Part shown: one piece after another, positions 1-54,651 of the stretch
Layout: every line of letters begins with the position of its first letter
How positions within the stretch are numbered: position 1 is the first letter of the stretch
From: Synergistaceae bacterium
GTDB taxonomy: Bacteria > Synergistota > Synergistia > Synergistales > Aminobacteriaceae
Length of the DNA stretch: 54,651 bases
Direction: 5' to 3'
Assembly (NCBI GenBank): GCA_031280275.1
Contig: JAITGX010000060.1
Span: 1-54,651 of the forward strand
Position numbers and translations under genes: made by a program
The notes under the pieces: generated by a model
Databases searched by the model: none
What the model was told of the DNA's origin: nothing
What the model saw: the letters and a program-made list of their open reading frames with translations, nothing else

Positions 1-199
1 TGCAAAAGGTACATACGCAGCATAAGTTCAATGCCCAAAGGAGGCCGTCCCTGCTCTCCTTTGGGGTAGAAGGGGCGAATGAGCTCCACCCATTCTGACC
101 AGGGGATAATCTCATTCATTATCTTCAAAAAAGATTTCCGTTTTGTAATTCGTTCTTATTCGCATACTCCATATCGCTAGGCGTCTGTTGTTGAGTCAT
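1..199 (-). pseudogene. IS5-family transposase, N-terminal part, frameshifted
   Basis: Read on the minus strand from an ATG at 199, the first residues are MTQQQTPSDMEYANKN. After one frame change the reading continues with FLKIMNEIIPW, then SEWVELIRPFYPKGEQGRPP and GIELMLRMYLL, and runs off the window. This is the typical N-terminus of IS5-group DDE transposases (LIRPYYPKGERGRPP-like motif). The break can be repaired by adding one A to the AAGAA run near codons 15-16, so a single-base deletion is the simplest explanation. The catalytic DDE part is not visible. Confidence 0.75.
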
Positions 200-284
200 T
201 TTTCGTCTCTCCTAATCTTTTTTATTAATTATCTATTTTTTTGGGATTTTTGTATAGGGGGGGGTGAGTTAATCAGTGCTTCCT
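1..284 (-). mobile_element. IS5-family insertion sequence, transposase 5' end and one terminus
   Basis: The left edge of the window cuts through an IS5-type element. Its transposase reads leftwards (1-199), and the element's outer end lies at 269-283 with the sequence TTAATCAGTGCTTCC, followed by TTTA. The same end, with the same flanking TTTA, recurs at 48465-48483, which is why I place the boundary here. Between gene and terminus is an AT-rich leader with the ribosome binding site AGGAGA. The gene is frameshifted (see the pseudogene entry), so this copy is probably inactive. The other terminus is outside the window. Confidence 0.7.
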
Positions 285-435
285 TTATGAAATACCTTAT
301 GAAAATTACGTAATTTCTGCAGCTATACTCTAAAGTCGAGTTATAAATAGGACCTTGAAAAACAAAATACACGTTTCAAAGACTGATATCCCTGAGTGAC
401 TGACCTGAGTGACTGACACAATTTCATTACATTAA

Positions 436-934
436 GGTGTGTTTTAAAACTAAATATGGGCATGAATCCTTAACTATGTGGCATAATATAATAAAGCTTG
501 TCGTGTGGTGGCAGAGACACAAAAATACACGTGGTCGCTGACGCGCTGGGCAATCCAATAGAGCTGAATCTCACTCCAGGTAACGTGAGCGGTTGTACGG
601 CGGCTGTTGGAATATTATCTGAAGCGGAACTTGAAGGCAGCGCAGTAAAGGGAGACAAAGCATATAGTACAAAGGAAATCCGTGAATATATTGAAAGCCA
701 TGGAACCAGTTATTGTATTCCGCCGAAAGCGAACGCGGCGAAACCGTGGGAGTGTGATTTTTTTCAGTACAAGGAACGGCACATAGCAGAGTGTTTTTTC
801 AATAAGCTTAAACAGTTTGGGCGTGCGGCCGCGCGATATGATAAGCTGTCCCGCAGCTTTTTAAGTTTCGTATTTATAGCTTCTATTATGATTCTGCTGA
901 AATAATATTGCGCCTCCTAGTTTTCAAACACACC
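436..934 (+). mobile_element. Internally deleted IS5-superfamily (IS427-like) element
   Basis: Ends are GGTGTGTTTTAAAACTA at 436-452 and TAGTTTTCAAACACACC at 918-934, inverted repeats matching at 16 of 17 positions. Flanks are TTAA on the left and CTAA on the right. At about 500 bp it is shorter than a complete element (usually about 850 bp). Only the C-terminal half of the transposase remains inside, so an internal deletion is inferred. Its ends resemble those of the miniature elements at 16521 and 47881, where GGGCG replaces GGTGTG. Confidence 0.75.
498..905 (+). pseudogene. IS5-family (IS427-like) transposase, C-terminal DDE half
   Basis: The open frame encodes the second half of a two-frame IS5-type transposase. 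A GGRDTKIHVVADALGNP segment carries one catalytic Asp region, GDKAYST carries the second Asp, and a C-terminal ECFFNKLKQFGRAAARYDK segment has the conserved final acidic residue followed by the hydrophobic tail common in this family. The N-terminal helix-turn-helix half is absent; the sequence joins almost directly to the element's left end. There is no plausible start or ribosome binding site, so it is a remnant. Confidence 0.8.
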
Positions 935-938
935 CTAA

Positions 939-964
939 ACTCCCCTCGCTTTAGCGAGGGGAGT
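939..964. terminator. Perfect GC-rich hairpin downstream of dnaK
   Basis: ACTCCCCTCGC and GCGAGGGGAGT pair perfectly around a TTTA loop. On the minus strand it is followed only by TTTAGGG, so the T-tract is weak. It lies about 85 bp beyond the dnaK stop codon and next to the IS remnant. It may terminate the heat-shock operon. Confidence 0.4.
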
Positions 965-1049
965 AGTCAATACCTGTGAGCACGGAGGAGCATACGTCAG
1001 CTCCTTGTACAAGAAGCTCGTATCTCCTGGATCTCCTGGAGGGGGGAGC

Positions 1050-2891
1050 TTACGCTCCCGTCCCTTTGTCGGTGAATTCCGCGTCCACGGTGTCGCCGTC
1101 GGGCGTCCTCTCCGAAGTGGGTCCATTGGTCGTGAAAGGCCCCGGCTGCCCCGCGTCGGCCCCGGCCTGCTGGTACAGGCGCGTGGAGAACTCCTGTATC
1201 GTCTTTTCCATCTCAGCCTTCGCGCTTTTTATGTGCCCCACGTCGCCCAACTCCAGGGCGTGCTTAAGCTCTTCTATGCAGGAATTTATCTTGCCCTTCT
1301 CTTCCGCGCTCATCTTGTCGCCGTGGTCGCTCATCAGCTTCTCGGCAGCAAACATCGCGCCGTCGGCCTCATTGCGGGCCTCGGCGACCTCGCGCTTCTT
1401 GTTGTCCTCGTCAGCGTGAGAGTCCGCGTCGTTTTTCATGCGCTCGATTTCCTCCTTGGAGAGATTCGAGGACTGAATCGTGATTTTTTGATTCTTACCC
1501 GTGCCTTTATCCTTGGCCGAGACGTTCAAAATGCCGTTGACGTCAATGTTAAACGTGACCTCGACCTGCGGGATACCTCGCGGCGCGGGCGGTATGCCGT
1601 CCAGCACGAACTGGCCCAGCTTCACGTTGTCGCTGGCCATGGCGCGCTCTCCCTGAAGCACCATGATCTCCACCTGGGTCTGGTTGTTGGCCGCCGTGGT
1701 GAACACCTGGCTCTTGGATACTGGTATGGCCGTGTTGCGCTCGATGATCTTGGTGAATACGCCGCCCAGGGTCTCAAGGCCCAAAGACAGGGGCGTCACG
1801 TCCACCAGCACGATATCCTTGTGATCTCCCTTGAGGATCGCTCCCTGTATGGCCGCGCCCGCCGCCACGCACTCGTCCGGGTTGATCCCCTTGGTTGGTT
1901 CCTTGCCCAAGAGCTCCACGATTTTTTTCTGCACCATGGGCATACGGGTGGAGCCGCCTACCAGCAGAATTTTATCGATGTCGCCTATCTTCAGGCCGGA
2001 GTCCTCGATGGCCCGCTTCGAGGGGTTGATAGTGCGGTCCATGAGGTCGGCGGTCATTTCTTCAAACTTCGAGCGGGAGAGTTTCATCTCCAGGTGCTTG
2101 GGGCCGCTCTGGTTCGCCGTGATGAAGGGCAGGGAAATCGTGGTTTCCATCATGGAGGACAGCTCCACCTTGGCCTTCTCCGCCGCCTCACGCAGGCGCT
2201 GCATGGCCATACGATCGTTTTTCAAGTCCACGCCTTCGGCCTTTTTGAACTCCGACGTCATCCAATCCACAATGCGGTTGTCCCAGTCGTCGCCGCCCAG
2301 TCGGTTGTCGCCTGCCGTGGCCAACACTTCGAAAACGCCTTCCCCTACGTCCAAAATCGACACGTCGAAGGTTCCGCCGCCCAGGTCGAACACCAGGATT
2401 TTGTGCTCCTCCTGTTTGTTCTCGCCATAAGCCAGGCACGCCGCCGTGGGTTCATTAATGATACGCAGCACCTCCAGTCCCGCGATGGTGCCCGCGTCCT
2501 TAGTGGCCTGGCGCTGGGCGTCCGTGAAGTACGCCGGAACGGTGATGACCGCCTGCTTCACCGGCTCGCCTAGGTAGTCCTCCGCATCGCGCTTCAGCTT
2601 TTGCAGGACCATCGCGGAGATCTCCTGCGGGGTGTACTTCTTATCGTCGATGGTAACGCGATGATCGGTCCCCATTTCGCGCTTGATGGAGATGACCGTC
2701 CTGTCCGCGTTGACGATGGCCTGACGCTTGGCAAGCTGTCCCACCAGGCGCTCACCCTCTTTCGTGAACGCCACCACCGACGGCGTGGTCCTCATGCCTT
2801 CAGCGTTGGAGATGATGGTCGTCTGATCTCCCTCCTGCACCGCGATGCAGCTGTTTGTCGTGCCTAAATCAATTCCTACCACTTTTGCCAT
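1050..2891 (-). CDS. dnaK: Chaperone protein DnaK (Hsp70)
   Basis: Cytoplasmic ATP-dependent chaperone that works with GrpE and DnaJ on unfolded proteins. The 613 residues are a normal DnaK length. The N-terminus has the phosphate-binding GIDLGTTNS motif (about residues 6-14), followed by the second signature [12 protein letters not shown] near residue 170 and the third ([11 protein letters not shown]) near 310. A substrate-binding beta domain follows from about 370, then a charged helical lid and a short acidic tail ending in [12 protein letters not shown]. It is the last gene of hrcA-grpE-dnaK, 24 bp after grpE, with an AGGAG-type ribosome binding site. The usual next gene, dnaJ, is absent; transposon debris follows instead. 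Expression should follow the CIRCE operator at 4645-4671. Confidence 0.98.
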
Positions 2892-2915
2892 AATTTATTC
2901 CTCCCACAAAAATTT

Positions 2916-3515
2916 TTATTGCCGAAAATGGATATCGGTGCTCTGCCCCGACCCCGCTCGTTGGGAGCACAGGCGTCCCACGCGCACCTGAGCCGGGCGA
3001 AGGACGCGTTCGGGCGTCCGATAACCGCGCAGAAGCTCGTGCAGTACCATACCGTCCTGCCCGGCGTCCTCCACGAACTCCGTCTCTATCGCCTCATGCT
3101 GCAATGGGTCGAAGGCGCTTCCTACGGTGGGGATGACCGTCACGCCGGAGTTTTCCAGCACCGTCAGAAACTGTTTTTGCACCATGCGCACTCCCACCAG
3201 CACGTCTTTTGCCGTTGCTCCCTCTGAGACGAGAAGCGCCCTGTCCAGGTTGTCCAGCACCGGCAGGAATTCCGCCGCCTTCTCTTCCGCGATCAGCTTT
3301 CTGGTCTTTGCGCGGTCGCGATCCACCCTTTGCCGGTAGTTGTAGAGATCCGCCCGCGCTGCCGCCAACTGGTTTTTCAGGCTGTCCAGCTCGGACTCCG
3401 CCTCGTCCTCAAGAGCTTCTTGCTCCAGAGCGCCAACCTCCGGGCCGCTGGCCTCCGCGTTCAACCCTTCCTCAGTGTCGCGTTCTTTTTCTTCCGCGGT
3501 CTGCCGCGCGTCCAT
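2916..3515 (-). CDS. grpE: Nucleotide exchange factor GrpE
   Basis: GrpE releases ADP from DnaK. The acidic N-terminal region and a long coiled-coil helix (DSLKNQLAAARADLYNYRQR) lead to the conserved beta domain, with FLPVLDNLDRAL, GVRMVQKQFLTVLENSGV and a GYRTPERVLRPAQVRVG segment typical of the family. The tail after this motif (CSQRAGSGQSTDIHFRQ) is longer than usual. I chose the ATG at 3515 because GGAGAGGGGG precedes it at good spacing. An upstream in-frame ATG at 3542 overlaps the hrcA stop (ATGA) but has no ribosome binding site. Second gene of the heat-shock operon. Confidence 0.95.
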   Translation of the reverse strand: MDARQTAEEKERDTEEGLNAEASGPEVGALEQEALEDEAESELDSLKNQLAAARADLYNYRQRVDRDRAKTRKLIAEEKAAEFLPVLDNLDRALLVSEGATAKDVLVGVRMVQKQFLTVLENSGVTVIPTVGSAFDPLQHEAIETEFVEDAGQDGMVLHELLRGYRTPERVLRPAQVRVGRLCSQRAGSGQSTDIHFRQ

Positions 3516-3538
3516 CGTGTTTCCCCCTCTCCAATCGT

Positions 3539-4558
3539 TCATGGTTTTTTGCTCAACGCATCCACCATAGCCTCCAAGATGTTTATAGATCGTTCGTAGT
3601 CCATGCGCAGGGGGCCGATCAGGCCCAGCACGGCCTTTTGCTGCCTCGTTTGAGCGGGTATGAGAATCATCGCGTTGTCACCCATGCCCTCCACGCCCTC
3701 GGCGTCGTTTTCCTCGCCGATGCTGACCTTTAGGGTCTCACTTATGCGGCAGTTTTCGATTACCCTTGCCAGCGGTTTTTCCTGTTCTAAGAGGGAGAGC
3801 ACGGCCTGGAGGCGCCCTAGGGTCTGAAAGTGCGGCAGGTTCAGGATGTGCTGCGCTCCGCTGCTGAAAAAGCGGTAATTCTGCATGGTAAGGAAGTTAT
3901 CCAACTCCCGCAAGGCCATCCGACAGGCCTCCTCCACGTTTTCAAGCCCGTTCAGGACAAAGTCGTACAGGACACCCCGAACCTCGCTCCAAGTCCGCCC
4001 CGCCGCCACGGTGTTAATTCGCCGCGTCAGCTCTTCGATGACAGCGGGCTCTACCTCGCAGGACAGAGAGAACTGCGAGTGGTGAACCAGCCCCCCCCGC
4101 AGAACGATCAACGCCAGAATGTGTGACCCGCCCAGGGGCATGAGGTCGACGTGCTGAATCTCCGTGTCGTCCAGGCCCGCCACAGCCGCCACCCCCACGC
4201 AGTTCGTGAGGCGGGATAACATGTGCGTCACGTAGTGCAGGAGGTCCTCAATACCACTGCGGCGGCTTTCAATCTCCATCTGCCACTCAATGGTCTCCCG
4301 CGGGCGGAAACGCTCCCGCGAAGTCACGGAGTCCACGTAGACCCGGTAAGATTTCGCCGTCGGCAGGCGCCCCGCCGAGGTGTGGGGCTGATAGAAATAC
4401 CCCATCTCCTCCAAATCAGCCATCTCGTTGCGTATCGTCGCTGGGCTCAGGCCCTTGATGTATTTTTTCGTTATCGTCCGCGACCCGGCGGGTTCACCCG
4501 TCTTGATGTACTCGTAAACCACCGCCAGCACGATCCCAAGCTGCCTTTCCGTCAGCAT
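3539..4558 (-). CDS. hrcA: Heat-inducible transcription repressor HrcA
   Basis: Repressor that binds the CIRCE inverted repeat and shuts off the chaperone operon in the absence of stress. The 339-residue protein has an N-terminal winged helix (about residues 1-75, including SRTITKKYIKGLSPATIRNEMADLEEMGY, here shown only to identify the HTH: key part is SPATIRNEM), a central GAF-like domain and the C-terminal motif ISIGEEN-like SIGEEND near residue 280. It is the first gene after the promoter at 4690-4718, so the operon is autoregulated. Its stop overlaps the alternative grpE start. Confidence 0.96.
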   Translation of the reverse strand: MLTERQLGIVLAVVYEYIKTGEPAGSRTITKKYIKGLSPATIRNEMADLEEMGYFYQPHTSAGRLPTAKSYRVYVDSVTSRERFRPRETIEWQMEIESRRSGIEDLLHYVTHMLSRLTNCVGVAAVAGLDDTEIQHVDLMPLGGSHILALIVLRGGLVHHSQFSLSCEVEPAVIEELTRRINTVAAGRTWSEVRGVLYDFVLNGLENVEEACRMALRELDNFLTMQNYRFFSSGAQHILNLPHFQTLGRLQAVLSLLEQEKPLARVIENCRISETLKVSIGEENDAEGVEGMGDNAMILIPAQTRQQKAVLGLIGPLRMDYERSINILEAMVDALSKKP

Positions 4559-4644
4559 GGCCCCGCCGCCCTATGCGTTGGGCTGCCCGAAAAAACGCGG
4601 CCTCGTTTTTTCCTCATGCGCTTCGACCTCCCTTAAGGTCAATA

Positions 4645-4671
4645 TTAGCAATCTATATAAGTGAGTGCTAA
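4645..4671. promoter_or_regulatory. CIRCE operator (HrcA binding site)
   Basis: TTAGCAATC, nine bases, GAGTGCTAA. This matches the CIRCE consensus TTAGCACTC-N9-GAGTGCTAA with a single mismatch (A for C in the left arm). It lies just downstream of the predicted transcription start and 87 bp upstream of hrcA, the classic place for HrcA repression. Confidence 0.95.
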
Positions 4672-4689
4672 CGCATCTAGTCCATGGGT

Positions 4690-4718
4690 AGATTAGCAAC
4701 CTCTGAGGCAATTGTCAA
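4690..4718 (-). promoter_or_regulatory. Sigma-70-type promoter of hrcA-grpE-dnaK
   Basis: On the minus strand TTGACA (4713-4718) is followed after exactly 17 bases by TAATCT (4690-4695). Transcription would start near 4683, placing CIRCE about 12 bases downstream. Confidence 0.8.
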
Positions 4719-4875
4719 TACAAGTCAGGGAGATTTCAAAAAAATTAGGGGTTATTACGTAATAGTGGTTGAGCGTTGATAGGGGTGAAGTCTTGGAAAC
4801 GCTGTCAGGGGGCTTGCGCCCCCTGAGCCCTTTCTCTCTGATTTTTTATCGTGTTCTCTGAAGTTCCCGGCTCCG

Positions 4876-5919
4876 TTACCGTATCGCGTAGAGGCTGCCG
4901 TCGGCGCTGCCCAAGAAGAGCACTCCGCCGGAGAAGGCCGGGGCTCCGTTGATACCAATCCCAGCCTGAAAGGTAAACCGTGCCTCGCCGCTGGCGCCGT
5001 CGAGGACAAAGAGCATCCCCTGGCCGCCGCACACGAAAACCAACTCCTCGGCAAAAACAGGCGCGCCGGGAACAGCTCCTCCTTGGGTATCAAAGGTCCA
5101 TAGAACCGAGCCGTCGGCCCTGGAAAGCGCCGCTACCTTGCCGCTGGCCGTCCCCACAAAAACCCTGTCACTCGCGGGGACGGGAGACGTCACCGCAGGT
5201 TCGCCGACGCCGGCCTTCCAACGGGGCACGACGCCTTGGATTCTCACGGCCTGCACGGTTCCGTCCCAACTTGAAAAATACACATTCTCCCCATCCGAGG
5301 CGGGCGTGTTGATGACTCCACCCGCGCCGCCGCCCCAGTCGCGCTTGCCCGTCGCTGGGTTCACGGCGCTGAACACGCCCTCCTGCTCGCCCAGGTAGAC
5401 CATGCCGTCCGCGCACCAGGGAGCGGAGCGCAACCCCCCCTTAGACTCGTAAGCCCAAAGCGCCTTACCGTCCGCCAAGGAGAGCGCCGCCATTTTCCCG
5501 TCGCCCTTGACGAAAAAGACCCTGCCATCACCCACCGCCACCCCGTCCAAGATGGTATCCGCCGCGTAACTTTCAGCTGGCGGTGTATGCTGCCAGAGCA
5601 CTGCGCCATCGGGAAGGGAAAGAGCCGTGACCGTGCCGTCCGCCTGAACGAAGACCACCGTTTTGCCCGAAACCACAGGCTGCCCGACCACGGTGTTGGT
5701 CCCTGCGTAGACCCAAGCGGGCTGCCCTGACGCCGCGTGTACGGCGTGGAGGCTGCCGATGGAGTCTCCCGCCAAAACCAGCCCCTCCGCCACGGTCACG
5801 GATCCGGAAATGGGATACCGGGCATTGTAAGTCCAACCCACCTTTCCGCTCCATGCCCAAGCGGGCGAAAGGGAGAGCAGCGCAACCAAAAAAGCTGCTG
5901 CGCATTTTGTCATTTTCAT
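4876..5919 (-). CDS. Exported PQQ-type beta-propeller repeat protein
   Basis: 347 residues with an N-terminal signal peptide (MKMTKCAAAFLVALLSLS, cleavage likely after AWA). The rest is a run of about seven beta-propeller blades of the PQQ/WD40-like type with recurring patterns such as GSLHAVHAASGQPAWVY, GTVTALSLPDGAVLWQ and GKVAALSRADGSVLWTF. No enzyme residues of quinoprotein dehydrogenases are evident, so a binding or scaffolding role like BamB is more likely than catalysis. This is inference; similar propellers occur in many periplasmic proteins. It stands alone between the heat-shock operon and der, with the ribosome binding site GGAGG ten bases before ATG. Confidence 0.85.
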   Translation of the reverse strand: MKMTKCAAAFLVALLSLSPAWAWSGKVGWTYNARYPISGSVTVAEGLVLAGDSIGSLHAVHAASGQPAWVYAGTNTVVGQPVVSGKTVVFVQADGTVTALSLPDGAVLWQHTPPAESYAADTILDGVAVGDGRVFFVKGDGKMAALSLADGKALWAYESKGGLRSAPWCADGMVYLGEQEGVFSAVNPATGKRDWGGGAGGVINTPASDGENVYFSSWDGTVQAVRIQGVVPRWKAGVGEPAVTSPVPASDRVFVGTASGKVAALSRADGSVLWTFDTQGGAVPGAPVFAEELVFVCGGQGMLFVLDGASGEARFTFQAGIGINGAPAFSGGVLFLGSADGSLYAIR

Positions 5920-6000
5920 GCAAACCTCCTCTTCTATACATTATTCTCAACTAGCGGGAGCCCTATACACCTGCCGCCGCGCAGCCGAAGAGTTTAGAGA

Positions 6001-7314
6001 TCAAGGGACTTGCCCTTTGCCGCGCCAAAGGGTGCGGAGGGGAGAACCGGTGAAGTCGGCAAGGGTCCGGAGTTCCTTTTGGATGTGGTTTTCGAAGGCG
6101 CTGTCCACGAGTTCCGGGTCGTTCACGAAGAACACGAAAGTCGGGGGCTCCACGTCTGATTGAAGGCAATAGTAAATTTTAAGGCTCTTCCCGCGCCGGT
6201 TGGAAGGCAGGCGGTCGAAGGCCAGCACGTCGCGCATCAGGCGGTTCAGAACGTTGGTGGGAATACGGGTGCGGCGGTTCTCGTAGACCCCGGCGGCGGA
6301 CTCCGCGATCTTTCCCACTCCCCGTCCGCTCAAAGCGGAGACGAACAGCACCGGAGCCCAAGGCAGAAAGGGCATTTCGCCGCGAACCTTCTCGGTCATC
6401 TTGTCGCCGAGCTTGTCCTTCTTGGCCAGAAGGTCCCACTTGTTGAGCAGAAGAATCAGCCCCCGGCCCTTCTCCACCACGTGAGCCGCGATTTTTTTGT
6501 CGGCGTCCGTGCAGGGCTCTTGGGCCTCCATAAGCAGAAACGCCACGTCCGAGCGGTCTACGGCCTCCAGAGTGCGGACAAAGGAGTAGTACTCCAGGTC
6601 GGAGTCCATACGGCTTTTCTTGCGCAGGCCCGCCGTATCCACCAGGCGGAACCGCCGCCCCTCTAGAACCACCGACGTGTCCACAGGGTCGCGGGTGGTG
6701 CCGGCGATGGGACTGACCAGGGAACGCTCGTCGCCCGCCAGTCGGTTCAAAAGGCTGGACTTACCCACGTTAGGCCGCCCCACGATGGAAACGCGAATCT
6801 CGTCCTCGCCGCTTTCTTCCTCTCGTGCCGGCAGTTTGGCGACGACCAAGTCCAGAAGCTCGTCCAGGTTACGCCGGTGCAGGGCGCTCACCCCCACCAC
6901 GTCACCGAAACCCAAGGCATAGGCGTCTGCGGCACGAGGATCGTGCTTTGGGTCGTCGAGCTTGTTGACGGCCACCACCACAGGCCGCCCGCCGCGCCGC
7001 AGCAGATGCGCCGCGCCCTCGTCTGCGGGCGTGACCCCAACCGTCCCGTCGAGAACCAGCAAGGCCAAGTCGCACTCCTCCACAGCGCGCTTCACGTGGG
7101 TCTCAATTCCCGCGCTGAAGTCGGTAGGCTCGCCCAAAATGCCGCCCGTGTCCACGACGTAAAAAGCCCGGCCGTTCCATTCAGCTTCCCCGTAGAGGCG
7201 GTCGCGCGTCACCCCCGGCGTGTCGTCCACGATGGCCTCCCGCCGCCCCACCAGCCTGTTGAACAGGGACGACTTGCCCACGTTAGGGCGCCCCACAATA
7301 GCTACGGCTGGCAT
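6001..7314 (-). CDS. der: Ribosome biogenesis GTPase Der (EngA)
   Basis: Essential tandem GTPase for 50S subunit maturation. Two G domains are visible: the first begins VAIVGRPNVGKSSLFNRL (residue 4 on), with DTPGVTRD and NKLDD. The second begins VSIVGRPNVGKSSLLNRL near residue 180, with DTAGLRKK and NKWDL. A C-terminal KH-like domain follows (RIPTNVLNRLM, FVFFVNDPELV). The length of 437 residues is normal. An AAGGAG site precedes the ATG. It follows the asparaginase-like gene by 29 bp on the same strand. Confidence 0.97.
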   Translation of the reverse strand: MPAVAIVGRPNVGKSSLFNRLVGRREAIVDDTPGVTRDRLYGEAEWNGRAFYVVDTGGILGEPTDFSAGIETHVKRAVEECDLALLVLDGTVGVTPADEGAAHLLRRGGRPVVVAVNKLDDPKHDPRAADAYALGFGDVVGVSALHRRNLDELLDLVVAKLPAREEESGEDEIRVSIVGRPNVGKSSLLNRLAGDERSLVSPIAGTTRDPVDTSVVLEGRRFRLVDTAGLRKKSRMDSDLEYYSFVRTLEAVDRSDVAFLLMEAQEPCTDADKKIAAHVVEKGRGLILLLNKWDLLAKKDKLGDKMTEKVRGEMPFLPWAPVLFVSALSGRGVGKIAESAAGVYENRRTRIPTNVLNRLMRDVLAFDRLPSNRRGKSLKIYYCLQSDVEPPTFVFFVNDPELVDSAFENHIQKELRTLADFTGSPLRTLWRGKGQVP

Positions 7315-7343
7315 GGTTTCGGCTCCTTCCCTTTCGTGATTTT

Positions 7344-8339
7344 TTACTCCCCCAGCATGTAGGTTTTCAGAGCCTGGTCCGCCAGCCCCGCACCAAGGCC
7401 CACAGCCAGGCGGATACGGGCTTGGAGAGGCGTCAGGGTCCCTCCGCTGATAAGGCCCATTTCGAGAAGGCCCTTGCTCCCGCCCTCGAAGTCTTGGTCG
7501 TCCTGCACGCGCCCCACGGGGCAGCGTGAGGTGAGGACAACGGGAAGCCCTCCCCGCACCACCTTGCGCAAAAGCGGCACCCAGGAAGGTGGAACGTCTC
7601 CGCTCCCGAAAGCCGATATGACAAGTCCCTCCAGCTCGGAGACGCGCCCGTCAAGGAGGGCGTTGAGCAGCACATCGCCGCCGCCCAGGGCTGCGTTGAC
7701 AAGTTCCACGTTCCGTGCTGGGACGGTGCTGATATTCAGCACCCGCCCACGGCGCAGAGAGCGCAGGAAGATCAGCGCGCCCGAGGGCTCGCAGAACTCG
7801 GCTACGGGGCCGCCCAGCAACGCGGCGTAACCGAAGCGGCTGTAGTTGGAAAGGTGGCGGAGTTCCGAGGCAGCGTAGAGCTTATCCTGCAGGCAGACGA
7901 GGATACCTTGGCCCCAACACGCCTGAGCTTCTGCGGCGCGGACGGCCTGAGACAGGAGCAGGGCTGTTTCTGAACCGGGCGTGCCCGTGTGGTAAATGGA
8001 ACTCGTGAAGATAAGGGGCTGGGGGTAGCTCCACACCAAATCGGCAAAATAGGAGGCCTCCGTCAGGGCCTGAGTACCGCAGGTGATCACCACCCCCGCC
8101 GCGCCCTCCTCCACCTGAGTTCCCGCCATTTGGACCAGGTCGCTGCACATGCGCAGCGTGTAGTTGGTGACGGGCTGACGGCTCCAGTCCACCACGTAGG
8201 TTTTTGCCCGCATCTCCTCCGGGAGGCAGGCGATAAGTTCCTCTTCGTCGAGCGGCAGGGCATCCGCTCCGCCTGGAGCCTGTTTAAAGATGAGCTGTCC
8301 TCCGGCCAGAACCAGCGCGATTTTGTCTCTGTTCGCCAC
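7344..8339 (-). CDS. Asparaginase-family protein with degenerate active site
   Basis: 331 residues with the fold pattern of type I/II L-asparaginases: an N-terminal KIALVLAGG strand-loop, VVITCGTQALTEASYFADL in the place of the family's HGTDTMEETAYFL segment, PLIFTSS, and a C-terminal domain with LEGLVISAFGSGDVP. The nucleophile motif TGGTI is replaced by AGGQL (residues 12-16), and the second-triad motif GTDT by GTQA (88-91). The threonine nucleophile and the aspartate are therefore missing, and L-asparagine hydrolysis looks unlikely. The GTG start at 8339 is preceded by GGGGGGTGA. Cotranscription with the LUD gene upstream and der downstream is likely. It could bind an amino acid or have another activity. 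Confidence 0.75.
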   Translation of the reverse strand: MANRDKIALVLAGGQLIFKQAPGGADALPLDEEELIACLPEEMRAKTYVVDWSRQPVTNYTLRMCSDLVQMAGTQVEEGAAGVVITCGTQALTEASYFADLVWSYPQPLIFTSSIYHTGTPGSETALLLSQAVRAAEAQACWGQGILVCLQDKLYAASELRHLSNYSRFGYAALLGGPVAEFCEPSGALIFLRSLRRGRVLNISTVPARNVELVNAALGGGDVLLNALLDGRVSELEGLVISAFGSGDVPPSWVPLLRKVVRGGLPVVLTSRCPVGRVQDDQDFEGGSKGLLEMGLISGGTLTPLQARIRLAVGLGAGLADQALKTYMLGE

Positions 8340-8371
8340 TACATCACCCCCCAGGGTTTTGAGGTCTCTTA

Positions 8372-9037
8372 TTAGAATCCCAAGTCTTCGCCCACCATGA
8401 TGACGTGGGTTTTGCGGCTGGGAACGGCTCTCTCCAGGATCAAGAGCACCCGACAGACGCGGGCGGGTGAGTCGCAGTCAACGCAATGGCCTGTATGAAC
8501 GCAGGGTGTGTCCCCGCTGATCCGCAAAACATTTGGCGGCGCCGCGTGCCTGCTGCGCTCGATGGCGGCCTCCAGGTCCGCGGCCACTTTATTCACGCCG
8601 ATGACAAAGACGATCGTGCTGCGCCCCCAGGCCATGCCGCTGACGCGGTTCCCGTTGCCGTCGATGCTGACGATCTTCCCGTCCCGCGTGACCGCGTTGG
8701 CGCTGGTGAGGTAGTAGTCCGCGCAGTACTCGTCCATTAGCGCCTGAGAGCGCTGTTCGGGCGTCAGCGAGGGATCCCAGTGGTGGTACACCGCGCAGCC
8801 GCGCTCCTTCAACTTCTCCATAGCGCCTATCTCCCGCACCGTCACCGTACCTGGAACGCCCACCGACGCTCCTCCAGGAATCAGCTTCAGTACCTCCTCC
8901 AGGGCCGCCTCCTTCGTTGGGGCGTAAACCGCTTCGTAACCCTTTGTCTTCAGGACCTTGACCACGGTACGTGCCAGCGCCTCTTTCGCCTTCACGCGCG
9001 CTCCTTCGAACGGATTGCTCATGCCTAACGCCCCCAT
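8372..9037 (-). CDS. LUD-domain (lactate utilization/YkgG-like) protein
   Basis: 221 residues of the DUF162/LUD family related to LutC. Seen are GASVGVPGTVTVREIGAM near the N-terminus, a central YYLTSANAVTRDGKIV and IDGNGNRVSGMAWG segment, and a C-terminal cysteine cluster (TPCVHTGHCVDCDSPARVC) characteristic of the stand-alone clostridial-type members. These proteins are small cytoplasmic oxidoreductase-associated factors; the substrate is not known for this subgroup. No lutA or lutB partners are nearby. A second in-frame ATG at 9022, after GGGGGC, may be the true start. Confidence 0.85.
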   Translation of the reverse strand: MGALGMSNPFEGARVKAKEALARTVVKVLKTKGYEAVYAPTKEAALEEVLKLIPGGASVGVPGTVTVREIGAMEKLKERGCAVYHHWDPSLTPEQRSQALMDEYCADYYLTSANAVTRDGKIVSIDGNGNRVSGMAWGRSTIVFVIGVNKVAADLEAAIERSRHAAPPNVLRISGDTPCVHTGHCVDCDSPARVCRVLLILERAVPSRKTHVIMVGEDLGF

Positions 9038-9111
9038 CTGTTTTATTTGCGAGTTTGAACGAGTTTAAAAAGGATACCACAAACCAGCCGCAAACGTCAA
9101 AATTTTGAAAA

Positions 9112-10101
9112 TCAGGTGTAAAAAGGAAAGATGGTCTTCCGATGGAGGGAGCGGGCTCCCCTCTCTGGTTTTAAGAGCGGAGTCTTCTTGCCTTTTTCCT
9201 TCCGCAGCTCGTCCAGTCTGGATTTGGCGGAGGTATGTCCGGGCTCCCGTTCCAAGGCCCTTTCCAGGGACGTGATCGCCCCGGACGTGTCACCAAGCCC
9301 GGCGCGCGCCTCGGCGAAACCCACCCAGGCGTCCGCGTCGGCGCTGCGGACGGCTAAGGCCTCCGCGAAGAACTGGGACGCGTCCCTGTAGCTTCTGCGC
9401 TCCAGCGCCGCTATCCCCCCGCGAAGCGCCTCATCATACTTTCGCTTGACGTCCTCCGCGGTCTTAACCTGGGAGCTGGGGGGCGGCGACAGAATCAAGG
9501 AAACCCGTTTCACCGCGTCCTGGGCGGCCTCGGAGGAAGGGCTCACCCCTAAGGCATTTTTATAAGCCGTCAGAGCCTCCAGCAGCCTGCCCCGCTCCTC
9601 CAGGACGCTGCCAAGGGCGAAGTGGGCGGCATAGTTAGCCGAGTCGGCCTCCACGGAGGCCTTGAAACTCTCCTCGGCTTTGTCCCAGAGCTTCAGCAAA
9701 GAGTGGAGCCTACCGATCTCGTAGAGGACTGACGTGAGAGACAGAGTTGGAACGATTGGAACGAATGGGGAATGAGCCAAAAAGTCCAAAATAGAGCGGT
9801 AAGCCTCAATGGCATCTTCCAGACGCTCGCCGCGTTCAGCGGAGCGAGCCGCGCCCAGGAGGGGGGCGAACTTGTCGGGGTAGCGTACCGCCGCGTTTTT
9901 ATACGCCTCGTAGGCAGGCCCGTACTGTTCCTGCGCGCAGAGTTCTTCTGCCGCGCCCATCAGGGCGTCGTAGGAGTTGCGCCGCAGGTGGCGGTAAGCG
10001 GCAAACAAGGTTGCCGCGGCGAGAATCAGCACGAGGCACACCGTGAAAACGCGCATACGGCTTCTTTGGAAACCGGCGCGTTGACGCGGGGCCCGCCTCA
10101 T
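9112..10101 (-). CDS. Membrane-anchored TPR-repeat protein
   Basis: 329 residues. A basic N-terminus is followed by one transmembrane helix (VFTVCLVLILAAATLFAAY, about residues 18-36). The remainder is helical with at least five TPR-like units, for instance YGPAYEAYKNAAVRYPDKF, YAAHFALGSVLEERGRLLEA and AITSLERALEREPGHTSAK. The protein probably sits in the inner membrane with the repeats in the periplasm or cytoplasm as a protein-interaction scaffold. It starts four bases after the proC stop and uses a GGAGGG site inside the end of proC, so the two are coupled. Partner unknown. Confidence 0.85.
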   Translation of the reverse strand: MRRAPRQRAGFQRSRMRVFTVCLVLILAAATLFAAYRHLRRNSYDALMGAAEELCAQEQYGPAYEAYKNAAVRYPDKFAPLLGAARSAERGERLEDAIEAYRSILDFLAHSPFVPIVPTLSLTSVLYEIGRLHSLLKLWDKAEESFKASVEADSANYAAHFALGSVLEERGRLLEALTAYKNALGVSPSSEAAQDAVKRVSLILSPPPSSQVKTAEDVKRKYDEALRGGIAALERRSYRDASQFFAEALAVRSADADAWVGFAEARAGLGDTSGAITSLERALEREPGHTSAKSRLDELRKEKGKKTPLLKPERGARSLHRKTIFPFYT

Positions 10102-10105
10102 CGGG

Positions 10106-10927
10106 CTAGCCCTCCGCCACTCGGGCCGTCAGTACCTTGCCCTTTTCCGCCGTCAGGACGATGGCCTTCATCAGCGCGGCGCGCGCCCCTGCCCGCTCGA
10201 GCTCATAGATACCCTCGATGGTCATGCCGCCAGGGGTGCATACGTCGTCGCGGATGGCCGCTGGGTGCTTGCCCGCCTCCAGTACGTCCAGGGCAAGACG
10301 GGAAGCGCCTAGCATGGCGCTCGCGGCCGCCCGGTAGGACAGGTCTTTGGGAAGTCCCGCGTGGATTCCACCCATCGCCGCCGCCTCCATCAAAGACGCG
10401 AAAAACGCGGGCGCAGCCCCGGTCAAGGCGGTCAGGGCGTCCAAGTTCCTCTCTTCCGTCTCCTCGGCGATACCCACCAGGCTGAAGGCGTCCTTCATCC
10501 ACGCCATACCGGCTTCCGTCGTCGCGTCCGACCTGGCAATTCCTGTAAAGGCACAGCGCAGCGCAGCGCAGATACTCGACATTGCCCGCGCCCATAAAGC
10601 ACCAGGCGCGGCGCGTTTCAGTGTTTCGAGCGTTACGGCGGCGGCCAGGGAGATACAGGGCTTTCCCTCTAGAAGACTCGACAGATCTCGCACCACGCCC
10701 AAGGTGAGGTGCGGCTTCAATGCCAGCATCACGACCTCACCCTCTCGCGCGGCCCGTGCGTTGTCCGAGACCAGCTCCACCCCGTCCGTCCTCACGCGGT
10801 CGAGCCGTTCCGGGTGCGCGTCCGAGGCCAGCACCCTGCATCCCGCTTTCGCTAGCCCCCTAGCGACCGCGCCGCCAAGCGCCCCCGCTCCGATAATGGA
10901 TATGCGCGTCTTCTTCACACCGTCCAT
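10106..10927 (-). CDS. proC: Pyrroline-5-carboxylate reductase
   Basis: Last step of proline synthesis, reducing pyrroline-5-carboxylate with NAD(P)H. 273 residues: an N-terminal Rossmann motif (ISIIGAGALGGAVARGL), then VVMLALKPHL, a GAAPAFFASLMEAA helix and the family signature CTPGGMTIEGIYELE near residue 235. The ATG at 10927 is preceded by AAGGGGGG; reading further upstream is open but has no ribosome binding site and unlike sequence. Cotranscribed with the TPR gene downstream. Confidence 0.95.
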   Translation of the reverse strand: MDGVKKTRISIIGAGALGGAVARGLAKAGCRVLASDAHPERLDRVRTDGVELVSDNARAAREGEVVMLALKPHLTLGVVRDLSSLLEGKPCISLAAAVTLETLKRAAPGALWARAMSSICAALRCAFTGIARSDATTEAGMAWMKDAFSLVGIAEETEERNLDALTALTGAAPAFFASLMEAAAMGGIHAGLPKDLSYRAAASAMLGASRLALDVLEAGKHPAAIRDDVCTPGGMTIEGIYELERAGARAALMKAIVLTAEKGKVLTARVAEG

Positions 10928-10964
10928 GACAATCCCCCCCTTAATATTTCTCAATAAATATTCA

Positions 10965-11870
10965 TCAATATACTTTGAAATACCGCGCTTTAGCCCATTC
11001 GAACATGGCAATGGCGGCGGCGACTGAGGCGTTCAGGGAGTCAACCCCGCTCTCGATGGGAATATGAAGAAGCTGATCGCAGCTTTCCCCCACCAGGCGG
11101 GAGATACCCTCGTCCTCCGCGCCGACCACCAGGGCCGTTCTTGCCGGGAACGGGGCGTCCCACAAAGAGGGCAGCGCGTTGTGGTCCAGTCCCACCGTCC
11201 AGAACCCGGCGTCTTTTAACTGCTCTACGGCGCGCGTTACGTTCACGACAGAGATCATCGGAACACGCAGTGCGGCCCCGGCGCTGACCTTCACCACCGT
11301 GCCGCCCGGCAGGGCGGAGCGCCGCTTGGGGAACACCACCGCCGCCGCGCCCGCGGCCTCGGCGGAGCGCACCACGGCCCCCAGGTTGCGGGGGTCCTCG
11401 ATGTGGTCCAGCAGCACCAGCAGAGCAGGTTCGTTCTTGGGCAGGCCGTTGAGGAAGGACGTGAGTTCCAGCAGCTTTACCTCAGTGACGCGGCACGCCA
11501 CTCCCTGGTGACGCACTCTGGGACACAGGGCGTTCAGCGCCTCCGGGGCCGTCATCTGGTAGACCACCCGCCCCGCCCGCGCCGCGTCCACCAGCTCGTC
11601 CAGAAAAGGAGGGCGCACGTTGTTGGCGATCACGAGCTTCACGCACCGACCCGGTGATGCCCTCACTAGGTCCAGCACCGGCTGACGCCCCCAGCACAGG
11701 TCATCGGCGGGCTCGCGGGCGGGAGCCGCGCCGCGCCCCGGCCGGGGTCCACCCTCGGATCGGTTTTCTCGATTCCCGGCGGAACCCGGTTTGCCAGGAC
11801 GCCTAAATTTTTTCTCGCCCTCGCGCCTGTCCGCTCTTTCTCTTTTTTCTCTCATCGTCTTCATCCTCAT
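10965..11870 (-). CDS. rlmB: 23S rRNA 2'-O-methyltransferase, TrmH/RlmB (SpoU) family
   Basis: 301 residues. A very basic, low-complexity N-terminal extension (about residues 1-55, rich in R, G, E and P) precedes the substrate-binding domain (CWGRQPVLDLV) and the knotted SPOUT domain with motifs LVLLDHIEDPRNLGAVVRSA, ALVVGAEDEGISRL and IPIESGVDSLNASVAAAI. These fit Gm2251 methylation of 23S rRNA or a related 2'-O target; the exact nucleotide is inferred. Possible starts are ATG 11870 and ATG 11855, the latter after GAGG. It has its own promoter at 11906-11935. Confidence 0.9.
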   Translation of the reverse strand: MRMKTMREKRERADRREGEKKFRRPGKPGSAGNRENRSEGGPRPGRGAAPAREPADDLCWGRQPVLDLVRASPGRCVKLVIANNVRPPFLDELVDAARAGRVVYQMTAPEALNALCPRVRHQGVACRVTEVKLLELTSFLNGLPKNEPALLVLLDHIEDPRNLGAVVRSAEAAGAAAVVFPKRRSALPGGTVVKVSAGAALRVPMISVVNVTRAVEQLKDAGFWTVGLDHNALPSLWDAPFPARTALVVGAEDEGISRLVGESCDQLLHIPIESGVDSLNASVAAAIAMFEWAKARYFKVY

Positions 11871-11905
11871 AAGTCTGATTTGAAATAACGTTCGATTTCC
11901 CGGCT

Positions 11906-11935
11906 ATTGTATCCGAATACTCCCGCCGCGTCCAA
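11906..11935 (-). promoter_or_regulatory. Promoter for rlmB
   Basis: Minus strand TTGGAC (11930-11935), 18 bases, TACAAT (11906-11911), about 36 bases before the first possible rlmB start. It diverges from the rplU promoter about 60 bp away. Confidence 0.6.
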
Positions 11936-11996
11936 GGGGTGAGAAACTCAATTCTACCGGCGGTACGTTTGGATGGAACGCGTTTGCCCTCCGCGG

Positions 11997-12025
11997 TTGA
12001 CGCGGTAAAAACTATAGCGTATAGT
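11997..12025 (+). promoter_or_regulatory. Promoter for rplU-prp-rpmA
   Basis: TTGACG (11997-12002), 17 bases, TATAGT (12020-12025), a strong sigma-70-type match. Transcription from about 12032 leaves an 85-base leader before rplU with no obvious terminator. Confidence 0.8.
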
Positions 12026-12117
12026 AACTTCATAAATGTCGCATGGGCGGGGCGCAATCCGCGGAAGTTTTTTAATTCCGGGAGCCTCGGTTTCCAGCGG
12101 GAGGAGGAAAACACATC

Positions 12118-12429
12118 GTGTATGCAGTGGTGGAGACAGGCGGTAAACAGTACCGTGTGCAGCCAGGTAACGTGCTTCGCGTTGAGCGCCTGGAGGGCGA
12201 GCCCGGTGGGGAGGTCGTCCTGGAAAAGGTTCACATGGTGGGAGACGGGGACGCTCCAAGGTTTGGAACCCCTCTGGTGCCAGGGGCCAGTGTGAGCGCG
12301 GAAATTCTCTCACAGGCTCGCGCCGATAAGGTATTGGTGTTCAAATTTAAGAGCAAGAAAAACGAGCGGCGTATGCGTGGACATCGCCAGTATTATACCG
12401 AAATCCGCATCAGGGAAATCCGCGTCTGA
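12118..12429 (+). CDS. rplU: 50S ribosomal protein L21
   Basis: 103 residues, the standard length. It begins YAVVETGGKQYRVQPG and has FKSKKNERRMRGHRQYYTEI near the C-terminus, the conserved basic rRNA-binding end. The start is GTG at 12118, eight bases after GGGAGGAGG. First gene of the L21-Prp-L27 operon. The L21 sequence VEGAEV-like central loop is present as LEGEPGGEVVLEKVHMVG. Confidence 0.98.
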   Translation: MYAVVETGGKQYRVQPGNVLRVERLEGEPGGEVVLEKVHMVGDGDAPRFGTPLVPGASVSAEILSQARADKVLVFKFKSKKNERRMRGHRQYYTEIRIREIRV

Positions 12430-12433
12430 CCCT

Positions 12434-12775
12434 GTGAGCAAGAAATTCCCCGTGACGAGGATAACGTTGTTTTGGGGCAAGGACGGGCTCGTGGGGCTGG
12501 AATCTCAAGGGCACTCCGGCGGGGGCGTGAAGGGAGAGGACGTGGTGTGCGCGGCGGTTTCCTCGCTTGTTCAGGCACTTCTGGTGGGACTCAGGGTGGC
12601 AAAGGTGTCCGCCAACTGCGAGATCGACAGCAGCGCACCGCTTATTCGGGCTCGCTGGGCGGAGAGCGAGGCGTTGGGCCTGAACCTTCTGACCCAAACT
12701 ATCGTCTTATCTTTGAGGGAAATAGCGTCCGGCCGCGCCGGGCACGTAAGTATTTCGGAGGTGTATTTATCGTGA
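12434..12775 (+). CDS. prp: Ribosomal-processing cysteine protease Prp
   Basis: About 113 residues. The catalytic pair is visible: His in GHSGGG and Cys in [14 protein letters not shown], the two diagnostic Prp motifs (YsxB family). Prp removes the N-terminal extension of L27, which is encoded immediately downstream. The proposed start is the GTG at 12434, just after the rplU stop; the frame is open further upstream inside rplU and the ribosome binding site is weak, so translation may be coupled. The stop overlaps the rpmA start. Confidence 0.9.
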
Positions 12776-13065
12776 GTTTCCTTTTGGATTTCAAGTTCGA
12801 CATACAGTTTTTCGCCCACAAGAAGGGGCAGGGCAGTTCCACCAACGGCCGCGACAGCAACCCCAAATACAGGGGCGTCAAGGCCTACGCGGGCACGGAG
12901 GTCAAGGCGGGGAGTATTTTGGTTCGGCAGTGCGGGACGCGAATTCATCCGGGCAAGAACGTGGGCTTGGGCCGCGACTTCACGCTTTTTGCCTTGATAC
13001 CCGGTAAAGTTTGCTTCGCAACGCGGGGTGACCGCAAGTTCATCTCCGTGGACCCAGCGGTGTGA
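12772..13065 (+). CDS. rpmA: 50S ribosomal protein L27 with cleavable N-terminal extension
   Basis: 97 residues. The GTG start at 12772 (GTGA overlap with prp) follows CGGAGG. The N-terminus is [19 protein letters not shown]. The segment DIQFFA before HKKG matches the Prp cleavage motif (LQFFA, then the conserved HKKG start of mature L27), so about 15 residues should be removed. The body has [19 protein letters not shown] and [20 protein letters not shown], typical of L27. Transcription ends at the hairpin 13091-13123. Confidence 0.97.
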
Positions 13066-13090
13066 CGGGGGCGCATATCAAGGCTCAGAC

Positions 13091-13123
13091 AAGGGGGCTC
13101 CTGTCAGTGGAGCCTTCTTTTTT
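13091..13123 (+). terminator. Intrinsic terminator after rpmA
   Basis: GGCTCC (13096-13101), seven-base loop, GGAGCC (13109-13114), then TTCTTTTTT. A textbook rho-independent terminator 30 bp after the rpmA stop. Confidence 0.9.
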
Positions 13124-13149
13124 GTGTCCGTTTTCTGGTGGTGTTTGCT

Positions 13150-14448
13150 TTGAAGTTCGTTGATCTTGTTAGAATTGCGGTCAAGGCGGGGCGGGGAGGC
13201 AACGGAAGCCTCAGTTTTCACCGCGAAAAATATCTCCCCAAGGGCGGCCCTGACGGCGCGGACGGCGGGAGGGGTGGGGACGTGGTACTGGAGGCGGTGG
13301 GGGGGATCGTTACCCTGGCCGACTTCGAGTATAATAAAAAATTTCAAGCCGGGCACGGGGAGCACGGCAAGGGTTCCATGCGGGTGGGCGCTAACGGCGA
13401 AGAACTGCTCATTCATCTGCCCTGCGGCACCCTGGTGCGGGATGCGGAGACGGGGGAGCCCATAGCGGACTTGGTGGAGCCGGGCCAGCGTTTCGTCGCC
13501 GCCAGAGGTGGACGAGGGGGCAGGGGCAACGCCCACTTTGCCAACTCCGTCCGGCGCGCGCCGCGCTTTGCGGAAAAGGGCGACCCTGGGGAGGAACGGA
13601 CGCTCCTGTTAGAGCTCAAACTCATCGCGGACGTGGGTCTCGTGGGCTTTCCCAACGCGGGGAAAACCAGTATCTTGGCGGCTGTCAGCGGGGCAAAACC
13701 CAAGATCGCAGGTTATCCCTTCACCACGCTTTCCCCCAATCTGGGCGTGCTAGCGGTGGATGATCAGCGGATCGTCATCGCGGACGTCCCTGGTCTTATC
13801 GAGGGGGCCCATGACAATAAGGGGCTGGGGCACCACTTCTTGCGGCACGTGGAGCGCACCCGCCTGCTCGTTCACGTCATTGACCTCGCGGAAAACGACG
13901 TGCTGAAAAACTGGGAAACCCTGCTCCACGAGTTCAAGGCCTACGGTGCGGACCTTCTGACGCGCCCCTGCCTGGTGGTGGGGAACAAGACAGACCTCCC
14001 CGAAACGGGGGAAAACGCTCGCCTTTTGACGCGAGAGATGGAGAAAACCGGACAGAAGTGCCTTCTGGTCAGCGCGAAGGACGGAGACGGCATCCCCAAT
14101 CTGATTGAGGCTATCGCCGGGATGGTGCGCGCCCATCCCCGGCCTTCCCCGCCGGTGAGTCCTCCCAAGGAGGGGCTTTGCCTTAAGGGGGGGCCCCGCT
14201 CCCGTGGGATGGAGTCGGTGCGGGTGATTCGATTGACGGGCGGCGGGTTCCGCGCCGAACACGCGAACCTGGAAAAAACCGTTCGGCGCATCGACTTCGA
14301 CCAGGAAGACGCCTTGATGAAACTCGCCCGCGTCCTAAAACGCCTCAAGGTGGAAGAGGCTCTAGAGGCGGCGGGGGCGTTGAAGGGTGACAAAATCTAT
14401 ATCGGAGATGTGGAATTCGACTTTGTGCCTGATAAAATAACAAGGTAA
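13150..14448 (+). CDS. obgE: GTPase ObgE/CgtA
   Basis: About 432 residues. The glycine-rich Obg fold occupies residues 1-158 (KFVDLVRIAVKAGRGGNGS, then many GGRGG repeats). The G domain follows with GFPNAGKTS, DVPGLIEGA and GNKTDLP. A C-terminal OCT domain (from about 345) ends in GDVEFDFVPDK. It acts in late 50S assembly and stress signalling. TTG at 13150 gives the canonical MKFVDLVRI start and has TGGTGG eight bases upstream; GTG codons at 13138 and 13141 are alternatives. A proline-rich linker (RPSPPVSPPKEGL) separates the G and OCT domains. Next gene: nadD. Confidence 0.95.
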   Translation: MKFVDLVRIAVKAGRGGNGSLSFHREKYLPKGGPDGADGGRGGDVVLEAVGGIVTLADFEYNKKFQAGHGEHGKGSMRVGANGEELLIHLPCGTLVRDAETGEPIADLVEPGQRFVAARGGRGGRGNAHFANSVRRAPRFAEKGDPGEERTLLLELKLIADVGLVGFPNAGKTSILAAVSGAKPKIAGYPFTTLSPNLGVLAVDDQRIVIADVPGLIEGAHDNKGLGHHFLRHVERTRLLVHVIDLAENDVLKNWETLLHEFKAYGADLLTRPCLVVGNKTDLPETGENARLLTREMEKTGQKCLLVSAKDGDGIPNLIEAIAGMVRAHPRPSPPVSPPKEGLCLKGGPRSRGMESVRVIRLTGGGFRAEHANLEKTVRRIDFDQEDALMKLARVLKRLKVEEALEAAGALKGDKIYIGDVEFDFVPDKITR

Positions 14449-14484
14449 GGGAAACGGCTTTTCGGCAGGAGGGGGACGGAAGGC

Positions 14485-15102
14485 GTGTCAGAAAAAATCG
14501 GTATCATGGGGGGAACCTTCGACCCCATCCATTACGGCCACCTGTTGGCCGCAGAGGAGTGCCGCCATCGGCTGGCGCTGGATCGAGTTGTGTTCGTTCC
14601 CACGGGGACGTCGCCGCACAAAAAAAACCGCCCCGTGACCCCCCCGGAGGACCGTTACGCCATGACGCTTTTGGCCACGGCGGGCGTCAGAGAGTTTTCC
14701 GTCTCCCGTACGGAACTTGACCGGGGCCGTCCCTCCCACACGGTGGACACGCTCCGGGAGTTTCTGGAAGGAGGAGCGGTCCCGAGCGGGCTTTTCTTTA
14801 TCACGGGCCTGGACGCGCTTTTAAGTATTGACACCTGGAAGGATCACCTGTTGCTGCCGGATCTATGTACCCTCGTGACGGCCACGCGGCCCGGCTACTC
14901 CCTGGCGGGGCTGGAGACCCTTCCCTCCGCCATAAAGAGGGCTCTGAAGGTGGTTGAGATCCCACAGTTCGCCATATCCAGCACCGAAATACGCGCCCGT
15001 GCCCGGGAGGGTCGAGGTATCCGCTTTCTCGTCCCCCATTTGGTCGAAAACTACATCAAATGTCACGAACTGTATAAAGACTCGGAGGTGCTCTGCACGT
15101 GA
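14485..15102 (+). CDS. nadD: Nicotinate-nucleotide adenylyltransferase
   Basis: Forms nicotinate adenine dinucleotide from nicotinate mononucleotide and ATP in NAD synthesis. 205 residues of the nucleotidyltransferase fold: MGGTFDPIHYGHLLAAEE carries the ATP-binding HxGH (HYGH), VFVPTGTSPHKK follows, and ISSTEIRARAREGRGIRFLVP is the C-terminal ISxTxIR motif. GTG start at 14485 after GGAGGGGG. Its stop overlaps the LCP gene start by four bases (GTGA). Confidence 0.95.
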   Translation: MSEKIGIMGGTFDPIHYGHLLAAEECRHRLALDRVVFVPTGTSPHKKNRPVTPPEDRYAMTLLATAGVREFSVSRTELDRGRPSHTVDTLREFLEGGAVPSGLFFITGLDALLSIDTWKDHLLLPDLCTLVTATRPGYSLAGLETLPSAIKRALKVVEIPQFAISSTEIRARAREGRGIRFLVPHLVENYIKCHELYKDSEVLCT

Positions 15103-16439
15103 AGATTTTAAAGGCGTTTCTCATCGCGCTCCTGATTTTGGCGGCAACGGTGGCCGGGGCCGCCTGGCGTATCAAGGTGGCCTTTGACAAGCCCAGGATG
15201 CTTCCCGAACCGAGGGCTAAAGCTTCCAGCGTCTTCGCCGAACCGGAGCCCACCATGGATGGCGCCGCAAACGCGGGCGAGAGGGGCGAATCTTTCCGGG
15301 GGGTGACGAGTATCCTCCTCGTTGGGTTGGACGATACCGACGGGAGCCGCCGTTCCGACGCCATCGCCTTGGCTTTTTTCAATCGAGAGGCGCAGTCCGT
15401 TCACGTTATCTCCATTCCCCGTGACTCGCGGGTGTTTATCCCCAGCCACGGCTGGGATAAGGTTAACCACGCCTACGTGTTCGGCGGTGTGGGGCTTCTG
15501 AAGGAAACCCTGTGGAACCTGCTGAATGAACCCATCGATTACTTTGCAACACTGAACTACGACAGTTTCCCCCGCATGATCGACCTCATCGGCGGCGTGG
15601 ACCTCTACGTGGAAAAGAAGATGGTATATTCGGATTTTTCCGGCAAGCTATTTATCAACATTCCGGAGGGGCAGCAGCATTTAAACGGCAAGAGAGCGCT
15701 GGAGTACGTGCGGTTCCGTCACGATCCGCTGGGTGACCTGGGTCGTATCCAGCGCCAGCAGAAGTTCATCTCCGCTGTGATGGAGAAGCTGAAGTCCCCA
15801 TCGATGCTGCTCAAGGTGCCGGAGCTGGTGAATGAGGTGGTCTCCGCGGTAAACACCGACCTGACGCCTATGGATGCACTGAAGCTGGCGAACTTTACCG
15901 CCTCTTTGCCACCCAGCGGGGTCAAGTTTATCATGGCACCAGGGAAGGCGGCCTACATCGGGAACCTGAGCTACTGGGTGCTGGACATTGTGGAACTCTC
16001 CAAACTTGTCGCCAAGATACTGGCCGGAGAGGCGGATGACGCACCGGTTGTCATTGTGGAAAATGTGGAGAAACTGCCGTCGCCTGTCCTAGATCAGGAG
16101 GAGCTAAGGTACCTTGTCGCGCAAATCGGGAAAATCGGGATACTGAACGGTGACGGCGCCGACGGTCTGGGCAAGCGGGCCTCCCAAATCTTTCAGAGGT
16201 TAGGTGTGGACGTGGCGTACACAGGGAACGCCAAGCACTTCGACTATCACTCGTCGAACGTGGCCTACCCGATCAACGCCGCGGAGGGGGACCGAGAGGC
16301 CGCCGAGGCCCTGGCGCGGCTCTGCGGTATCGCCAACAAGTCGTTGGTTCAAAAGAACCAATCCGTTACGATGGTTTCGATCATTCTGGGTCACGACAAG
16401 GAGACCCTATTCGAGCGCTTGGAAAGCGTTGGGTTTTAA
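15099..16439 (+). CDS. LytR-CpsA-Psr (LCP) family protein
   Basis: 446 residues. An N-terminal membrane helix (FLIALLILAATVAGAAW) anchors an extracytoplasmic LCP domain (about 65-230) with the family motifs ILLVGLDDTDGSRRSDAI, VISIPRDSRVFIP, KVNHAYVFGG, and LEYVRFRHDPLGDLGRIQRQ, whose arginines and aspartates bind the pyrophosphate of the lipid-linked donor. A LytR C-terminal domain follows (VIVENVEKLPSPV to the end). LCP enzymes transfer glycopolymers from undecaprenyl carriers to cell-wall or surface acceptors; the acceptor here is unknown. The gene overlaps nadD by four bases. Confidence 0.92.
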   Translation: MKILKAFLIALLILAATVAGAAWRIKVAFDKPRMLPEPRAKASSVFAEPEPTMDGAANAGERGESFRGVTSILLVGLDDTDGSRRSDAIALAFFNREAQSVHVISIPRDSRVFIPSHGWDKVNHAYVFGGVGLLKETLWNLLNEPIDYFATLNYDSFPRMIDLIGGVDLYVEKKMVYSDFSGKLFINIPEGQQHLNGKRALEYVRFRHDPLGDLGRIQRQQKFISAVMEKLKSPSMLLKVPELVNEVVSAVNTDLTPMDALKLANFTASLPPSGVKFIMAPGKAAYIGNLSYWVLDIVELSKLVAKILAGEADDAPVVIVENVEKLPSPVLDQEELRYLVAQIGKIGILNGDGADGLGKRASQIFQRLGVDVAYTGNAKHFDYHSSNVAYPINAAEGDREAAEALARLCGIANKSLVQKNQSVTMVSIILGHDKETLFERLESVGF

Positions 16440-16483
16440 AGATTTTAAAAAACGCATCTAGTATAGACATATTAACCATCATG

Positions 16484-16506
16484 AAAAGTCTTGCCTGAGA
16501 CTTTTT
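16484..16506 (+). terminator. Probable terminator of the obgE-nadD-LCP unit
   Basis: AAAAGTCT, loop TGCCTG, AGACTTTTT. The stem has eight pairs but is AT-rich; it lies 45 bp after the LCP gene. Confidence 0.5.
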
Positions 16507-16520
16507 AAAACACGCTCTTA

Positions 16521-16606
16521 GGGCGTGTTTTAAAACTTCTATTTAACTTATAAATGCATTCAAAAAAATGCCTAAAAACAGCGGTTTTTTGTTGAAGCAG
16601 CTGGTT
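16521..16606 (+). mobile_element. Miniature inverted-repeat element, right end degraded
   Basis: GGGCGTGTTTTAAAACT at 16521-16537 is identical to the first 17 bases of the 93-bp element at 47881. The following 65 bases align (TATAAATGCATT, GCCTAAAAACAG, TTTTTTGTTG). The right inverted repeat has decayed to CTGGTTGC. Its ends resemble those of the deleted IS at 436-934, so that IS family could have mobilised it. Confidence 0.65.
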
Positions 16607-16819
16607 GCATATACTTCCCCTCCTATGCTTCCTCTCCTGTCTGTTCAAATTTTTGCCTTTAGTATATCTCACTGTAAGAGATTCTAGACGCGATCTAAAC
16701 CAACAACCAAAAGCGCCACGGAGTACCTGTACCACTCCATCGCGGATGGCCTCATCTAAGCGTTTCCTTAACGACTATGGGGCTCTTCCCTATTTGTCCG
16801 GCGATTTTCGGCGCTGCCT

Positions 16820-16828
16820 TGGTATAAT
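16820..16828 (+). promoter_or_regulatory. Extended -10 promoter for dxs-tlyA
   Basis: TTGGTATAAT ending at 16828 gives a perfect TATAAT with the extended TGn motif. No clear -35 is visible at 17 bases. It lies about 50 bases before the dxs start. Confidence 0.6.
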
Positions 16829-16876
16829 GTTAGCGGTCGATTCTTTAGAGCGGGGGTTTTGTCTTTGGGAGACCAA

Positions 16877-18751
16877 ATGGAAATGACGGGCGCTGGGGAG
16901 CGGAAATTTTTAAGGGCGGGCTTTGGGGTTTCCCGCCTGCGGGCGTTACCGCCGGATAGCTTGGACGCCCTGGCCGCGGAGGTGAGAGAGCTGATCACCG
17001 AGGTGGTCGGGGAAAACGGTGGACACCTGGGTTCGTCGCTGGGGGCCGTGGAACTTTGCATCGCGCTCCTGCGGAAGTTCGACCCGCTGGAAGACCGGAT
17101 CATTTTTGACGTAGGGCACCAATCTTACCCCTACAAAATTTTGAGCGACCGCCTGGAGCGCTTCCCCACGCTCCGCGCCCAGGGGGGCGTCAGCGGCTTC
17201 CCCCGCCGCGCGGAAAGCCCCTTCGATCACTTCGACACGGGGCACAGCAGCACCTCCATCTCCGCGGCGTTGGGCTACGCGAAAGCGCGCGACCTTTTGG
17301 AGCAGAGACACCACGTGGTGGCCGTTATAGGCGACGCCTCACTGATCAACGGACTGGCCTTCGAGGCCTTGAACCACGTCAAGGAAACGCAAACCCGCCT
17401 GATCATTGTTCTGAATGACAATAAACACTCCATCAGCCCGCGCGTTGGGGGCTTTGCCACGATGCTGGCGCGCCTCTCCACCAGCACGTCCTACAATAAA
17501 ATCAAGTTCGCCGTCAAGGAGTGCTGCCGTGCGCTCCCCAAGGGCGACGCCCTGGAGAAGACCCTGGAGGGTATCCGCGGCCAGATCAAGTCCCTGGTAA
17601 AGCCCCAAAACATCTTCGACGAGCTGGGCATCAACTACTGGGGACCCTTTGATGGGCACAACATCGGGGAAGCCGAGATGATCTTCGACCTGGCCCGGCG
17701 CTACGACCGGCCCGTGCTGCTGCACTTCAGCACCGTTAAGGGCAAAGGGTTTCCTGAGGCGGAGCGGAATCCCACGAAGTACCACCAGATGGCACCTCGG
17801 TCAGAGCGAGAGTCCCCCAAGGCCTTGACCTGGAGCGAAGCTGCCTCTGGGGCCGTGGAGCGGTTTGCCCAGGTTGACGGCCGCGTCGTCTGCCTGACCG
17901 CCGCCATGGAGACGGGAGCCAGGCTCGAAAACTTCCGAGCCCGCTTTCCTGAACGGTTTTTCGACGTTGGCATCGCAGAAAGCCACATGCTCACCCTTGC
18001 GGCGGGGATGGCGGCTGGGGGGCTGCGCCCGTGGGTGTTCATCTATTCGACGTTTTTGCAGCGCGCCATGGATCAACTGACCCACGACATCGCGCTCCAG
18101 AACCTGCCGGTGGTGCTGATGGTGGACAGAGCCGGCCTGGTGGGGGCGGACGGGGAGACGCACCAGGGGCTCCTGGACGTGGCCTGGGGCCGGGCCGTTC
18201 CCAACTTGGAGATCTACGCCCCAGCGGACGAACCCTCCCTGCGGCAGATGACGGCCCACGCCGCGAGCCGCCAGGGTCCCACCCTCCTCCGTTATCCGCG
18301 CGGCCCCCTGCCGCGCGTTCTGTGCACCGGGCGGGAACCCTTGAGCCCCATCTTGCTCCGCGATGGGGAGGAGTGGGCCCTGGTCGGGCATGGCGTCACC
18401 GTCCGCATTTTGCTCGAGGCGCGGGAGCTGGCGGCGTGCGCTGGCCTTCCCACGCCTGCCATTGTTGACCTGCGGCGCTTAAAACCCTTAGATATAGACT
18501 TTATTGACGAAATTTTGAAGCACTACCCCACCGTTGCCGTCGCGGAGGAGGGTTATCTGGCCGGGGGCGTGGGCGAGGCGATAGCGTCCCGGGCCGCTGA
18601 GACCGGAGCCGCGGCAACCGTCCGAAGGCTGGGCGCGCCTGACCGCTTCATTCCCCACGGAACTGCCGCCCAACAGCGAGAGTTCTGCGGCCTCACCGTG
18701 GAGGACGTCCTGAGCTGCGGCGCGGGCCTGAGCGCCGCCCACACGGCGTGA
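16877..18751 (+). CDS. dxs: 1-deoxy-D-xylulose-5-phosphate synthase
   Basis: Thiamine-diphosphate enzyme joining pyruvate and glyceraldehyde 3-phosphate, the entry to the MEP isoprenoid pathway. About 624 residues. Seen are the N-terminal GGHLGSSLGAVELCIAL and FDVGHQSYPYKIL motifs, the ThDP-Mg motif starting GDASLINGLAFEALN, the pyrimidine-domain segment DVGIAESHMLTLAAGMA with its catalytic Glu, and the C-terminal transketolase domain. ATG 16877 is preceded by GGGAGA; a TTG at 16859 is an alternative. It overlaps tlyA by four bases. Confidence 0.96.
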   Translation: MEMTGAGERKFLRAGFGVSRLRALPPDSLDALAAEVRELITEVVGENGGHLGSSLGAVELCIALLRKFDPLEDRIIFDVGHQSYPYKILSDRLERFPTLRAQGGVSGFPRRAESPFDHFDTGHSSTSISAALGYAKARDLLEQRHHVVAVIGDASLINGLAFEALNHVKETQTRLIIVLNDNKHSISPRVGGFATMLARLSTSTSYNKIKFAVKECCRALPKGDALEKTLEGIRGQIKSLVKPQNIFDELGINYWGPFDGHNIGEAEMIFDLARRYDRPVLLHFSTVKGKGFPEAERNPTKYHQMAPRSERESPKALTWSEAASGAVERFAQVDGRVVCLTAAMETGARLENFRARFPERFFDVGIAESHMLTLAAGMAAGGLRPWVFIYSTFLQRAMDQLTHDIALQNLPVVLMVDRAGLVGADGETHQGLLDVAWGRAVPNLEIYAPADEPSLRQMTAHAASRQGPTLLRYPRGPLPRVLCTGREPLSPILLRDGEEWALVGHGVTVRILLEARELAACAGLPTPAIVDLRRLKPLDIDFIDEILKHYPTVAVAEEGYLAGGVGEAIASRAAETGAAATVRRLGAPDRFIPHGTAAQQREFCGLTVEDVLSCGAGLSAAHTA

Positions 18752-19584
18752 GCTGGAAGACCGGGAAAAACGTCTCACGGGAGCGGCTCGACAAGGTTCT
18801 TGTGGCCCTAAAACTGGCCGAGAGCCGGGCGAGGGCTCAGGCAATGATCTTGGCGGGTTTGGTTTGCGTGGACGGCCAGCGCGCGGACAAGGCGGGCACG
18901 CCCGTGGGACCCAGCTGCGAAATCAAAATTGATGAGGGAAAGCGCTGGGCCAGCCGGGGGGCTTTCAAACTCCTGAAAGCCCTCGAAACATTTAAAATCA
19001 GCGTGGAGGGGCGCATCTGCGTGGACATCGGCGCGTCAACAGGGGGCTTCACGGACGTGCTGTTGAACGCGGGAGCGAAAAAGGTCTACGCCGTGGACGT
19101 GGGATACGGTCAGCTTCTTTCTCGGCTGGCCAAGGACCCCAAGGTGGCGGTTATAGACCGCACCAATGCCCGCACTCTGACGCCTGACCATTTCAACGAC
19201 GCCATCGACCTCGTCGTCTGCGACGCCTCGTTCATCTCGCTGCGCCTGCTGCTTCCGCCGATAGACGCGATTCTTGCGGAAAGGGGAGAGGCGATGGTTT
19301 TGATAAAGCCCCAATTCGAGGCGGGACGCCAGCGCCTGGGACGCGGCGGCGTGGTGCGCGATCCCCTGGTTCACGAGGCCGTGCTGCGCGAGGTGCTGAA
19401 CTTTGCCCTCCAAGAGACCCGCCTCCGTCCTGCGGGCCTCTCTTGGTCCCCCATCCTTGGCCCCGAAGGGAACGTGGAGTTCCTCTGCCGCCTGAACCGG
19501 AACGCCACCGCCCCAATCGACGCCGCAGCGGTGGTCGAGGCCGCCCACCGGGAGCTGGAAGGAGGAAAACACCCCAAGTTGTAA
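18748..19584 (+). CDS. tlyA: TlyA-family rRNA 2'-O-methyltransferase / hemolysin-like protein
   Basis: 278 residues. An N-terminal S4 RNA-binding domain (ERLDKVLVALKLAESRARAQ, about residues 10-70) is followed by an FtsJ-type methyltransferase with the SAM motif VDIGASTGGFTDVLL, then VYAVDVGYGQL, VVCDASFISL and LIKPQFEAG. Family members methylate the 2'-O of cytidines in 16S/23S rRNA. The GTG start overlaps the dxs stop (GTGA), so the two genes are translationally coupled; the dxs-tlyA pairing is common. Confidence 0.93.
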   Translation: MSWKTGKNVSRERLDKVLVALKLAESRARAQAMILAGLVCVDGQRADKAGTPVGPSCEIKIDEGKRWASRGAFKLLKALETFKISVEGRICVDIGASTGGFTDVLLNAGAKKVYAVDVGYGQLLSRLAKDPKVAVIDRTNARTLTPDHFNDAIDLVVCDASFISLRLLLPPIDAILAERGEAMVLIKPQFEAGRQRLGRGGVVRDPLVHEAVLREVLNFALQETRLRPAGLSWSPILGPEGNVEFLCRLNRNATAPIDAAAVVEAAHRELEGGKHPKL

Positions 19585-19835
19585 TGATAGTGTATCATAT
19601 CATTATTATGACGCGACTGATGATACGGATAAACATGCTATCGACTTCTCGATACGCACTTGATCTTTCTCTTGGAGGTGGTCGTCAAACTTTACCTTTA
19701 CGGTGAGGGAGGGGAAGATTCAACGGCGTGTAATCGGGATGCCAGCTTCTGGGGAAGGCGTTTGAGGTTCGCGAGGGCGGTCTAAACGAAAATCAAGTTG
19801 AGTGGGTCAGCCACTCATTCAGGGAGGTCGGTGCG
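19585..19835. other. Intergenic region before glgB
   Basis: No gene seen. It holds an AT-rich inverted repeat AATGATA-N8-TATCATT just after tlyA (19582-19603) and a small hairpin GAGTGG-GTCAG-CCACTC at 19800-19816 immediately before the glgB ribosome binding site. Either could be regulatory. Confidence 0.35.
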
Positions 19836-21782
19836 ATGCCGAAGCAATCCGCGAAAATCGGGAACAAAGTTCAGTACGACGAGTCCATCCTGACCGACTA
19901 CGACATTTACCTTTTCAAACAGGGAACTCACTACACCCTGTACGAAAAAATGGGCGCTCACAGGATCACCTCGAAAAAGGGTGAGGAAGGGGTTTTCTTC
20001 GCCGTTTGGGCTCCCAACGCCCAGAGCGTCAGCCTCGTGGGCAACTTCAACGGGTGGAACCGCTCCTCTCATCCTCTGGCGGCCCGCTGGGACGGAAGCG
20101 GGATATGGGAGGGCTTCATCCCCGGCCTGAAGAAGTGGGACCTCTATAAGTTCCATCTCAAAAACAGCCGGGGCGAGCACAAGGACAAGATGGATCCCTT
20201 TTCGGCGTTTTTCGAGGTGGCGCCGCGTACGTCCTCTATCCTGCACTGGCCCGACTACCCGTGGAGCGACGGGGAGTGGATGGCGTCGCGAAGCCGGCAC
20301 ACGTCCCTCTTTACGCCTTGGTCGGTGTACGAGGTGCATCTGGGTTCCTGGCGGCGGCACTGGGACGACGGACTGTCGCTTTCCTACCGGGAGCTGGCGG
20401 AGGAACTTCCCCGCTACTGCAAGGAAATGGGCTTCACCGCCGTGGAAATGTTACCGGTGATGGAACACCCTTTTTACGGCTCCTGGGGCTACCAGACCCT
20501 GGGATACTTCGCCCCCTCCAGCCGCTACGGAACCCCGGAGGACTTCATGTACCTGGTGGACAAGCTCCACCAGAACGGCCTGGTGGTGATTCTGGACTGG
20601 GTTCCCAGTCACTTCCCCTCTGACGATTTTGGCCTCGCTCGCTACGACGGAACGGCCCTTTACGAGCACGAGGACCCGCGCAAAGGCTACCATCCCGACT
20701 GGAGCAGCTATATTTTCAATTACAGCCGGAACGAGGTTCGGAGCTACCTGATTTCCAGCGCGGTTTACTGGCTCGACCGTTACCACATCGACGGCCTGCG
20801 TATCGATGCCGTGGCCTCCATGCTGCACCTGGACTACTCCAGAAAAGCCGGGGAGTGGGAGCCCAACGTTCACGGCGGCCGCGAGAATCTCGAGGCCATC
20901 GCCTTTTTGCGGGACTTGAACAAGGAAGTCTACGGCCGCTTTCCCGACGTTCAGACCATCGCCGAGGAGTCCACGGACTGGCCCATGGTGACGCGTCCCG
21001 TCTTTCTGGGAGGGCTGGGGTTTGGCATGAAGTGGAACATGGGCTGGATGCACGACACCTTGGACTACATGTCCCGCGACCCCATACACCGCAGTTACCA
21101 CCACAACCGGCTTACCTTCAGCATCTGGTACGCCTTCAGCGAGAACTTCATGCTCCCCATCTCCCATGACGAGGTTGTCCATGGTAAAAGCTCACTGATG
21201 AACAAAATGGCCGGCGACTGGTGGCAGCGCCGCGCCAACTTCCGCCTGCTGCTGGGCTACATGTGGACGCACCCTGGAAAAAAACTGCTTTTCATGGGCT
21301 GCGAACTGGGGCAGGGACTGGAGTGGAACCATGACACCGCCTTGGAGTGGCACCTTTTGGATGACCCGGACTTTCAGGGCCTCCAACGGTGGGTTAAAGA
21401 CCTGAACGCCGCGCTGCTGCGCCTTCCGCCCCTTTACGAGCGGGATTTCACCCAGGACGGTTTCCGATGGGTGGACTGCACCGACTGGGAGAAGAGCGTT
21501 CTGGCATACCTGCGCAAGGGCGCGGCGGAAGGGGAGTACGTCCTAACCGTTCTAAACTTCACGCCTATACCGCGCTGGCACTACCGTATCGGGGTTCCCC
21601 AGGGCGGCTGGTGGGCGGAAATACTCAACAGCGACTCCCCGATTTACGGGGGCGGCGGCATCGGCAACGCTGGGGGGATGGAGGCGGAGGCCGTTTCCTG
21701 CCACGGACTGGGCTGGTCGCTCCCCCTGACCCTGCCTCCCCTGTCCGCCGTCATTTTTCATTCGGATCAAAAACAAAAGTAG
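19836..21782 (+). CDS. glgB: 1,4-alpha-glucan branching enzyme
   Basis: Introduces alpha-1,6 branches into glycogen. 648 residues. A CBM48-like N-terminal domain (VFFAVWAPNAQSVSLVGNFNGW) is followed by the GH13 barrel with the four conserved regions: DWVPSHFPSD, GLRIDAVASML (nucleophile Asp), TIAEEST (acid/base Glu) and ISHDEVVHGKSS. A C-terminal beta domain follows. These are the GH13 subfamily 9 hallmarks. GGGAGG precedes the ATG. It is immediately followed by a GH57 gene on the same strand, suggesting a small alpha-glucan unit. Confidence 0.95.
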   Translation: MPKQSAKIGNKVQYDESILTDYDIYLFKQGTHYTLYEKMGAHRITSKKGEEGVFFAVWAPNAQSVSLVGNFNGWNRSSHPLAARWDGSGIWEGFIPGLKKWDLYKFHLKNSRGEHKDKMDPFSAFFEVAPRTSSILHWPDYPWSDGEWMASRSRHTSLFTPWSVYEVHLGSWRRHWDDGLSLSYRELAEELPRYCKEMGFTAVEMLPVMEHPFYGSWGYQTLGYFAPSSRYGTPEDFMYLVDKLHQNGLVVILDWVPSHFPSDDFGLARYDGTALYEHEDPRKGYHPDWSSYIFNYSRNEVRSYLISSAVYWLDRYHIDGLRIDAVASMLHLDYSRKAGEWEPNVHGGRENLEAIAFLRDLNKEVYGRFPDVQTIAEESTDWPMVTRPVFLGGLGFGMKWNMGWMHDTLDYMSRDPIHRSYHHNRLTFSIWYAFSENFMLPISHDEVVHGKSSLMNKMAGDWWQRRANFRLLLGYMWTHPGKKLLFMGCELGQGLEWNHDTALEWHLLDDPDFQGLQRWVKDLNAALLRLPPLYERDFTQDGFRWVDCTDWEKSVLAYLRKGAAEGEYVLTVLNFTPIPRWHYRIGVPQGGWWAEILNSDSPIYGGGGIGNAGGMEAEAVSCHGLGWSLPLTLPPLSAVIFHSDQKQK

Positions 21783-21797
21783 GAGGTGGCAAACTGT

Positions 21798-24227
21798 ATG
21801 GCACGCTACGTCTGCATACACGGCCATTTTTACCAGCCTCCGCGGGAAAATCCCTGGCTGGAGCTGTTGGAGATTCAGGAGTCGGCTGCGCCGTGGCACG
21901 ATTGGAACGACCGTATCACGGCGGAATGCTACCACCGCAACACCGCGTCCCGCATCCTGGACAAGAAGGGAAACATACGAAAGATCTGCAACAACTACTC
22001 CCTTATGAGCTTCAACGTGGGGCCCACCCTTCTGTCCTGGCTGAAGGAAAAAGCGCCGCGCACCTACCGGGGAATCCTCGACGCGGACGCCCTGGGAGGC
22101 AGGCGTTTTTCAGGGCATGGCACCGCCCTGGCTCAGGTCTACAACCACATGATCATGCCCTTGGCGAACCAGCGGGACAAAGTTACCCAGGTGAAGTGGG
22201 GCATAGCGGACTTCAAGAGCCATTTCGGACGTATGCCGGAGGGCATGTGGCTCGCCGAGACGGCGGTGGACACGGAGACGCTGGAGACCCTGGCCGAGAA
22301 CGGGATACGCTTCACTATCCTGGCGCCCAAACAGGCCAGCGAGGTCCGCCGTTTGAACGACGCCCCCAGCGCGTGGCGCGACGTCAAGTGGGAAAAAATC
22401 GATCCCAGTCAGGCTTACCTTTGCAATCTCCCGTCTGGAAAGAAGATTGTCCTTTTCTTCTACGACGGGGCGTTGTCCCAGTCCATCGCCTTCGGTGGAC
22501 TTCTGAACGACGGGGCCCTCTACGCCAAGCAGCTGATCGGCGCCAGGCCGGACGGCGATGCCCCATCCCTTTCTCATGTGGCCACGGACGGGGAGTCCTA
22601 TGGGCACCACCACAAGCATGGAGACATGGCCCTCGCCTACTGCCTCCAAAGCATTGAGGGCGGGAGCGAGGCGACACTCACGGTTTACGGGGAATTTTTG
22701 GAGAAAAACCCTCCCCTGTGGGAGGTGCGCATCGTGGAAAACTCCTCGTGGAGCTGCGCGCACGGTGTGGAGCGGTGGAGGGATAACTGCGGCTGCTCCA
22801 CCGGAACGCTGAACTATCATCAAAAATGGAGGGCTCCCCTGCGCGCCGCCCTGGATTGGCTGCGCGGCAAGCTTATCCCGCTTTTCGAACAGGAGGGAGC
22901 CAAGTACCTGAAGGCCCCCTGGGAGGCGCGGGACGACTACATCGCGGTGGTCCTCGACCGCTCGCGGGAGGCCGTGGAGGGCTGGCTGGCCGCCCACGCC
23001 GCGCGTCCCCTGACGGAGGAGGAAAAGACACGAACCCTGAAGCTGCTGGAGTGCCAGAGGTCCGCTCTCTTGATGTACACCAGCTGCGGCTGGTTCTTCG
23101 ACGAAATTTCGGGCTTGGAGGCCGTGCAGATTCTCCGCTACGCGGCGCGGGCCATTCACCTGACGCGGGAGCTGACCGGCCTCGACTTCGAGATGGAGTT
23201 CGCGCGGCTGCTGGAGAAAGCGCCCAGCAACGTCCCGGAATTCGTCAACGGTAAGCGGGTCTACGACCTGCTGGTGAAGCCCACCCAGGTCTCCTTCGAG
23301 CGGCTAGCCGCTCACTATGGCATGGTATCCCTGTTCCCGGACTTCACTCCTGAGTTTCCCGCCCGGCTCTCCGAGGGTTGCTGGACTGTGACGGGGAAGG
23401 TGGCGGCCAGCGAAAACAGCCCTGGCGTGCCAGGTTCACGAGCCTTCACAGCCGGTGAGGCGGAGATCTCGTCCAGCGTCACCTGGGAGAAGAAGACGTT
23501 CCTGTTCGCCGCTAACTACCGGGCGGACACCTCCGTAGTCTGCGGCGTGGTTCCTGAGTCGGAGGAGGCACGGAAGCGGCTCTTGGGAGACGTTCAGGCA
23601 CTGAGGGGCTTTTTCACCGCGCCCACCGATGAGAGAATGGTGGCAGCCTTTGGGCACAGGATTTTCTCGCTGCGTCACACCCTGCGCGACGCCCAGAGGA
23701 GCCTGCTGAATAAGCTTCTGAAACACGACGTCTCGCGCATCGAGATCAGCTTGCGCGAGATCGTGCACGACTACAACGGTCTGTTCGAGTTCTTGTCGGT
23801 ATTGGGCATTAACGCCCCGACAGTCATTCGCTCGGCGGCGGGTATCGCACTGACCGCAGACGTTGTCCATCAGCTGGAGGCGGAAATCCCAGACATCGAG
23901 GCCGTGCGCCGCAACATAACGCGCGCCCATCAGTGGAACGTGACGCTGGACAACGAACAGATCACCTTCACCCTGAACACCTGGATGATACGGGAGATGA
24001 CCAGAGTTCACGGGTCCCCCGCGGAGCCCGCTCGGATGGAGCGGCTGCGCGGCGTTTTGTCGCTTTTCTTGGACGAGTTCAAGTGGCCGTTGGATACTTA
24101 CGAGCTTCAAAACCTCTACCACGCCACTCGGCTTCATCCCCAGATGAGCCACGCCTCCTCTGAATCGCGCGAGGCGTTCTTGAAGCTGGGCAAGACCCTC
24201 CACTTCAGTCCCGAAGCGCTGGGGTAG
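21798..24227 (+). CDS. GH57-type glycoside hydrolase (DUF3536-containing)
   Basis: About 809 residues. The N-terminus YVCIHGHFYQPPRENPWLE and MPEGMWLAETAVDTETLETL are typical of glycoside hydrolase family 57: the first HGHFYQPP loop and the nucleophile-region WLAE. HVATDGESYGHHHKHGDMAL supplies a histidine- and acid-rich motif. The second half is helical and matches the DUF3536-type architecture from memory. Substrate unknown; the glgB neighbour, 15 bp upstream, suggests alpha-glucan. ATG 21798 follows AGGAGG by 11 bases; a GTG at 21786 overlaps that site and is less likely. Confidence 0.85.
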   Translation: MARYVCIHGHFYQPPRENPWLELLEIQESAAPWHDWNDRITAECYHRNTASRILDKKGNIRKICNNYSLMSFNVGPTLLSWLKEKAPRTYRGILDADALGGRRFSGHGTALAQVYNHMIMPLANQRDKVTQVKWGIADFKSHFGRMPEGMWLAETAVDTETLETLAENGIRFTILAPKQASEVRRLNDAPSAWRDVKWEKIDPSQAYLCNLPSGKKIVLFFYDGALSQSIAFGGLLNDGALYAKQLIGARPDGDAPSLSHVATDGESYGHHHKHGDMALAYCLQSIEGGSEATLTVYGEFLEKNPPLWEVRIVENSSWSCAHGVERWRDNCGCSTGTLNYHQKWRAPLRAALDWLRGKLIPLFEQEGAKYLKAPWEARDDYIAVVLDRSREAVEGWLAAHAARPLTEEEKTRTLKLLECQRSALLMYTSCGWFFDEISGLEAVQILRYAARAIHLTRELTGLDFEMEFARLLEKAPSNVPEFVNGKRVYDLLVKPTQVSFERLAAHYGMVSLFPDFTPEFPARLSEGCWTVTGKVAASENSPGVPGSRAFTAGEAEISSSVTWEKKTFLFAANYRADTSVVCGVVPESEEARKRLLGDVQALRGFFTAPTDERMVAAFGHRIFSLRHTLRDAQRSLLNKLLKHDVSRIEISLREIVHDYNGLFEFLSVLGINAPTVIRSAAGIALTADVVHQLEAEIPDIEAVRRNITRAHQWNVTLDNEQITFTLNTWMIREMTRVHGSPAEPARMERLRGVLSLFLDEFKWPLDTYELQNLYHATRLHPQMSHASSESREAFLKLGKTLHFSPEALG

Positions 24228-24270
24228 GAAAGCCCTGCAGTACAAATATTTCAAATATCTCAAAATAGAA

Positions 24271-24290
24271 GGGGGCGAGTGATCGCCTCC
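24271..24290 (-). terminator. Terminator of the OmpH-like gene
   Basis: On the minus strand GGAGGCGA-TCAC-TCGCCCCC is followed by TTCTATTTT, 18 bp after the stop codon at 24308. It lies between convergent genes. Confidence 0.6.
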
Positions 24291-24307
24291 TCCTGTCTGC
24301 TTTGCCG

Positions 24308-24862
24308 TTATTTCTTCCCGCTGACCAGACGGCGGATCACATCGTCCGTGATGTCCGTTCCCCCCAGGTACACGGAATTCCGTTCCAAAATCACCGTCAT
24401 TTTTTTGCTCACCATGACGATTTCCAGGGCCTGGCGGCACTCCTGCAAGATGGGGGTCATCAGGCGGCCTTCCTCTTGGTTGAGCCGGAGCTGCCGGGCC
24501 TGAGCGATCTCGTTTCTTTTCGCTGGGTCCTTTTCGCCGGAGAGGCTCTGGTCGAAGTCAGAGAATACTTTCAACAAGTCCGCGGACTTCGAGATCAGGG
24601 ATTTCGTGTCTGAGTCCGTCTCCTTCCCGATGATCTGCTCTGGGGTACCCTCCAAAGAACGGCTCAAGAAGAGCAGAAGCCGGGTCGCCTCGTCGAACCT
24701 AGGGTGCTGAAACAGGATCTTCTGAGAATCGACAACGCCTACCGTGTCCGCCGCGCCCGCCGCGGTCTCCGCGAGCACCACAAGGGCCATGCCCAACAAT
24801 ATCCATTTTTTCAGGCTCAAAAACGGGTTGGGGATAAAATACGTCACTTGGCAACCTCCCAT
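24308..24862 (-). CDS. OmpH/Skp-like periplasmic chaperone
   Basis: 184 residues. A hydrophobic signal segment (ILLGMALVVLAETAAGA) precedes GVVDSQKILFQHPRFDEA, the conserved start of mature OmpH proteins, then a long charged helical region (the tentacle coiled coil, with RNEIAQARQLRLNQEEGRLM), and a C-terminal AVILERNSVYLGG-like strand (VILERNSVYLGGTDIT). Skp-like proteins hold unfolded outer-membrane proteins in the periplasm, so this supports a diderm envelope. The gene is transcribed alone. An internal ATG (MALVVLAE) is too far in to be preferred. Confidence 0.85.
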   Translation of the reverse strand: MGGCQVTYFIPNPFLSLKKWILLGMALVVLAETAAGAADTVGVVDSQKILFQHPRFDEATRLLLFLSRSLEGTPEQIIGKETDSDTKSLISKSADLLKVFSDFDQSLSGEKDPAKRNEIAQARQLRLNQEEGRLMTPILQECRQALEIVMVSKKMTVILERNSVYLGGTDITDDVIRRLVSGKK

Positions 24863-24970
24863 TTTCAGATTCGCCCGCGCGGGAAAACGCGGGTCGGAAT
24901 AAAAACCACTTTATAGAAAATTGTACCACAGAAGGCGCGCCCATGCGGACACCGGCGGGCCAGGGGCGCG

Positions 24971-24997
24971 AAAAATTCAGGGAGCCTTTCGGCTCCC
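24971..24997 (-). terminator. Terminator of uxuA-uxuB
   Basis: Minus strand GGGAGCC-GAAA-GGCTCCC followed by TGAATTTTT, about 65 bp after the uxuB stop. Confidence 0.8.
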
Positions 24998-25060
24998 TTC
25001 GTCAGGCTGTATCGTTTACGTGAAGACGGCCCCGTACCGGCGCCGTCGCTCGATACCGCG

Positions 25061-26674
25061 TCAAAGCTCAAGGGCATCCGTTAGGGTTTGGCGCGCGGAT
25101 CCCTTACCGGCCAGCATTTTAACAAATAAACGCTCTATCTTTTCTCCCAGGCCAGCTTCGAGCAAATCAACCGCAAACAGCGCCTTATTTGACAAAAAGG
25201 GCTTCAATTGGCCTCGATAACTGTCAGGAGAACCTGCCCTGATTCCCTCCAGGCCCTTTTGGAGTTCTGGAAGCATTGGGTCGCCGCTGAGTTCCATCGG
25301 GAGAAGATTATCGTCAACGCCCAACAGATATCGAAACCACGCGGCGATCACCAACGGGATGGCGGTCAGGCTGGCGGCCTCCAGATCTGGGCGTTTCACG
25401 TAGGCTTTGATCGTTTCGCCGTAGCGAATGGGTATTTTCTGGCTCGTGTCTGTAGCGATCCTCTGCGGGGTGTCCGGAATGTACGGGTTTGGCAGGCGCT
25501 CTTCCAGAACTTCGCGGAGGAAATCCCGCGGGCTGAATATTCCAGGGTCCATCACCACGGGCAGTCCCTCCTTACAGCCAATTCGCTCTGCCAGGCCCTT
25601 CAAAGCCGGGACGCCCATCTCCGCCGCTATGCTGTCATATCCCAACAAACAGCCGTAAATGGCCAGGGCCGTGTGAAGAGGGTTAAGGCATGTGCAGACC
25701 TTCATCGTCTCCGTCTTGTTCACTGTCTCTTGATTCGTGAAGTAGACTCCCGCGTCTTCGAGTTTCGGCCGTCCCGCTGGGAACCGGTCCTCTATCACCA
25801 GGTACTGAGGTATTTCCGCGTTTGCAAAGGGGGCGATATGCGTTCCCTGCGATGTGACGACAGTACCCATATCCTCTATCCCCCTGGCGGTCAGCGTGTC
25901 ATACACGGCCCTCGAAGGGCGGGGCGTTATCTTGTCGATCATGCTCCAGGGAAACGAGACTTGGTTTTCATCCGACAGCCATGGCACGAAACGCTCGCCG
26001 ACGAAGCCGGACTCCCGCCAAGCCGCCGCGATTTTGAGCACCGCGCTTCGCAGCTTTTCCCCGTTGCGGCTGCAATTATCCATGCTGACCATTGCCATAG
26101 GCCTGGCTCCTGATTGGAAGCGCTCCCAAAGCAGCCACGCGGTCAAAGCCATGACGCTCTTTGCTTTTTCGGGAGAGGACGCCATATCTTCCTTGGCTGC
26201 GGCGGTCAGTTCCCCCTTCATGTCCGTCAGCGCGTAACCCTTCTCCGTGACCGTAAAACTCGCCATCTGAAGGGAGGGACTGCGAAATATCTCCGCCAAT
26301 CGTTCCCTGCCCCTATCCGCTCGTATGGCTTCCGCCACGGACGCGACCGTGTCAAGCTCAAGCGAACCGTCAGCGGCCATCCCAACGGACAGAGCCAAGT
26401 TGTCAAACGGATCGTATATCTTGTCTATGATTTCGTAGTCAAACGTTTCTACGGCGATTATTCCCGAATCCGCAAGCCCGCGGTTGAGCAGGGAGTGGTT
26501 CAGGCGGGCTATGAAACTTCGGAATATGTTTCCCGCTCCAAAGTGAATCCATGTCGGGTTCTTCACGGTTCGCGCCGACATGTCCGCAACGCCGTAAGCC
26601 GGAAGCGAAACTCCGGCCGATGTCCAATCACGCTTCTGAGCCGCGTCCATAATGCCGCGCCTGTCGAGTCTCAT
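25061..26674 (-). CDS. uxuB: Mannitol dehydrogenase family oxidoreductase, probable fructuronate reductase
   Basis: About 537 residues of the polyol-specific long-chain dehydrogenase family. WIHFGAGNIFRSF is the N-terminal NAD-binding region; VVTSQGTHIAPF lies in the middle; TMKVCTCLNPLHTALAIYG holds the catalytic Lys-x-x-x-x-Asn-x-x-His pattern. With uxuA adjacent, reduction of D-fructuronate to D-mannonate is the most likely reaction; tagaturonate or mannitol are alternatives. The ATG at 26674 follows AGGTGA; a GTG at 26683 is possible. A hairpin element lies between it and uxuA. Confidence 0.88.
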   Translation of the reverse strand: MRLDRRGIMDAAQKRDWTSAGVSLPAYGVADMSARTVKNPTWIHFGAGNIFRSFIARLNHSLLNRGLADSGIIAVETFDYEIIDKIYDPFDNLALSVGMAADGSLELDTVASVAEAIRADRGRERLAEIFRSPSLQMASFTVTEKGYALTDMKGELTAAAKEDMASSPEKAKSVMALTAWLLWERFQSGARPMAMVSMDNCSRNGEKLRSAVLKIAAAWRESGFVGERFVPWLSDENQVSFPWSMIDKITPRPSRAVYDTLTARGIEDMGTVVTSQGTHIAPFANAEIPQYLVIEDRFPAGRPKLEDAGVYFTNQETVNKTETMKVCTCLNPLHTALAIYGCLLGYDSIAAEMGVPALKGLAERIGCKEGLPVVMDPGIFSPRDFLREVLEERLPNPYIPDTPQRIATDTSQKIPIRYGETIKAYVKRPDLEAASLTAIPLVIAAWFRYLLGVDDNLLPMELSGDPMLPELQKGLEGIRAGSPDSYRGQLKPFLSNKALFAVDLLEAGLGEKIERLFVKMLAGKGSARQTLTDALEL

Positions 26675-26705
26675 CTTGTTCACCTATCCGTTCGTCTTCT
26701 TAATA

Positions 26706-26840
26706 GGAAACGCTGATTAACCCTTTGTGGGGCTCTGCCCCATGCCCCGGGGTCTCGGACCCCAAGGGGTCTCAGACCCCAAGGGGTCTCAGACCCCAAG
26801 GGGCCTCAGGCCCCTAAGAACCCCATTAATCCGTGCTTCC
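26706..26840 (+). repeat. GC-hairpin miniature element, copy with four hairpin units
   Basis: Left end GGAAACGCTGATTAA (26706-26720), right end ATTAATCCGTGCTTCC (26825-26840), imperfect inverted repeats. Inside are GTGGGGCTCTGCCCCATGCCC and then four consecutive palindromic units of the form AAGGGGTCTCAGACCCC. Flanks AATA and TATA may be a degraded 4-bp target duplication. Its last base forms part of the uxuA stop codon. Confidence 0.85.
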
Positions 26841-27937
26841 TATATCTTCGCCTTCTGTTGCCTCGCGGCAGTTTTCTCCAGCGCTTCCCAGAGCCCTTCG
26901 AGATATACCGCTCCCAGCGCTCTGTCATAGAGCCCGTAACCGGCTCGTCCCTTCTCGTCCCAGATCATCCTTCCGTGATCTGGCCTGACGTATCCGTCGA
27001 AACCGGTCTCAAAGTACGCACGCATGATTTCGTACAGGTCGAGGCTTCCTTCGGAGGACAGGTGAGCGGATTCCTGAAAGATTCCGCGTTCATAAATCTT
27101 GATATTTCGGACGTGAGCGAAGTGTATACGTCCTTTTGCGCCGAAATGACGGATGATGGCCGGTATATCGTTGTCGGGGTTCGCCCCGAGCGATCCGGAG
27201 CAGAGCGTGATGCCATTGTAAGGACTATCGACCAGGCCGATGATGGCGTCGTAATCCTCTTTGCTGGTCACGATACGCGGCAGCCCGAATATCCCCCACG
27301 GCGGATCGTCCGGGTGTATGGCCATCTTGACGTCCAATTCGGCGGCGACAGGTATTACCGCCTCAAGAAAGTATCTGAGGTTGTTTAGAAGTTCCCTGGT
27401 TCCAATGGCCTCGTAGCCCTTGAACAGCTTTTTGAGTTCGCTCATACGCTCAGGTTCCCAGCCCGGCATCTTGAATCCGGCGGAGCTTTTCTGTATTTGG
27501 CCGGCAAACTCCTGGGGATCGCGGATTTTTTCGATGATATTTTTGTCGTACGATAAAGCCGTTGAGCCGTCGGGGAGCGGTTTTGCCAGGTCGGAGCGCG
27601 TCCAGTCAAACACCGGCATGAAGTTGTAGCAAACGACCTTGATACCCGCCAGCGCCAAGTTTCGAAGAGTATCAACGTAAGCGGCGATGTAGCGATCCCG
27701 GGATGGAAGCCCCATCTTGATGTCTTCGTGGACGTTGACGCTCTCAATGACCTCAAGCGCGAGGCCGGCGCTTTCGACCTCGCGCTTGAGATCCATAATT
27801 CTGTCCTTGGGCCAGACTTCTCCCGCCGGTATGTCCATGAGGCAGCCCACGACGCCGGTGACGCCCGGTATCTGCCTGATATATGCGAGCGGTATCGGGT
27901 CGAATTCCGCTCCGTACCACCTGAGTGTCATTTTCAT
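26840..27937 (-). CDS. uxuA: Mannonate dehydratase
   Basis: Dehydrates D-mannonate to 2-keto-3-deoxygluconate in hexuronate breakdown. 365 residues of the UxuA TIM-barrel family: [21 protein letters not shown] at the start, [32 protein letters not shown] with metal-binding His/Asp, LCSGSLG and FAHVRNIK, and a C-terminal [17 protein letters not shown] precedes the ATG. The TAG stop is formed by two bases of host sequence and the first base of the hairpin element. Upstream is a fragment of a TRAP permease gene rather than an intact transporter. Confidence 0.95.
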
Positions 27938-27954
27938 GTTGCAGTACCTCCCAA

Positions 27955-28080
27955 CGAATAGAGGTGACGAGCGGAAGCAGTATCGGCGTGGTGATCAGAA
28001 TGCTCGGCGCCATATCCATGATACAGCCAGCAGCGTGAGGCAGTAGCCGAAGATGATTATGGAACTCATTCGTTAGGACA
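27955..28080 (-). pseudogene. Remnant of TRAP transporter large permease (DctM-type)
   Basis: Minus-strand sequence encodes [19 protein letters not shown] followed by LPLVTSI, which matches the late transmembrane segment of DctM/SiaM-type TRAP permeases (GCFMDMAPAILILTPILLPV-like). Only about 40 residues remain, with a frame break before AAGC. A start-like ATG after AGGAGGTG (28088-28095) leads to TAA after one codon. A large deletion seems to have joined the start region of one gene to the end of the permease gene. Uronate-uptake TRAP systems commonly neighbour uxuA/uxuB. Confidence 0.65.
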
Positions 28081-28124
28081 TGGGCTTCACCTCCTAAAAA
28101 ATTTAACATTTGCGCTTTGCGGGA

Positions 28125-28133
28125 ATTATAACA
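28125..28133 (-). promoter_or_regulatory. Extended -10 promoter for the uxuA-uxuB unit
   Basis: Minus strand TGTTATAAT, a perfect TATAAT with extended TGn, about 190 bases upstream of uxuA and 30 bases before the AGGAGGTG site. No good -35 is seen. Confidence 0.55.
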
Positions 28134-28306
28134 TAGTTTTGGGATTTGCGATTTCGAAAAGAGAGGTGGCTGGGGGGAAATTTTTGCGGGAGGGGGCTTG
28201 CACCTCCTCCGCCTGATGTTCAATATGGCGTGGTATTCCCCGCGTTTAGGCCAGAACGCCAACGTGGTAAAATGCAGAGACTACTATTATATATGACAAA
28301 GGCGTG

Positions 28307-30829
28307 ATGGACATGACGGACAAATGGAAACTGCCGCTTGACAAACTGCGGAGGGTGACGGCCCCCAAAAGCTGGAAGTTCAAGACCACCGACGATATCA
28401 AATCCACCAGAAGTCTTATCGGGCAGGAACGCGCTGTCGAATCCATCTCTTTCGGCCTGGAGGTCCCCAGCAGGGGATACAACATCTTCGTGACGGGACG
28501 CCCCGACAGCGGCCGCACCCGTTACGCGCTGGAGCGCTTGAGAGAGAGGGCGAAAAACTCCCCCGCGCCTGACGACTGGGTCTACGTCTACAACTTCGAC
28601 GAACCGGGGGAGCCCCTGGCCGTACGCCTTCCCGCCGGGCACGGCAAGGGGCTCTGCACGGCGCTGGAAAACCTTATCGGCGAGCTGAAAGTCACCATCA
28701 GCAAGGCTTTCGAGAAAAGCCAGTACGAGGACGCCAAGACCCAGTTCGTCAAGGATTTTCAGGAGAAGGCCGGGGCAATTATGGACGAACTCAAGGCTTG
28801 GTCGGCGAAAAAGGGCTTTTCCCTGAAACGGACACCCCAGGGGTTCGTAAACATCCCCCTCATCGAGGCCAAGGACGAGGAGGACAAGACGGTTGTCCGC
28901 GAGATTCAGCAGGAGGAGTTCGAGGCCCTCAGCGACGACAAGCAAAAATCCTACCAAGCGGCCTCCGAGGAAGTTTCCCAAAAGACCCTTTTGGCGCTGC
29001 GGCGCATCCGCGACATGGAAAAGGACCTGAAAGAAAAAATAGGCAAGCTGGAGGCCGAGATATGCCGGGTCGCCATCGCCCCCTACCTATCGGACATTCG
29101 GGAGAAGTACGCGCTTACGGAAAAAACAAAAAAAACGAAGAAAACGAGGAAAGACGCAAAGCCCAGGAAAAACGCGGCGTGGAAGGAACATGCCGGGGCC
29201 TTCCCCAACGAAAGGCTTTCCAGCTGGTTCGACCGGTTGACCGAGGATATTATTGAAAACTTTGGGGCTTTCGTGACGTCGGTGAGGGACGAGTCGGCTG
29301 AGGTGGACTTCAGCCGCTACACAGCGAACCTTTTCGTCGGCAACGACCCGAAGGCGGGCGCGCCTGTCGTGTGGGAGACGAACCCCACCTATTATAACCT
29401 AGCGGGCAAGGTGGAGTACGAGAGCCGTCAGGGATATCTCTACACGGACTTCCGCCGCATCGTGGCCGGGGCCTTTCACAAGGCCAACGGAGGGTTCCTG
29501 GTTCTCGACGCCGAGAAGGTGCTGATGAATTTCATGTCCTGGGAGGTCATCAAGCGAGTCCTGCGCACCGGGGAGGCCAGCATCGAAAACCTTGGGGAGC
29601 AGTACGGCGCCATCCCCGTTTCCTCTCTGCGCCCCACGCCGATCCAGCTGAATTTGAAGGTGGTTATGGTTGGGACGCCTTATATTTATGGGTTGCTGCA
29701 ATATTATGACCCTGAATTTCAGAAGATTTTTAAGGTAAAAGCGAGCTTCGACTTCGACATGCCGAGAAACAAGGGCACGGAGCGGGAAATGGCCTGCTTT
29801 GTGGCGGGTGTGGTTCGGGAGAAAAACATGCTGCCCTTTGACGCCTTCGCCGTCTCTGAGATTTTGGAGTGGGCAAGCCGGGAGGCCGACGACCAAAACC
29901 TTTTGTCCATTGAGATCGGGCCGATACGGGAACTGGTAGTGGAGTCCCACGCCTGGGCCAAGACGGAGAAAGCGGCACAAGTGAGTCAAGAGCACGTCCG
30001 CAAGGCCATCCATCACAAAAAGTACCGGAACAGCCTCTACCAGGACAAGGTGACGCGGGCCTTCGCCAGCGGCCTGGTGCGCGTGGACACCGAGGGCGAG
30101 GCGGTGGGGCAGATCAATGGCCTTTCCGTCATCGACCTGACGGACCACCGATTCGGGCATCCTTCGCGCATCACGGCCAACGTCTACATGGGACAGGAGG
30201 GCGTTATCAACATTGAGCGCGAGGTGAAAATGACCGGCCCCATCCACAACAAGGGCCTGATGATTCTCTCTAGCTACCTGGGGCGCATGTACGCCCAGGA
30301 CATGCCGCTCTCTCTGTCGGCGCGCCTGACCTTCGAGCAGAACTACGGCGGGATCGAGGGGGACAGCGCCTCCTCCACCGAGCTGTACTGTCTGCTGTCG
30401 GCCCTGTCGGGGCTGCCTTTGAAACAGAGCGTGGCCGTCACAGGCTCGGTGGACCAGTTCGGCAACGTGCAGCCCATAGGGGGGGTCAACGAAAAAATTG
30501 AGGGTTTTTTCGAGTGTTGCAAAATCCGGGGCTTCAGCGGTGCGCAGGGTGTGATGATCCCCAAGCGGAACGTGAGGCACCTGATGCTGGATCACGAGGT
30601 GATTGACGCTGTCCGGGACGGGAAGTTCGCGGTCTGGGCGGTGAGTACCATCGACGAGGGCATTGAACTCCTGACGGGCGTCCAGGCGGGAAAGGCAAAA
30701 AGAAACGGCGCGTTCCCGATGGGCACTGTCCACGGCAAGGTGAAGGCCCGACTGAAGAAGCTCCTGGAAGACAGCGCCAAGCTGCGGAAAGAAATGGGTG
30801 GGGACAAAGACGCCGGGGAAGACGAGTAA
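28307..30829 (+). CDS. Lon-like ATP-dependent serine protease (AAA_32 / LonB-related)
   Basis: 840 residues. The N-terminal AAA-like region has GYNIFVTGRPDSGRTRYAL in the Walker A place (Arg instead of Lys before Thr, which to my knowledge is common in this family). A charged coiled-coil insert contains a Lys-rich linker (KTKKTKKTRKDAKPRK). The central ATPase part has GGFLVLDAEKVLMNF. The C-terminal Lon protease domain shows GIEGDSASSTELYCLLSALSG (nucleophile Ser) and GGVNEKIEGFF (catalytic Lys). It probably degrades damaged or regulatory proteins in the cytoplasm. Start: ATG 28307 after AAAGG; GTG 28304 also possible. nth begins directly after its stop. Confidence 0.9.
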   Translation: MDMTDKWKLPLDKLRRVTAPKSWKFKTTDDIKSTRSLIGQERAVESISFGLEVPSRGYNIFVTGRPDSGRTRYALERLRERAKNSPAPDDWVYVYNFDEPGEPLAVRLPAGHGKGLCTALENLIGELKVTISKAFEKSQYEDAKTQFVKDFQEKAGAIMDELKAWSAKKGFSLKRTPQGFVNIPLIEAKDEEDKTVVREIQQEEFEALSDDKQKSYQAASEEVSQKTLLALRRIRDMEKDLKEKIGKLEAEICRVAIAPYLSDIREKYALTEKTKKTKKTRKDAKPRKNAAWKEHAGAFPNERLSSWFDRLTEDIIENFGAFVTSVRDESAEVDFSRYTANLFVGNDPKAGAPVVWETNPTYYNLAGKVEYESRQGYLYTDFRRIVAGAFHKANGGFLVLDAEKVLMNFMSWEVIKRVLRTGEASIENLGEQYGAIPVSSLRPTPIQLNLKVVMVGTPYIYGLLQYYDPEFQKIFKVKASFDFDMPRNKGTEREMACFVAGVVREKNMLPFDAFAVSEILEWASREADDQNLLSIEIGPIRELVVESHAWAKTEKAAQVSQEHVRKAIHHKKYRNSLYQDKVTRAFASGLVRVDTEGEAVGQINGLSVIDLTDHRFGHPSRITANVYMGQEGVINIEREVKMTGPIHNKGLMILSSYLGRMYAQDMPLSLSARLTFEQNYGGIEGDSASSTELYCLLSALSGLPLKQSVAVTGSVDQFGNVQPIGGVNEKIEGFFECCKIRGFSGAQGVMIPKRNVRHLMLDHEVIDAVRDGKFAVWAVSTIDEGIELLTGVQAGKAKRNGAFPMGTVHGKVKARLKKLLEDSAKLRKEMGGDKDAGEDE

Positions 30830-31576
30830 ATGTTTCCCGAAAAGACGGCGGAAACGCGGCGAACGCTGGGGCGGCGGATCTCTAAGGTTTTGGACATTCT
30901 GGAGGAGCGCTGGCACAACGAGAAATCCCCTCCCGACATAGCCCACCCGGAGCCTTTGGACGGTCTCATTCTCACGGTGCTGTCGCAGCACACCAACGAC
31001 CGAAACCGGGACGCGGCTTTTACCCGCCTGAAGGAGCGCTGCCCCGCCTGGGAGGCCGCCGTGGCCGCCGGCCGCGGCGCGGTGGAGGACGCGGTGCGCC
31101 CAGCTGGGTTGGCCCCCACCAAAGCCGGACGCATTCTTGAGATTTTGGACATCGTTCGGGCGGACTTCGGGAGTTATTCAATTCTGCCGCTTGCGGAGCG
31201 AGGGCGAGACGAGGTGCGGAAGTACCTTCTGTCCCTGCCAGGGGTTGGGGAAAAGACGGCGGCCTGCGTCCTCCTGTTCGACATGAGGCTGCCTGCCTTC
31301 CCCGTGGATACCCATGTCGCCAGGGTGTGCCAGCGCCTGGGGTTCGTCCCGGAAAAAACTCCAGCGGGGGAAATCTGCGCCCTGCTGGAGCGGGAGGTGC
31401 CTCCATCGCGCTACCTGGGCGCTCATCTCAACATTATTGAGCACGGCAGGGCGGTCTGCAAAGCCCGAAGCCCCCTCTGCCCCACCTGCGCAGCCGCGAA
31501 ACTGTGCGATTTTGGGAGACTCTCCCATCCAATCCGCTCTATTTCTCAGAAAAACGTTGATTTAAGGGGTTCTTAG
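30830..31576 (+). CDS. nth: Endonuclease III (DNA glycosylase/AP lyase)
   Basis: Base-excision repair of oxidised pyrimidines. 248 residues: LSQHTNDRNRDAAFTRL near residue 50, the helix-hairpin-helix LPGVGEKTAACVLLF with the catalytic Lys, VDTHVARVCQRLG with the catalytic Asp, and the C-terminal iron-sulfur motif C-x6-C-x2-C-x5-C (CKARSPLCPTCAAAKLC). The ATG follows the protease TAA with no gap. The last nine or so residues (KNVDLRGS and stop) come from the inverted hairpin element at 31548, so the original C-terminus has been replaced. Confidence 0.94.
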   Translation: MFPEKTAETRRTLGRRISKVLDILEERWHNEKSPPDIAHPEPLDGLILTVLSQHTNDRNRDAAFTRLKERCPAWEAAVAAGRGAVEDAVRPAGLAPTKAGRILEILDIVRADFGSYSILPLAERGRDEVRKYLLSLPGVGEKTAACVLLFDMRLPAFPVDTHVARVCQRLGFVPEKTPAGEICALLEREVPPSRYLGAHLNIIEHGRAVCKARSPLCPTCAAAKLCDFGRLSHPIRSISQKNVDLRGS

Positions 31577-31645
31577 GGACCTACGGTCCCTTGGGTTCTA
31601 AGACCCTGAGGTCCAAGACCCTTTGGGGGCCGAGAGACCCCTGCA
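31548..31645 (-). repeat. GC-hairpin miniature element, inverted and degenerate copy
   Basis: AGAAAAACGTTGATTTAAGG, then GGTTCTTAGGG, corresponds to the reverse complement of the right end of the other copies (CCCTAAGAACCCC, ATTAATCAGTGCTTCC). Palindromic units follow (GGGACCTACGGTCCC and others) but are degraded, and the far end is not recognisable. It overlaps the 3' end of nth and provides its stop codon. Confidence 0.65.
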
Positions 31646-31670
31646 CAAGGCAAAAAAATGGAGTGATGTT

Positions 31671-32861
31671 TCAGCGGCCTCCGTATCGCGCGCCGACCAG
31701 CGCTAGAAGGAGGCCGCTCACCTGCAAGATGACCTCCACGCTTACCGCGTCGGCTAACGGGCCGAACAGCAGAATCGCCGCCGGCACCGCGCCTGCCGAC
31801 ATAATTTGCAAGATGGAGAACACCCTGCCCAGCATCTCCGGTTCGCTGATTTCTTGGATGTACACCGTTTGCGCCGTGCTCATGGCGGGCATGAAGAAAC
31901 CCGCCGCGCCCATGACGGCGAGAAAAAACGTGAAATTCCACGCGGCCCCCAGCAAGCCGAACAGAATCCCGAAGGCGATAAGACAAAGGGCTATGGTCCG
32001 CGCCTTGTTCTTGAACTCTCCCTTGAGGGAAACGAATGCCCCGCCGAAGAGCGACCCCACCGTCCAAACTACTTCGTTGGCGGTCAAGCGCCAAATCCCG
32101 CCGCCGAAGGTGCGCTCCACCATCAGCGGAGAAAGCACGGCTGCCGGCGTGATAAGGAAAAAAGAAAACAGGCAGCAAATAAGAAGACGCCGAAGCTGCG
32201 GATGACGAAAAGCATAACGCGCCCCCTCTTTCCAATTGTCCCACATGGGACCAGACGCTTTTTGGCGTTCCGTCTTTTTTATCGGGATATTCATCATCAC
32301 CAACACCGCCGCCGCGGCCGTAAGAACATCCACGAAAAAAGCGGCGACGATTCCCGTCCAGCTTAAAATCAGCCCCCCGGCGGCGGGAGCGGCCAGCATC
32401 ATGACCGAGTTCAGGGTTTGATTGATTCCCTGAACTCGGGTCAGGTGTTCCTGCGGCACAAGCTGAGGGTAAACAGCGGCCACGGCTGGCGTTTGAATGC
32501 CCCCGCCAACGGAACGCACCGCCGATACCGCCAGCAGCAGCTCCAACTGCCGGAAGTCCAGCAAAAAAGCGACGGCCAGCCCAAAGGTGGCTAGCGCGAT
32601 AAAGCTGTCAGACAGCACGATAAGGTATTTCCGGTTGTACCGGTCCGCCCAAACGCCTCCCAAAAACGAAGACAAAACCTGCGGAAGCAAGGCGCAGAGG
32701 GTGGAGAGCATGATCCACACGCCGGAGGACGTGGCGAGGGTGATGTGCCATATGATGGTGAACCCCGTCACCGAGGAGCCGAAAAGCGAGATGTTCTGAC
32801 TGACAAGAAAGAGGGCGGCCCGTTTTTTCCAGTGGCCGCTTTCAGACGTTGGGGTATCCAT
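31671..32861 (-). CDS. MFS transporter, macrolide-efflux-like (DHA3 type)
   Basis: About 396 residues with 12 predicted membrane helices. The motif GGVWADRYNRKYLIVLSD after helix 2-3 is the MFS motif A (GxxADRxxRK). Two halves are joined by a charged loop (IPIKKTERQKASGPMWDNWKE). The pattern resembles Gram-positive MefA-type drug exporters; the substrate is not known. ATG 32861 follows GGTGAT; codons at 32879 and 32888 lack a binding site. It is downstream of the zinc-ribbon gene on the same strand. Confidence 0.88.
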   Translation of the reverse strand: MDTPTSESGHWKKRAALFLVSQNISLFGSSVTGFTIIWHITLATSSGVWIMLSTLCALLPQVLSSFLGGVWADRYNRKYLIVLSDSFIALATFGLAVAFLLDFRQLELLLAVSAVRSVGGGIQTPAVAAVYPQLVPQEHLTRVQGINQTLNSVMMLAAPAAGGLILSWTGIVAAFFVDVLTAAAAVLVMMNIPIKKTERQKASGPMWDNWKEGARYAFRHPQLRRLLICCLFSFFLITPAAVLSPLMVERTFGGGIWRLTANEVVWTVGSLFGGAFVSLKGEFKNKARTIALCLIAFGILFGLLGAAWNFTFFLAVMGAAGFFMPAMSTAQTVYIQEISEPEMLGRVFSILQIMSAGAVPAAILLFGPLADAVSVEVILQVSGLLLALVGARYGGR

Positions 32862-32941
32862 ATCATCACCACGGAACATAATGGACAAAGTTCAGCGGGG
32901 CCGGCAGTACCGGCCCCGTTACGCGGCGGGCGCTGCCCTGC

Positions 32942-33103
32942 CTATTTCACGCTGAAACTCTTCGCGCTCCAAGACTTGCCGCGTTTCATCTCTCCCGACA
33001 AAAGCTCCAAGTAACGGCCGAGACATTTGGGACAACGCTTTGTAGACTCGTCGGCCTTCAGCTCAACCTCCGCCTTGCACTCGATGCAACGAAACTTCGC
33101 CAC
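32942..33103 (-). CDS. Small zinc-ribbon protein
   Basis: 53 residues on the minus strand from GTG 33103, eight to nine bases after AGGAGG. The N-terminal half has two CxxC knuckles, FRCIECKAE and KRCPKCLGRY, forming a one-zinc ribbon; the C-terminal half is basic (EMKRGKSWSAKSF). It resembles FmdB-like and other short regulatory zinc ribbons; the role is unknown. It sits between larE and the MFS gene, all on the same strand, so it may belong to that operon. Confidence 0.75.
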   Translation of the reverse strand: MAKFRCIECKAEVELKADESTKRCPKCLGRYLELLSGEMKRGKSWSAKSFSVK

Positions 33104-33185
33104 GCGATCTCGCCTCCTTCGTCATTGTGTTTTCGAGCCCTTTCGGCATTCATGGCGCATATAATAGCCAAAGAGCCGCCTGTCG

Positions 33186-34007
33186 TCAATGGCCCGTGGG
33201 TTGGGGCAAGGTCTCGTTCATGCTGCCCGTCCGGTAGCCCAAGAGGTCCAGGGAGACATAGGCGTACCCGATCTGCTTGAATTGCGTGTATAGCGTCTCT
33301 CGCACCTTGCGGTCCGTGAGGCGGGAAAAACCCTCCTCGTCGGTCTCAATTCGGGCCGAGTTCCCGTGATGACGCACTCGCACCTGCCGAAATCCCAGGT
33401 CCAAAAGGAGCTGCTCCGCCCGGTCCACCATGCCCAGCCGCTCCGGCGTGATGCCCTCGCCGTAGGGAAACCGGGAGGACAAGCAGGCAAAAGACTGCTT
33501 GTTCCACGTGGGAAGCCCCAGCTCCTTGGAAAGGGCCCGTATCTCCTCCTTGAAAAGCTCCGCGTGCCGCAGGGGGCTCTTTACCCCTTGTTCCCGGACG
33601 GCGGTCAGTCCTGGCCGGTAATCCCCGTCATCGTCCATGTTGGAGCCCTCGGCCACGTGGGCGAGCCCGTTTTCCCGCGCGATGGCCCATATTTTGGTGA
33701 AGAGTTCGTTTTTACACAGGTAACAGCGGTTGACCGGGTTTTTCGAGAACCCTTCGATGTTCAGTTCCTCAGAGTCGCAGACCGCGTGCTGGATTTTCTC
33801 CCCCGCACAGAAGGCCTTCGCCTCGTTCAGTTCCCGCGCCGGAAAGGAATGGGAGCGCGCCGTGACCGCCATGGCTCGGTCACTCAGGACGTCGTGGGCC
33901 GTCTTCAGCAGAAAGGTGGAGTCCACCCCCCCAGAAAAAGCCACGGCCACGCTTCCAAGCTCCGCCAGGTACTGTTTCAGGTTTTCCTGTTTCTGATGAA
34001 CGTCCAT
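33186..34007 (-). CDS. larE: LarE-type ATP-dependent sulfur transferase
   Basis: About 273 residues of the PP-loop family. VAVAFSGGVDSTFLLKTA is the ATP pyrophosphatase loop; NPVNRCYLCKNELF contains a CxxC; and SFACLSSRFPYGEGITPERL contains the cysteine that in known LarE proteins supplies sulfur to the pyridinium-dithiocarboxylate nickel cofactor of lactate racemase. With three cysteines in these positions an iron-sulfur cluster version is possible (inference). No larA, larB or larC are in the window. The ATG at 34007 follows TTGGAGGG. Neighbour mnmA is also a PP-loop thiolase. Confidence 0.88.
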   Translation of the reverse strand: MDVHQKQENLKQYLAELGSVAVAFSGGVDSTFLLKTAHDVLSDRAMAVTARSHSFPARELNEAKAFCAGEKIQHAVCDSEELNIEGFSKNPVNRCYLCKNELFTKIWAIARENGLAHVAEGSNMDDDGDYRPGLTAVREQGVKSPLRHAELFKEEIRALSKELGLPTWNKQSFACLSSRFPYGEGITPERLGMVDRAEQLLLDLGFRQVRVRHHGNSARIETDEEGFSRLTDRKVRETLYTQFKQIGYAYVSLDLLGYRTGSMNETLPQPTGH

Positions 34008-34057
34008 ATTGCTGCCCTCCAAATCAATGCGGTGTTCAACCTGTTATTTTACGCTAT

Positions 34058-35125
34058 TTACGCGACGCGGGCAATCGTGCCGCCTGCGACGACCACGTCC
34101 CCGTCGTAAAGAACCACCGCCTGACCTGGGGCGACGGCCCGCTGGGGCTCGTCGAAGGAGACGCGCATCCTGCTCTCTCCCGTCCTCTCCACGGCCGCCC
34201 ACTGCTCAGACTGCCTGTAGCGGGTTTTTGCCCTGGCCCTAAAGGCATGGACTGAGGGAACAATCCAGTTAACCTCCTCGGCAAACAGCGTCCGGGTGTA
34301 GAGGGACTCCTCGCCGCCCAGCGTGACCGTGTTGTCCGCCGCGCTTTTGCCGCAGACGTACATTGGGCGCGGAAAGGACAGGCCCAGCCCCCTGCGCTGA
34401 CCGATGGTGTAGCGGATCAGGCCCCTGTGCCGCCCCAGGACGCGGCCGTCTGTTCCGACGAAGTCCCCCCGCTCGCAGGGTCTGCCCCTGTAGCGCTCGA
34501 TAAAGTCCGCGTAGTCCCCCATGACGAAACAAACGTCCTGACTCTCACCCTTCCGCGCGTTGACGAAGCCCTGGGCCAACGCAATCTCCCGAGCCTCCTT
34601 TTTTGTCGTATTGCCCAGAGGGAAAACCGTGCGCGCCATCTGCTCCTGGGTCAGGGCGTAGAGAAAATAGCTTTGGTCCTTAGCCCCGTCCAGCGCCTTT
34701 TTGAGCAGAAAACGGCCCGAGCCCGCGTCTTGCTCGATTCGCGCGTAATGACCTGTGACAAGGCAGTCGTACTCCAGTTCCACCGCGCGCCGGAGCAGGC
34801 GCCCGAACTTGACGCAGCGGTTGCAATCCACGCAGGGGTTGGGCGTGAGCCCCTTTTCGTAGGCCTCGGTGAAGCGGCGGATCACCTGACTGAGAAACTC
34901 GTCCGAAAAGTTGAAAACGTAATGGGAAATCCCCAGTTGGCAGGCTACGGCGCGGGCGTCGTCCGTGTCCTTCAAGGAGCAGCAGGTGTCATCCCGGTCA
35001 AAACCCACGTCCTCGTTGGAAAAAAGCTTCATGGTGACGCCGGTGCAGTCGAAACCGCGCTCCTTCATCAAATATGCGGCGACAGAGCTGTCCACTCCGC
35101 CGCTCATGGCAACCATCGCTTTCAA
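34058..35125 (-). CDS. mnmA: tRNA-specific 2-thiouridylase MnmA
   Basis: Makes 2-thiouridine at the wobble base of Lys, Glu and Gln tRNAs. 355 residues: VAMSGGVDSSVAAYLM is the PP-loop, NPCVDCNRCVKFG contains the first catalytic Cys, GESQDVCFV the second, plus IGQRRGLG. I prefer TTG 35125, which gives MKAMVAMSGG and has AAAAGG upstream; TTG 35140 and ATG 35116 are alternatives. It pairs functionally with mnmE elsewhere in this window. larE follows 50 bp downstream. Confidence 0.95.
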   Translation of the reverse strand: MKAMVAMSGGVDSSVAAYLMKERGFDCTGVTMKLFSNEDVGFDRDDTCCSLKDTDDARAVACQLGISHYVFNFSDEFLSQVIRRFTEAYEKGLTPNPCVDCNRCVKFGRLLRRAVELEYDCLVTGHYARIEQDAGSGRFLLKKALDGAKDQSYFLYALTQEQMARTVFPLGNTTKKEAREIALAQGFVNARKGESQDVCFVMGDYADFIERYRGRPCERGDFVGTDGRVLGRHRGLIRYTIGQRRGLGLSFPRPMYVCGKSAADNTVTLGGEESLYTRTLFAEEVNWIVPSVHAFRARAKTRYRQSEQWAAVERTGESRMRVSFDEPQRAVAPGQAVVLYDGDVVVAGGTIARVA

Positions 35126-35150
35126 GTTTGACCTTTTCAACGCTCGAATA

Positions 35151-36569
35151 TCAAGAGGCTTGCCTCTTGTGCGTCCGAAGGGTTATCGAGTAGACGCCGC
35201 AGGCGCGCAGGGTGACGCGGAGCAGGCGCTTTCCTTCCCGCGCCGCGTGGAATTGAACGGTTTGTCCCTCCTCGGCGGCTCCCTCGAACAAGGAGCCCTC
35301 GACGCCCTCCTGAGTCACCCTGGCAAAGCCCGCGTCCGACGAAAACATGAGCGACACGAGGTTCTCTCCCTCCCGCAGGGGAACGGAGAACCCTCCGTCC
35401 TCCGCCCAGAGGCGGCAGAAGCCGTTTTTCGGCAAGGTTGCCGCCCCTATGGACATCGGATGCCTGCCCAAAGGGGGCAGACCCACCTCCCAGCCGCCGT
35501 GGAGGCTGTCGCCGCCGGCGAAATAGACTTTTTCGTGGTCGCGTTCCCGCACTGGCATACTGGCGGTGTGAATGACGGCGCATCCCCACTCCCCGTCCGG
35601 CGGGTTCGCCAGGAGCGGCTCATCCGATATCCGCTCCCAGCGGCGGGCGTCCCGGCTCCACGCCAGATAGACCTCGATCTTGCCCACGTGAGTGCCTTTC
35701 GGGAGTTCTCGGTCGATCAGGAAAAGCCAGAGGAACCCCAGGTAGCCGTTTCCATAGGGAAAGGCAGGGAGCCCGTAGAAGTCGGCCCACTTGAAGCCCT
35801 TGGCGGCGGCTATCGCGTCTTCCGCCGGACCGGGAATCCAGGCGGTCTCCACGGGATACCAGCCCAGCATGTCGGGGCTTTCGGTGCAGCCAATGCAACG
35901 GCGCGTTCTTCCCTCTCCGTCTATCTCGTAGGTCTTGATCAATCCCACGTAGCGGCGCTGCCCGCTGTCCCAAAAGGGGATACCCACGTCGTTGGCCCAC
36001 TGCTTTCCCGTGTTAAGGTTGGGATACCAAGTCAAAGGAATGACGGGATTCTCCGGAACGTAGCGAAAGCGCCGCCCATCTTTGGAAAATCCCGCCGCGT
36101 AGCCCTGGCTCGTGAAGCCCATGATTTTGTAGAGCCCCGGATAGGGGTCGCCGCAGTCCGGGGGGATCACCACGGGGTTATGCAGGCAGGCGGCGATGTT
36201 GTTCCTGCCCGCGTAGAGGGCAGGCCAAGAGGCCAGCTCCTCTGGAAAGGTGAGCGTGCTCACGGTGGGCGCGTGCCCGGCCTTCAAGCCCTTCCCGCTG
36301 TTGAAGAGCGGGCGCGTCCAGGTGTACCCGTCGCGCGACAGGGAATGGCACACCGCATCCCCGAAATTCGGGACGATCGCCTGGTGCCAGATACGATACC
36401 AGCCCTTGTACTTGAAAACGGAACCGTACACGTAGCAGGCGGAGCCCTCGCAGGGCAGGGTGGGCGCCAGGACGGGCGACTCCGTTCTCACTGCCCGCCC
36501 TGGTCTCAGGCGGCAGCCCTCCATGCCCTCAATGTCCCTCGTGTCGGGAAACAGTATTGCGCGCCGCAT
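35151..36569 (-). CDS. Glycosidase-like five-bladed beta-propeller protein
   Basis: 472 residues without a signal peptide. Repeated strand patterns such as YRIWHQAIVPNFGDAVCHSLS, SKDGRRFRYVPENPVIP and YLAWSRDARRWERISDEPLL, with a YEIDGEGRTRRCIG segment, resemble glycoside hydrolases of the GH32/GH43/GH130 propeller type. Acidic residues for catalysis are plausible (DVGIPFWD, EDAIAAAKGFKWADFYG), but I cannot assign them safely. A C-terminal beta domain follows (from about 380). Substrate unknown. It lies directly upstream of mnmA on the same strand, 25 bp away. Confidence 0.65.
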   Translation of the reverse strand: MRRAILFPDTRDIEGMEGCRLRPGRAVRTESPVLAPTLPCEGSACYVYGSVFKYKGWYRIWHQAIVPNFGDAVCHSLSRDGYTWTRPLFNSGKGLKAGHAPTVSTLTFPEELASWPALYAGRNNIAACLHNPVVIPPDCGDPYPGLYKIMGFTSQGYAAGFSKDGRRFRYVPENPVIPLTWYPNLNTGKQWANDVGIPFWDSGQRRYVGLIKTYEIDGEGRTRRCIGCTESPDMLGWYPVETAWIPGPAEDAIAAAKGFKWADFYGLPAFPYGNGYLGFLWLFLIDRELPKGTHVGKIEVYLAWSRDARRWERISDEPLLANPPDGEWGCAVIHTASMPVRERDHEKVYFAGGDSLHGGWEVGLPPLGRHPMSIGAATLPKNGFCRLWAEDGGFSVPLREGENLVSLMFSSDAGFARVTQEGVEGSLFEGAAEEGQTVQFHAAREGKRLLRVTLRACGVYSITLRTHKRQAS

Positions 36570-36612
36570 TCTCTCATCGACCTCCCATCATAGACCCAGC
36601 CTTGTATTTTGG

Positions 36613-37575
36613 TCATTTCACCTGAATATACCCCCATTTACCGTCCTGCTCGACGGCGGCCAGGCCCTCGCTGAAAGGGCGCGCGCTGTCGTAAAAGGCG
36701 TTCAGAACCATGCGTCCCTTCACGTCGATGTAGCCCCACCGCGCGTCCGTGGCTACGGGGGCCAGCCCTCCCTCGAAGGTTCCGGCGCCGTGAAAGCGGC
36801 GCGGCACCATCTCCCTGCCTGAGGCATCCACGTACCCCCAATCGTTCCGCGCCCCGCTCCCCCGAACGGGAGCCAAGCCGTTGCGAAACGTCCCGCCCTC
36901 GTCGTAGACGGGCCGGATCACGAAACGCCCCGATCGGTCGATGTACCCGATCCTGCCCTCGAAGTTTACCGCCGCCAATCGCCTGTTATTTCCGCTGGGG
37001 ACGGCCTCGATGTCGCCGAAGGACCAGGCCTTGAGGAAGCGGGGGTTGATCAGCATGCGGCCTTGGGCGTCGATGTAACCCCACAGGCCGTTCTTTCTCA
37101 CAGGGGCCATGCCGCCCGAAAAATCACCCGCGTCCTCGTAGGTCGGGGGAATGGTGAACAGCCCTCCAGGGCCGATGTAACCCCAGCGCCCGTTGCTCTG
37201 CACAGCCGCCAGTCCCTCGGAAAAGGAGGATGCCCGCTCGAAAGTCTTCGTTTCATCACCACTCCCAAAAGCGGGGTTTCCCTTCGTGTCGATGAAATGA
37301 CCGCCCACGAAAGCCACTCCCTCGGAAAAACGCCCGGCCTCCGGCGTTTTGAAGCGGAAGGGAACGGCCACCCGGCCCGTGACGCCGATATAGCCCCACA
37401 AGTCCCCCGACCTGACGGCCGCCAAGCCCTCACTGAACTCCCGCGCCTCGGCGTACTGGAAGTCCACGACAACACGGGCCTCCCGCGCCTCCGCTCCGCG
37501 CCCCGCGGGAAACAGGGCCGCCACGCACCCCAGAAGCAAACCTGATACTAAAGACATGACGCCGCCGCGCCTCAT
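36613..37575 (-). CDS. Exported WG-repeat protein
   Basis: About 320 residues. A signal peptide (LVSGLLLGCVAALFPAG) leads into seven WG repeats, for example LWGYIGVTGRVAVPFRF, RWGYIGPGGLFTIPPTY, LWGYIDAQGRMLINPRF and RWGYIDVKGRMVLNAFY. The repeats probably form a beta structure exposed in the periplasm or on the cell surface; no enzymatic role is known for such proteins. ATG 37575 has GGGGGAG six bases upstream; the ATG at 37581 would overlap it. Confidence 0.85.
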   Translation of the reverse strand: MRRGGVMSLVSGLLLGCVAALFPAGRGAEAREARVVVDFQYAEAREFSEGLAAVRSGDLWGYIGVTGRVAVPFRFKTPEAGRFSEGVAFVGGHFIDTKGNPAFGSGDETKTFERASSFSEGLAAVQSNGRWGYIGPGGLFTIPPTYEDAGDFSGGMAPVRKNGLWGYIDAQGRMLINPRFLKAWSFGDIEAVPSGNNRRLAAVNFEGRIGYIDRSGRFVIRPVYDEGGTFRNGLAPVRGSGARNDWGYVDASGREMVPRRFHGAGTFEGGLAPVATDARWGYIDVKGRMVLNAFYDSARPFSEGLAAVEQDGKWGYIQVK

Positions 37576-37608
37576 GAACATCTCCCCCTTAATGGATTTG
37601 CCTTTGTT

Positions 37609-37614
37609 ATTATA
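37609..37614 (-). promoter_or_regulatory. -10 box for the WG-repeat gene
   Basis: Minus strand TATAAT about 35 bases before the start codon. The -35 is poor. It is paired with a divergent -10 on the other strand at 37655. Confidence 0.45.
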
Positions 37615-37615
37615 G

Positions 37616-39449
<1,834 letters not shown>

Positions 39450-39469
39450 ACTAATTTGGAGGGGTGGAT

Positions 39470-40759
39470 ATGAAAACATATCTGCGCGTGTTGGAGGTTA
39501 TCGAGTCCTCCGGTGTCAGAGCCTGGCTGGTGGGGGACCCTGTGCGTAACGTCGTCATGGGTGTCGCCCCTTCGACGCTTACCGTGGCCGTAGCGCCCTG
39601 CGACTTGAGCGTTCTGGCGAGGTCCATCGGGGGTGACGCGGCCGTGAGGAACGACGCGTTCCCCGTCCTGAGCGCCACGATTTCGGGGAACAGAACAGAC
39701 ATCGCCTGCGTGGTGGGCGGCGGCATTGAGGCGGACCTGGCCAGGCGCGACTTCACCATGAACGCCATAGCCATACGGAGCGACGACAGCTTTGTGGACC
39801 CCTTCAACGGGCGTCACGACATCCGCAACGGCCTGATCCGCATCACCGGCGACGACATTGAACTGGTGGAGAGCGACCCCATCCGCATCGTCCGCATGCT
39901 TCGTTTCGCGGCGGAACTGAACATGAACATCTACTGGAAAAGTGAGACGGACGTACGCGTCTTTATCTCTCAGAACGCCGACCGGATACGGAACACACCT
40001 CCAGAGCGGTGGGGCCGTGAGATCCTGAAAGGGATGAGACGCCGTCCCTATGACTTCGTCTACCTCTGCGACCGCTATCACCTGCTGCCTTACTTCTTGG
40101 AAGAACTGGAACACTTGAAGGAAATCGGCATCGAGGGCAGGGGAACTCTTTTTGACCACACGCTGGACACGGCGCGAGTGGCACAGGAGTTTCTGGCGGG
40201 CCGCAAGCGCCGGGAAAACGACATGGCCTTTTCCGTGGCCGCCCTTTTCCACCACGTGGGCTCTGTGGGCAGTCAGTCCGTGGACACCGCCACCGCAGCG
40301 GAGATCGCCTTGAAGCACCTTCGGGAGTGGAACATCGGCTCCGAGATCGGCGACCTGGTGTCCTCCGTGATCAAAAACTATCGCTTATGCTTCCAGGTCA
40401 AGGCCGAGGAGGAACTGTGCGCTGCGGTGCTGAAGTACGGCTTTGAGGCTGTAGATATGATCTTCGATATGGCCGTCTGCAATTCCAAGGCGGACAATAT
40501 GAAAAACATGGACGTGCTCATGGCCAACAAGTGGCGTCTGAGCGAGGTGGTCCGGCGCTTCGACGAGGTTCGCCGCCGCATGGAAGGCAGTACGCGCTAC
40601 CTGACCGGCGACGAGGTGATGAAAACTCTGGATATCAAGCCCGGCAGGGTGGTGGGCGAAATCCTCTCCGAACTGGACATGGCGGTGGGTACGGGGCTCG
40701 TCAACAGCAAGAAAGAAGCCTCGGAGTGGCTTTTGAAGCGTGGAGCGGACGGCAAGTGA
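39470..40759 (+). CDS. CCA-adding-enzyme-like protein lacking catalytic aspartates
   Basis: About 429 residues with the order of tRNA nucleotidyltransferases/poly(A) polymerases. In the N-terminal motif AWLVGDPVRNVVMG the usual GGxVRD becomes GDPVRN, and the catalytic DxD that should follow is TLT (residues 36-38). The downstream motif LARRDFTMNAIAI and the RNA-binding part ESDPIRIVRMLRFAAEL are well kept. The HD-type region has FDHTLDTARVA but LFHHVG instead of HD. Nucleotidyl transfer therefore looks impossible by the known mechanism, while RNA binding may persist. ATG 39470 follows GGAGGGG. It overlaps mnmE by 20 bp. Confidence 0.8.
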   Translation: MKTYLRVLEVIESSGVRAWLVGDPVRNVVMGVAPSTLTVAVAPCDLSVLARSIGGDAAVRNDAFPVLSATISGNRTDIACVVGGGIEADLARRDFTMNAIAIRSDDSFVDPFNGRHDIRNGLIRITGDDIELVESDPIRIVRMLRFAAELNMNIYWKSETDVRVFISQNADRIRNTPPERWGREILKGMRRRPYDFVYLCDRYHLLPYFLEELEHLKEIGIEGRGTLFDHTLDTARVAQEFLAGRKRRENDMAFSVAALFHHVGSVGSQSVDTATAAEIALKHLREWNIGSEIGDLVSSVIKNYRLCFQVKAEEELCAAVLKYGFEAVDMIFDMAVCNSKADNMKNMDVLMANKWRLSEVVRRFDEVRRRMEGSTRYLTGDEVMKTLDIKPGRVVGEILSELDMAVGTGLVNSKKEASEWLLKRGADGK

Positions 40760-42131
40760 CACGATAGCCGCCATCGCCACGGCTTGGGGCGAGGCGGGGA
40801 TAGCGGTGGTGCGGCTTTCCGGACCGCGGGCCGTGGAGTTGGCTGGGACCGTGGTGCAAGCCGGATTTTCGTTTCCCCCGCCCCGCTTTATGCGTCTGAC
40901 CTTTCTCACGGACGGGGAGGGGCGTGTCCTGGACCAAATTCTGGTGGTCCGTTTCGCCGCGCCCAAAAGCTACACCGGCGAGGACGTAGTCGAGATTCAC
41001 ACTCACGGGGGGACCTTAGCGGCTCAGCTCTGCTTGGAGGGCCTGCTCCGCGCGGGGGCGCGCCTGGCCGAACCTGGCGAGTTCACCAAGCGTGCCTTCC
41101 TCAACGGACGCATAGACCTGTCCCAGTCCGAGAGCGTGTTGGGGATCATCCGCTCCCGCAGCAGGGAGGCCTTGAGAGCTGCGGCCCGCACCCTTTCCGG
41201 CGAACTCTCCTCCTTCGCCTCCAACATCCGAGAAGAGCTTCTAACGCTGCAAAGTACCTTGGAGGTGGGGCTGGATTTTCCCGAAGAAGGCATTCCTTAC
41301 AGGAGTGAGGAGGAGTTGCTGGACGCCGTCACCACGATCCGGCTGAGCCTGGAGGACCTGATGGACCGCTGTTCGGTGGGCTTGTTGCTGCGGGAGGGCG
41401 TCCGTGTGGCCCTGACGGGCAGACCTAACGTGGGCAAATCCTCCCTCCTGAACGCTCTTGTGAAACAAGAGCGAGCTATCGTCACGGCGCTTCCAGGCAC
41501 CACGCGGGACGTCATAGAGGAGGTCATCACCTACAGGGGCGTTCCCGTCCGCCTGGTGGACACGGCAGGACTGCGCGCGCCTGCCGACGAAATCGAAGCC
41601 AGCGGGATCAAGCGCACCCTTGCTGAGTCGCGCCGCGCGGACGTCCAGCTCTGGATTCTGGATGGGTCGCAACTCCTGGAAGGCCCAGATAGGAGTTACA
41701 TCCAAGAGCTAGCCCGCGAAGGCAAGGGTCATATCGTGGTGCTGAACAAGTCGGACTTGAATGGGTCGGACTGCCCGAGCGTCGTCATGGAGGAACACGT
41801 CCGCGCCCTGTCCCCCGAAAGCCCCGTGCTGTCCCTTTCGGCCAAGACCGGGGAGGGACTGGAGCTTTTGAAGGAGCAGGTTCTCTCCCTGGCGTCAGGA
41901 AGCGGAGCGCTGGACGCGGGGCTCAACGTCACAGCGCGTCAGCTTTCGGAGGTTCGGGAGGCCCTCGCGGCCGTCACGGACGCCGAGGCCGCCGCGAGGG
42001 AGAACATCGGGCAGGACGTGACGGCAGAGCTTTTGGCGGAGGCACGGCGAAGCCTGGAGCGGCTTTTAGGCCTCGAATGTGACGACGCATTGCTGGACAG
42101 TATTTTCAGCCGCTTTTGCGTGGGCAAATAA
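40740..42131 (+). CDS. mnmE: tRNA modification GTPase MnmE (TrmE)
   Basis: With MnmG it installs the 5-carboxymethylaminomethyl group at wobble uridine 34. 463 residues: TIAAIATAWGEAGIAVVRLSG (formyl-THF-binding N-terminal domain), GEFTKRAFLNGRIDLSQ, the G domain with GRPNVGKSSLLNAL, LPGTTRD, DTAGL and NKSDL, and the C-terminal FCVGK (the CxGK motif). GTG start 40740 lies inside the preceding gene; no strong Shine-Dalgarno is seen, so coupling to the CCA-like gene is likely. Confidence 0.95.
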   Translation: MERTASDTIAAIATAWGEAGIAVVRLSGPRAVELAGTVVQAGFSFPPPRFMRLTFLTDGEGRVLDQILVVRFAAPKSYTGEDVVEIHTHGGTLAAQLCLEGLLRAGARLAEPGEFTKRAFLNGRIDLSQSESVLGIIRSRSREALRAAARTLSGELSSFASNIREELLTLQSTLEVGLDFPEEGIPYRSEEELLDAVTTIRLSLEDLMDRCSVGLLLREGVRVALTGRPNVGKSSLLNALVKQERAIVTALPGTTRDVIEEVITYRGVPVRLVDTAGLRAPADEIEASGIKRTLAESRRADVQLWILDGSQLLEGPDRSYIQELAREGKGHIVVLNKSDLNGSDCPSVVMEEHVRALSPESPVLSLSAKTGEGLELLKEQVLSLASGSGALDAGLNVTARQLSEVREALAAVTDAEAAARENIGQDVTAELLAEARRSLERLLGLECDDALLDSIFSRFCVGK

Positions 42132-42165
42132 CCGCCCTCCACTCTAAGGAGCGGAGCGCAAAACG

Positions 42166-42915
42166 CTACCATACCCCCAATTCTTTCAGCTGGCGCGTGG
42201 CCTCACCAGGCCAATCGGCGTTACTTTGGGGGGACGCGGGGCTAGGGTGCAGGATTTTCCCTATACTCAGGTTCATGCCCGCAAGAGCGGTTTCCGCCCG
42301 CGCCGCGGCAAAGCTCCCAACCCCGATCAAGAAGCGGGGCTCCAGGAGCGCGGCCAGCGCCCGTAAGTGCACGTCGCAGGCATCGAAGAGCGCAGCGCGG
42401 CTTTCGGGGGGCAATTTGTCCGGGGTCAAGTTACGCGCGCCCTCCTTGCCATTTGCCAGGAGCGTGGTTTCAATAAAAAGCAGCGGGCAGTAGTTGACAA
42501 CGAAGTGCTCCGTGAAAAACGCCTCCGGTTTGACGAATCGCTCCCGGAACAAACCCCACAGCCTTCGTCCGCTAACCTCCGACCTCTTACAGAGCCAGCC
42601 GTCCACGGGATACTTCGGGTGTTCGTTCCTGGGACGCTCCACAGGGGCGGAGATTCCCAGCCACTCCCTCACCGCCGCCACCTCACCGAAGGGCACCCCG
42701 ATCTGGGCCATTCCCCAGGGGCCAGGGTTCATCCCCAGGAAAAGCACGCGCTTTTTCTCGCTGCCGTAACGCTTTACGTATTCCTCAAACGCTTTCCAAG
42801 CGTAAGTTAAGGGATTGTACACCCGAGCGGGCGCGAAAACCCCCTTCTGCAGCATCTCTTCCGTCCGATCCTTCAAAGTCGCGGCGGCTTCCAACTGCGC
42901 GGCGGCAATTTTCAC
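42166..42915 (-). CDS. SMUG-like uracil-DNA glycosylase
   Basis: 249 residues. The motif VLFLGMNPGPWGMAQIGVPFGE is the family 3 (SMUG1) motif A with GMNPG, and HPSPASPQSNADW near the C-terminus is motif B. These match single-strand-selective uracil-DNA glycosylases, which remove uracil and oxidised uracils. Start GTG 42915 after AGGTGCG. It is convergent with mnmE and follows the decarboxylase gene on the same strand by 53 bp. Confidence 0.9.
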   Translation of the reverse strand: MKIAAAQLEAAATLKDRTEEMLQKGVFAPARVYNPLTYAWKAFEEYVKRYGSEKKRVLFLGMNPGPWGMAQIGVPFGEVAAVREWLGISAPVERPRNEHPKYPVDGWLCKRSEVSGRRLWGLFRERFVKPEAFFTEHFVVNYCPLLFIETTLLANGKEGARNLTPDKLPPESRAALFDACDVHLRALAALLEPRFLIGVGSFAAARAETALAGMNLSIGKILHPSPASPQSNADWPGEATRQLKELGVW

Positions 42916-42968
42916 AATCGCACCTGCCTTTCAAAAAAGTTCTTTTTCACGCAAGAACCTTCACTTGA

Positions 42969-44138
42969 TCACGCGATAACGTAAGACTTCAAAGGCGGGA
43001 AGCCGTTGAAAAAAATCGAGCTGTAAGTTTGCGTGTAGGCCCCGGTGGTCAGAAAGTAAAGCCGGTCGCCCTCCTCCAGGTTGGAGGGAAGGCGGCAGGA
43101 CGTTTTTTCATAGAGGATATCCAGGCTGTCGCAGGTGGGTCCGGCGATGACGTAGTCCCGGACATCCCCCGTCTGCTCCGAGTAAATGGGGTATTTGATG
43201 GACTCATCCAGCGTCTCGATAAGCCCGCTGAACTTGCCCACGTCTAGGTAAAGCCACGAGACGCCCCCCTCGCCCTCCTTGTTGGAGATCATCACAACCT
43301 CCGTCACCAGGATGCCCGCATCGCCCACCATGTAGCGGCCTGGCTCGACGATGATACGGGGAAAATCGGAGTCAAAAAACTCCCGGAGGTAGCCCGTTAC
43401 CGCCTCGGCGTAAACCGGGGTCTCCTCCACCGAGGACAAGTAGTGAGCGGGAAAGCCGCCGCCCATGTTCACCAGGTCAAGGGTGATCCCCTTCTTCCCC
43501 GCCGCGTCAAAAAGCTCCCTGCAGGTGGCAAGGGCCCCGCGCCACTGGGTGACGTCGTGCTGCTGCGAGCCCACGTGAAAGGAAACACCCCTGGGGTTGA
43601 GACCTAGCTCCCTCGCCAGCAGGATGTTCTGAAAGATGACGCCCGGCCGCGCGCCGAACTTGCGGGACAGAGGCCAATCCGCCCCCAGACCGTCCGTCAG
43701 TATTCTGAAAAAGACGTCGCTTCCTGGAGCGTTCTTCGCCAGCTTGCGCACGTCGCTCTCCGCATCTGTGGCGAAAAAGCGCACTCCTTTTTCGTAGGCA
43801 TACCGAATGTCGCACGCCTTCTTGATGGTGTTTCCAAAGCTCAAGCGGCCCGGCGGAATCCCTAAACTCAACACTAGGTCCAGCTCGTAGACTGAAGCGA
43901 TATCGAAACAACTTCCGCGCGCCGCCAGGAGTTTCAAAACCTCCACCGATGGATTCGCTTTAATGGCGTAATAAACGTTGGCGTAGGGCATGGACTCCTT
44001 CAACTCATCGTACTTCCGGGCCACAACGCCCAAAGACGTCACCAGAAACGGGGTTTCCTTCGTTGAGGCAAACTCCTTGATCTTCGTGAAACTTTCTCTC
44101 GTCATATAGTTCTCCATGTCGAAAGAATAACCGGCCAC
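42969..44138 (-). CDS. Ornithine/lysine-type PLP decarboxylase (alanine-racemase fold)
   Basis: 389 residues. VYYAIKANPSVEVLKLLA contains the pyridoxal-phosphate Lys; FHVGSQ and VNMGGGFPAHY bind the cofactor phosphate; IIVEPGRYMVG and GPTCDSLDILYE (with the catalytic Cys) are typical of ornithine decarboxylases of fold III. The product would be putrescine or cadaverine; which amino acid is used cannot be told. GTG 44138 follows AGGAGG by nine bases; the ATG at 44117 is internal and the open frame upstream lacks a site. Confidence 0.9.
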   Translation of the reverse strand: MAGYSFDMENYMTRESFTKIKEFASTKETPFLVTSLGVVARKYDELKESMPYANVYYAIKANPSVEVLKLLAARGSCFDIASVYELDLVLSLGIPPGRLSFGNTIKKACDIRYAYEKGVRFFATDAESDVRKLAKNAPGSDVFFRILTDGLGADWPLSRKFGARPGVIFQNILLARELGLNPRGVSFHVGSQQHDVTQWRGALATCRELFDAAGKKGITLDLVNMGGGFPAHYLSSVEETPVYAEAVTGYLREFFDSDFPRIIVEPGRYMVGDAGILVTEVVMISNKEGEGGVSWLYLDVGKFSGLIETLDESIKYPIYSEQTGDVRDYVIAGPTCDSLDILYEKTSCRLPSNLEEGDRLYFLTTGAYTQTYSSIFFNGFPPLKSYVIA

Positions 44139-44282
44139 GCGCGCATTCCTCCTAAATAAATTTATATAGAGCAAACACCCTCAAAACGCAGCGTATAGTT
44201 TACCCCTGTTTTTCCAAAAGTCGATTGCCGGAATCGTTTTTTGGTAAGATATACGTAATAATAGGCAAGAGGGGGCTGACCG

Positions 44283-45998
44283 ATGGCAAGACGTTTTGGG
44301 GTTTTGTTTGTCTGCGTGTTTCTTTGGGGAGCAGTACCGTCCTGGGGCGCGGCTCCCGTTGGAGCCTCGTTTGACGTGTCCGTCTTCGAGGGGCCAAAGA
44401 TGGAGGAGCTGTACTACGTCATCATGAGGGACATGGACGCGCAGCTTCTGGCCATGTCCACGGGGGGGCTGGACGTGGTGTGGGACCTCTACCGCCCGGC
44501 GGACGTGGAGCGCCTGGCGCGGTCGGGGAAGGTGGAACTTTCCCTGGCGTCCAGCTTTCACGGGTTCTTCGTCACCTTCAACGTCCGCAAGTTCCCCTGG
44601 GATCAGACGGTACTCCGTCAGGCGGCGTCGCAGGTGGTGGAGCGCGTCAGGTGGACGCGGGACCTGTTCTCCGGCTACTGTGAGCCTCTGGCGAGCTTCC
44701 TGCCCCAAGTTTCCCCTTACTATGAGCCCAACGTCACGGCCTTCCCGCCGGGGGCTGAGGCCGCTCGCAAAAGGCTGGCCGGCGCCGGGTGGACATGGAA
44801 CCGGTCGGGCTGGCTCGTGACGCCGGATGGGCGCGAGGTTCCTTTGACGAAGATCTTCTGTCCGCCCTCCACTGTGGCCGCCACGACGACGGAAATGGCC
44901 CAGCTGATGGCCGAAGCTCTGATCTCCATCGGCGTACCCGCCGAGGCCGAGCCCATGGACTTCCAAACCATGCTGGCCCGGGTGGACGCGCGGGACTTCG
45001 ACGCCTGCACCAACGCCTGGTCCATGACCCGCGATCCCGACAACCTCTACGCCTTCTACCACTCCTCCATGGACGTGGAGGGCGGGTACAACCTCAGCGG
45101 TATCGCCGACCCCGCGCTGGACGCCGTGCTGTGCGAACTGCGGTACGCCCCCGGCGAAGCTGCGGCGCGGGAGGCCGCCTCCCGCGCGCAAAAAATACTC
45201 TCGGAGCTGATGCCGGTCATCCCCATCTACAGCCGTTACTCCATTTCAGCAGTACGCGAGGACTGGGACGGGGTCTTTGCCACCGATCGCACCACCGCCG
45301 ACAACTTGCTGACCCTCATCTCCATGAACCCCAAGGAAGGCGGCCAACGTCCCATCTACTGGAACATCCCGGAGGAAATTCGCACCATGAACCCCTTGGT
45401 GTCCTCCACAGCCTACGACTGGACGGTGTTAAGCACGATTTACGACAGCCTGATCTCCGTCGATCCCCACACCTTTGAGGACATCCCTTGGCTGGCCGAA
45501 AGCTGGAGGATAGGCACGGAGGAGGGTAGGACGGTTCTCACGTTCACCCTGCGGCGGGGTCTGAAATGGCAGGATGGACGACCCCTGACGGCGGAGGATG
45601 CGGCCTTTACCCTCCGATTTATCAAGGACAACAACGTCCCGCGCTTCTATGACAGCGTAAAGGACATCGAGGCCATTGAGACCGACGCGGAAAAGCGAAC
45701 CCTGCGCGTCGTCATGGCGAACACCAGCTACTGGCACCTGCACAACATCGGGGGAATGATCCTTTTGCCCAAGCACATTTTGGAGAACGTTCTGGACTGG
45801 CGGGCATGGCAGCCCACGAACCGTCCCCATCAAGCACTGGACGGCGAGGCGCTGAGCGAGCTGATCGGCTCCGGACCCTTTACGTTCCGGGAGTCCCGGA
45901 CGGGAGAGTACGTGCGCATGACCAGAAACGCTCACTATTTCCTGGCCAGCGGGAGCGGCGTGAACGCCAGAACCGCAGATACTGAGATGGCGCGATGA
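44283..45998 (+). CDS. Oligopeptide-binding protein with swapped halves (ABC transporter)
   Basis: 571 residues with a signal peptide (VLFVCVFLWGAVPSWGA). The sequence is SBP_bac_5-like but in unusual order. Residues about 40-350 resemble the C-terminal half of DppA/OppA (LAMSTGGLDVVWDLYRPADV, FVTFNVRKFPWDQTVLRQA, TRDPDNLYAFYHSS). Residues about 355-560 resemble the N-terminal half (NIPEEIRTMNPLVSSTAYDW, LAESWRIGTEEGRTVL, LRRGLKWQDGRPLTAEDA, GSGPFTFRESRTGEY, RNAHYF). It ends where the usual first half ends. A circular permutation, or deletion within a tandem pair, is inferred. ATG follows AGAGGGGG. It overlaps the permease gene by four bases (ATGA). Confidence 0.85.
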   Translation: MARRFGVLFVCVFLWGAVPSWGAAPVGASFDVSVFEGPKMEELYYVIMRDMDAQLLAMSTGGLDVVWDLYRPADVERLARSGKVELSLASSFHGFFVTFNVRKFPWDQTVLRQAASQVVERVRWTRDLFSGYCEPLASFLPQVSPYYEPNVTAFPPGAEAARKRLAGAGWTWNRSGWLVTPDGREVPLTKIFCPPSTVAATTTEMAQLMAEALISIGVPAEAEPMDFQTMLARVDARDFDACTNAWSMTRDPDNLYAFYHSSMDVEGGYNLSGIADPALDAVLCELRYAPGEAAAREAASRAQKILSELMPVIPIYSRYSISAVREDWDGVFATDRTTADNLLTLISMNPKEGGQRPIYWNIPEEIRTMNPLVSSTAYDWTVLSTIYDSLISVDPHTFEDIPWLAESWRIGTEEGRTVLTFTLRRGLKWQDGRPLTAEDAAFTLRFIKDNNVPRFYDSVKDIEAIETDAEKRTLRVVMANTSYWHLHNIGGMILLPKHILENVLDWRAWQPTNRPHQALDGEALSELIGSGPFTFRESRTGEYVRMTRNAHYFLASGSGVNARTADTEMAR

Positions 45999-46957
45999 CC
46001 TCCTTCTTCAGGCGGCTTTGCGGCTCCGCGGCGGTGCTGGCCGTGGTGCTGGCGCTCAATTTCTTTTTGTTCCGCGTCATGCCTGGCGACCCTCTGACCG
46101 CCATTATGGACCCGCGCTTTTCTCCAGAGGCCAAACAGCAGCTTGCCGCCCAATGGGGCCTGAACAGACCCATGAGCGAGCAGTTCGCCGTCTACATCAA
46201 GGAAATGCTCTCGTTTCGGTTCGGTCTGTCGATGATGACGGGGCAGCCCGTGTGGGACGAGCTGAAAAACCGCGTGCCCAACACCGTGGCGCTCCTGCTC
46301 CCGGCGCTGATTTTGTCGGCGGCTTTGGGGGTGTGGCTGGGCGTGAAGGCCGCCCTCGCCCGCGGGTCGAAGGCGGAGCGCCTGGTGCTGGTGAGCGGCG
46401 CGATCTCTTTCTCATTCCCGTCGTTTTTCGTACAGCTTTTGCTGCTCCTGTGCTTTGCCTACGCATGGCCGGTCTTCCCGCTGAGGGGAACAACCTCGAT
46501 CCCTCCGCCGGAGGGACTCATAACGGCCTTTCTCGACTACCTGTGGCACCTGACCCTGCCCCTTCTCTCTCTGGTGCTCCTGAGCTTCGGGGGGTGGGCG
46601 CTCTACGTTCGTAACATGATGGTGAAGACACTGGGCGAGGACTACGTCCTGATGGCCCGCGCGCGGGGGCTCTCGCGCCGCCGGGTGGTGTGGAATCATG
46701 CCTTCCGCTCCATCCTGCCTCCGGTGCTGACGATTTTCTTGCTGTCCCTGCCCGGAGTCGTTAGCGGCGCGGTTATCACGGAGACCGTTTTCTCCCTGAA
46801 CGGGGCAGGACGCTTTCTGTTGGAAGCCACCAACTCCCACGATTATCCCTCCGCAGGGGCGGCGTTTTTCCTGCTGGCTCTCCTGACGGTGGCGTGCAAC
46901 CTCCTAGCCGACCTGATCTACGTCCTGGTGGATCCGCGCGTGCGGCGCGTGCGATGA
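45995..46957 (+). CDS. Oligopeptide ABC transporter permease (DppB/OppB-like)
   Basis: 320 residues with six predicted helices. The start FFLFRVMPGDPLTAIM and the loop GLNRPMSEQFAVYIKEMLSF are typical of the first dipeptide permease; MARARGLSRRRVVWNHAFRS is the EAA-type loop contacting the ATPase. The start overlaps the binding-protein stop. The next permease gene begins at once (ATGA overlap at 46954) but is truncated, so the transporter is incomplete here. Confidence 0.94.
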   Translation: MTSFFRRLCGSAAVLAVVLALNFFLFRVMPGDPLTAIMDPRFSPEAKQQLAAQWGLNRPMSEQFAVYIKEMLSFRFGLSMMTGQPVWDELKNRVPNTVALLLPALILSAALGVWLGVKAALARGSKAERLVLVSGAISFSFPSFFVQLLLLLCFAYAWPVFPLRGTTSIPPPEGLITAFLDYLWHLTLPLLSLVLLSFGGWALYVRNMMVKTLGEDYVLMARARGLSRRRVVWNHAFRSILPPVLTIFLLSLPGVVSGAVITETVFSLNGAGRFLLEATNSHDYPSAGAAFFLLALLTVACNLLADLIYVLVDPRVRRVR

Positions 46958-47047
46958 AACGGCAAAATCGCGGCTGCGCGCGCTGCATACAGGCTCTCTT
47001 CGGCAAAAGTGATTTTTCGAGCCCTCTCGCCGTTTTTTCAGTTTGCA
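46954..47047 (+). pseudogene. Truncated start of a second permease gene (DppC-like)
   Basis: ATG overlaps the upstream stop (ATGA) as expected for a dppB-dppC pair, and about 30 residues follow (RCIQALFGKSDFSSPLAVFS) before unrelated sequence begins. The remaining permease and the ATPase genes are missing. The identification rests on position more than sequence. Confidence 0.45.
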
Positions 47048-47051
47048 GCAG

Positions 47052-47394
47052 TCATAACCAGCTAGGCAACTGCGAATATTTTTGCCTCCCTGCTGTCCAG
47101 CCTAGACTTTCCCGCTGGATTTTATAGAGCCTGGCGAACAGGCCGTTTCGGGTGAGCAGTTCCTCCCCGGCACCCTCCTCTGCCAGCCTGCCGTTATCCA
47201 GAATAACGATTTTGTCAGCGCCGAGCACCGTGCGGAGTCTATGGGCTATGACGATGACCGTCCGCTCCTTGACGAGAGCCGATATCGCTTTCTGCAGCTG
47301 CGTCTCGTTTTCCGGGTCGAGGCTTGCCGTCGCCTCGTCCAAAAGCACAATAGGCGCGTTTTTCAAAAGGGCGCGCGCGATGGATATACGTTAA
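47052..47394 (-). pseudogene. ABC exporter ATPase, C-terminal fragment
   Basis: Minus strand from the interrupted end at 47394: ISIARALLKNAPIVLLDEAT, then ASLDPENETQLQKAISAL, VIVIAHRLRTVLGADKIVIL, and a tail ending GWTAGRQKYSQLPSWL. Walker B (IVLLDEA), D-loop (SLD) and switch His (AHR) are present; Walker A and most of the LSGGQ motif are lost upstream. The gene is cut exactly where an IS1-type end begins, so the insertion or a later deletion removed the 5' part. MsbA-like half-transporters have this order. Confidence 0.85.
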
Positions 47395-47880
47395 TGTTCT
47401 AACTTTATTGTCATAATTTGCTGAGAAAGAAATAAAAACTAAAGCGAGGACAAATTATGGTTTTAGTAGCTTTAAACATGTCCCTTTTGTGGAAGTGAAA
47501 ACGTGGATAAATAATGAAGATTCGAATGGAAAACAGCGATATTTATGCCGAAACACTGAATATTCCCATTAAAAATTTTATACCGAATACACTTATAATG
47601 CTTATAAGCCTGAAGTGAAACAAGATATTATAAAAATGTCTGCCGATGGCACAGGGGTACGGGCAATATCGCGCATATTGGGTATAAGCAATAGATCACG
47701 ATACAGGTGAAGTTGTCGCATATTGGTTTGGCACACGGGAGCACGAAAGTCTTGATAAACTCATAGAATTGCTTGCTCAACTTGAAATTGGCAAAGTGTA
47801 TACTGACGGTAACTATGCGTACTATAAACGATTTTCTGTGGACAAGCTTGTTGTTACCAAAACAAATACGCAAAAAGATA
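47391..47880 (+). mobile_element. IS1-family insertion sequence remnant
   Basis: Left end GTTAATGTTCTAACTTTATT (47392 on) resembles the IS1-family terminus. Downstream are pieces of both IS1 genes. InsA-like: a broken zinc-finger start (CPFCGSENV from TGTCCCTTTTGTGG), NGKQRYLCR and KMSADGTGVRAISRILGIS. InsB-like: DTGEVVAYWFGTREHESLDK and GKVYTDGNYAYYKRF ending NTQK. The two parts are in different frames and joined by a deletion, and the 3' end is cut by the miniature element at 47881. Confidence 0.8.
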
Positions 47881-47973
47881 GGGCGTGTTTTAAAACTCCT
47901 TCACTATAAATGCATTAAAAAAGTGCCTAAAAACGGCTGTTTTTGTTGGAGTAGTCAGTTTTCAAACACGCCC
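47881..47973 (+). mobile_element. 93-bp miniature inverted-repeat element
   Basis: GGGCGTGTTTTAAAACT (47881-47897) and AGTTTTCAAACACGCCC (47957-47973) are inverted repeats with one mismatch. The interior is AT-rich with TATAAATGCATT and CCTAAAAACGGCTG, and has no gene. It is inserted in, or abuts, the IS1 remnant. A degraded relative is at 16521, and the ends resemble the IS at 436-934. Confidence 0.8.
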
Positions 47974-48101
47974 AAAACATTTAACTTTTAACTTTGAGAA
48001 CCTGGTGTGCAAGATTGGTCAAAAAAGGTATTCGTTAAATTCAGAACACAACCCCGATTGTGGGTTGATCCAACATGCGTTTTTGGGCTTGATAGGGCCT
48101 C

Positions 48102-48130
48102 TTGACAGAAAAGAAAATTTTCTTTAGAAT
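48102..48130 (+). promoter_or_regulatory. Promoter of the leu operon with palindromic spacer
   Basis: Perfect TTGACA (48102-48107), 17 bases, TAGAAT (48125-48130). The spacer contains the perfect palindrome AAGAAAATTTTCTT (48111-48124), which could be an operator. Transcription would start near 48137. Confidence 0.8.
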
Positions 48131-48177
48131 CTTAACCAATAGTTTTTATATTTTTGAAAAACAAAGGGGGAACGAGC

Positions 48178-48282
48178 GTGGTGAAACGAGAGCGGGGCGG
48201 TTTCTGGATCGCTGGTTTGGGTCTTCTCCTCGGACTTCGTGCGCACGCGGATTTCCTTTTTCTTTGGATCGGCGTTTTTTGA
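48178..48282 (+). CDS. leuL: Leucine-rich leader peptide of the leu operon
   Basis: 34 codons from GTG 48178, with GGGGG seven bases upstream. The peptide is MVKRERGGFWIAGLGLLLGL and then RAHADFLFLWIGVF. Codons 14-20 (TTG GGT CTT CTC CTC GGA CTT) carry five leucines, and two more follow, giving seven in 34. It ends 53 bases before an intrinsic terminator and upstream of leuA. This is the arrangement expected for transcription attenuation: ribosomes short of leucyl-tRNA stall here. The function is inferred from position and composition. Confidence 0.7.
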   Translation: MVKRERGGFWIAGLGLLLGLRAHADFLFLWIGVF

Positions 48283-48286
48283 CGTT

Positions 48287-48302
48287 TTTGCCGCGCGGCA
48301 AA
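48287..48302 (+). other. Perfect palindrome just after the leader peptide
   Basis: TTTGCCGC-GCGGCAAA is a perfect 16-base palindrome five bases after the leader stop. It can form a hairpin and may be the pause or alternative stem of the attenuator. Confidence 0.4.
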
Positions 48303-48334
48303 GCTGAAAAAACGAGAGACAAAACGAAAAGCGG

Positions 48335-48365
48335 GGATCCGGGTGAGAGCTCGGACCTTTTTTTT
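48335..48365 (+). terminator. Attenuator (intrinsic terminator) upstream of leuA
   Basis: GGATCCGGG (48335-48343) pairs with CTCGGACC (48350-48357) around TGAGAG, with one bulged A and one G-T pair, followed by eight Ts (48358-48365). The heptamer CTCGGAC of the right arm also occurs in the leader's leucine codons (48229-48235), so the left arm could alternatively pair there. Confidence 0.75.
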
Positions 48366-48374
48366 GTGCTTTTA

Positions 48375-48479
48375 GGAAACACTGATTAAACCCTCGTGGG
48401 GCTCTGCCCCACACCCCGCTTAGGGGTCTAGACCCCAAGGGGCCTTAGGCCCCTAAGAACCCCATTAATCAGTGCTTCC
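48375..48479 (+). repeat. GC-hairpin miniature element with intact target duplication
   Basis: Left end GGAAACACTGATTAA, right end TTAATCAGTGCTTCC, with one mismatch between the inverted repeats. It is flanked on both sides by TTTA (48371-48374 and 48480-48483), a perfect 4-bp target duplication. Two hairpin units lie inside. It sits between the attenuator and the leuA ribosome binding site, so it is transcribed as part of the leu mRNA leader. Confidence 0.9.
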
Positions 48480-48507
48480 TTTATACTAAATTAAAGAGGG
48501 GATTTTT

Positions 48508-50076
48508 ATGGAGAGGCAGCAGAACAGGGTTTACATTTTCGACACCACTCTGCGCGACGGCGAACAGGCGGCCGGGGGCAACCTGAACGTGGCGGAGAAA
48601 TTACAGATCGCCCGGCAGTTGAGCAGGTTGGGCGTCGACGTCATCGAGGCGGGGTTCCCAGCGGCGTCTCCGGGGGACTTCGCCTGTGTGGAGGCGATAG
48701 CGCGCGAGGTGAAGGACTCCGTCGTCGCGGGGCTCTCCCGAACGAAGAAGGAGGATATCCGTGCCTGCTTTGAAGCCGTGAAGAGCGCCCCGCGGCGCCG
48801 CATTCACACTTTCATCGCCACGAGTCCCATCCACATGGAACACAAGCTCCAGATGAAACCGGATGAGGTGCTGGAGGAGATACGCTCTGCCGTCTCCCTG
48901 GCCTGCGGGCTGGTGGAGGACGTGGAGTTCTCTGCCGAGGACGCTAGCCGGTCAGAGCTTCCTTTCCTGATTGAGGCCTTCAAAACGGCCGCTGCGGCTG
49001 GGGCTTCGACCCTGAACATCCCCGACACGGTGGGCTACGCCACGCCCGATGAATTTTATGAATTCTGCCAGGCAATCATCAAGGGCGTGGACGCGCCGAA
49101 AGCCGTCTACTCCGTTCACTGTCACAACGACCTGGGGCTTGCCGTGGCCAACTCCCTGGCGGCGGTTCGCGCTGGGGTCCGTCAGGTGGAGTGCACCATC
49201 AACGGCCTGGGAGAGCGGGCGGGCAACGCCTCCCTGGAAGAGGTGGTCATGGCGCTAAAAACCCGCGCTGACCGCTACGGTTTCGTCACGGGCTTGGACT
49301 CCACAAAGCTCCACCCCACAAGCGCCTTGGTCTCCCGCCTGTCGGGCGTTCACGTTCCCCCCAACAAGGCCATTGTCGGGGCGAATGCCTTCGCCCACCA
49401 GGCCGGCATTCACCAGCACGGCGTCATGAAAAACCCCCTCACCTATGAGATAATGAACCCTGAGGAGGTGGGCGCGTCCGGAAGTGAACTGGTGCTGGGC
49501 AAACACTCGGGACGTCATGCTTTTCGCGACCGCATCGAGCAGATGGGCTACGTCTTGACTCCCGACCAGATCGAGACGGCCTTTACCCTCTTCAAAAAGC
49601 TCTGCGACAGCAAAAAAAACGTCTCCGACGGGGACATCGCCGCCCTCATCGCCGACGAGATTCTCCCGGCGTCGGGCGAGGGGCTTTACGAGCTGAAACA
49701 CTGCTCCGTCAAAACCGGCAACGGGCCCACCCTGGCTGTCGTCACCCTGGCCAACGGAAAGGGCGACATCAGCGACGCGGCCACGGGTAACGGCCCTATC
49801 GACGCCGCCTACCGAGCGATTTGGCGCGTTATCGACCTGGAGCCGGAGCTGCTCAGTTTCAACATCAAAGCTACCAGCGACCGGTCGGACTCCCTGGGCG
49901 AGACCACGGTGCTTCTCAGGTCCGGTGACGTCACCGCGCCGGGAAGGGGCGTCAGCACAGACGTTATCGAGTCCGCCGTCAAGGCCTTCGTCAACGGGGT
50001 CAACCGGCTCCACGTTCTGGCCTCGGCCAAGGGCGTGGAGTTGAGCGTCAAAAAGCATAAACACCACTACGAATAG
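48508..50076 (+). CDS. leuA: 2-isopropylmalate synthase
   Basis: Condenses acetyl-CoA and 2-ketoisovalerate, the first committed step of leucine synthesis. 522 residues: the barrel starts with YIFDTTLRDGEQAAGGNLNV, with VDVIEAGFPAASPGDF, the metal-binding HCHNDLGLAVANSLAAV and INGLGERAGNASLEEV, and HQAGIHQHGV. A C-terminal LeuA dimer domain of about 130 residues is the allosteric leucine site in this family. The ATG follows AGAGGGG. Regulation by the upstream leader attenuator is likely. leuC starts 11 bp downstream. Confidence 0.97.
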   Translation: MERQQNRVYIFDTTLRDGEQAAGGNLNVAEKLQIARQLSRLGVDVIEAGFPAASPGDFACVEAIAREVKDSVVAGLSRTKKEDIRACFEAVKSAPRRRIHTFIATSPIHMEHKLQMKPDEVLEEIRSAVSLACGLVEDVEFSAEDASRSELPFLIEAFKTAAAAGASTLNIPDTVGYATPDEFYEFCQAIIKGVDAPKAVYSVHCHNDLGLAVANSLAAVRAGVRQVECTINGLGERAGNASLEEVVMALKTRADRYGFVTGLDSTKLHPTSALVSRLSGVHVPPNKAIVGANAFAHQAGIHQHGVMKNPLTYEIMNPEEVGASGSELVLGKHSGRHAFRDRIEQMGYVLTPDQIETAFTLFKKLCDSKKNVSDGDIAALIADEILPASGEGLYELKHCSVKTGNGPTLAVVTLANGKGDISDAATGNGPIDAAYRAIWRVIDLEPELLSFNIKATSDRSDSLGETTVLLRSGDVTAPGRGVSTDVIESAVKAFVNGVNRLHVLASAKGVELSVKKHKHHYE

Positions 50077-50087
50077 GGGGCATAAAG

Positions 50088-51344
50088 GTGAAACACTACA
50101 CCATGGCGGAGGCGATCATCGCCGCGCACAGCAAAGACCCTGTGGAAGCTGGAAACATCTGCGGGGTTGAGGTCGATTTCGCGTTCGCGAACGACATCAC
50201 GGCTCCGCCAGCAATTAAAGAATTTGCGAAAATGGGGGCTGAAAAAGTGTTCGACGCGGCGCGCTGCGCGATCCTGCCCGACCATTTCACGCCCCCCAAG
50301 GACATCGCCTCGGCGGAGCAGACCAAGATAAGCCGAGAGTTCGCGCGGCAGCAGGGGATGCTCTACTGGGAGATCGGCCGCGTGGGCGTCGAGCACGCAT
50401 TTCTCCCCGAACAAGGTCACGTTTTGCCAGGTGAGATCGTTCTGGGGGCCGACAGTCACACCTGCACCGGGGGCGCTCTGGGGGCCTTGGCCACGGGGGT
50501 CGGCTCCACGGACTTGGCGGCGGCTTGGACCCTGGGAAGCACGTGGCTGCGCGTGCCGGAGACCTGCAAGGTCGTCTTCGAGGGCGCGTCTTCCCCATGG
50601 GTGGGAGGCAAGGACCTGATACTAGCCGTTATCGGCAAGCTGGGGGTCGAGGGCGCGAGGTACATGGCCCTGGAGTTCCACGGTGAGGCCCTGTCTGCGC
50701 TGCCTCTGGACGGGCGCATGACAATGGCGAATATGGCCGTCGAGGCGGGGGGCAAAACGGGGCTCTTCATTCCCGACGAAGGTACCCTTGCCTACGTCAA
50801 GGCGCGGGCGAAGCGGAAATACTCCCCCATGCTTCCCGACGAGGGCGCGGTCTACGCAAAATCCATCACTATCGACCTGGACAGACTGGAGCCCGTCGTA
50901 GCGCTTCCTCACCTGCCGGAGAACGTCAAGCCCGCTAAAGAGTGCGGGGACATGGCCATTGACCAGGTGTTCATCGGCTCCTGCACCAACGGACGACTCA
51001 CCGACATTGAGCAGGCCGTGAAAATCTTAAAAGGGCGCCGGGTTCACGACCGAGTAAGGCTCATCGTCATCCCCGCGTCCTACGAGGTCTACAGCGCCGC
51101 GTTGGAGCGGGGCCACGTCCGCGACCTAACCGAGGCGGGCGCGGTGGTCTGCACTCCCACTTGCGGCCCCTGCCTGGGCGGCTACATGGGAATCTTGGCC
51201 GCCGGTGAACGTTGTGTCTCCACCAGCAACCGGAACTTCGTTGGGCGCATGGGCAGCGTGAAAAGCGAGATTGTCCTCGCCGGCCCTATGGTGGCCGCGG
51301 CCAGCGCCGTTTTGGGCCGCGTTGCTGACCCGAGAGAAGTCTAA
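50088..51344 (+). CDS. leuC: 3-isopropylmalate dehydratase large subunit
   Basis: Isomerises 2- to 3-isopropylmalate with a [4Fe-4S] cluster. 418 residues (the shorter bacterial/archaeal type). MAEAIIAAHS start, GADSHTCTGGALGALATGVGS, FIGSCTNGRLTDIEQA and VCTPTCGPCLGGYMGILA supply the three cluster cysteines. The GTG start at 50088 follows AGGGGGC. leuD begins 17 bp after its stop. Confidence 0.96.
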   Translation: MKHYTMAEAIIAAHSKDPVEAGNICGVEVDFAFANDITAPPAIKEFAKMGAEKVFDAARCAILPDHFTPPKDIASAEQTKISREFARQQGMLYWEIGRVGVEHAFLPEQGHVLPGEIVLGADSHTCTGGALGALATGVGSTDLAAAWTLGSTWLRVPETCKVVFEGASSPWVGGKDLILAVIGKLGVEGARYMALEFHGEALSALPLDGRMTMANMAVEAGGKTGLFIPDEGTLAYVKARAKRKYSPMLPDEGAVYAKSITIDLDRLEPVVALPHLPENVKPAKECGDMAIDQVFIGSCTNGRLTDIEQAVKILKGRRVHDRVRLIVIPASYEVYSAALERGHVRDLTEAGAVVCTPTCGPCLGGYMGILAAGERCVSTSNRNFVGRMGSVKSEIVLAGPMVAAASAVLGRVADPREV

Positions 51345-51361
51345 TCCAAGAGGTGAACGCG

Positions 51362-51877
51362 ATGAACACAATTTTGAGCGGCAAGGCTTGGAAGTACGGA
51401 GACTACGTGGACACGGACGTAATCATCCCGGCACGGTACCTCTCCGCCAGCACGCCGGAGGAGCTGGCGCCTCACTGCATGGAGGACATCGACGAGACCT
51501 TCGTGAAAGGCGTGCGAAAAGGCGATATCTTGGCCGCGGGGAACAACTTCGGCTGCGGCTCCAGCCGCGAGCACGCCCCCGTCGCCATCGCCGGCGCGGG
51601 GATTTCCTGCGTGGTGGCGGCCTCCTACGCCCGCATTTTCTTCCGCAACGCCATTAACGTGGGGCTCCCGATCTTCGAGTGCCCTGAGGCCGCGGACGCC
51701 ATAGAAAAGGGAGACCTGGTGGAGGTAAATCTTGAAACGGGCGCGATTACTAACATAACTAAAGATAAAACCTGGACGGCGCGGCCCTTTCCGCCCTTTC
51801 TGCGCGATCTGATCGGCGCGGGAGGGCTGGTTCCTTGGGTACGGCGACAGTTGGGGATTTCGGGGGCGGAGGCATGA
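51362..51877 (+). CDS. leuD: 3-isopropylmalate dehydratase small subunit
   Basis: 171 residues completing the isomerase swivel domain. Motifs: DYVDTDVIIPARYL, GNNFGCGSSREHAPVAIAGA and YARIFFRNAINVGLPI. ATG 51362 follows AAGAGGTGA; a GTG nine bases upstream is an alternative. The stop overlaps the leuB start (ATGA), indicating coupling. Confidence 0.96.
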   Translation: MNTILSGKAWKYGDYVDTDVIIPARYLSASTPEELAPHCMEDIDETFVKGVRKGDILAAGNNFGCGSSREHAPVAIAGAGISCVVAASYARIFFRNAINVGLPIFECPEAADAIEKGDLVEVNLETGAITNITKDKTWTARPFPPFLRDLIGAGGLVPWVRRQLGISGAEA

Positions 51878-52995
51878 AGAGTTACAAGATAGCGTGGCTG
51901 CCTGGCGACGGGATCGGCCCGGAGGTGACGGAGGAGGCGCGCAAAGCCGTGGATGCGGCGGGCGCGAAGCACGAGTTCAAGATAGAGTGGGTGCGCTATC
52001 CCTTCGGGGCGGCTCATTACCAGCGGACGGGCGAAACTCTTCCCGACTCCGCCCTGGCCGAAATGGCGCTCTGCGACGCGATGCTCCTGGGTGCGGTGGG
52101 GGCTCCCTCCGTGAAACCGGGGATTCTGGAGCGCGGAATCCTGCTTAAACTGCGTTTTCACTTCGACCAGTACATCAACCTGCGCCCAGCGCTGACTTAC
52201 AAGGGGGTGCCTTGTCCCATTCCGACGAGCGGGCGTATTGATTCCGTGGTGGTGCGCGAGAACACGGAGGATTTCTACATGGGCGTGGGGGCGGCGGCGG
52301 AAGGCGGAAATATCAACACGCCTTTTGAGGTCAAGAGGGAATTGTATAAAGTCTCCGGCCGCCTGAGCGCCGCTTTCTCCCCAGGTCACGCGGCGGCGGC
52401 GCAGGTTGGAATCCTCACCCGCCCTGGTATCGAGCGGGTAACGCGCTACGCCTTTAACCTGGCGAAAGGACGCGGGGAAAAGGAGGTGACTCTGGCCAGC
52501 AAGGCCAACGCCGTCCCTATTCTCTATGGATTCCTGGACGAGGAGACTCGGCGCGTGGCAGGCGAGTTCCCAGACATGAGCCTGAAAATACAAAACGTGG
52601 ACGCCCTGTGCTGCCATCTGGCGCGTAAGCCGGACAGCTACGGCGTCATCCTGTGCCCGAACCTCTTCGGGGACATTGTGAGCGACTTGCTTTCAGGGTT
52701 GACGGGAGGCCTTGGGCTTGGAGCCGGAGGGAATATTGGGGACAAGCTGTCCATGTTCGAGCCCGTCCACGGCTCCGCGCCTGACATCGCGGGCACGGGA
52801 AAGGCCAACCCTCTGGCGGCGGTTTTGTGCGCCGCGATGATGCTCGCTCACATCGGGGAAAACGAGGGAGCGCAAACCATAGGGCAAGCCTTGGAATCCT
52901 ACCTGGCGGAGAGCGGTGCGAAGAGGCCCGTAGAGCTGGGAGGCTCCGCCCTCTGCATGGAGGTTGGCGACGCCGTGGTGAAGAAAATCGGATAG
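51874..52995 (+). CDS. leuB: 3-isopropylmalate dehydrogenase
   Basis: NAD-dependent oxidative decarboxylation to 2-ketoisocaproate. 373 residues of the beta-decarboxylating dehydrogenase family: IAWLPGDGIGPEVTEEA, VVVRENTEDFYMGVG, LCPNLFGDIVSDLLSGLTGG and FEPVHGSAPDIAGTGKANP. The NTEDFY segment instead of the usual LTGGIYF is somewhat atypical and reminiscent of tartrate or isocitrate/homoisocitrate relatives, but the leu operon position favours leuB. ATG 51874 overlaps leuD and follows GGAGGC. Last gene of leuACDB. Confidence 0.9.
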   Translation: MKSYKIAWLPGDGIGPEVTEEARKAVDAAGAKHEFKIEWVRYPFGAAHYQRTGETLPDSALAEMALCDAMLLGAVGAPSVKPGILERGILLKLRFHFDQYINLRPALTYKGVPCPIPTSGRIDSVVVRENTEDFYMGVGAAAEGGNINTPFEVKRELYKVSGRLSAAFSPGHAAAAQVGILTRPGIERVTRYAFNLAKGRGEKEVTLASKANAVPILYGFLDEETRRVAGEFPDMSLKIQNVDALCCHLARKPDSYGVILCPNLFGDIVSDLLSGLTGGLGLGAGGNIGDKLSMFEPVHGSAPDIAGTGKANPLAAVLCAAMMLAHIGENEGAQTIGQALESYLAESGAKRPVELGGSALCMEVGDAVVKKIG

Positions 52996-53035
52996 TGAGG
53001 GGAAAGGGGCTTCGCTCCAGCGTTAAACCGGATTA

Positions 53036-53120
53036 AGAAAACACTGACTAACTCCCCAGCGGGGCTCCGCCCCGCGCCTCGCTGAGGGGTCTCGGTCCCC
53101 GAGGGGCCTCAGACCCCTAA
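53036..53120 (+). repeat. GC-hairpin miniature element, right end missing
   Basis: GAAAACACTGACTAA followed by CAGCGGGGCTCCGCCCCG and two palindromic units (GAGGGGTCTCGGTCCCC and GAGGGGCCTCAGACCCC). After CCCCTAA the similarity stops; no TTAATCAGTGCTTCC end is seen. It lies 40 bp after leuB and could act as a terminator. Confidence 0.7.
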
Positions 53121-53174
53121 TTTGGAGCTGATGGTTATTTGTAAGGCATTGTTTTCGCCAAAGGAGTGATGAAA

Positions 53175-54437
53175 ATGTTTAAAGCCAGTATTAATGCATC
53201 GGGATTGGGAGAGTGGTTCAGTGGATTTTTGGGCCGCCCGAGTTCCAGAATAGAGCGGATAGTGTCGTCTTTGAATCAACAGATTAACGCTAAGGCTGGT
53301 AAAATATCCGTTAAAATAGATACTTTTTCCATGTCCAAGGAAGCCTTTGTTAAGCAGGACTGGGTTAAAGAACTATATTTAAGCCCATACCGCGGCGGCG
53401 GTGATATACGTCTGCTCTCTAATGCAAAATACGTCGAGTGGGATGGAGGTACTTTTTATTTGGATCATTCACCCTCTGGCAAGTATGTAAGTTTTTTTGT
53501 CGGTACACGTGATGTTAGCATTTCCCAAGAAGCGGCTGATCTTCTGTTTAAAAATCGCCGCGCCGAAATTGAAGAAATGATCGCAAGCGGAGAGTCCATA
53601 AAATCTATACCTCGTAAAGAATATAATTATTTTACAAATACTACAGGCGGGGATTTATATGCGTATTTGTGCCTTGATAAACGAACAAAGGAATCAAGGA
53701 GAGCGGAAGCCATTGCTATGTGTGAAGCATGGGGCAACGGCGGAGAGATAGATAATGCGAAATTTCGCGAACTAACGAGATATGACTATAAACATGATGG
53801 TTTTGTATTTAAATATTACGAAGAAGCGCGCTGGAAACGACTGTGGCAGGAACGTTCCGATCGCCTCACTGCGGCGTTTGAAGAAAATGGTATTGTACTC
53901 GACAAAGACGAAGTTTTAGATATACAACTGTCTATATTTCACAAATATACTGTCTCTGGTATTGAAAACCCAGAAAAACAGCAGAAAATAGAGAATATTG
54001 CCAATGATGTTTTGCCCAAGATTCTGGGTATGTCCGGTTCGTGGAATGTAGAGTTACCCTCCTTCTCAAAATTTGGTGCTGCGACACACCAAACGGCTGC
54101 TTTTGTCGGTGCATGTGAGAAATATCTGGAGGACAGCACAAATGGCACGACATTAGCTGATATGAGTCTTGGTAAAGACGGAAAAATCTATGGCGGATTA
54201 CCGCAGGAAACGTTGGACAAACTAAATGCCGCAGTTATTTTAAAGCCAACTGATGACTATGATTATATTTTGTCGCTCTCTAAAGAGGAGAGAAAGATGT
54301 CTGAACTCAAAGAAAGTTTTACTATGGCACTGAGAGCGGTGCAACAGTCCGGTTATGAGAAGGTCCCCAGGCTGAATTGCTATTTCAGCTACAGCAATGG
54401 CCAAGTGAAACAAATTGACAAATGGACGCTTGGGTAA
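53175..54437 (+). CDS. Orphan protein of unknown function, AT-rich
   Basis: 420 residues that I do not recognise. No signal peptide or membrane helix is obvious. The sequence is mixed alpha/beta with charged regions (RRAEIEEMIASGESIKSIP, ARWKRLWQERSDRL) and aromatic-rich strands (GGTFYLDHSPSGKYVSFFVG). A C-terminal segment ends NCYFSYSNGQVKQIDKWTLG. Base composition is clearly more AT-rich than every other gene here and codon use differs (AAA, GAA, ATA frequent), pointing to recent transfer. It lies between two hairpin-element copies. ATG 53175 follows AAAGGAG by eight bases; ATG 53169 is closer to the site. Confidence 0.75.
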   Translation: MFKASINASGLGEWFSGFLGRPSSRIERIVSSLNQQINAKAGKISVKIDTFSMSKEAFVKQDWVKELYLSPYRGGGDIRLLSNAKYVEWDGGTFYLDHSPSGKYVSFFVGTRDVSISQEAADLLFKNRRAEIEEMIASGESIKSIPRKEYNYFTNTTGGDLYAYLCLDKRTKESRRAEAIAMCEAWGNGGEIDNAKFRELTRYDYKHDGFVFKYYEEARWKRLWQERSDRLTAAFEENGIVLDKDEVLDIQLSIFHKYTVSGIENPEKQQKIENIANDVLPKILGMSGSWNVELPSFSKFGAATHQTAAFVGACEKYLEDSTNGTTLADMSLGKDGKIYGGLPQETLDKLNAAVILKPTDDYDYILSLSKEERKMSELKESFTMALRAVQQSGYEKVPRLNCYFSYSNGQVKQIDKWTLG

Positions 54438-54448
54438 AGGAGTGTCAA

Positions 54449-54525
54449 GGAAACGCTGATTAAGCCCTTGCGGGGCTCCGCCCCACGCCCCGCTTAGGGG
54501 CCTCGGGCCCCTAAGAACCCCATTA
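54449..54525 (+). repeat. GC-hairpin miniature element, one hairpin unit, right end missing
   Basis: GGAAACGCTGATTAA (54449-54463), GCGGGGCTCCGCCCC, one unit (TTAGGGGCCTCGGGCCCCTAA), then GAACCCCATTA, where similarity ends. Its last bases overlap the stop codon of the ABC ATPase gene read from the other strand. Confidence 0.8.
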
Positions 54526-54651
54526 TAAAATGACCGTCCTGTCGCAGACGCGGTTCAGCAAATGCGGATCATGGCTGATGACCACCATTCCTACTGATTG
54601 TTCCCTCGCATATTCGACGATGGCCGCCCAAATATCGGCCTGCGTGACAGC
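54523..54651 (-). CDS. ABC transporter ATP-binding protein, C-terminal end (partial)
   Basis: Minus strand, entering from the right edge: AVTQADIWAAIVEYAREQSV, then GMVVISHDPHLLNRVCDRTV and IL before TAA. The switch-histidine region (VVISHDPHLLNRVCDR) is characteristic of peptide/nickel-type importers (DppF/NikE). The protein ends a few residues earlier than usual, right at the hairpin element, so its C-terminus may have been trimmed. The rest is outside the window. Confidence 0.75.
   Translation of the reverse strand, partial: AVTQADIWAAIVEYAREQSVGMVVISHDPHLLNRVCDRTVIL

Follow-up and report, generated by a model that had tools for sequence, protein, structure and literature searches.

The window, i.e., the whole stretch of 54,651 nucleotides that was analysed, comes from a Synergistaceae genome available as a 141-contig draft. 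An open reading frame (ORF) at positions 44283-45998 encodes a protein of 571 amino acids; a check of the sequence found its start and stop where the preliminary description of this DNA had placed them. The protein is related to the substrate-binding proteins (SBP) of ABC importers. The following features were annotated in the ORF and downstream of it.

44283..44351, forward strand: signal peptide, residues 1-23 (MARRFGVLFVCVFLWGAVPSWGA), read from the translation, with a putative cleavage site
44391..45329, forward strand: second half of the canonical protein, here in first place, residues 37-349, located by the match of PF00496 positions 145-363
45330..45350, forward strand: linker PKEGGQR, residues 350-356, between the natural C-terminus and the natural N-terminus, located by alignments, with presumed exact ends
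45351..45941, forward strand: first half of the canonical protein, here in last place, residues 357-553, located by the match of PF00496 positions 3-141
45942..45998, forward strand: C-terminal tail of variable sequence (residues 554-571), followed by the stop codon, from the alignment and AlphaFold2
45995..46957, forward strand: permease B of the DppB/OppB type, 320 amino acids (PF00528, 6e-39; PF19300, 3.9e-11)
46954..47130, forward strand: likely remnant of the permease C start, whose ATG overlaps the permease B stop and which runs into unrelated sequence, from the ATGA overlap and the gene order in relatives
47052..47366, reverse strand: fragment of an ABC-type ATPase that is not of this system (SMC_N match below the cut-off, ABC signature and Walker B motifs)
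47690..47905, forward strand: broken remnant of an IS1-family transposase (PF03400 DDE_Tnp_IS1, 5.8e-9; decayed frame)

The preliminary description had proposed that the two halves of the protein stand in swapped order, and the Pfam search bears this out. SBP_bac_5 (PF00496) matches the whole protein with an E-value of 1.3e-52, far past chance expectation. Residues 37-261 match profile positions 145-363, and nucleotides 45483-45941 match positions 3-141. Together the two stretches span nearly the whole family length of 368 positions. Since the match to positions 145-363 lies N-terminal of the match to positions 3-141, the second half of SBP_bac_5 precedes the first within one ORF. The linear order of the family is thus absent, while the circular order is kept without loss. 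No other Pfam family matched the protein. The motifs quoted earlier for both halves were found at the positions given for them. By reading, a hydrophobic signal lies directly ahead of the first block in the window protein and in the inspected orthologues, where it likewise abuts the GPK...LY segment; no lipobox was seen by reading in the signal peptide of the permuted SBP.

We compared a profile of 49 permuted orthologues (A2) with canonical SBPs. Against each canonical protein it gives two matches in swapped order. Against doubled canonical sequences it gives one continuous match in five of the nine first tried and in E. coli DppA. For the doubled sequence of locus L027 the continuous match scores 138 bits over profile positions 15-532, versus 99 and 41 bits for the separate pieces. 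In doubled DppA the match runs uninterrupted over A2 positions 15-534. The block placed first comprises the end of lobe I, lobe II, and the return to lobe I, and aligns with DppA from residue 236 to about 520 and beyond (A2 positions 15-310 correspond to DppA 236-520). The block placed last ends in RNAHYF, a natural point just ahead of the GPK segment, with A2 position 534 at DppA residue 235. Positions 534 and 15 therefore fall on neighbouring DppA residues, 235 and 236, and no residue is lost at the cut, which lies after RNxxYF as had been described. The natural ends are joined through about seven residues. According to our reading of the DppA fold, the cut probably sits in a loop of lobe I, in which case both hinge crossings should remain. 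A sequence search of the PDB agrees with this arrangement: all relatives, including DppA, NikA, and AppA, match with the query halves exchanged (the best are 8efz, 8upi, 5isu, and 4qfk). A match to doubled sequences, a two-piece match in swapped order, and occurrence in independent genomes mark a natural circular permutant, and all three were observed.

A homologue is encoded in 108 of the 188 Synergistota genomes searched, with one copy per genome except for genes split across contig ends. At the 22 loci that were inspected, identity ranges from 41 to 80%. The homologues are full-length and collinear, except for a few fragments at contig edges, and have the same breakpoint after the new signal peptide. 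In most of the 30 relatives searched, a single alignment covers the protein from about residue 25 to 555 of its 571 residues. The inspected orthologues start directly after the signal peptide with GPKxxDLYxVIIRDPDAQ and stop a few to about 30 residues past GTGPFxFREYRxGEYVxxTRNxxFW; these breakpoints are identical in every one of them, across ten families. The C-terminal tail (residues 554-571) is unconserved among orthologues and predicted to be disordered or poorly modelled. A dN/dS of about 0.09-0.18 against near relatives indicates purifying selection. The orthologues that were to be sought as a check on the swapped order thus carry it, and they are not longer tandem proteins. That more than half of the species sampled from the phylum carry the same rearranged gene argues for a working, long-conserved variant and not for a broken gene.

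A wider scan with three conserved peptides covered the genomes of 84,980 species. Among 64 loci found, 62 are in Synergistota/Synergistetes records, and the other two are weak matches of the canonical type. On plasmids the best ten matches to this permutant were in two pieces with about 25-28% identity, and two of them that were read out (H5 and H2) have the canonical order. A Paracoccus match from the genome scan (L121) spans query residues 38-562, but its order is canonical.

The input for AlphaFold2 was the mature window protein together with 48 orthologues. The single model has a mean pLDDT of 92 and a pTM of 0.88, and only the first 4 and the last 15 residues are poorly modelled (pLDDT below 50 at model residues 534-548). 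The pTM supports the view that the two halves would close into one SBP fold, the outcome that the preliminary description had wished to see checked. Foldseek, which keeps chain order, aligned family-5 structures with it over only about 305 columns, with E-values down to 2e-20. The best of these, 5u4o, has an E-value of 2e-20 and a TM-score of 0.47 by query length; the best TM-score overall is 0.48. Neither the PDB sequence search nor the Foldseek fold search found a solved structure with the permuted order.

The SBP gene appears to be coupled to its permease, as had been suggested. The start of permease B overlaps the SBP stop as ATGA at 45995, which is consistent with translational coupling, and permease B is the next gene in nearly all complete loci of relatives. 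Where the flanking sequence of a relative is long enough, the permuted SBP gene is mostly followed by permease B, permease C, ATPase D, and ATPase F, in this order. Thus most of these relatives have the SBP, two permeases, and two ATPases of a Dpp/Opp/Nik-type importer, while the window retains permease B alone. Permease C of these operons is longer by about 130 residues, which lie after its first membrane helix and ahead of the conserved GTDxxGRD core. The position of this region in one operon is as follows.

L104:10729-11160, and 51 further loci: extra domain of permease C, predicted to be periplasmic

No Pfam family matches the extra region. AlphaFold2 predicts it to be all-beta (pLDDT 91). 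Its P, W, and D positions are invariant, and its GxxWGxxGTD end is nearly so. No relative of the domain was found on plasmids, and the fold search gave only weak beta-sandwich matches (nucleoplasmin-like, TM-score mostly about 0.5 or lower) of no usable function. A permease C with this domain is encoded in 104 genomes, and 102 of them encode the permuted SBP as well; six genomes have the SBP only, two the permease only, and 78 neither (Fisher p = 8e-43, a statistic that ignores shared ancestry).

Several Synergistaceae loci are split, with permease C unlinked from the SBP-permease B pair or with linked ATPase genes missing (L165 on G001:C53, L166 on G015:C56, L080, L081, L083, and L092). Some genomes have the SBP with permease B, or with permeases B and C, without linked ATPases, and at L092/L167 the SBP stands alone. 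In a genome of the same genus (G001) the contig with the SBP also carries permease C, about 12 kb upstream, and D and F are not nearby. Such loci suggest stepwise loss or a possible sharing of ATPases. In the window the operon ends after permease B, and the likely permease C start runs into the ABC-type ATPase fragment and IS1 debris (46954-48100). The ATGA overlap, together with the B-C-D-F order in relatives, suggests that 46954..47130 is what remains of permease C. A search of the assembly from which the window comes, which is 87% complete, found no cognate permease C. A canonical, unpermuted Dpp-type system is present in the same genome, at the ends of two contigs (C117 and C54; L123 and L122).

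In E. coli DppA, R383 and D436 clamp the two ends of the dipeptide (PMC12136057). Counterparts of both residues are absent from the aligned permuted family: the R383 region reads SPTAxxAPTTAE, and D436 falls in a gap beside WSMxRDPD. Judging from these aligned residues, the ligand is probably no dipeptide bound as in DppA; a peptide in another binding mode, a metallophore, or another solute is possible.

A second circular permutant was found in a Synergistales genome (L135, P0002; L135:2114-3793, reverse strand, on G019:C273). Below, the form found in the window is referred to as type 1 and this form as type 2. In L135 the signal peptide is followed by profile positions 159 through the joined ends to 534 and then by positions 33-162, so that the new ends of type 2 are in lobe II, near profile position 160. 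A tblastn search of plasmids with L135 found single-piece, full-length homologues in haloarchaea (Halalkalicoccus, 43% identity) and alphaproteobacteria (Nitratireductor, 41%), and 23 of the 30 best rows were single-piece. Seven homologues that were read out (L157-L163) have a cut identical to that of L135, and all seven adjoin genes for the same kinds of permease and ATPase. They are annotated merely as ABC transporter substrate-binding protein. Both types belong to family 5, have joined natural termini and a new signal peptide, and are encoded in the same kind of operon. They differ in the position of the new ends (lobe I in type 1, lobe II in type 2), in permease C, which is ordinary in type 2, and in hosts, which for type 2 are haloarchaea, alphaproteobacteria, and one Synergistales genome. 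When all sequences were rotated to the canonical order and placed in one tree, each type formed a separate clade (SH-aLRT 100 and 98). Two origins are preferred by this tree, although one joint clade is not rejected (p-AU 0.41).

Taken as a whole, the data are best explained if the protein is a family-5 (cluster C) SBP that is truly circularly permuted and functional, and we hold this explanation with high confidence. The natural C- and N-termini would have been joined by a linker of about seven residues, new termini opened in the surface loop past RNxxYF (DppA 235|236), and a new signal peptide placed on the new N-terminus. The chain would fold to the ordinary two-lobed Venus-flytrap shape, bind its solute in the periplasm, and hand it over to an ABC importer of the Dpp/Opp type, which would consist of two ATPases, permease B, and a permease C that bears the additional beta domain in the periplasm. 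The rearrangement would have arisen once, before the bacterial families of this order split. Tandem in-frame duplication followed by trimming is the most likely route and is plausible; in weakly supported trees of the separate halves, both do fall near one canonical subfamily.

The preliminary description had also allowed for a decayed tandem pair, i.e., neighbouring SBP genes that lost opposite halves and left a pseudogene or fusion fragment open by chance. Deletion across a tandem pair would indeed leave the second half ahead of the first, and the operon in the window is disrupted downstream. Nevertheless, the identical breakpoints across ten families at 41-80% identity, purifying selection on the permuted SBP, and the one confident predicted fold all contradict decay; the collinear orthologues refute it, and we give this explanation almost no credence. 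They equally refute an artefact of assembly or binning. Such an artefact could be suspected in a 141-contig draft, many relatives of which are metagenome-assembled genomes, but the gene recurs in many independent assemblies, single-contig genomes included. Among its carriers are the complete genome of Synergistota strain L-13 (CP074691.1) and the cultured Acetomicrobium hydrogeniformans (locus L110), so that this explanation, too, has a negligible probability. A single permutant that is still exported, as had been proposed, is thus upheld by the collinear conserved orthologues, the gapless circular match to DppA, and the predicted fold, and its coupling to the permease by the overlap of stop and start.

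Two further explanations accept the permutation itself. The protein could be permuted and folded and yet no longer serve as a transport SBP, being for instance a sensor or a scaffold that keeps contact with the permease. The missing counterparts of R383 and D436, the systems without linked ATPases, and the SBP that stands alone at one locus speak for it. Against it, the five-gene importer operon is complete in most relatives, co-occurrence with permease C is nearly perfect, and many family-5 SBPs without such anchor residues bind non-dipeptide ligands. We regard a loss of transport function as unlikely. Only slightly less unlikely is a chimera, in which the halves derive from two different paralogues and not from one parent gene. 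The top canonical match does differ between the halves (L136 for the first and L150 for the second). However, trees of the separate halves place both near the same group of proteins (type 2 permutants, L150, and L028), with moderate or weak support, and tandem duplicates would be nearly identical in any case.

The permutant thus belongs to a known kind of protein and has a new topology. With the family-5/cluster C SBPs DppA, OppA, AppA, NikA, NikZ, and CtaP it has in common all sequence blocks over the whole length, export, and a gene beside a DppB-type permease, and it differs from them in the swapped halves. In most relatives its operon has the gene order A-B-C-D-F and the subunit types of E. 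coli DppABCDF (PMC12136057), with a permuted A subunit and a C subunit carrying the additional all-beta domain of about 130 amino acids. The closest precedent, TpMglB-2 (Tp0684), comes from Treponema pallidum. This circularly permuted SBP, designated 'Type Ic / cluster Bc', is a functional binding protein of an ABC importer and binds glucose (PMC4990184). Both proteins are natural circular permutants of ABC-importer binding proteins. TpMglB-2 is a sugar-binding treponemal lipoprotein of cluster B, to which our protein does not belong, and has another fold topology and a different breakpoint; its permutation adds a fourth hinge crossing, whereas the cut of type 1 probably lies within lobe I. 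TpMglB-2 was the only natural permuted SBP, and none was of family 5, in the open literature searched.

On balance we lean, with some reserve, towards a broader interpretation. Family-5 SBPs would have been permuted at least twice, in different lobes, and both forms would have spread as functional receptors, type 1 across Synergistota and type 2 in haloarchaea and alphaproteobacteria. Type 1 would be tied to a permease with a unique beta domain, and the whole would be an undescribed topological class. The beta domain may have co-evolved to dock the receptor with its new ends. If so, cluster C has its own counterpart of 'type Ic', which the unspecific label "ABC transporter substrate-binding protein" hides. 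Naturally occurring circular permutants are a rare kind of evidence that new termini can be accommodated by a fold. The type 1 permutation is conserved in more than half of the sampled Synergistota species, in a nutritionally important receptor family, and a differently cut form occurs elsewhere. For the design of biosensors from binding proteins, such permutants offer insertion sites and termini that nature has already tried out, and they allow a direct test of the weight of chain order in export, folding, and docking. Through the permease C domain, co-evolution between docking and the receptor ends can be put to the test. Domain annotation that is blind to order conceals topological classes, which calls for caution.

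Some canonical SBP matches lie in very long open frames of 857, 1000, and 1104 amino acids. Such frames of 800-1100 amino acids were seen at L137 and L139 and at places in G029, G007, G023, and G014; these are possibly fused or multidomain proteins.
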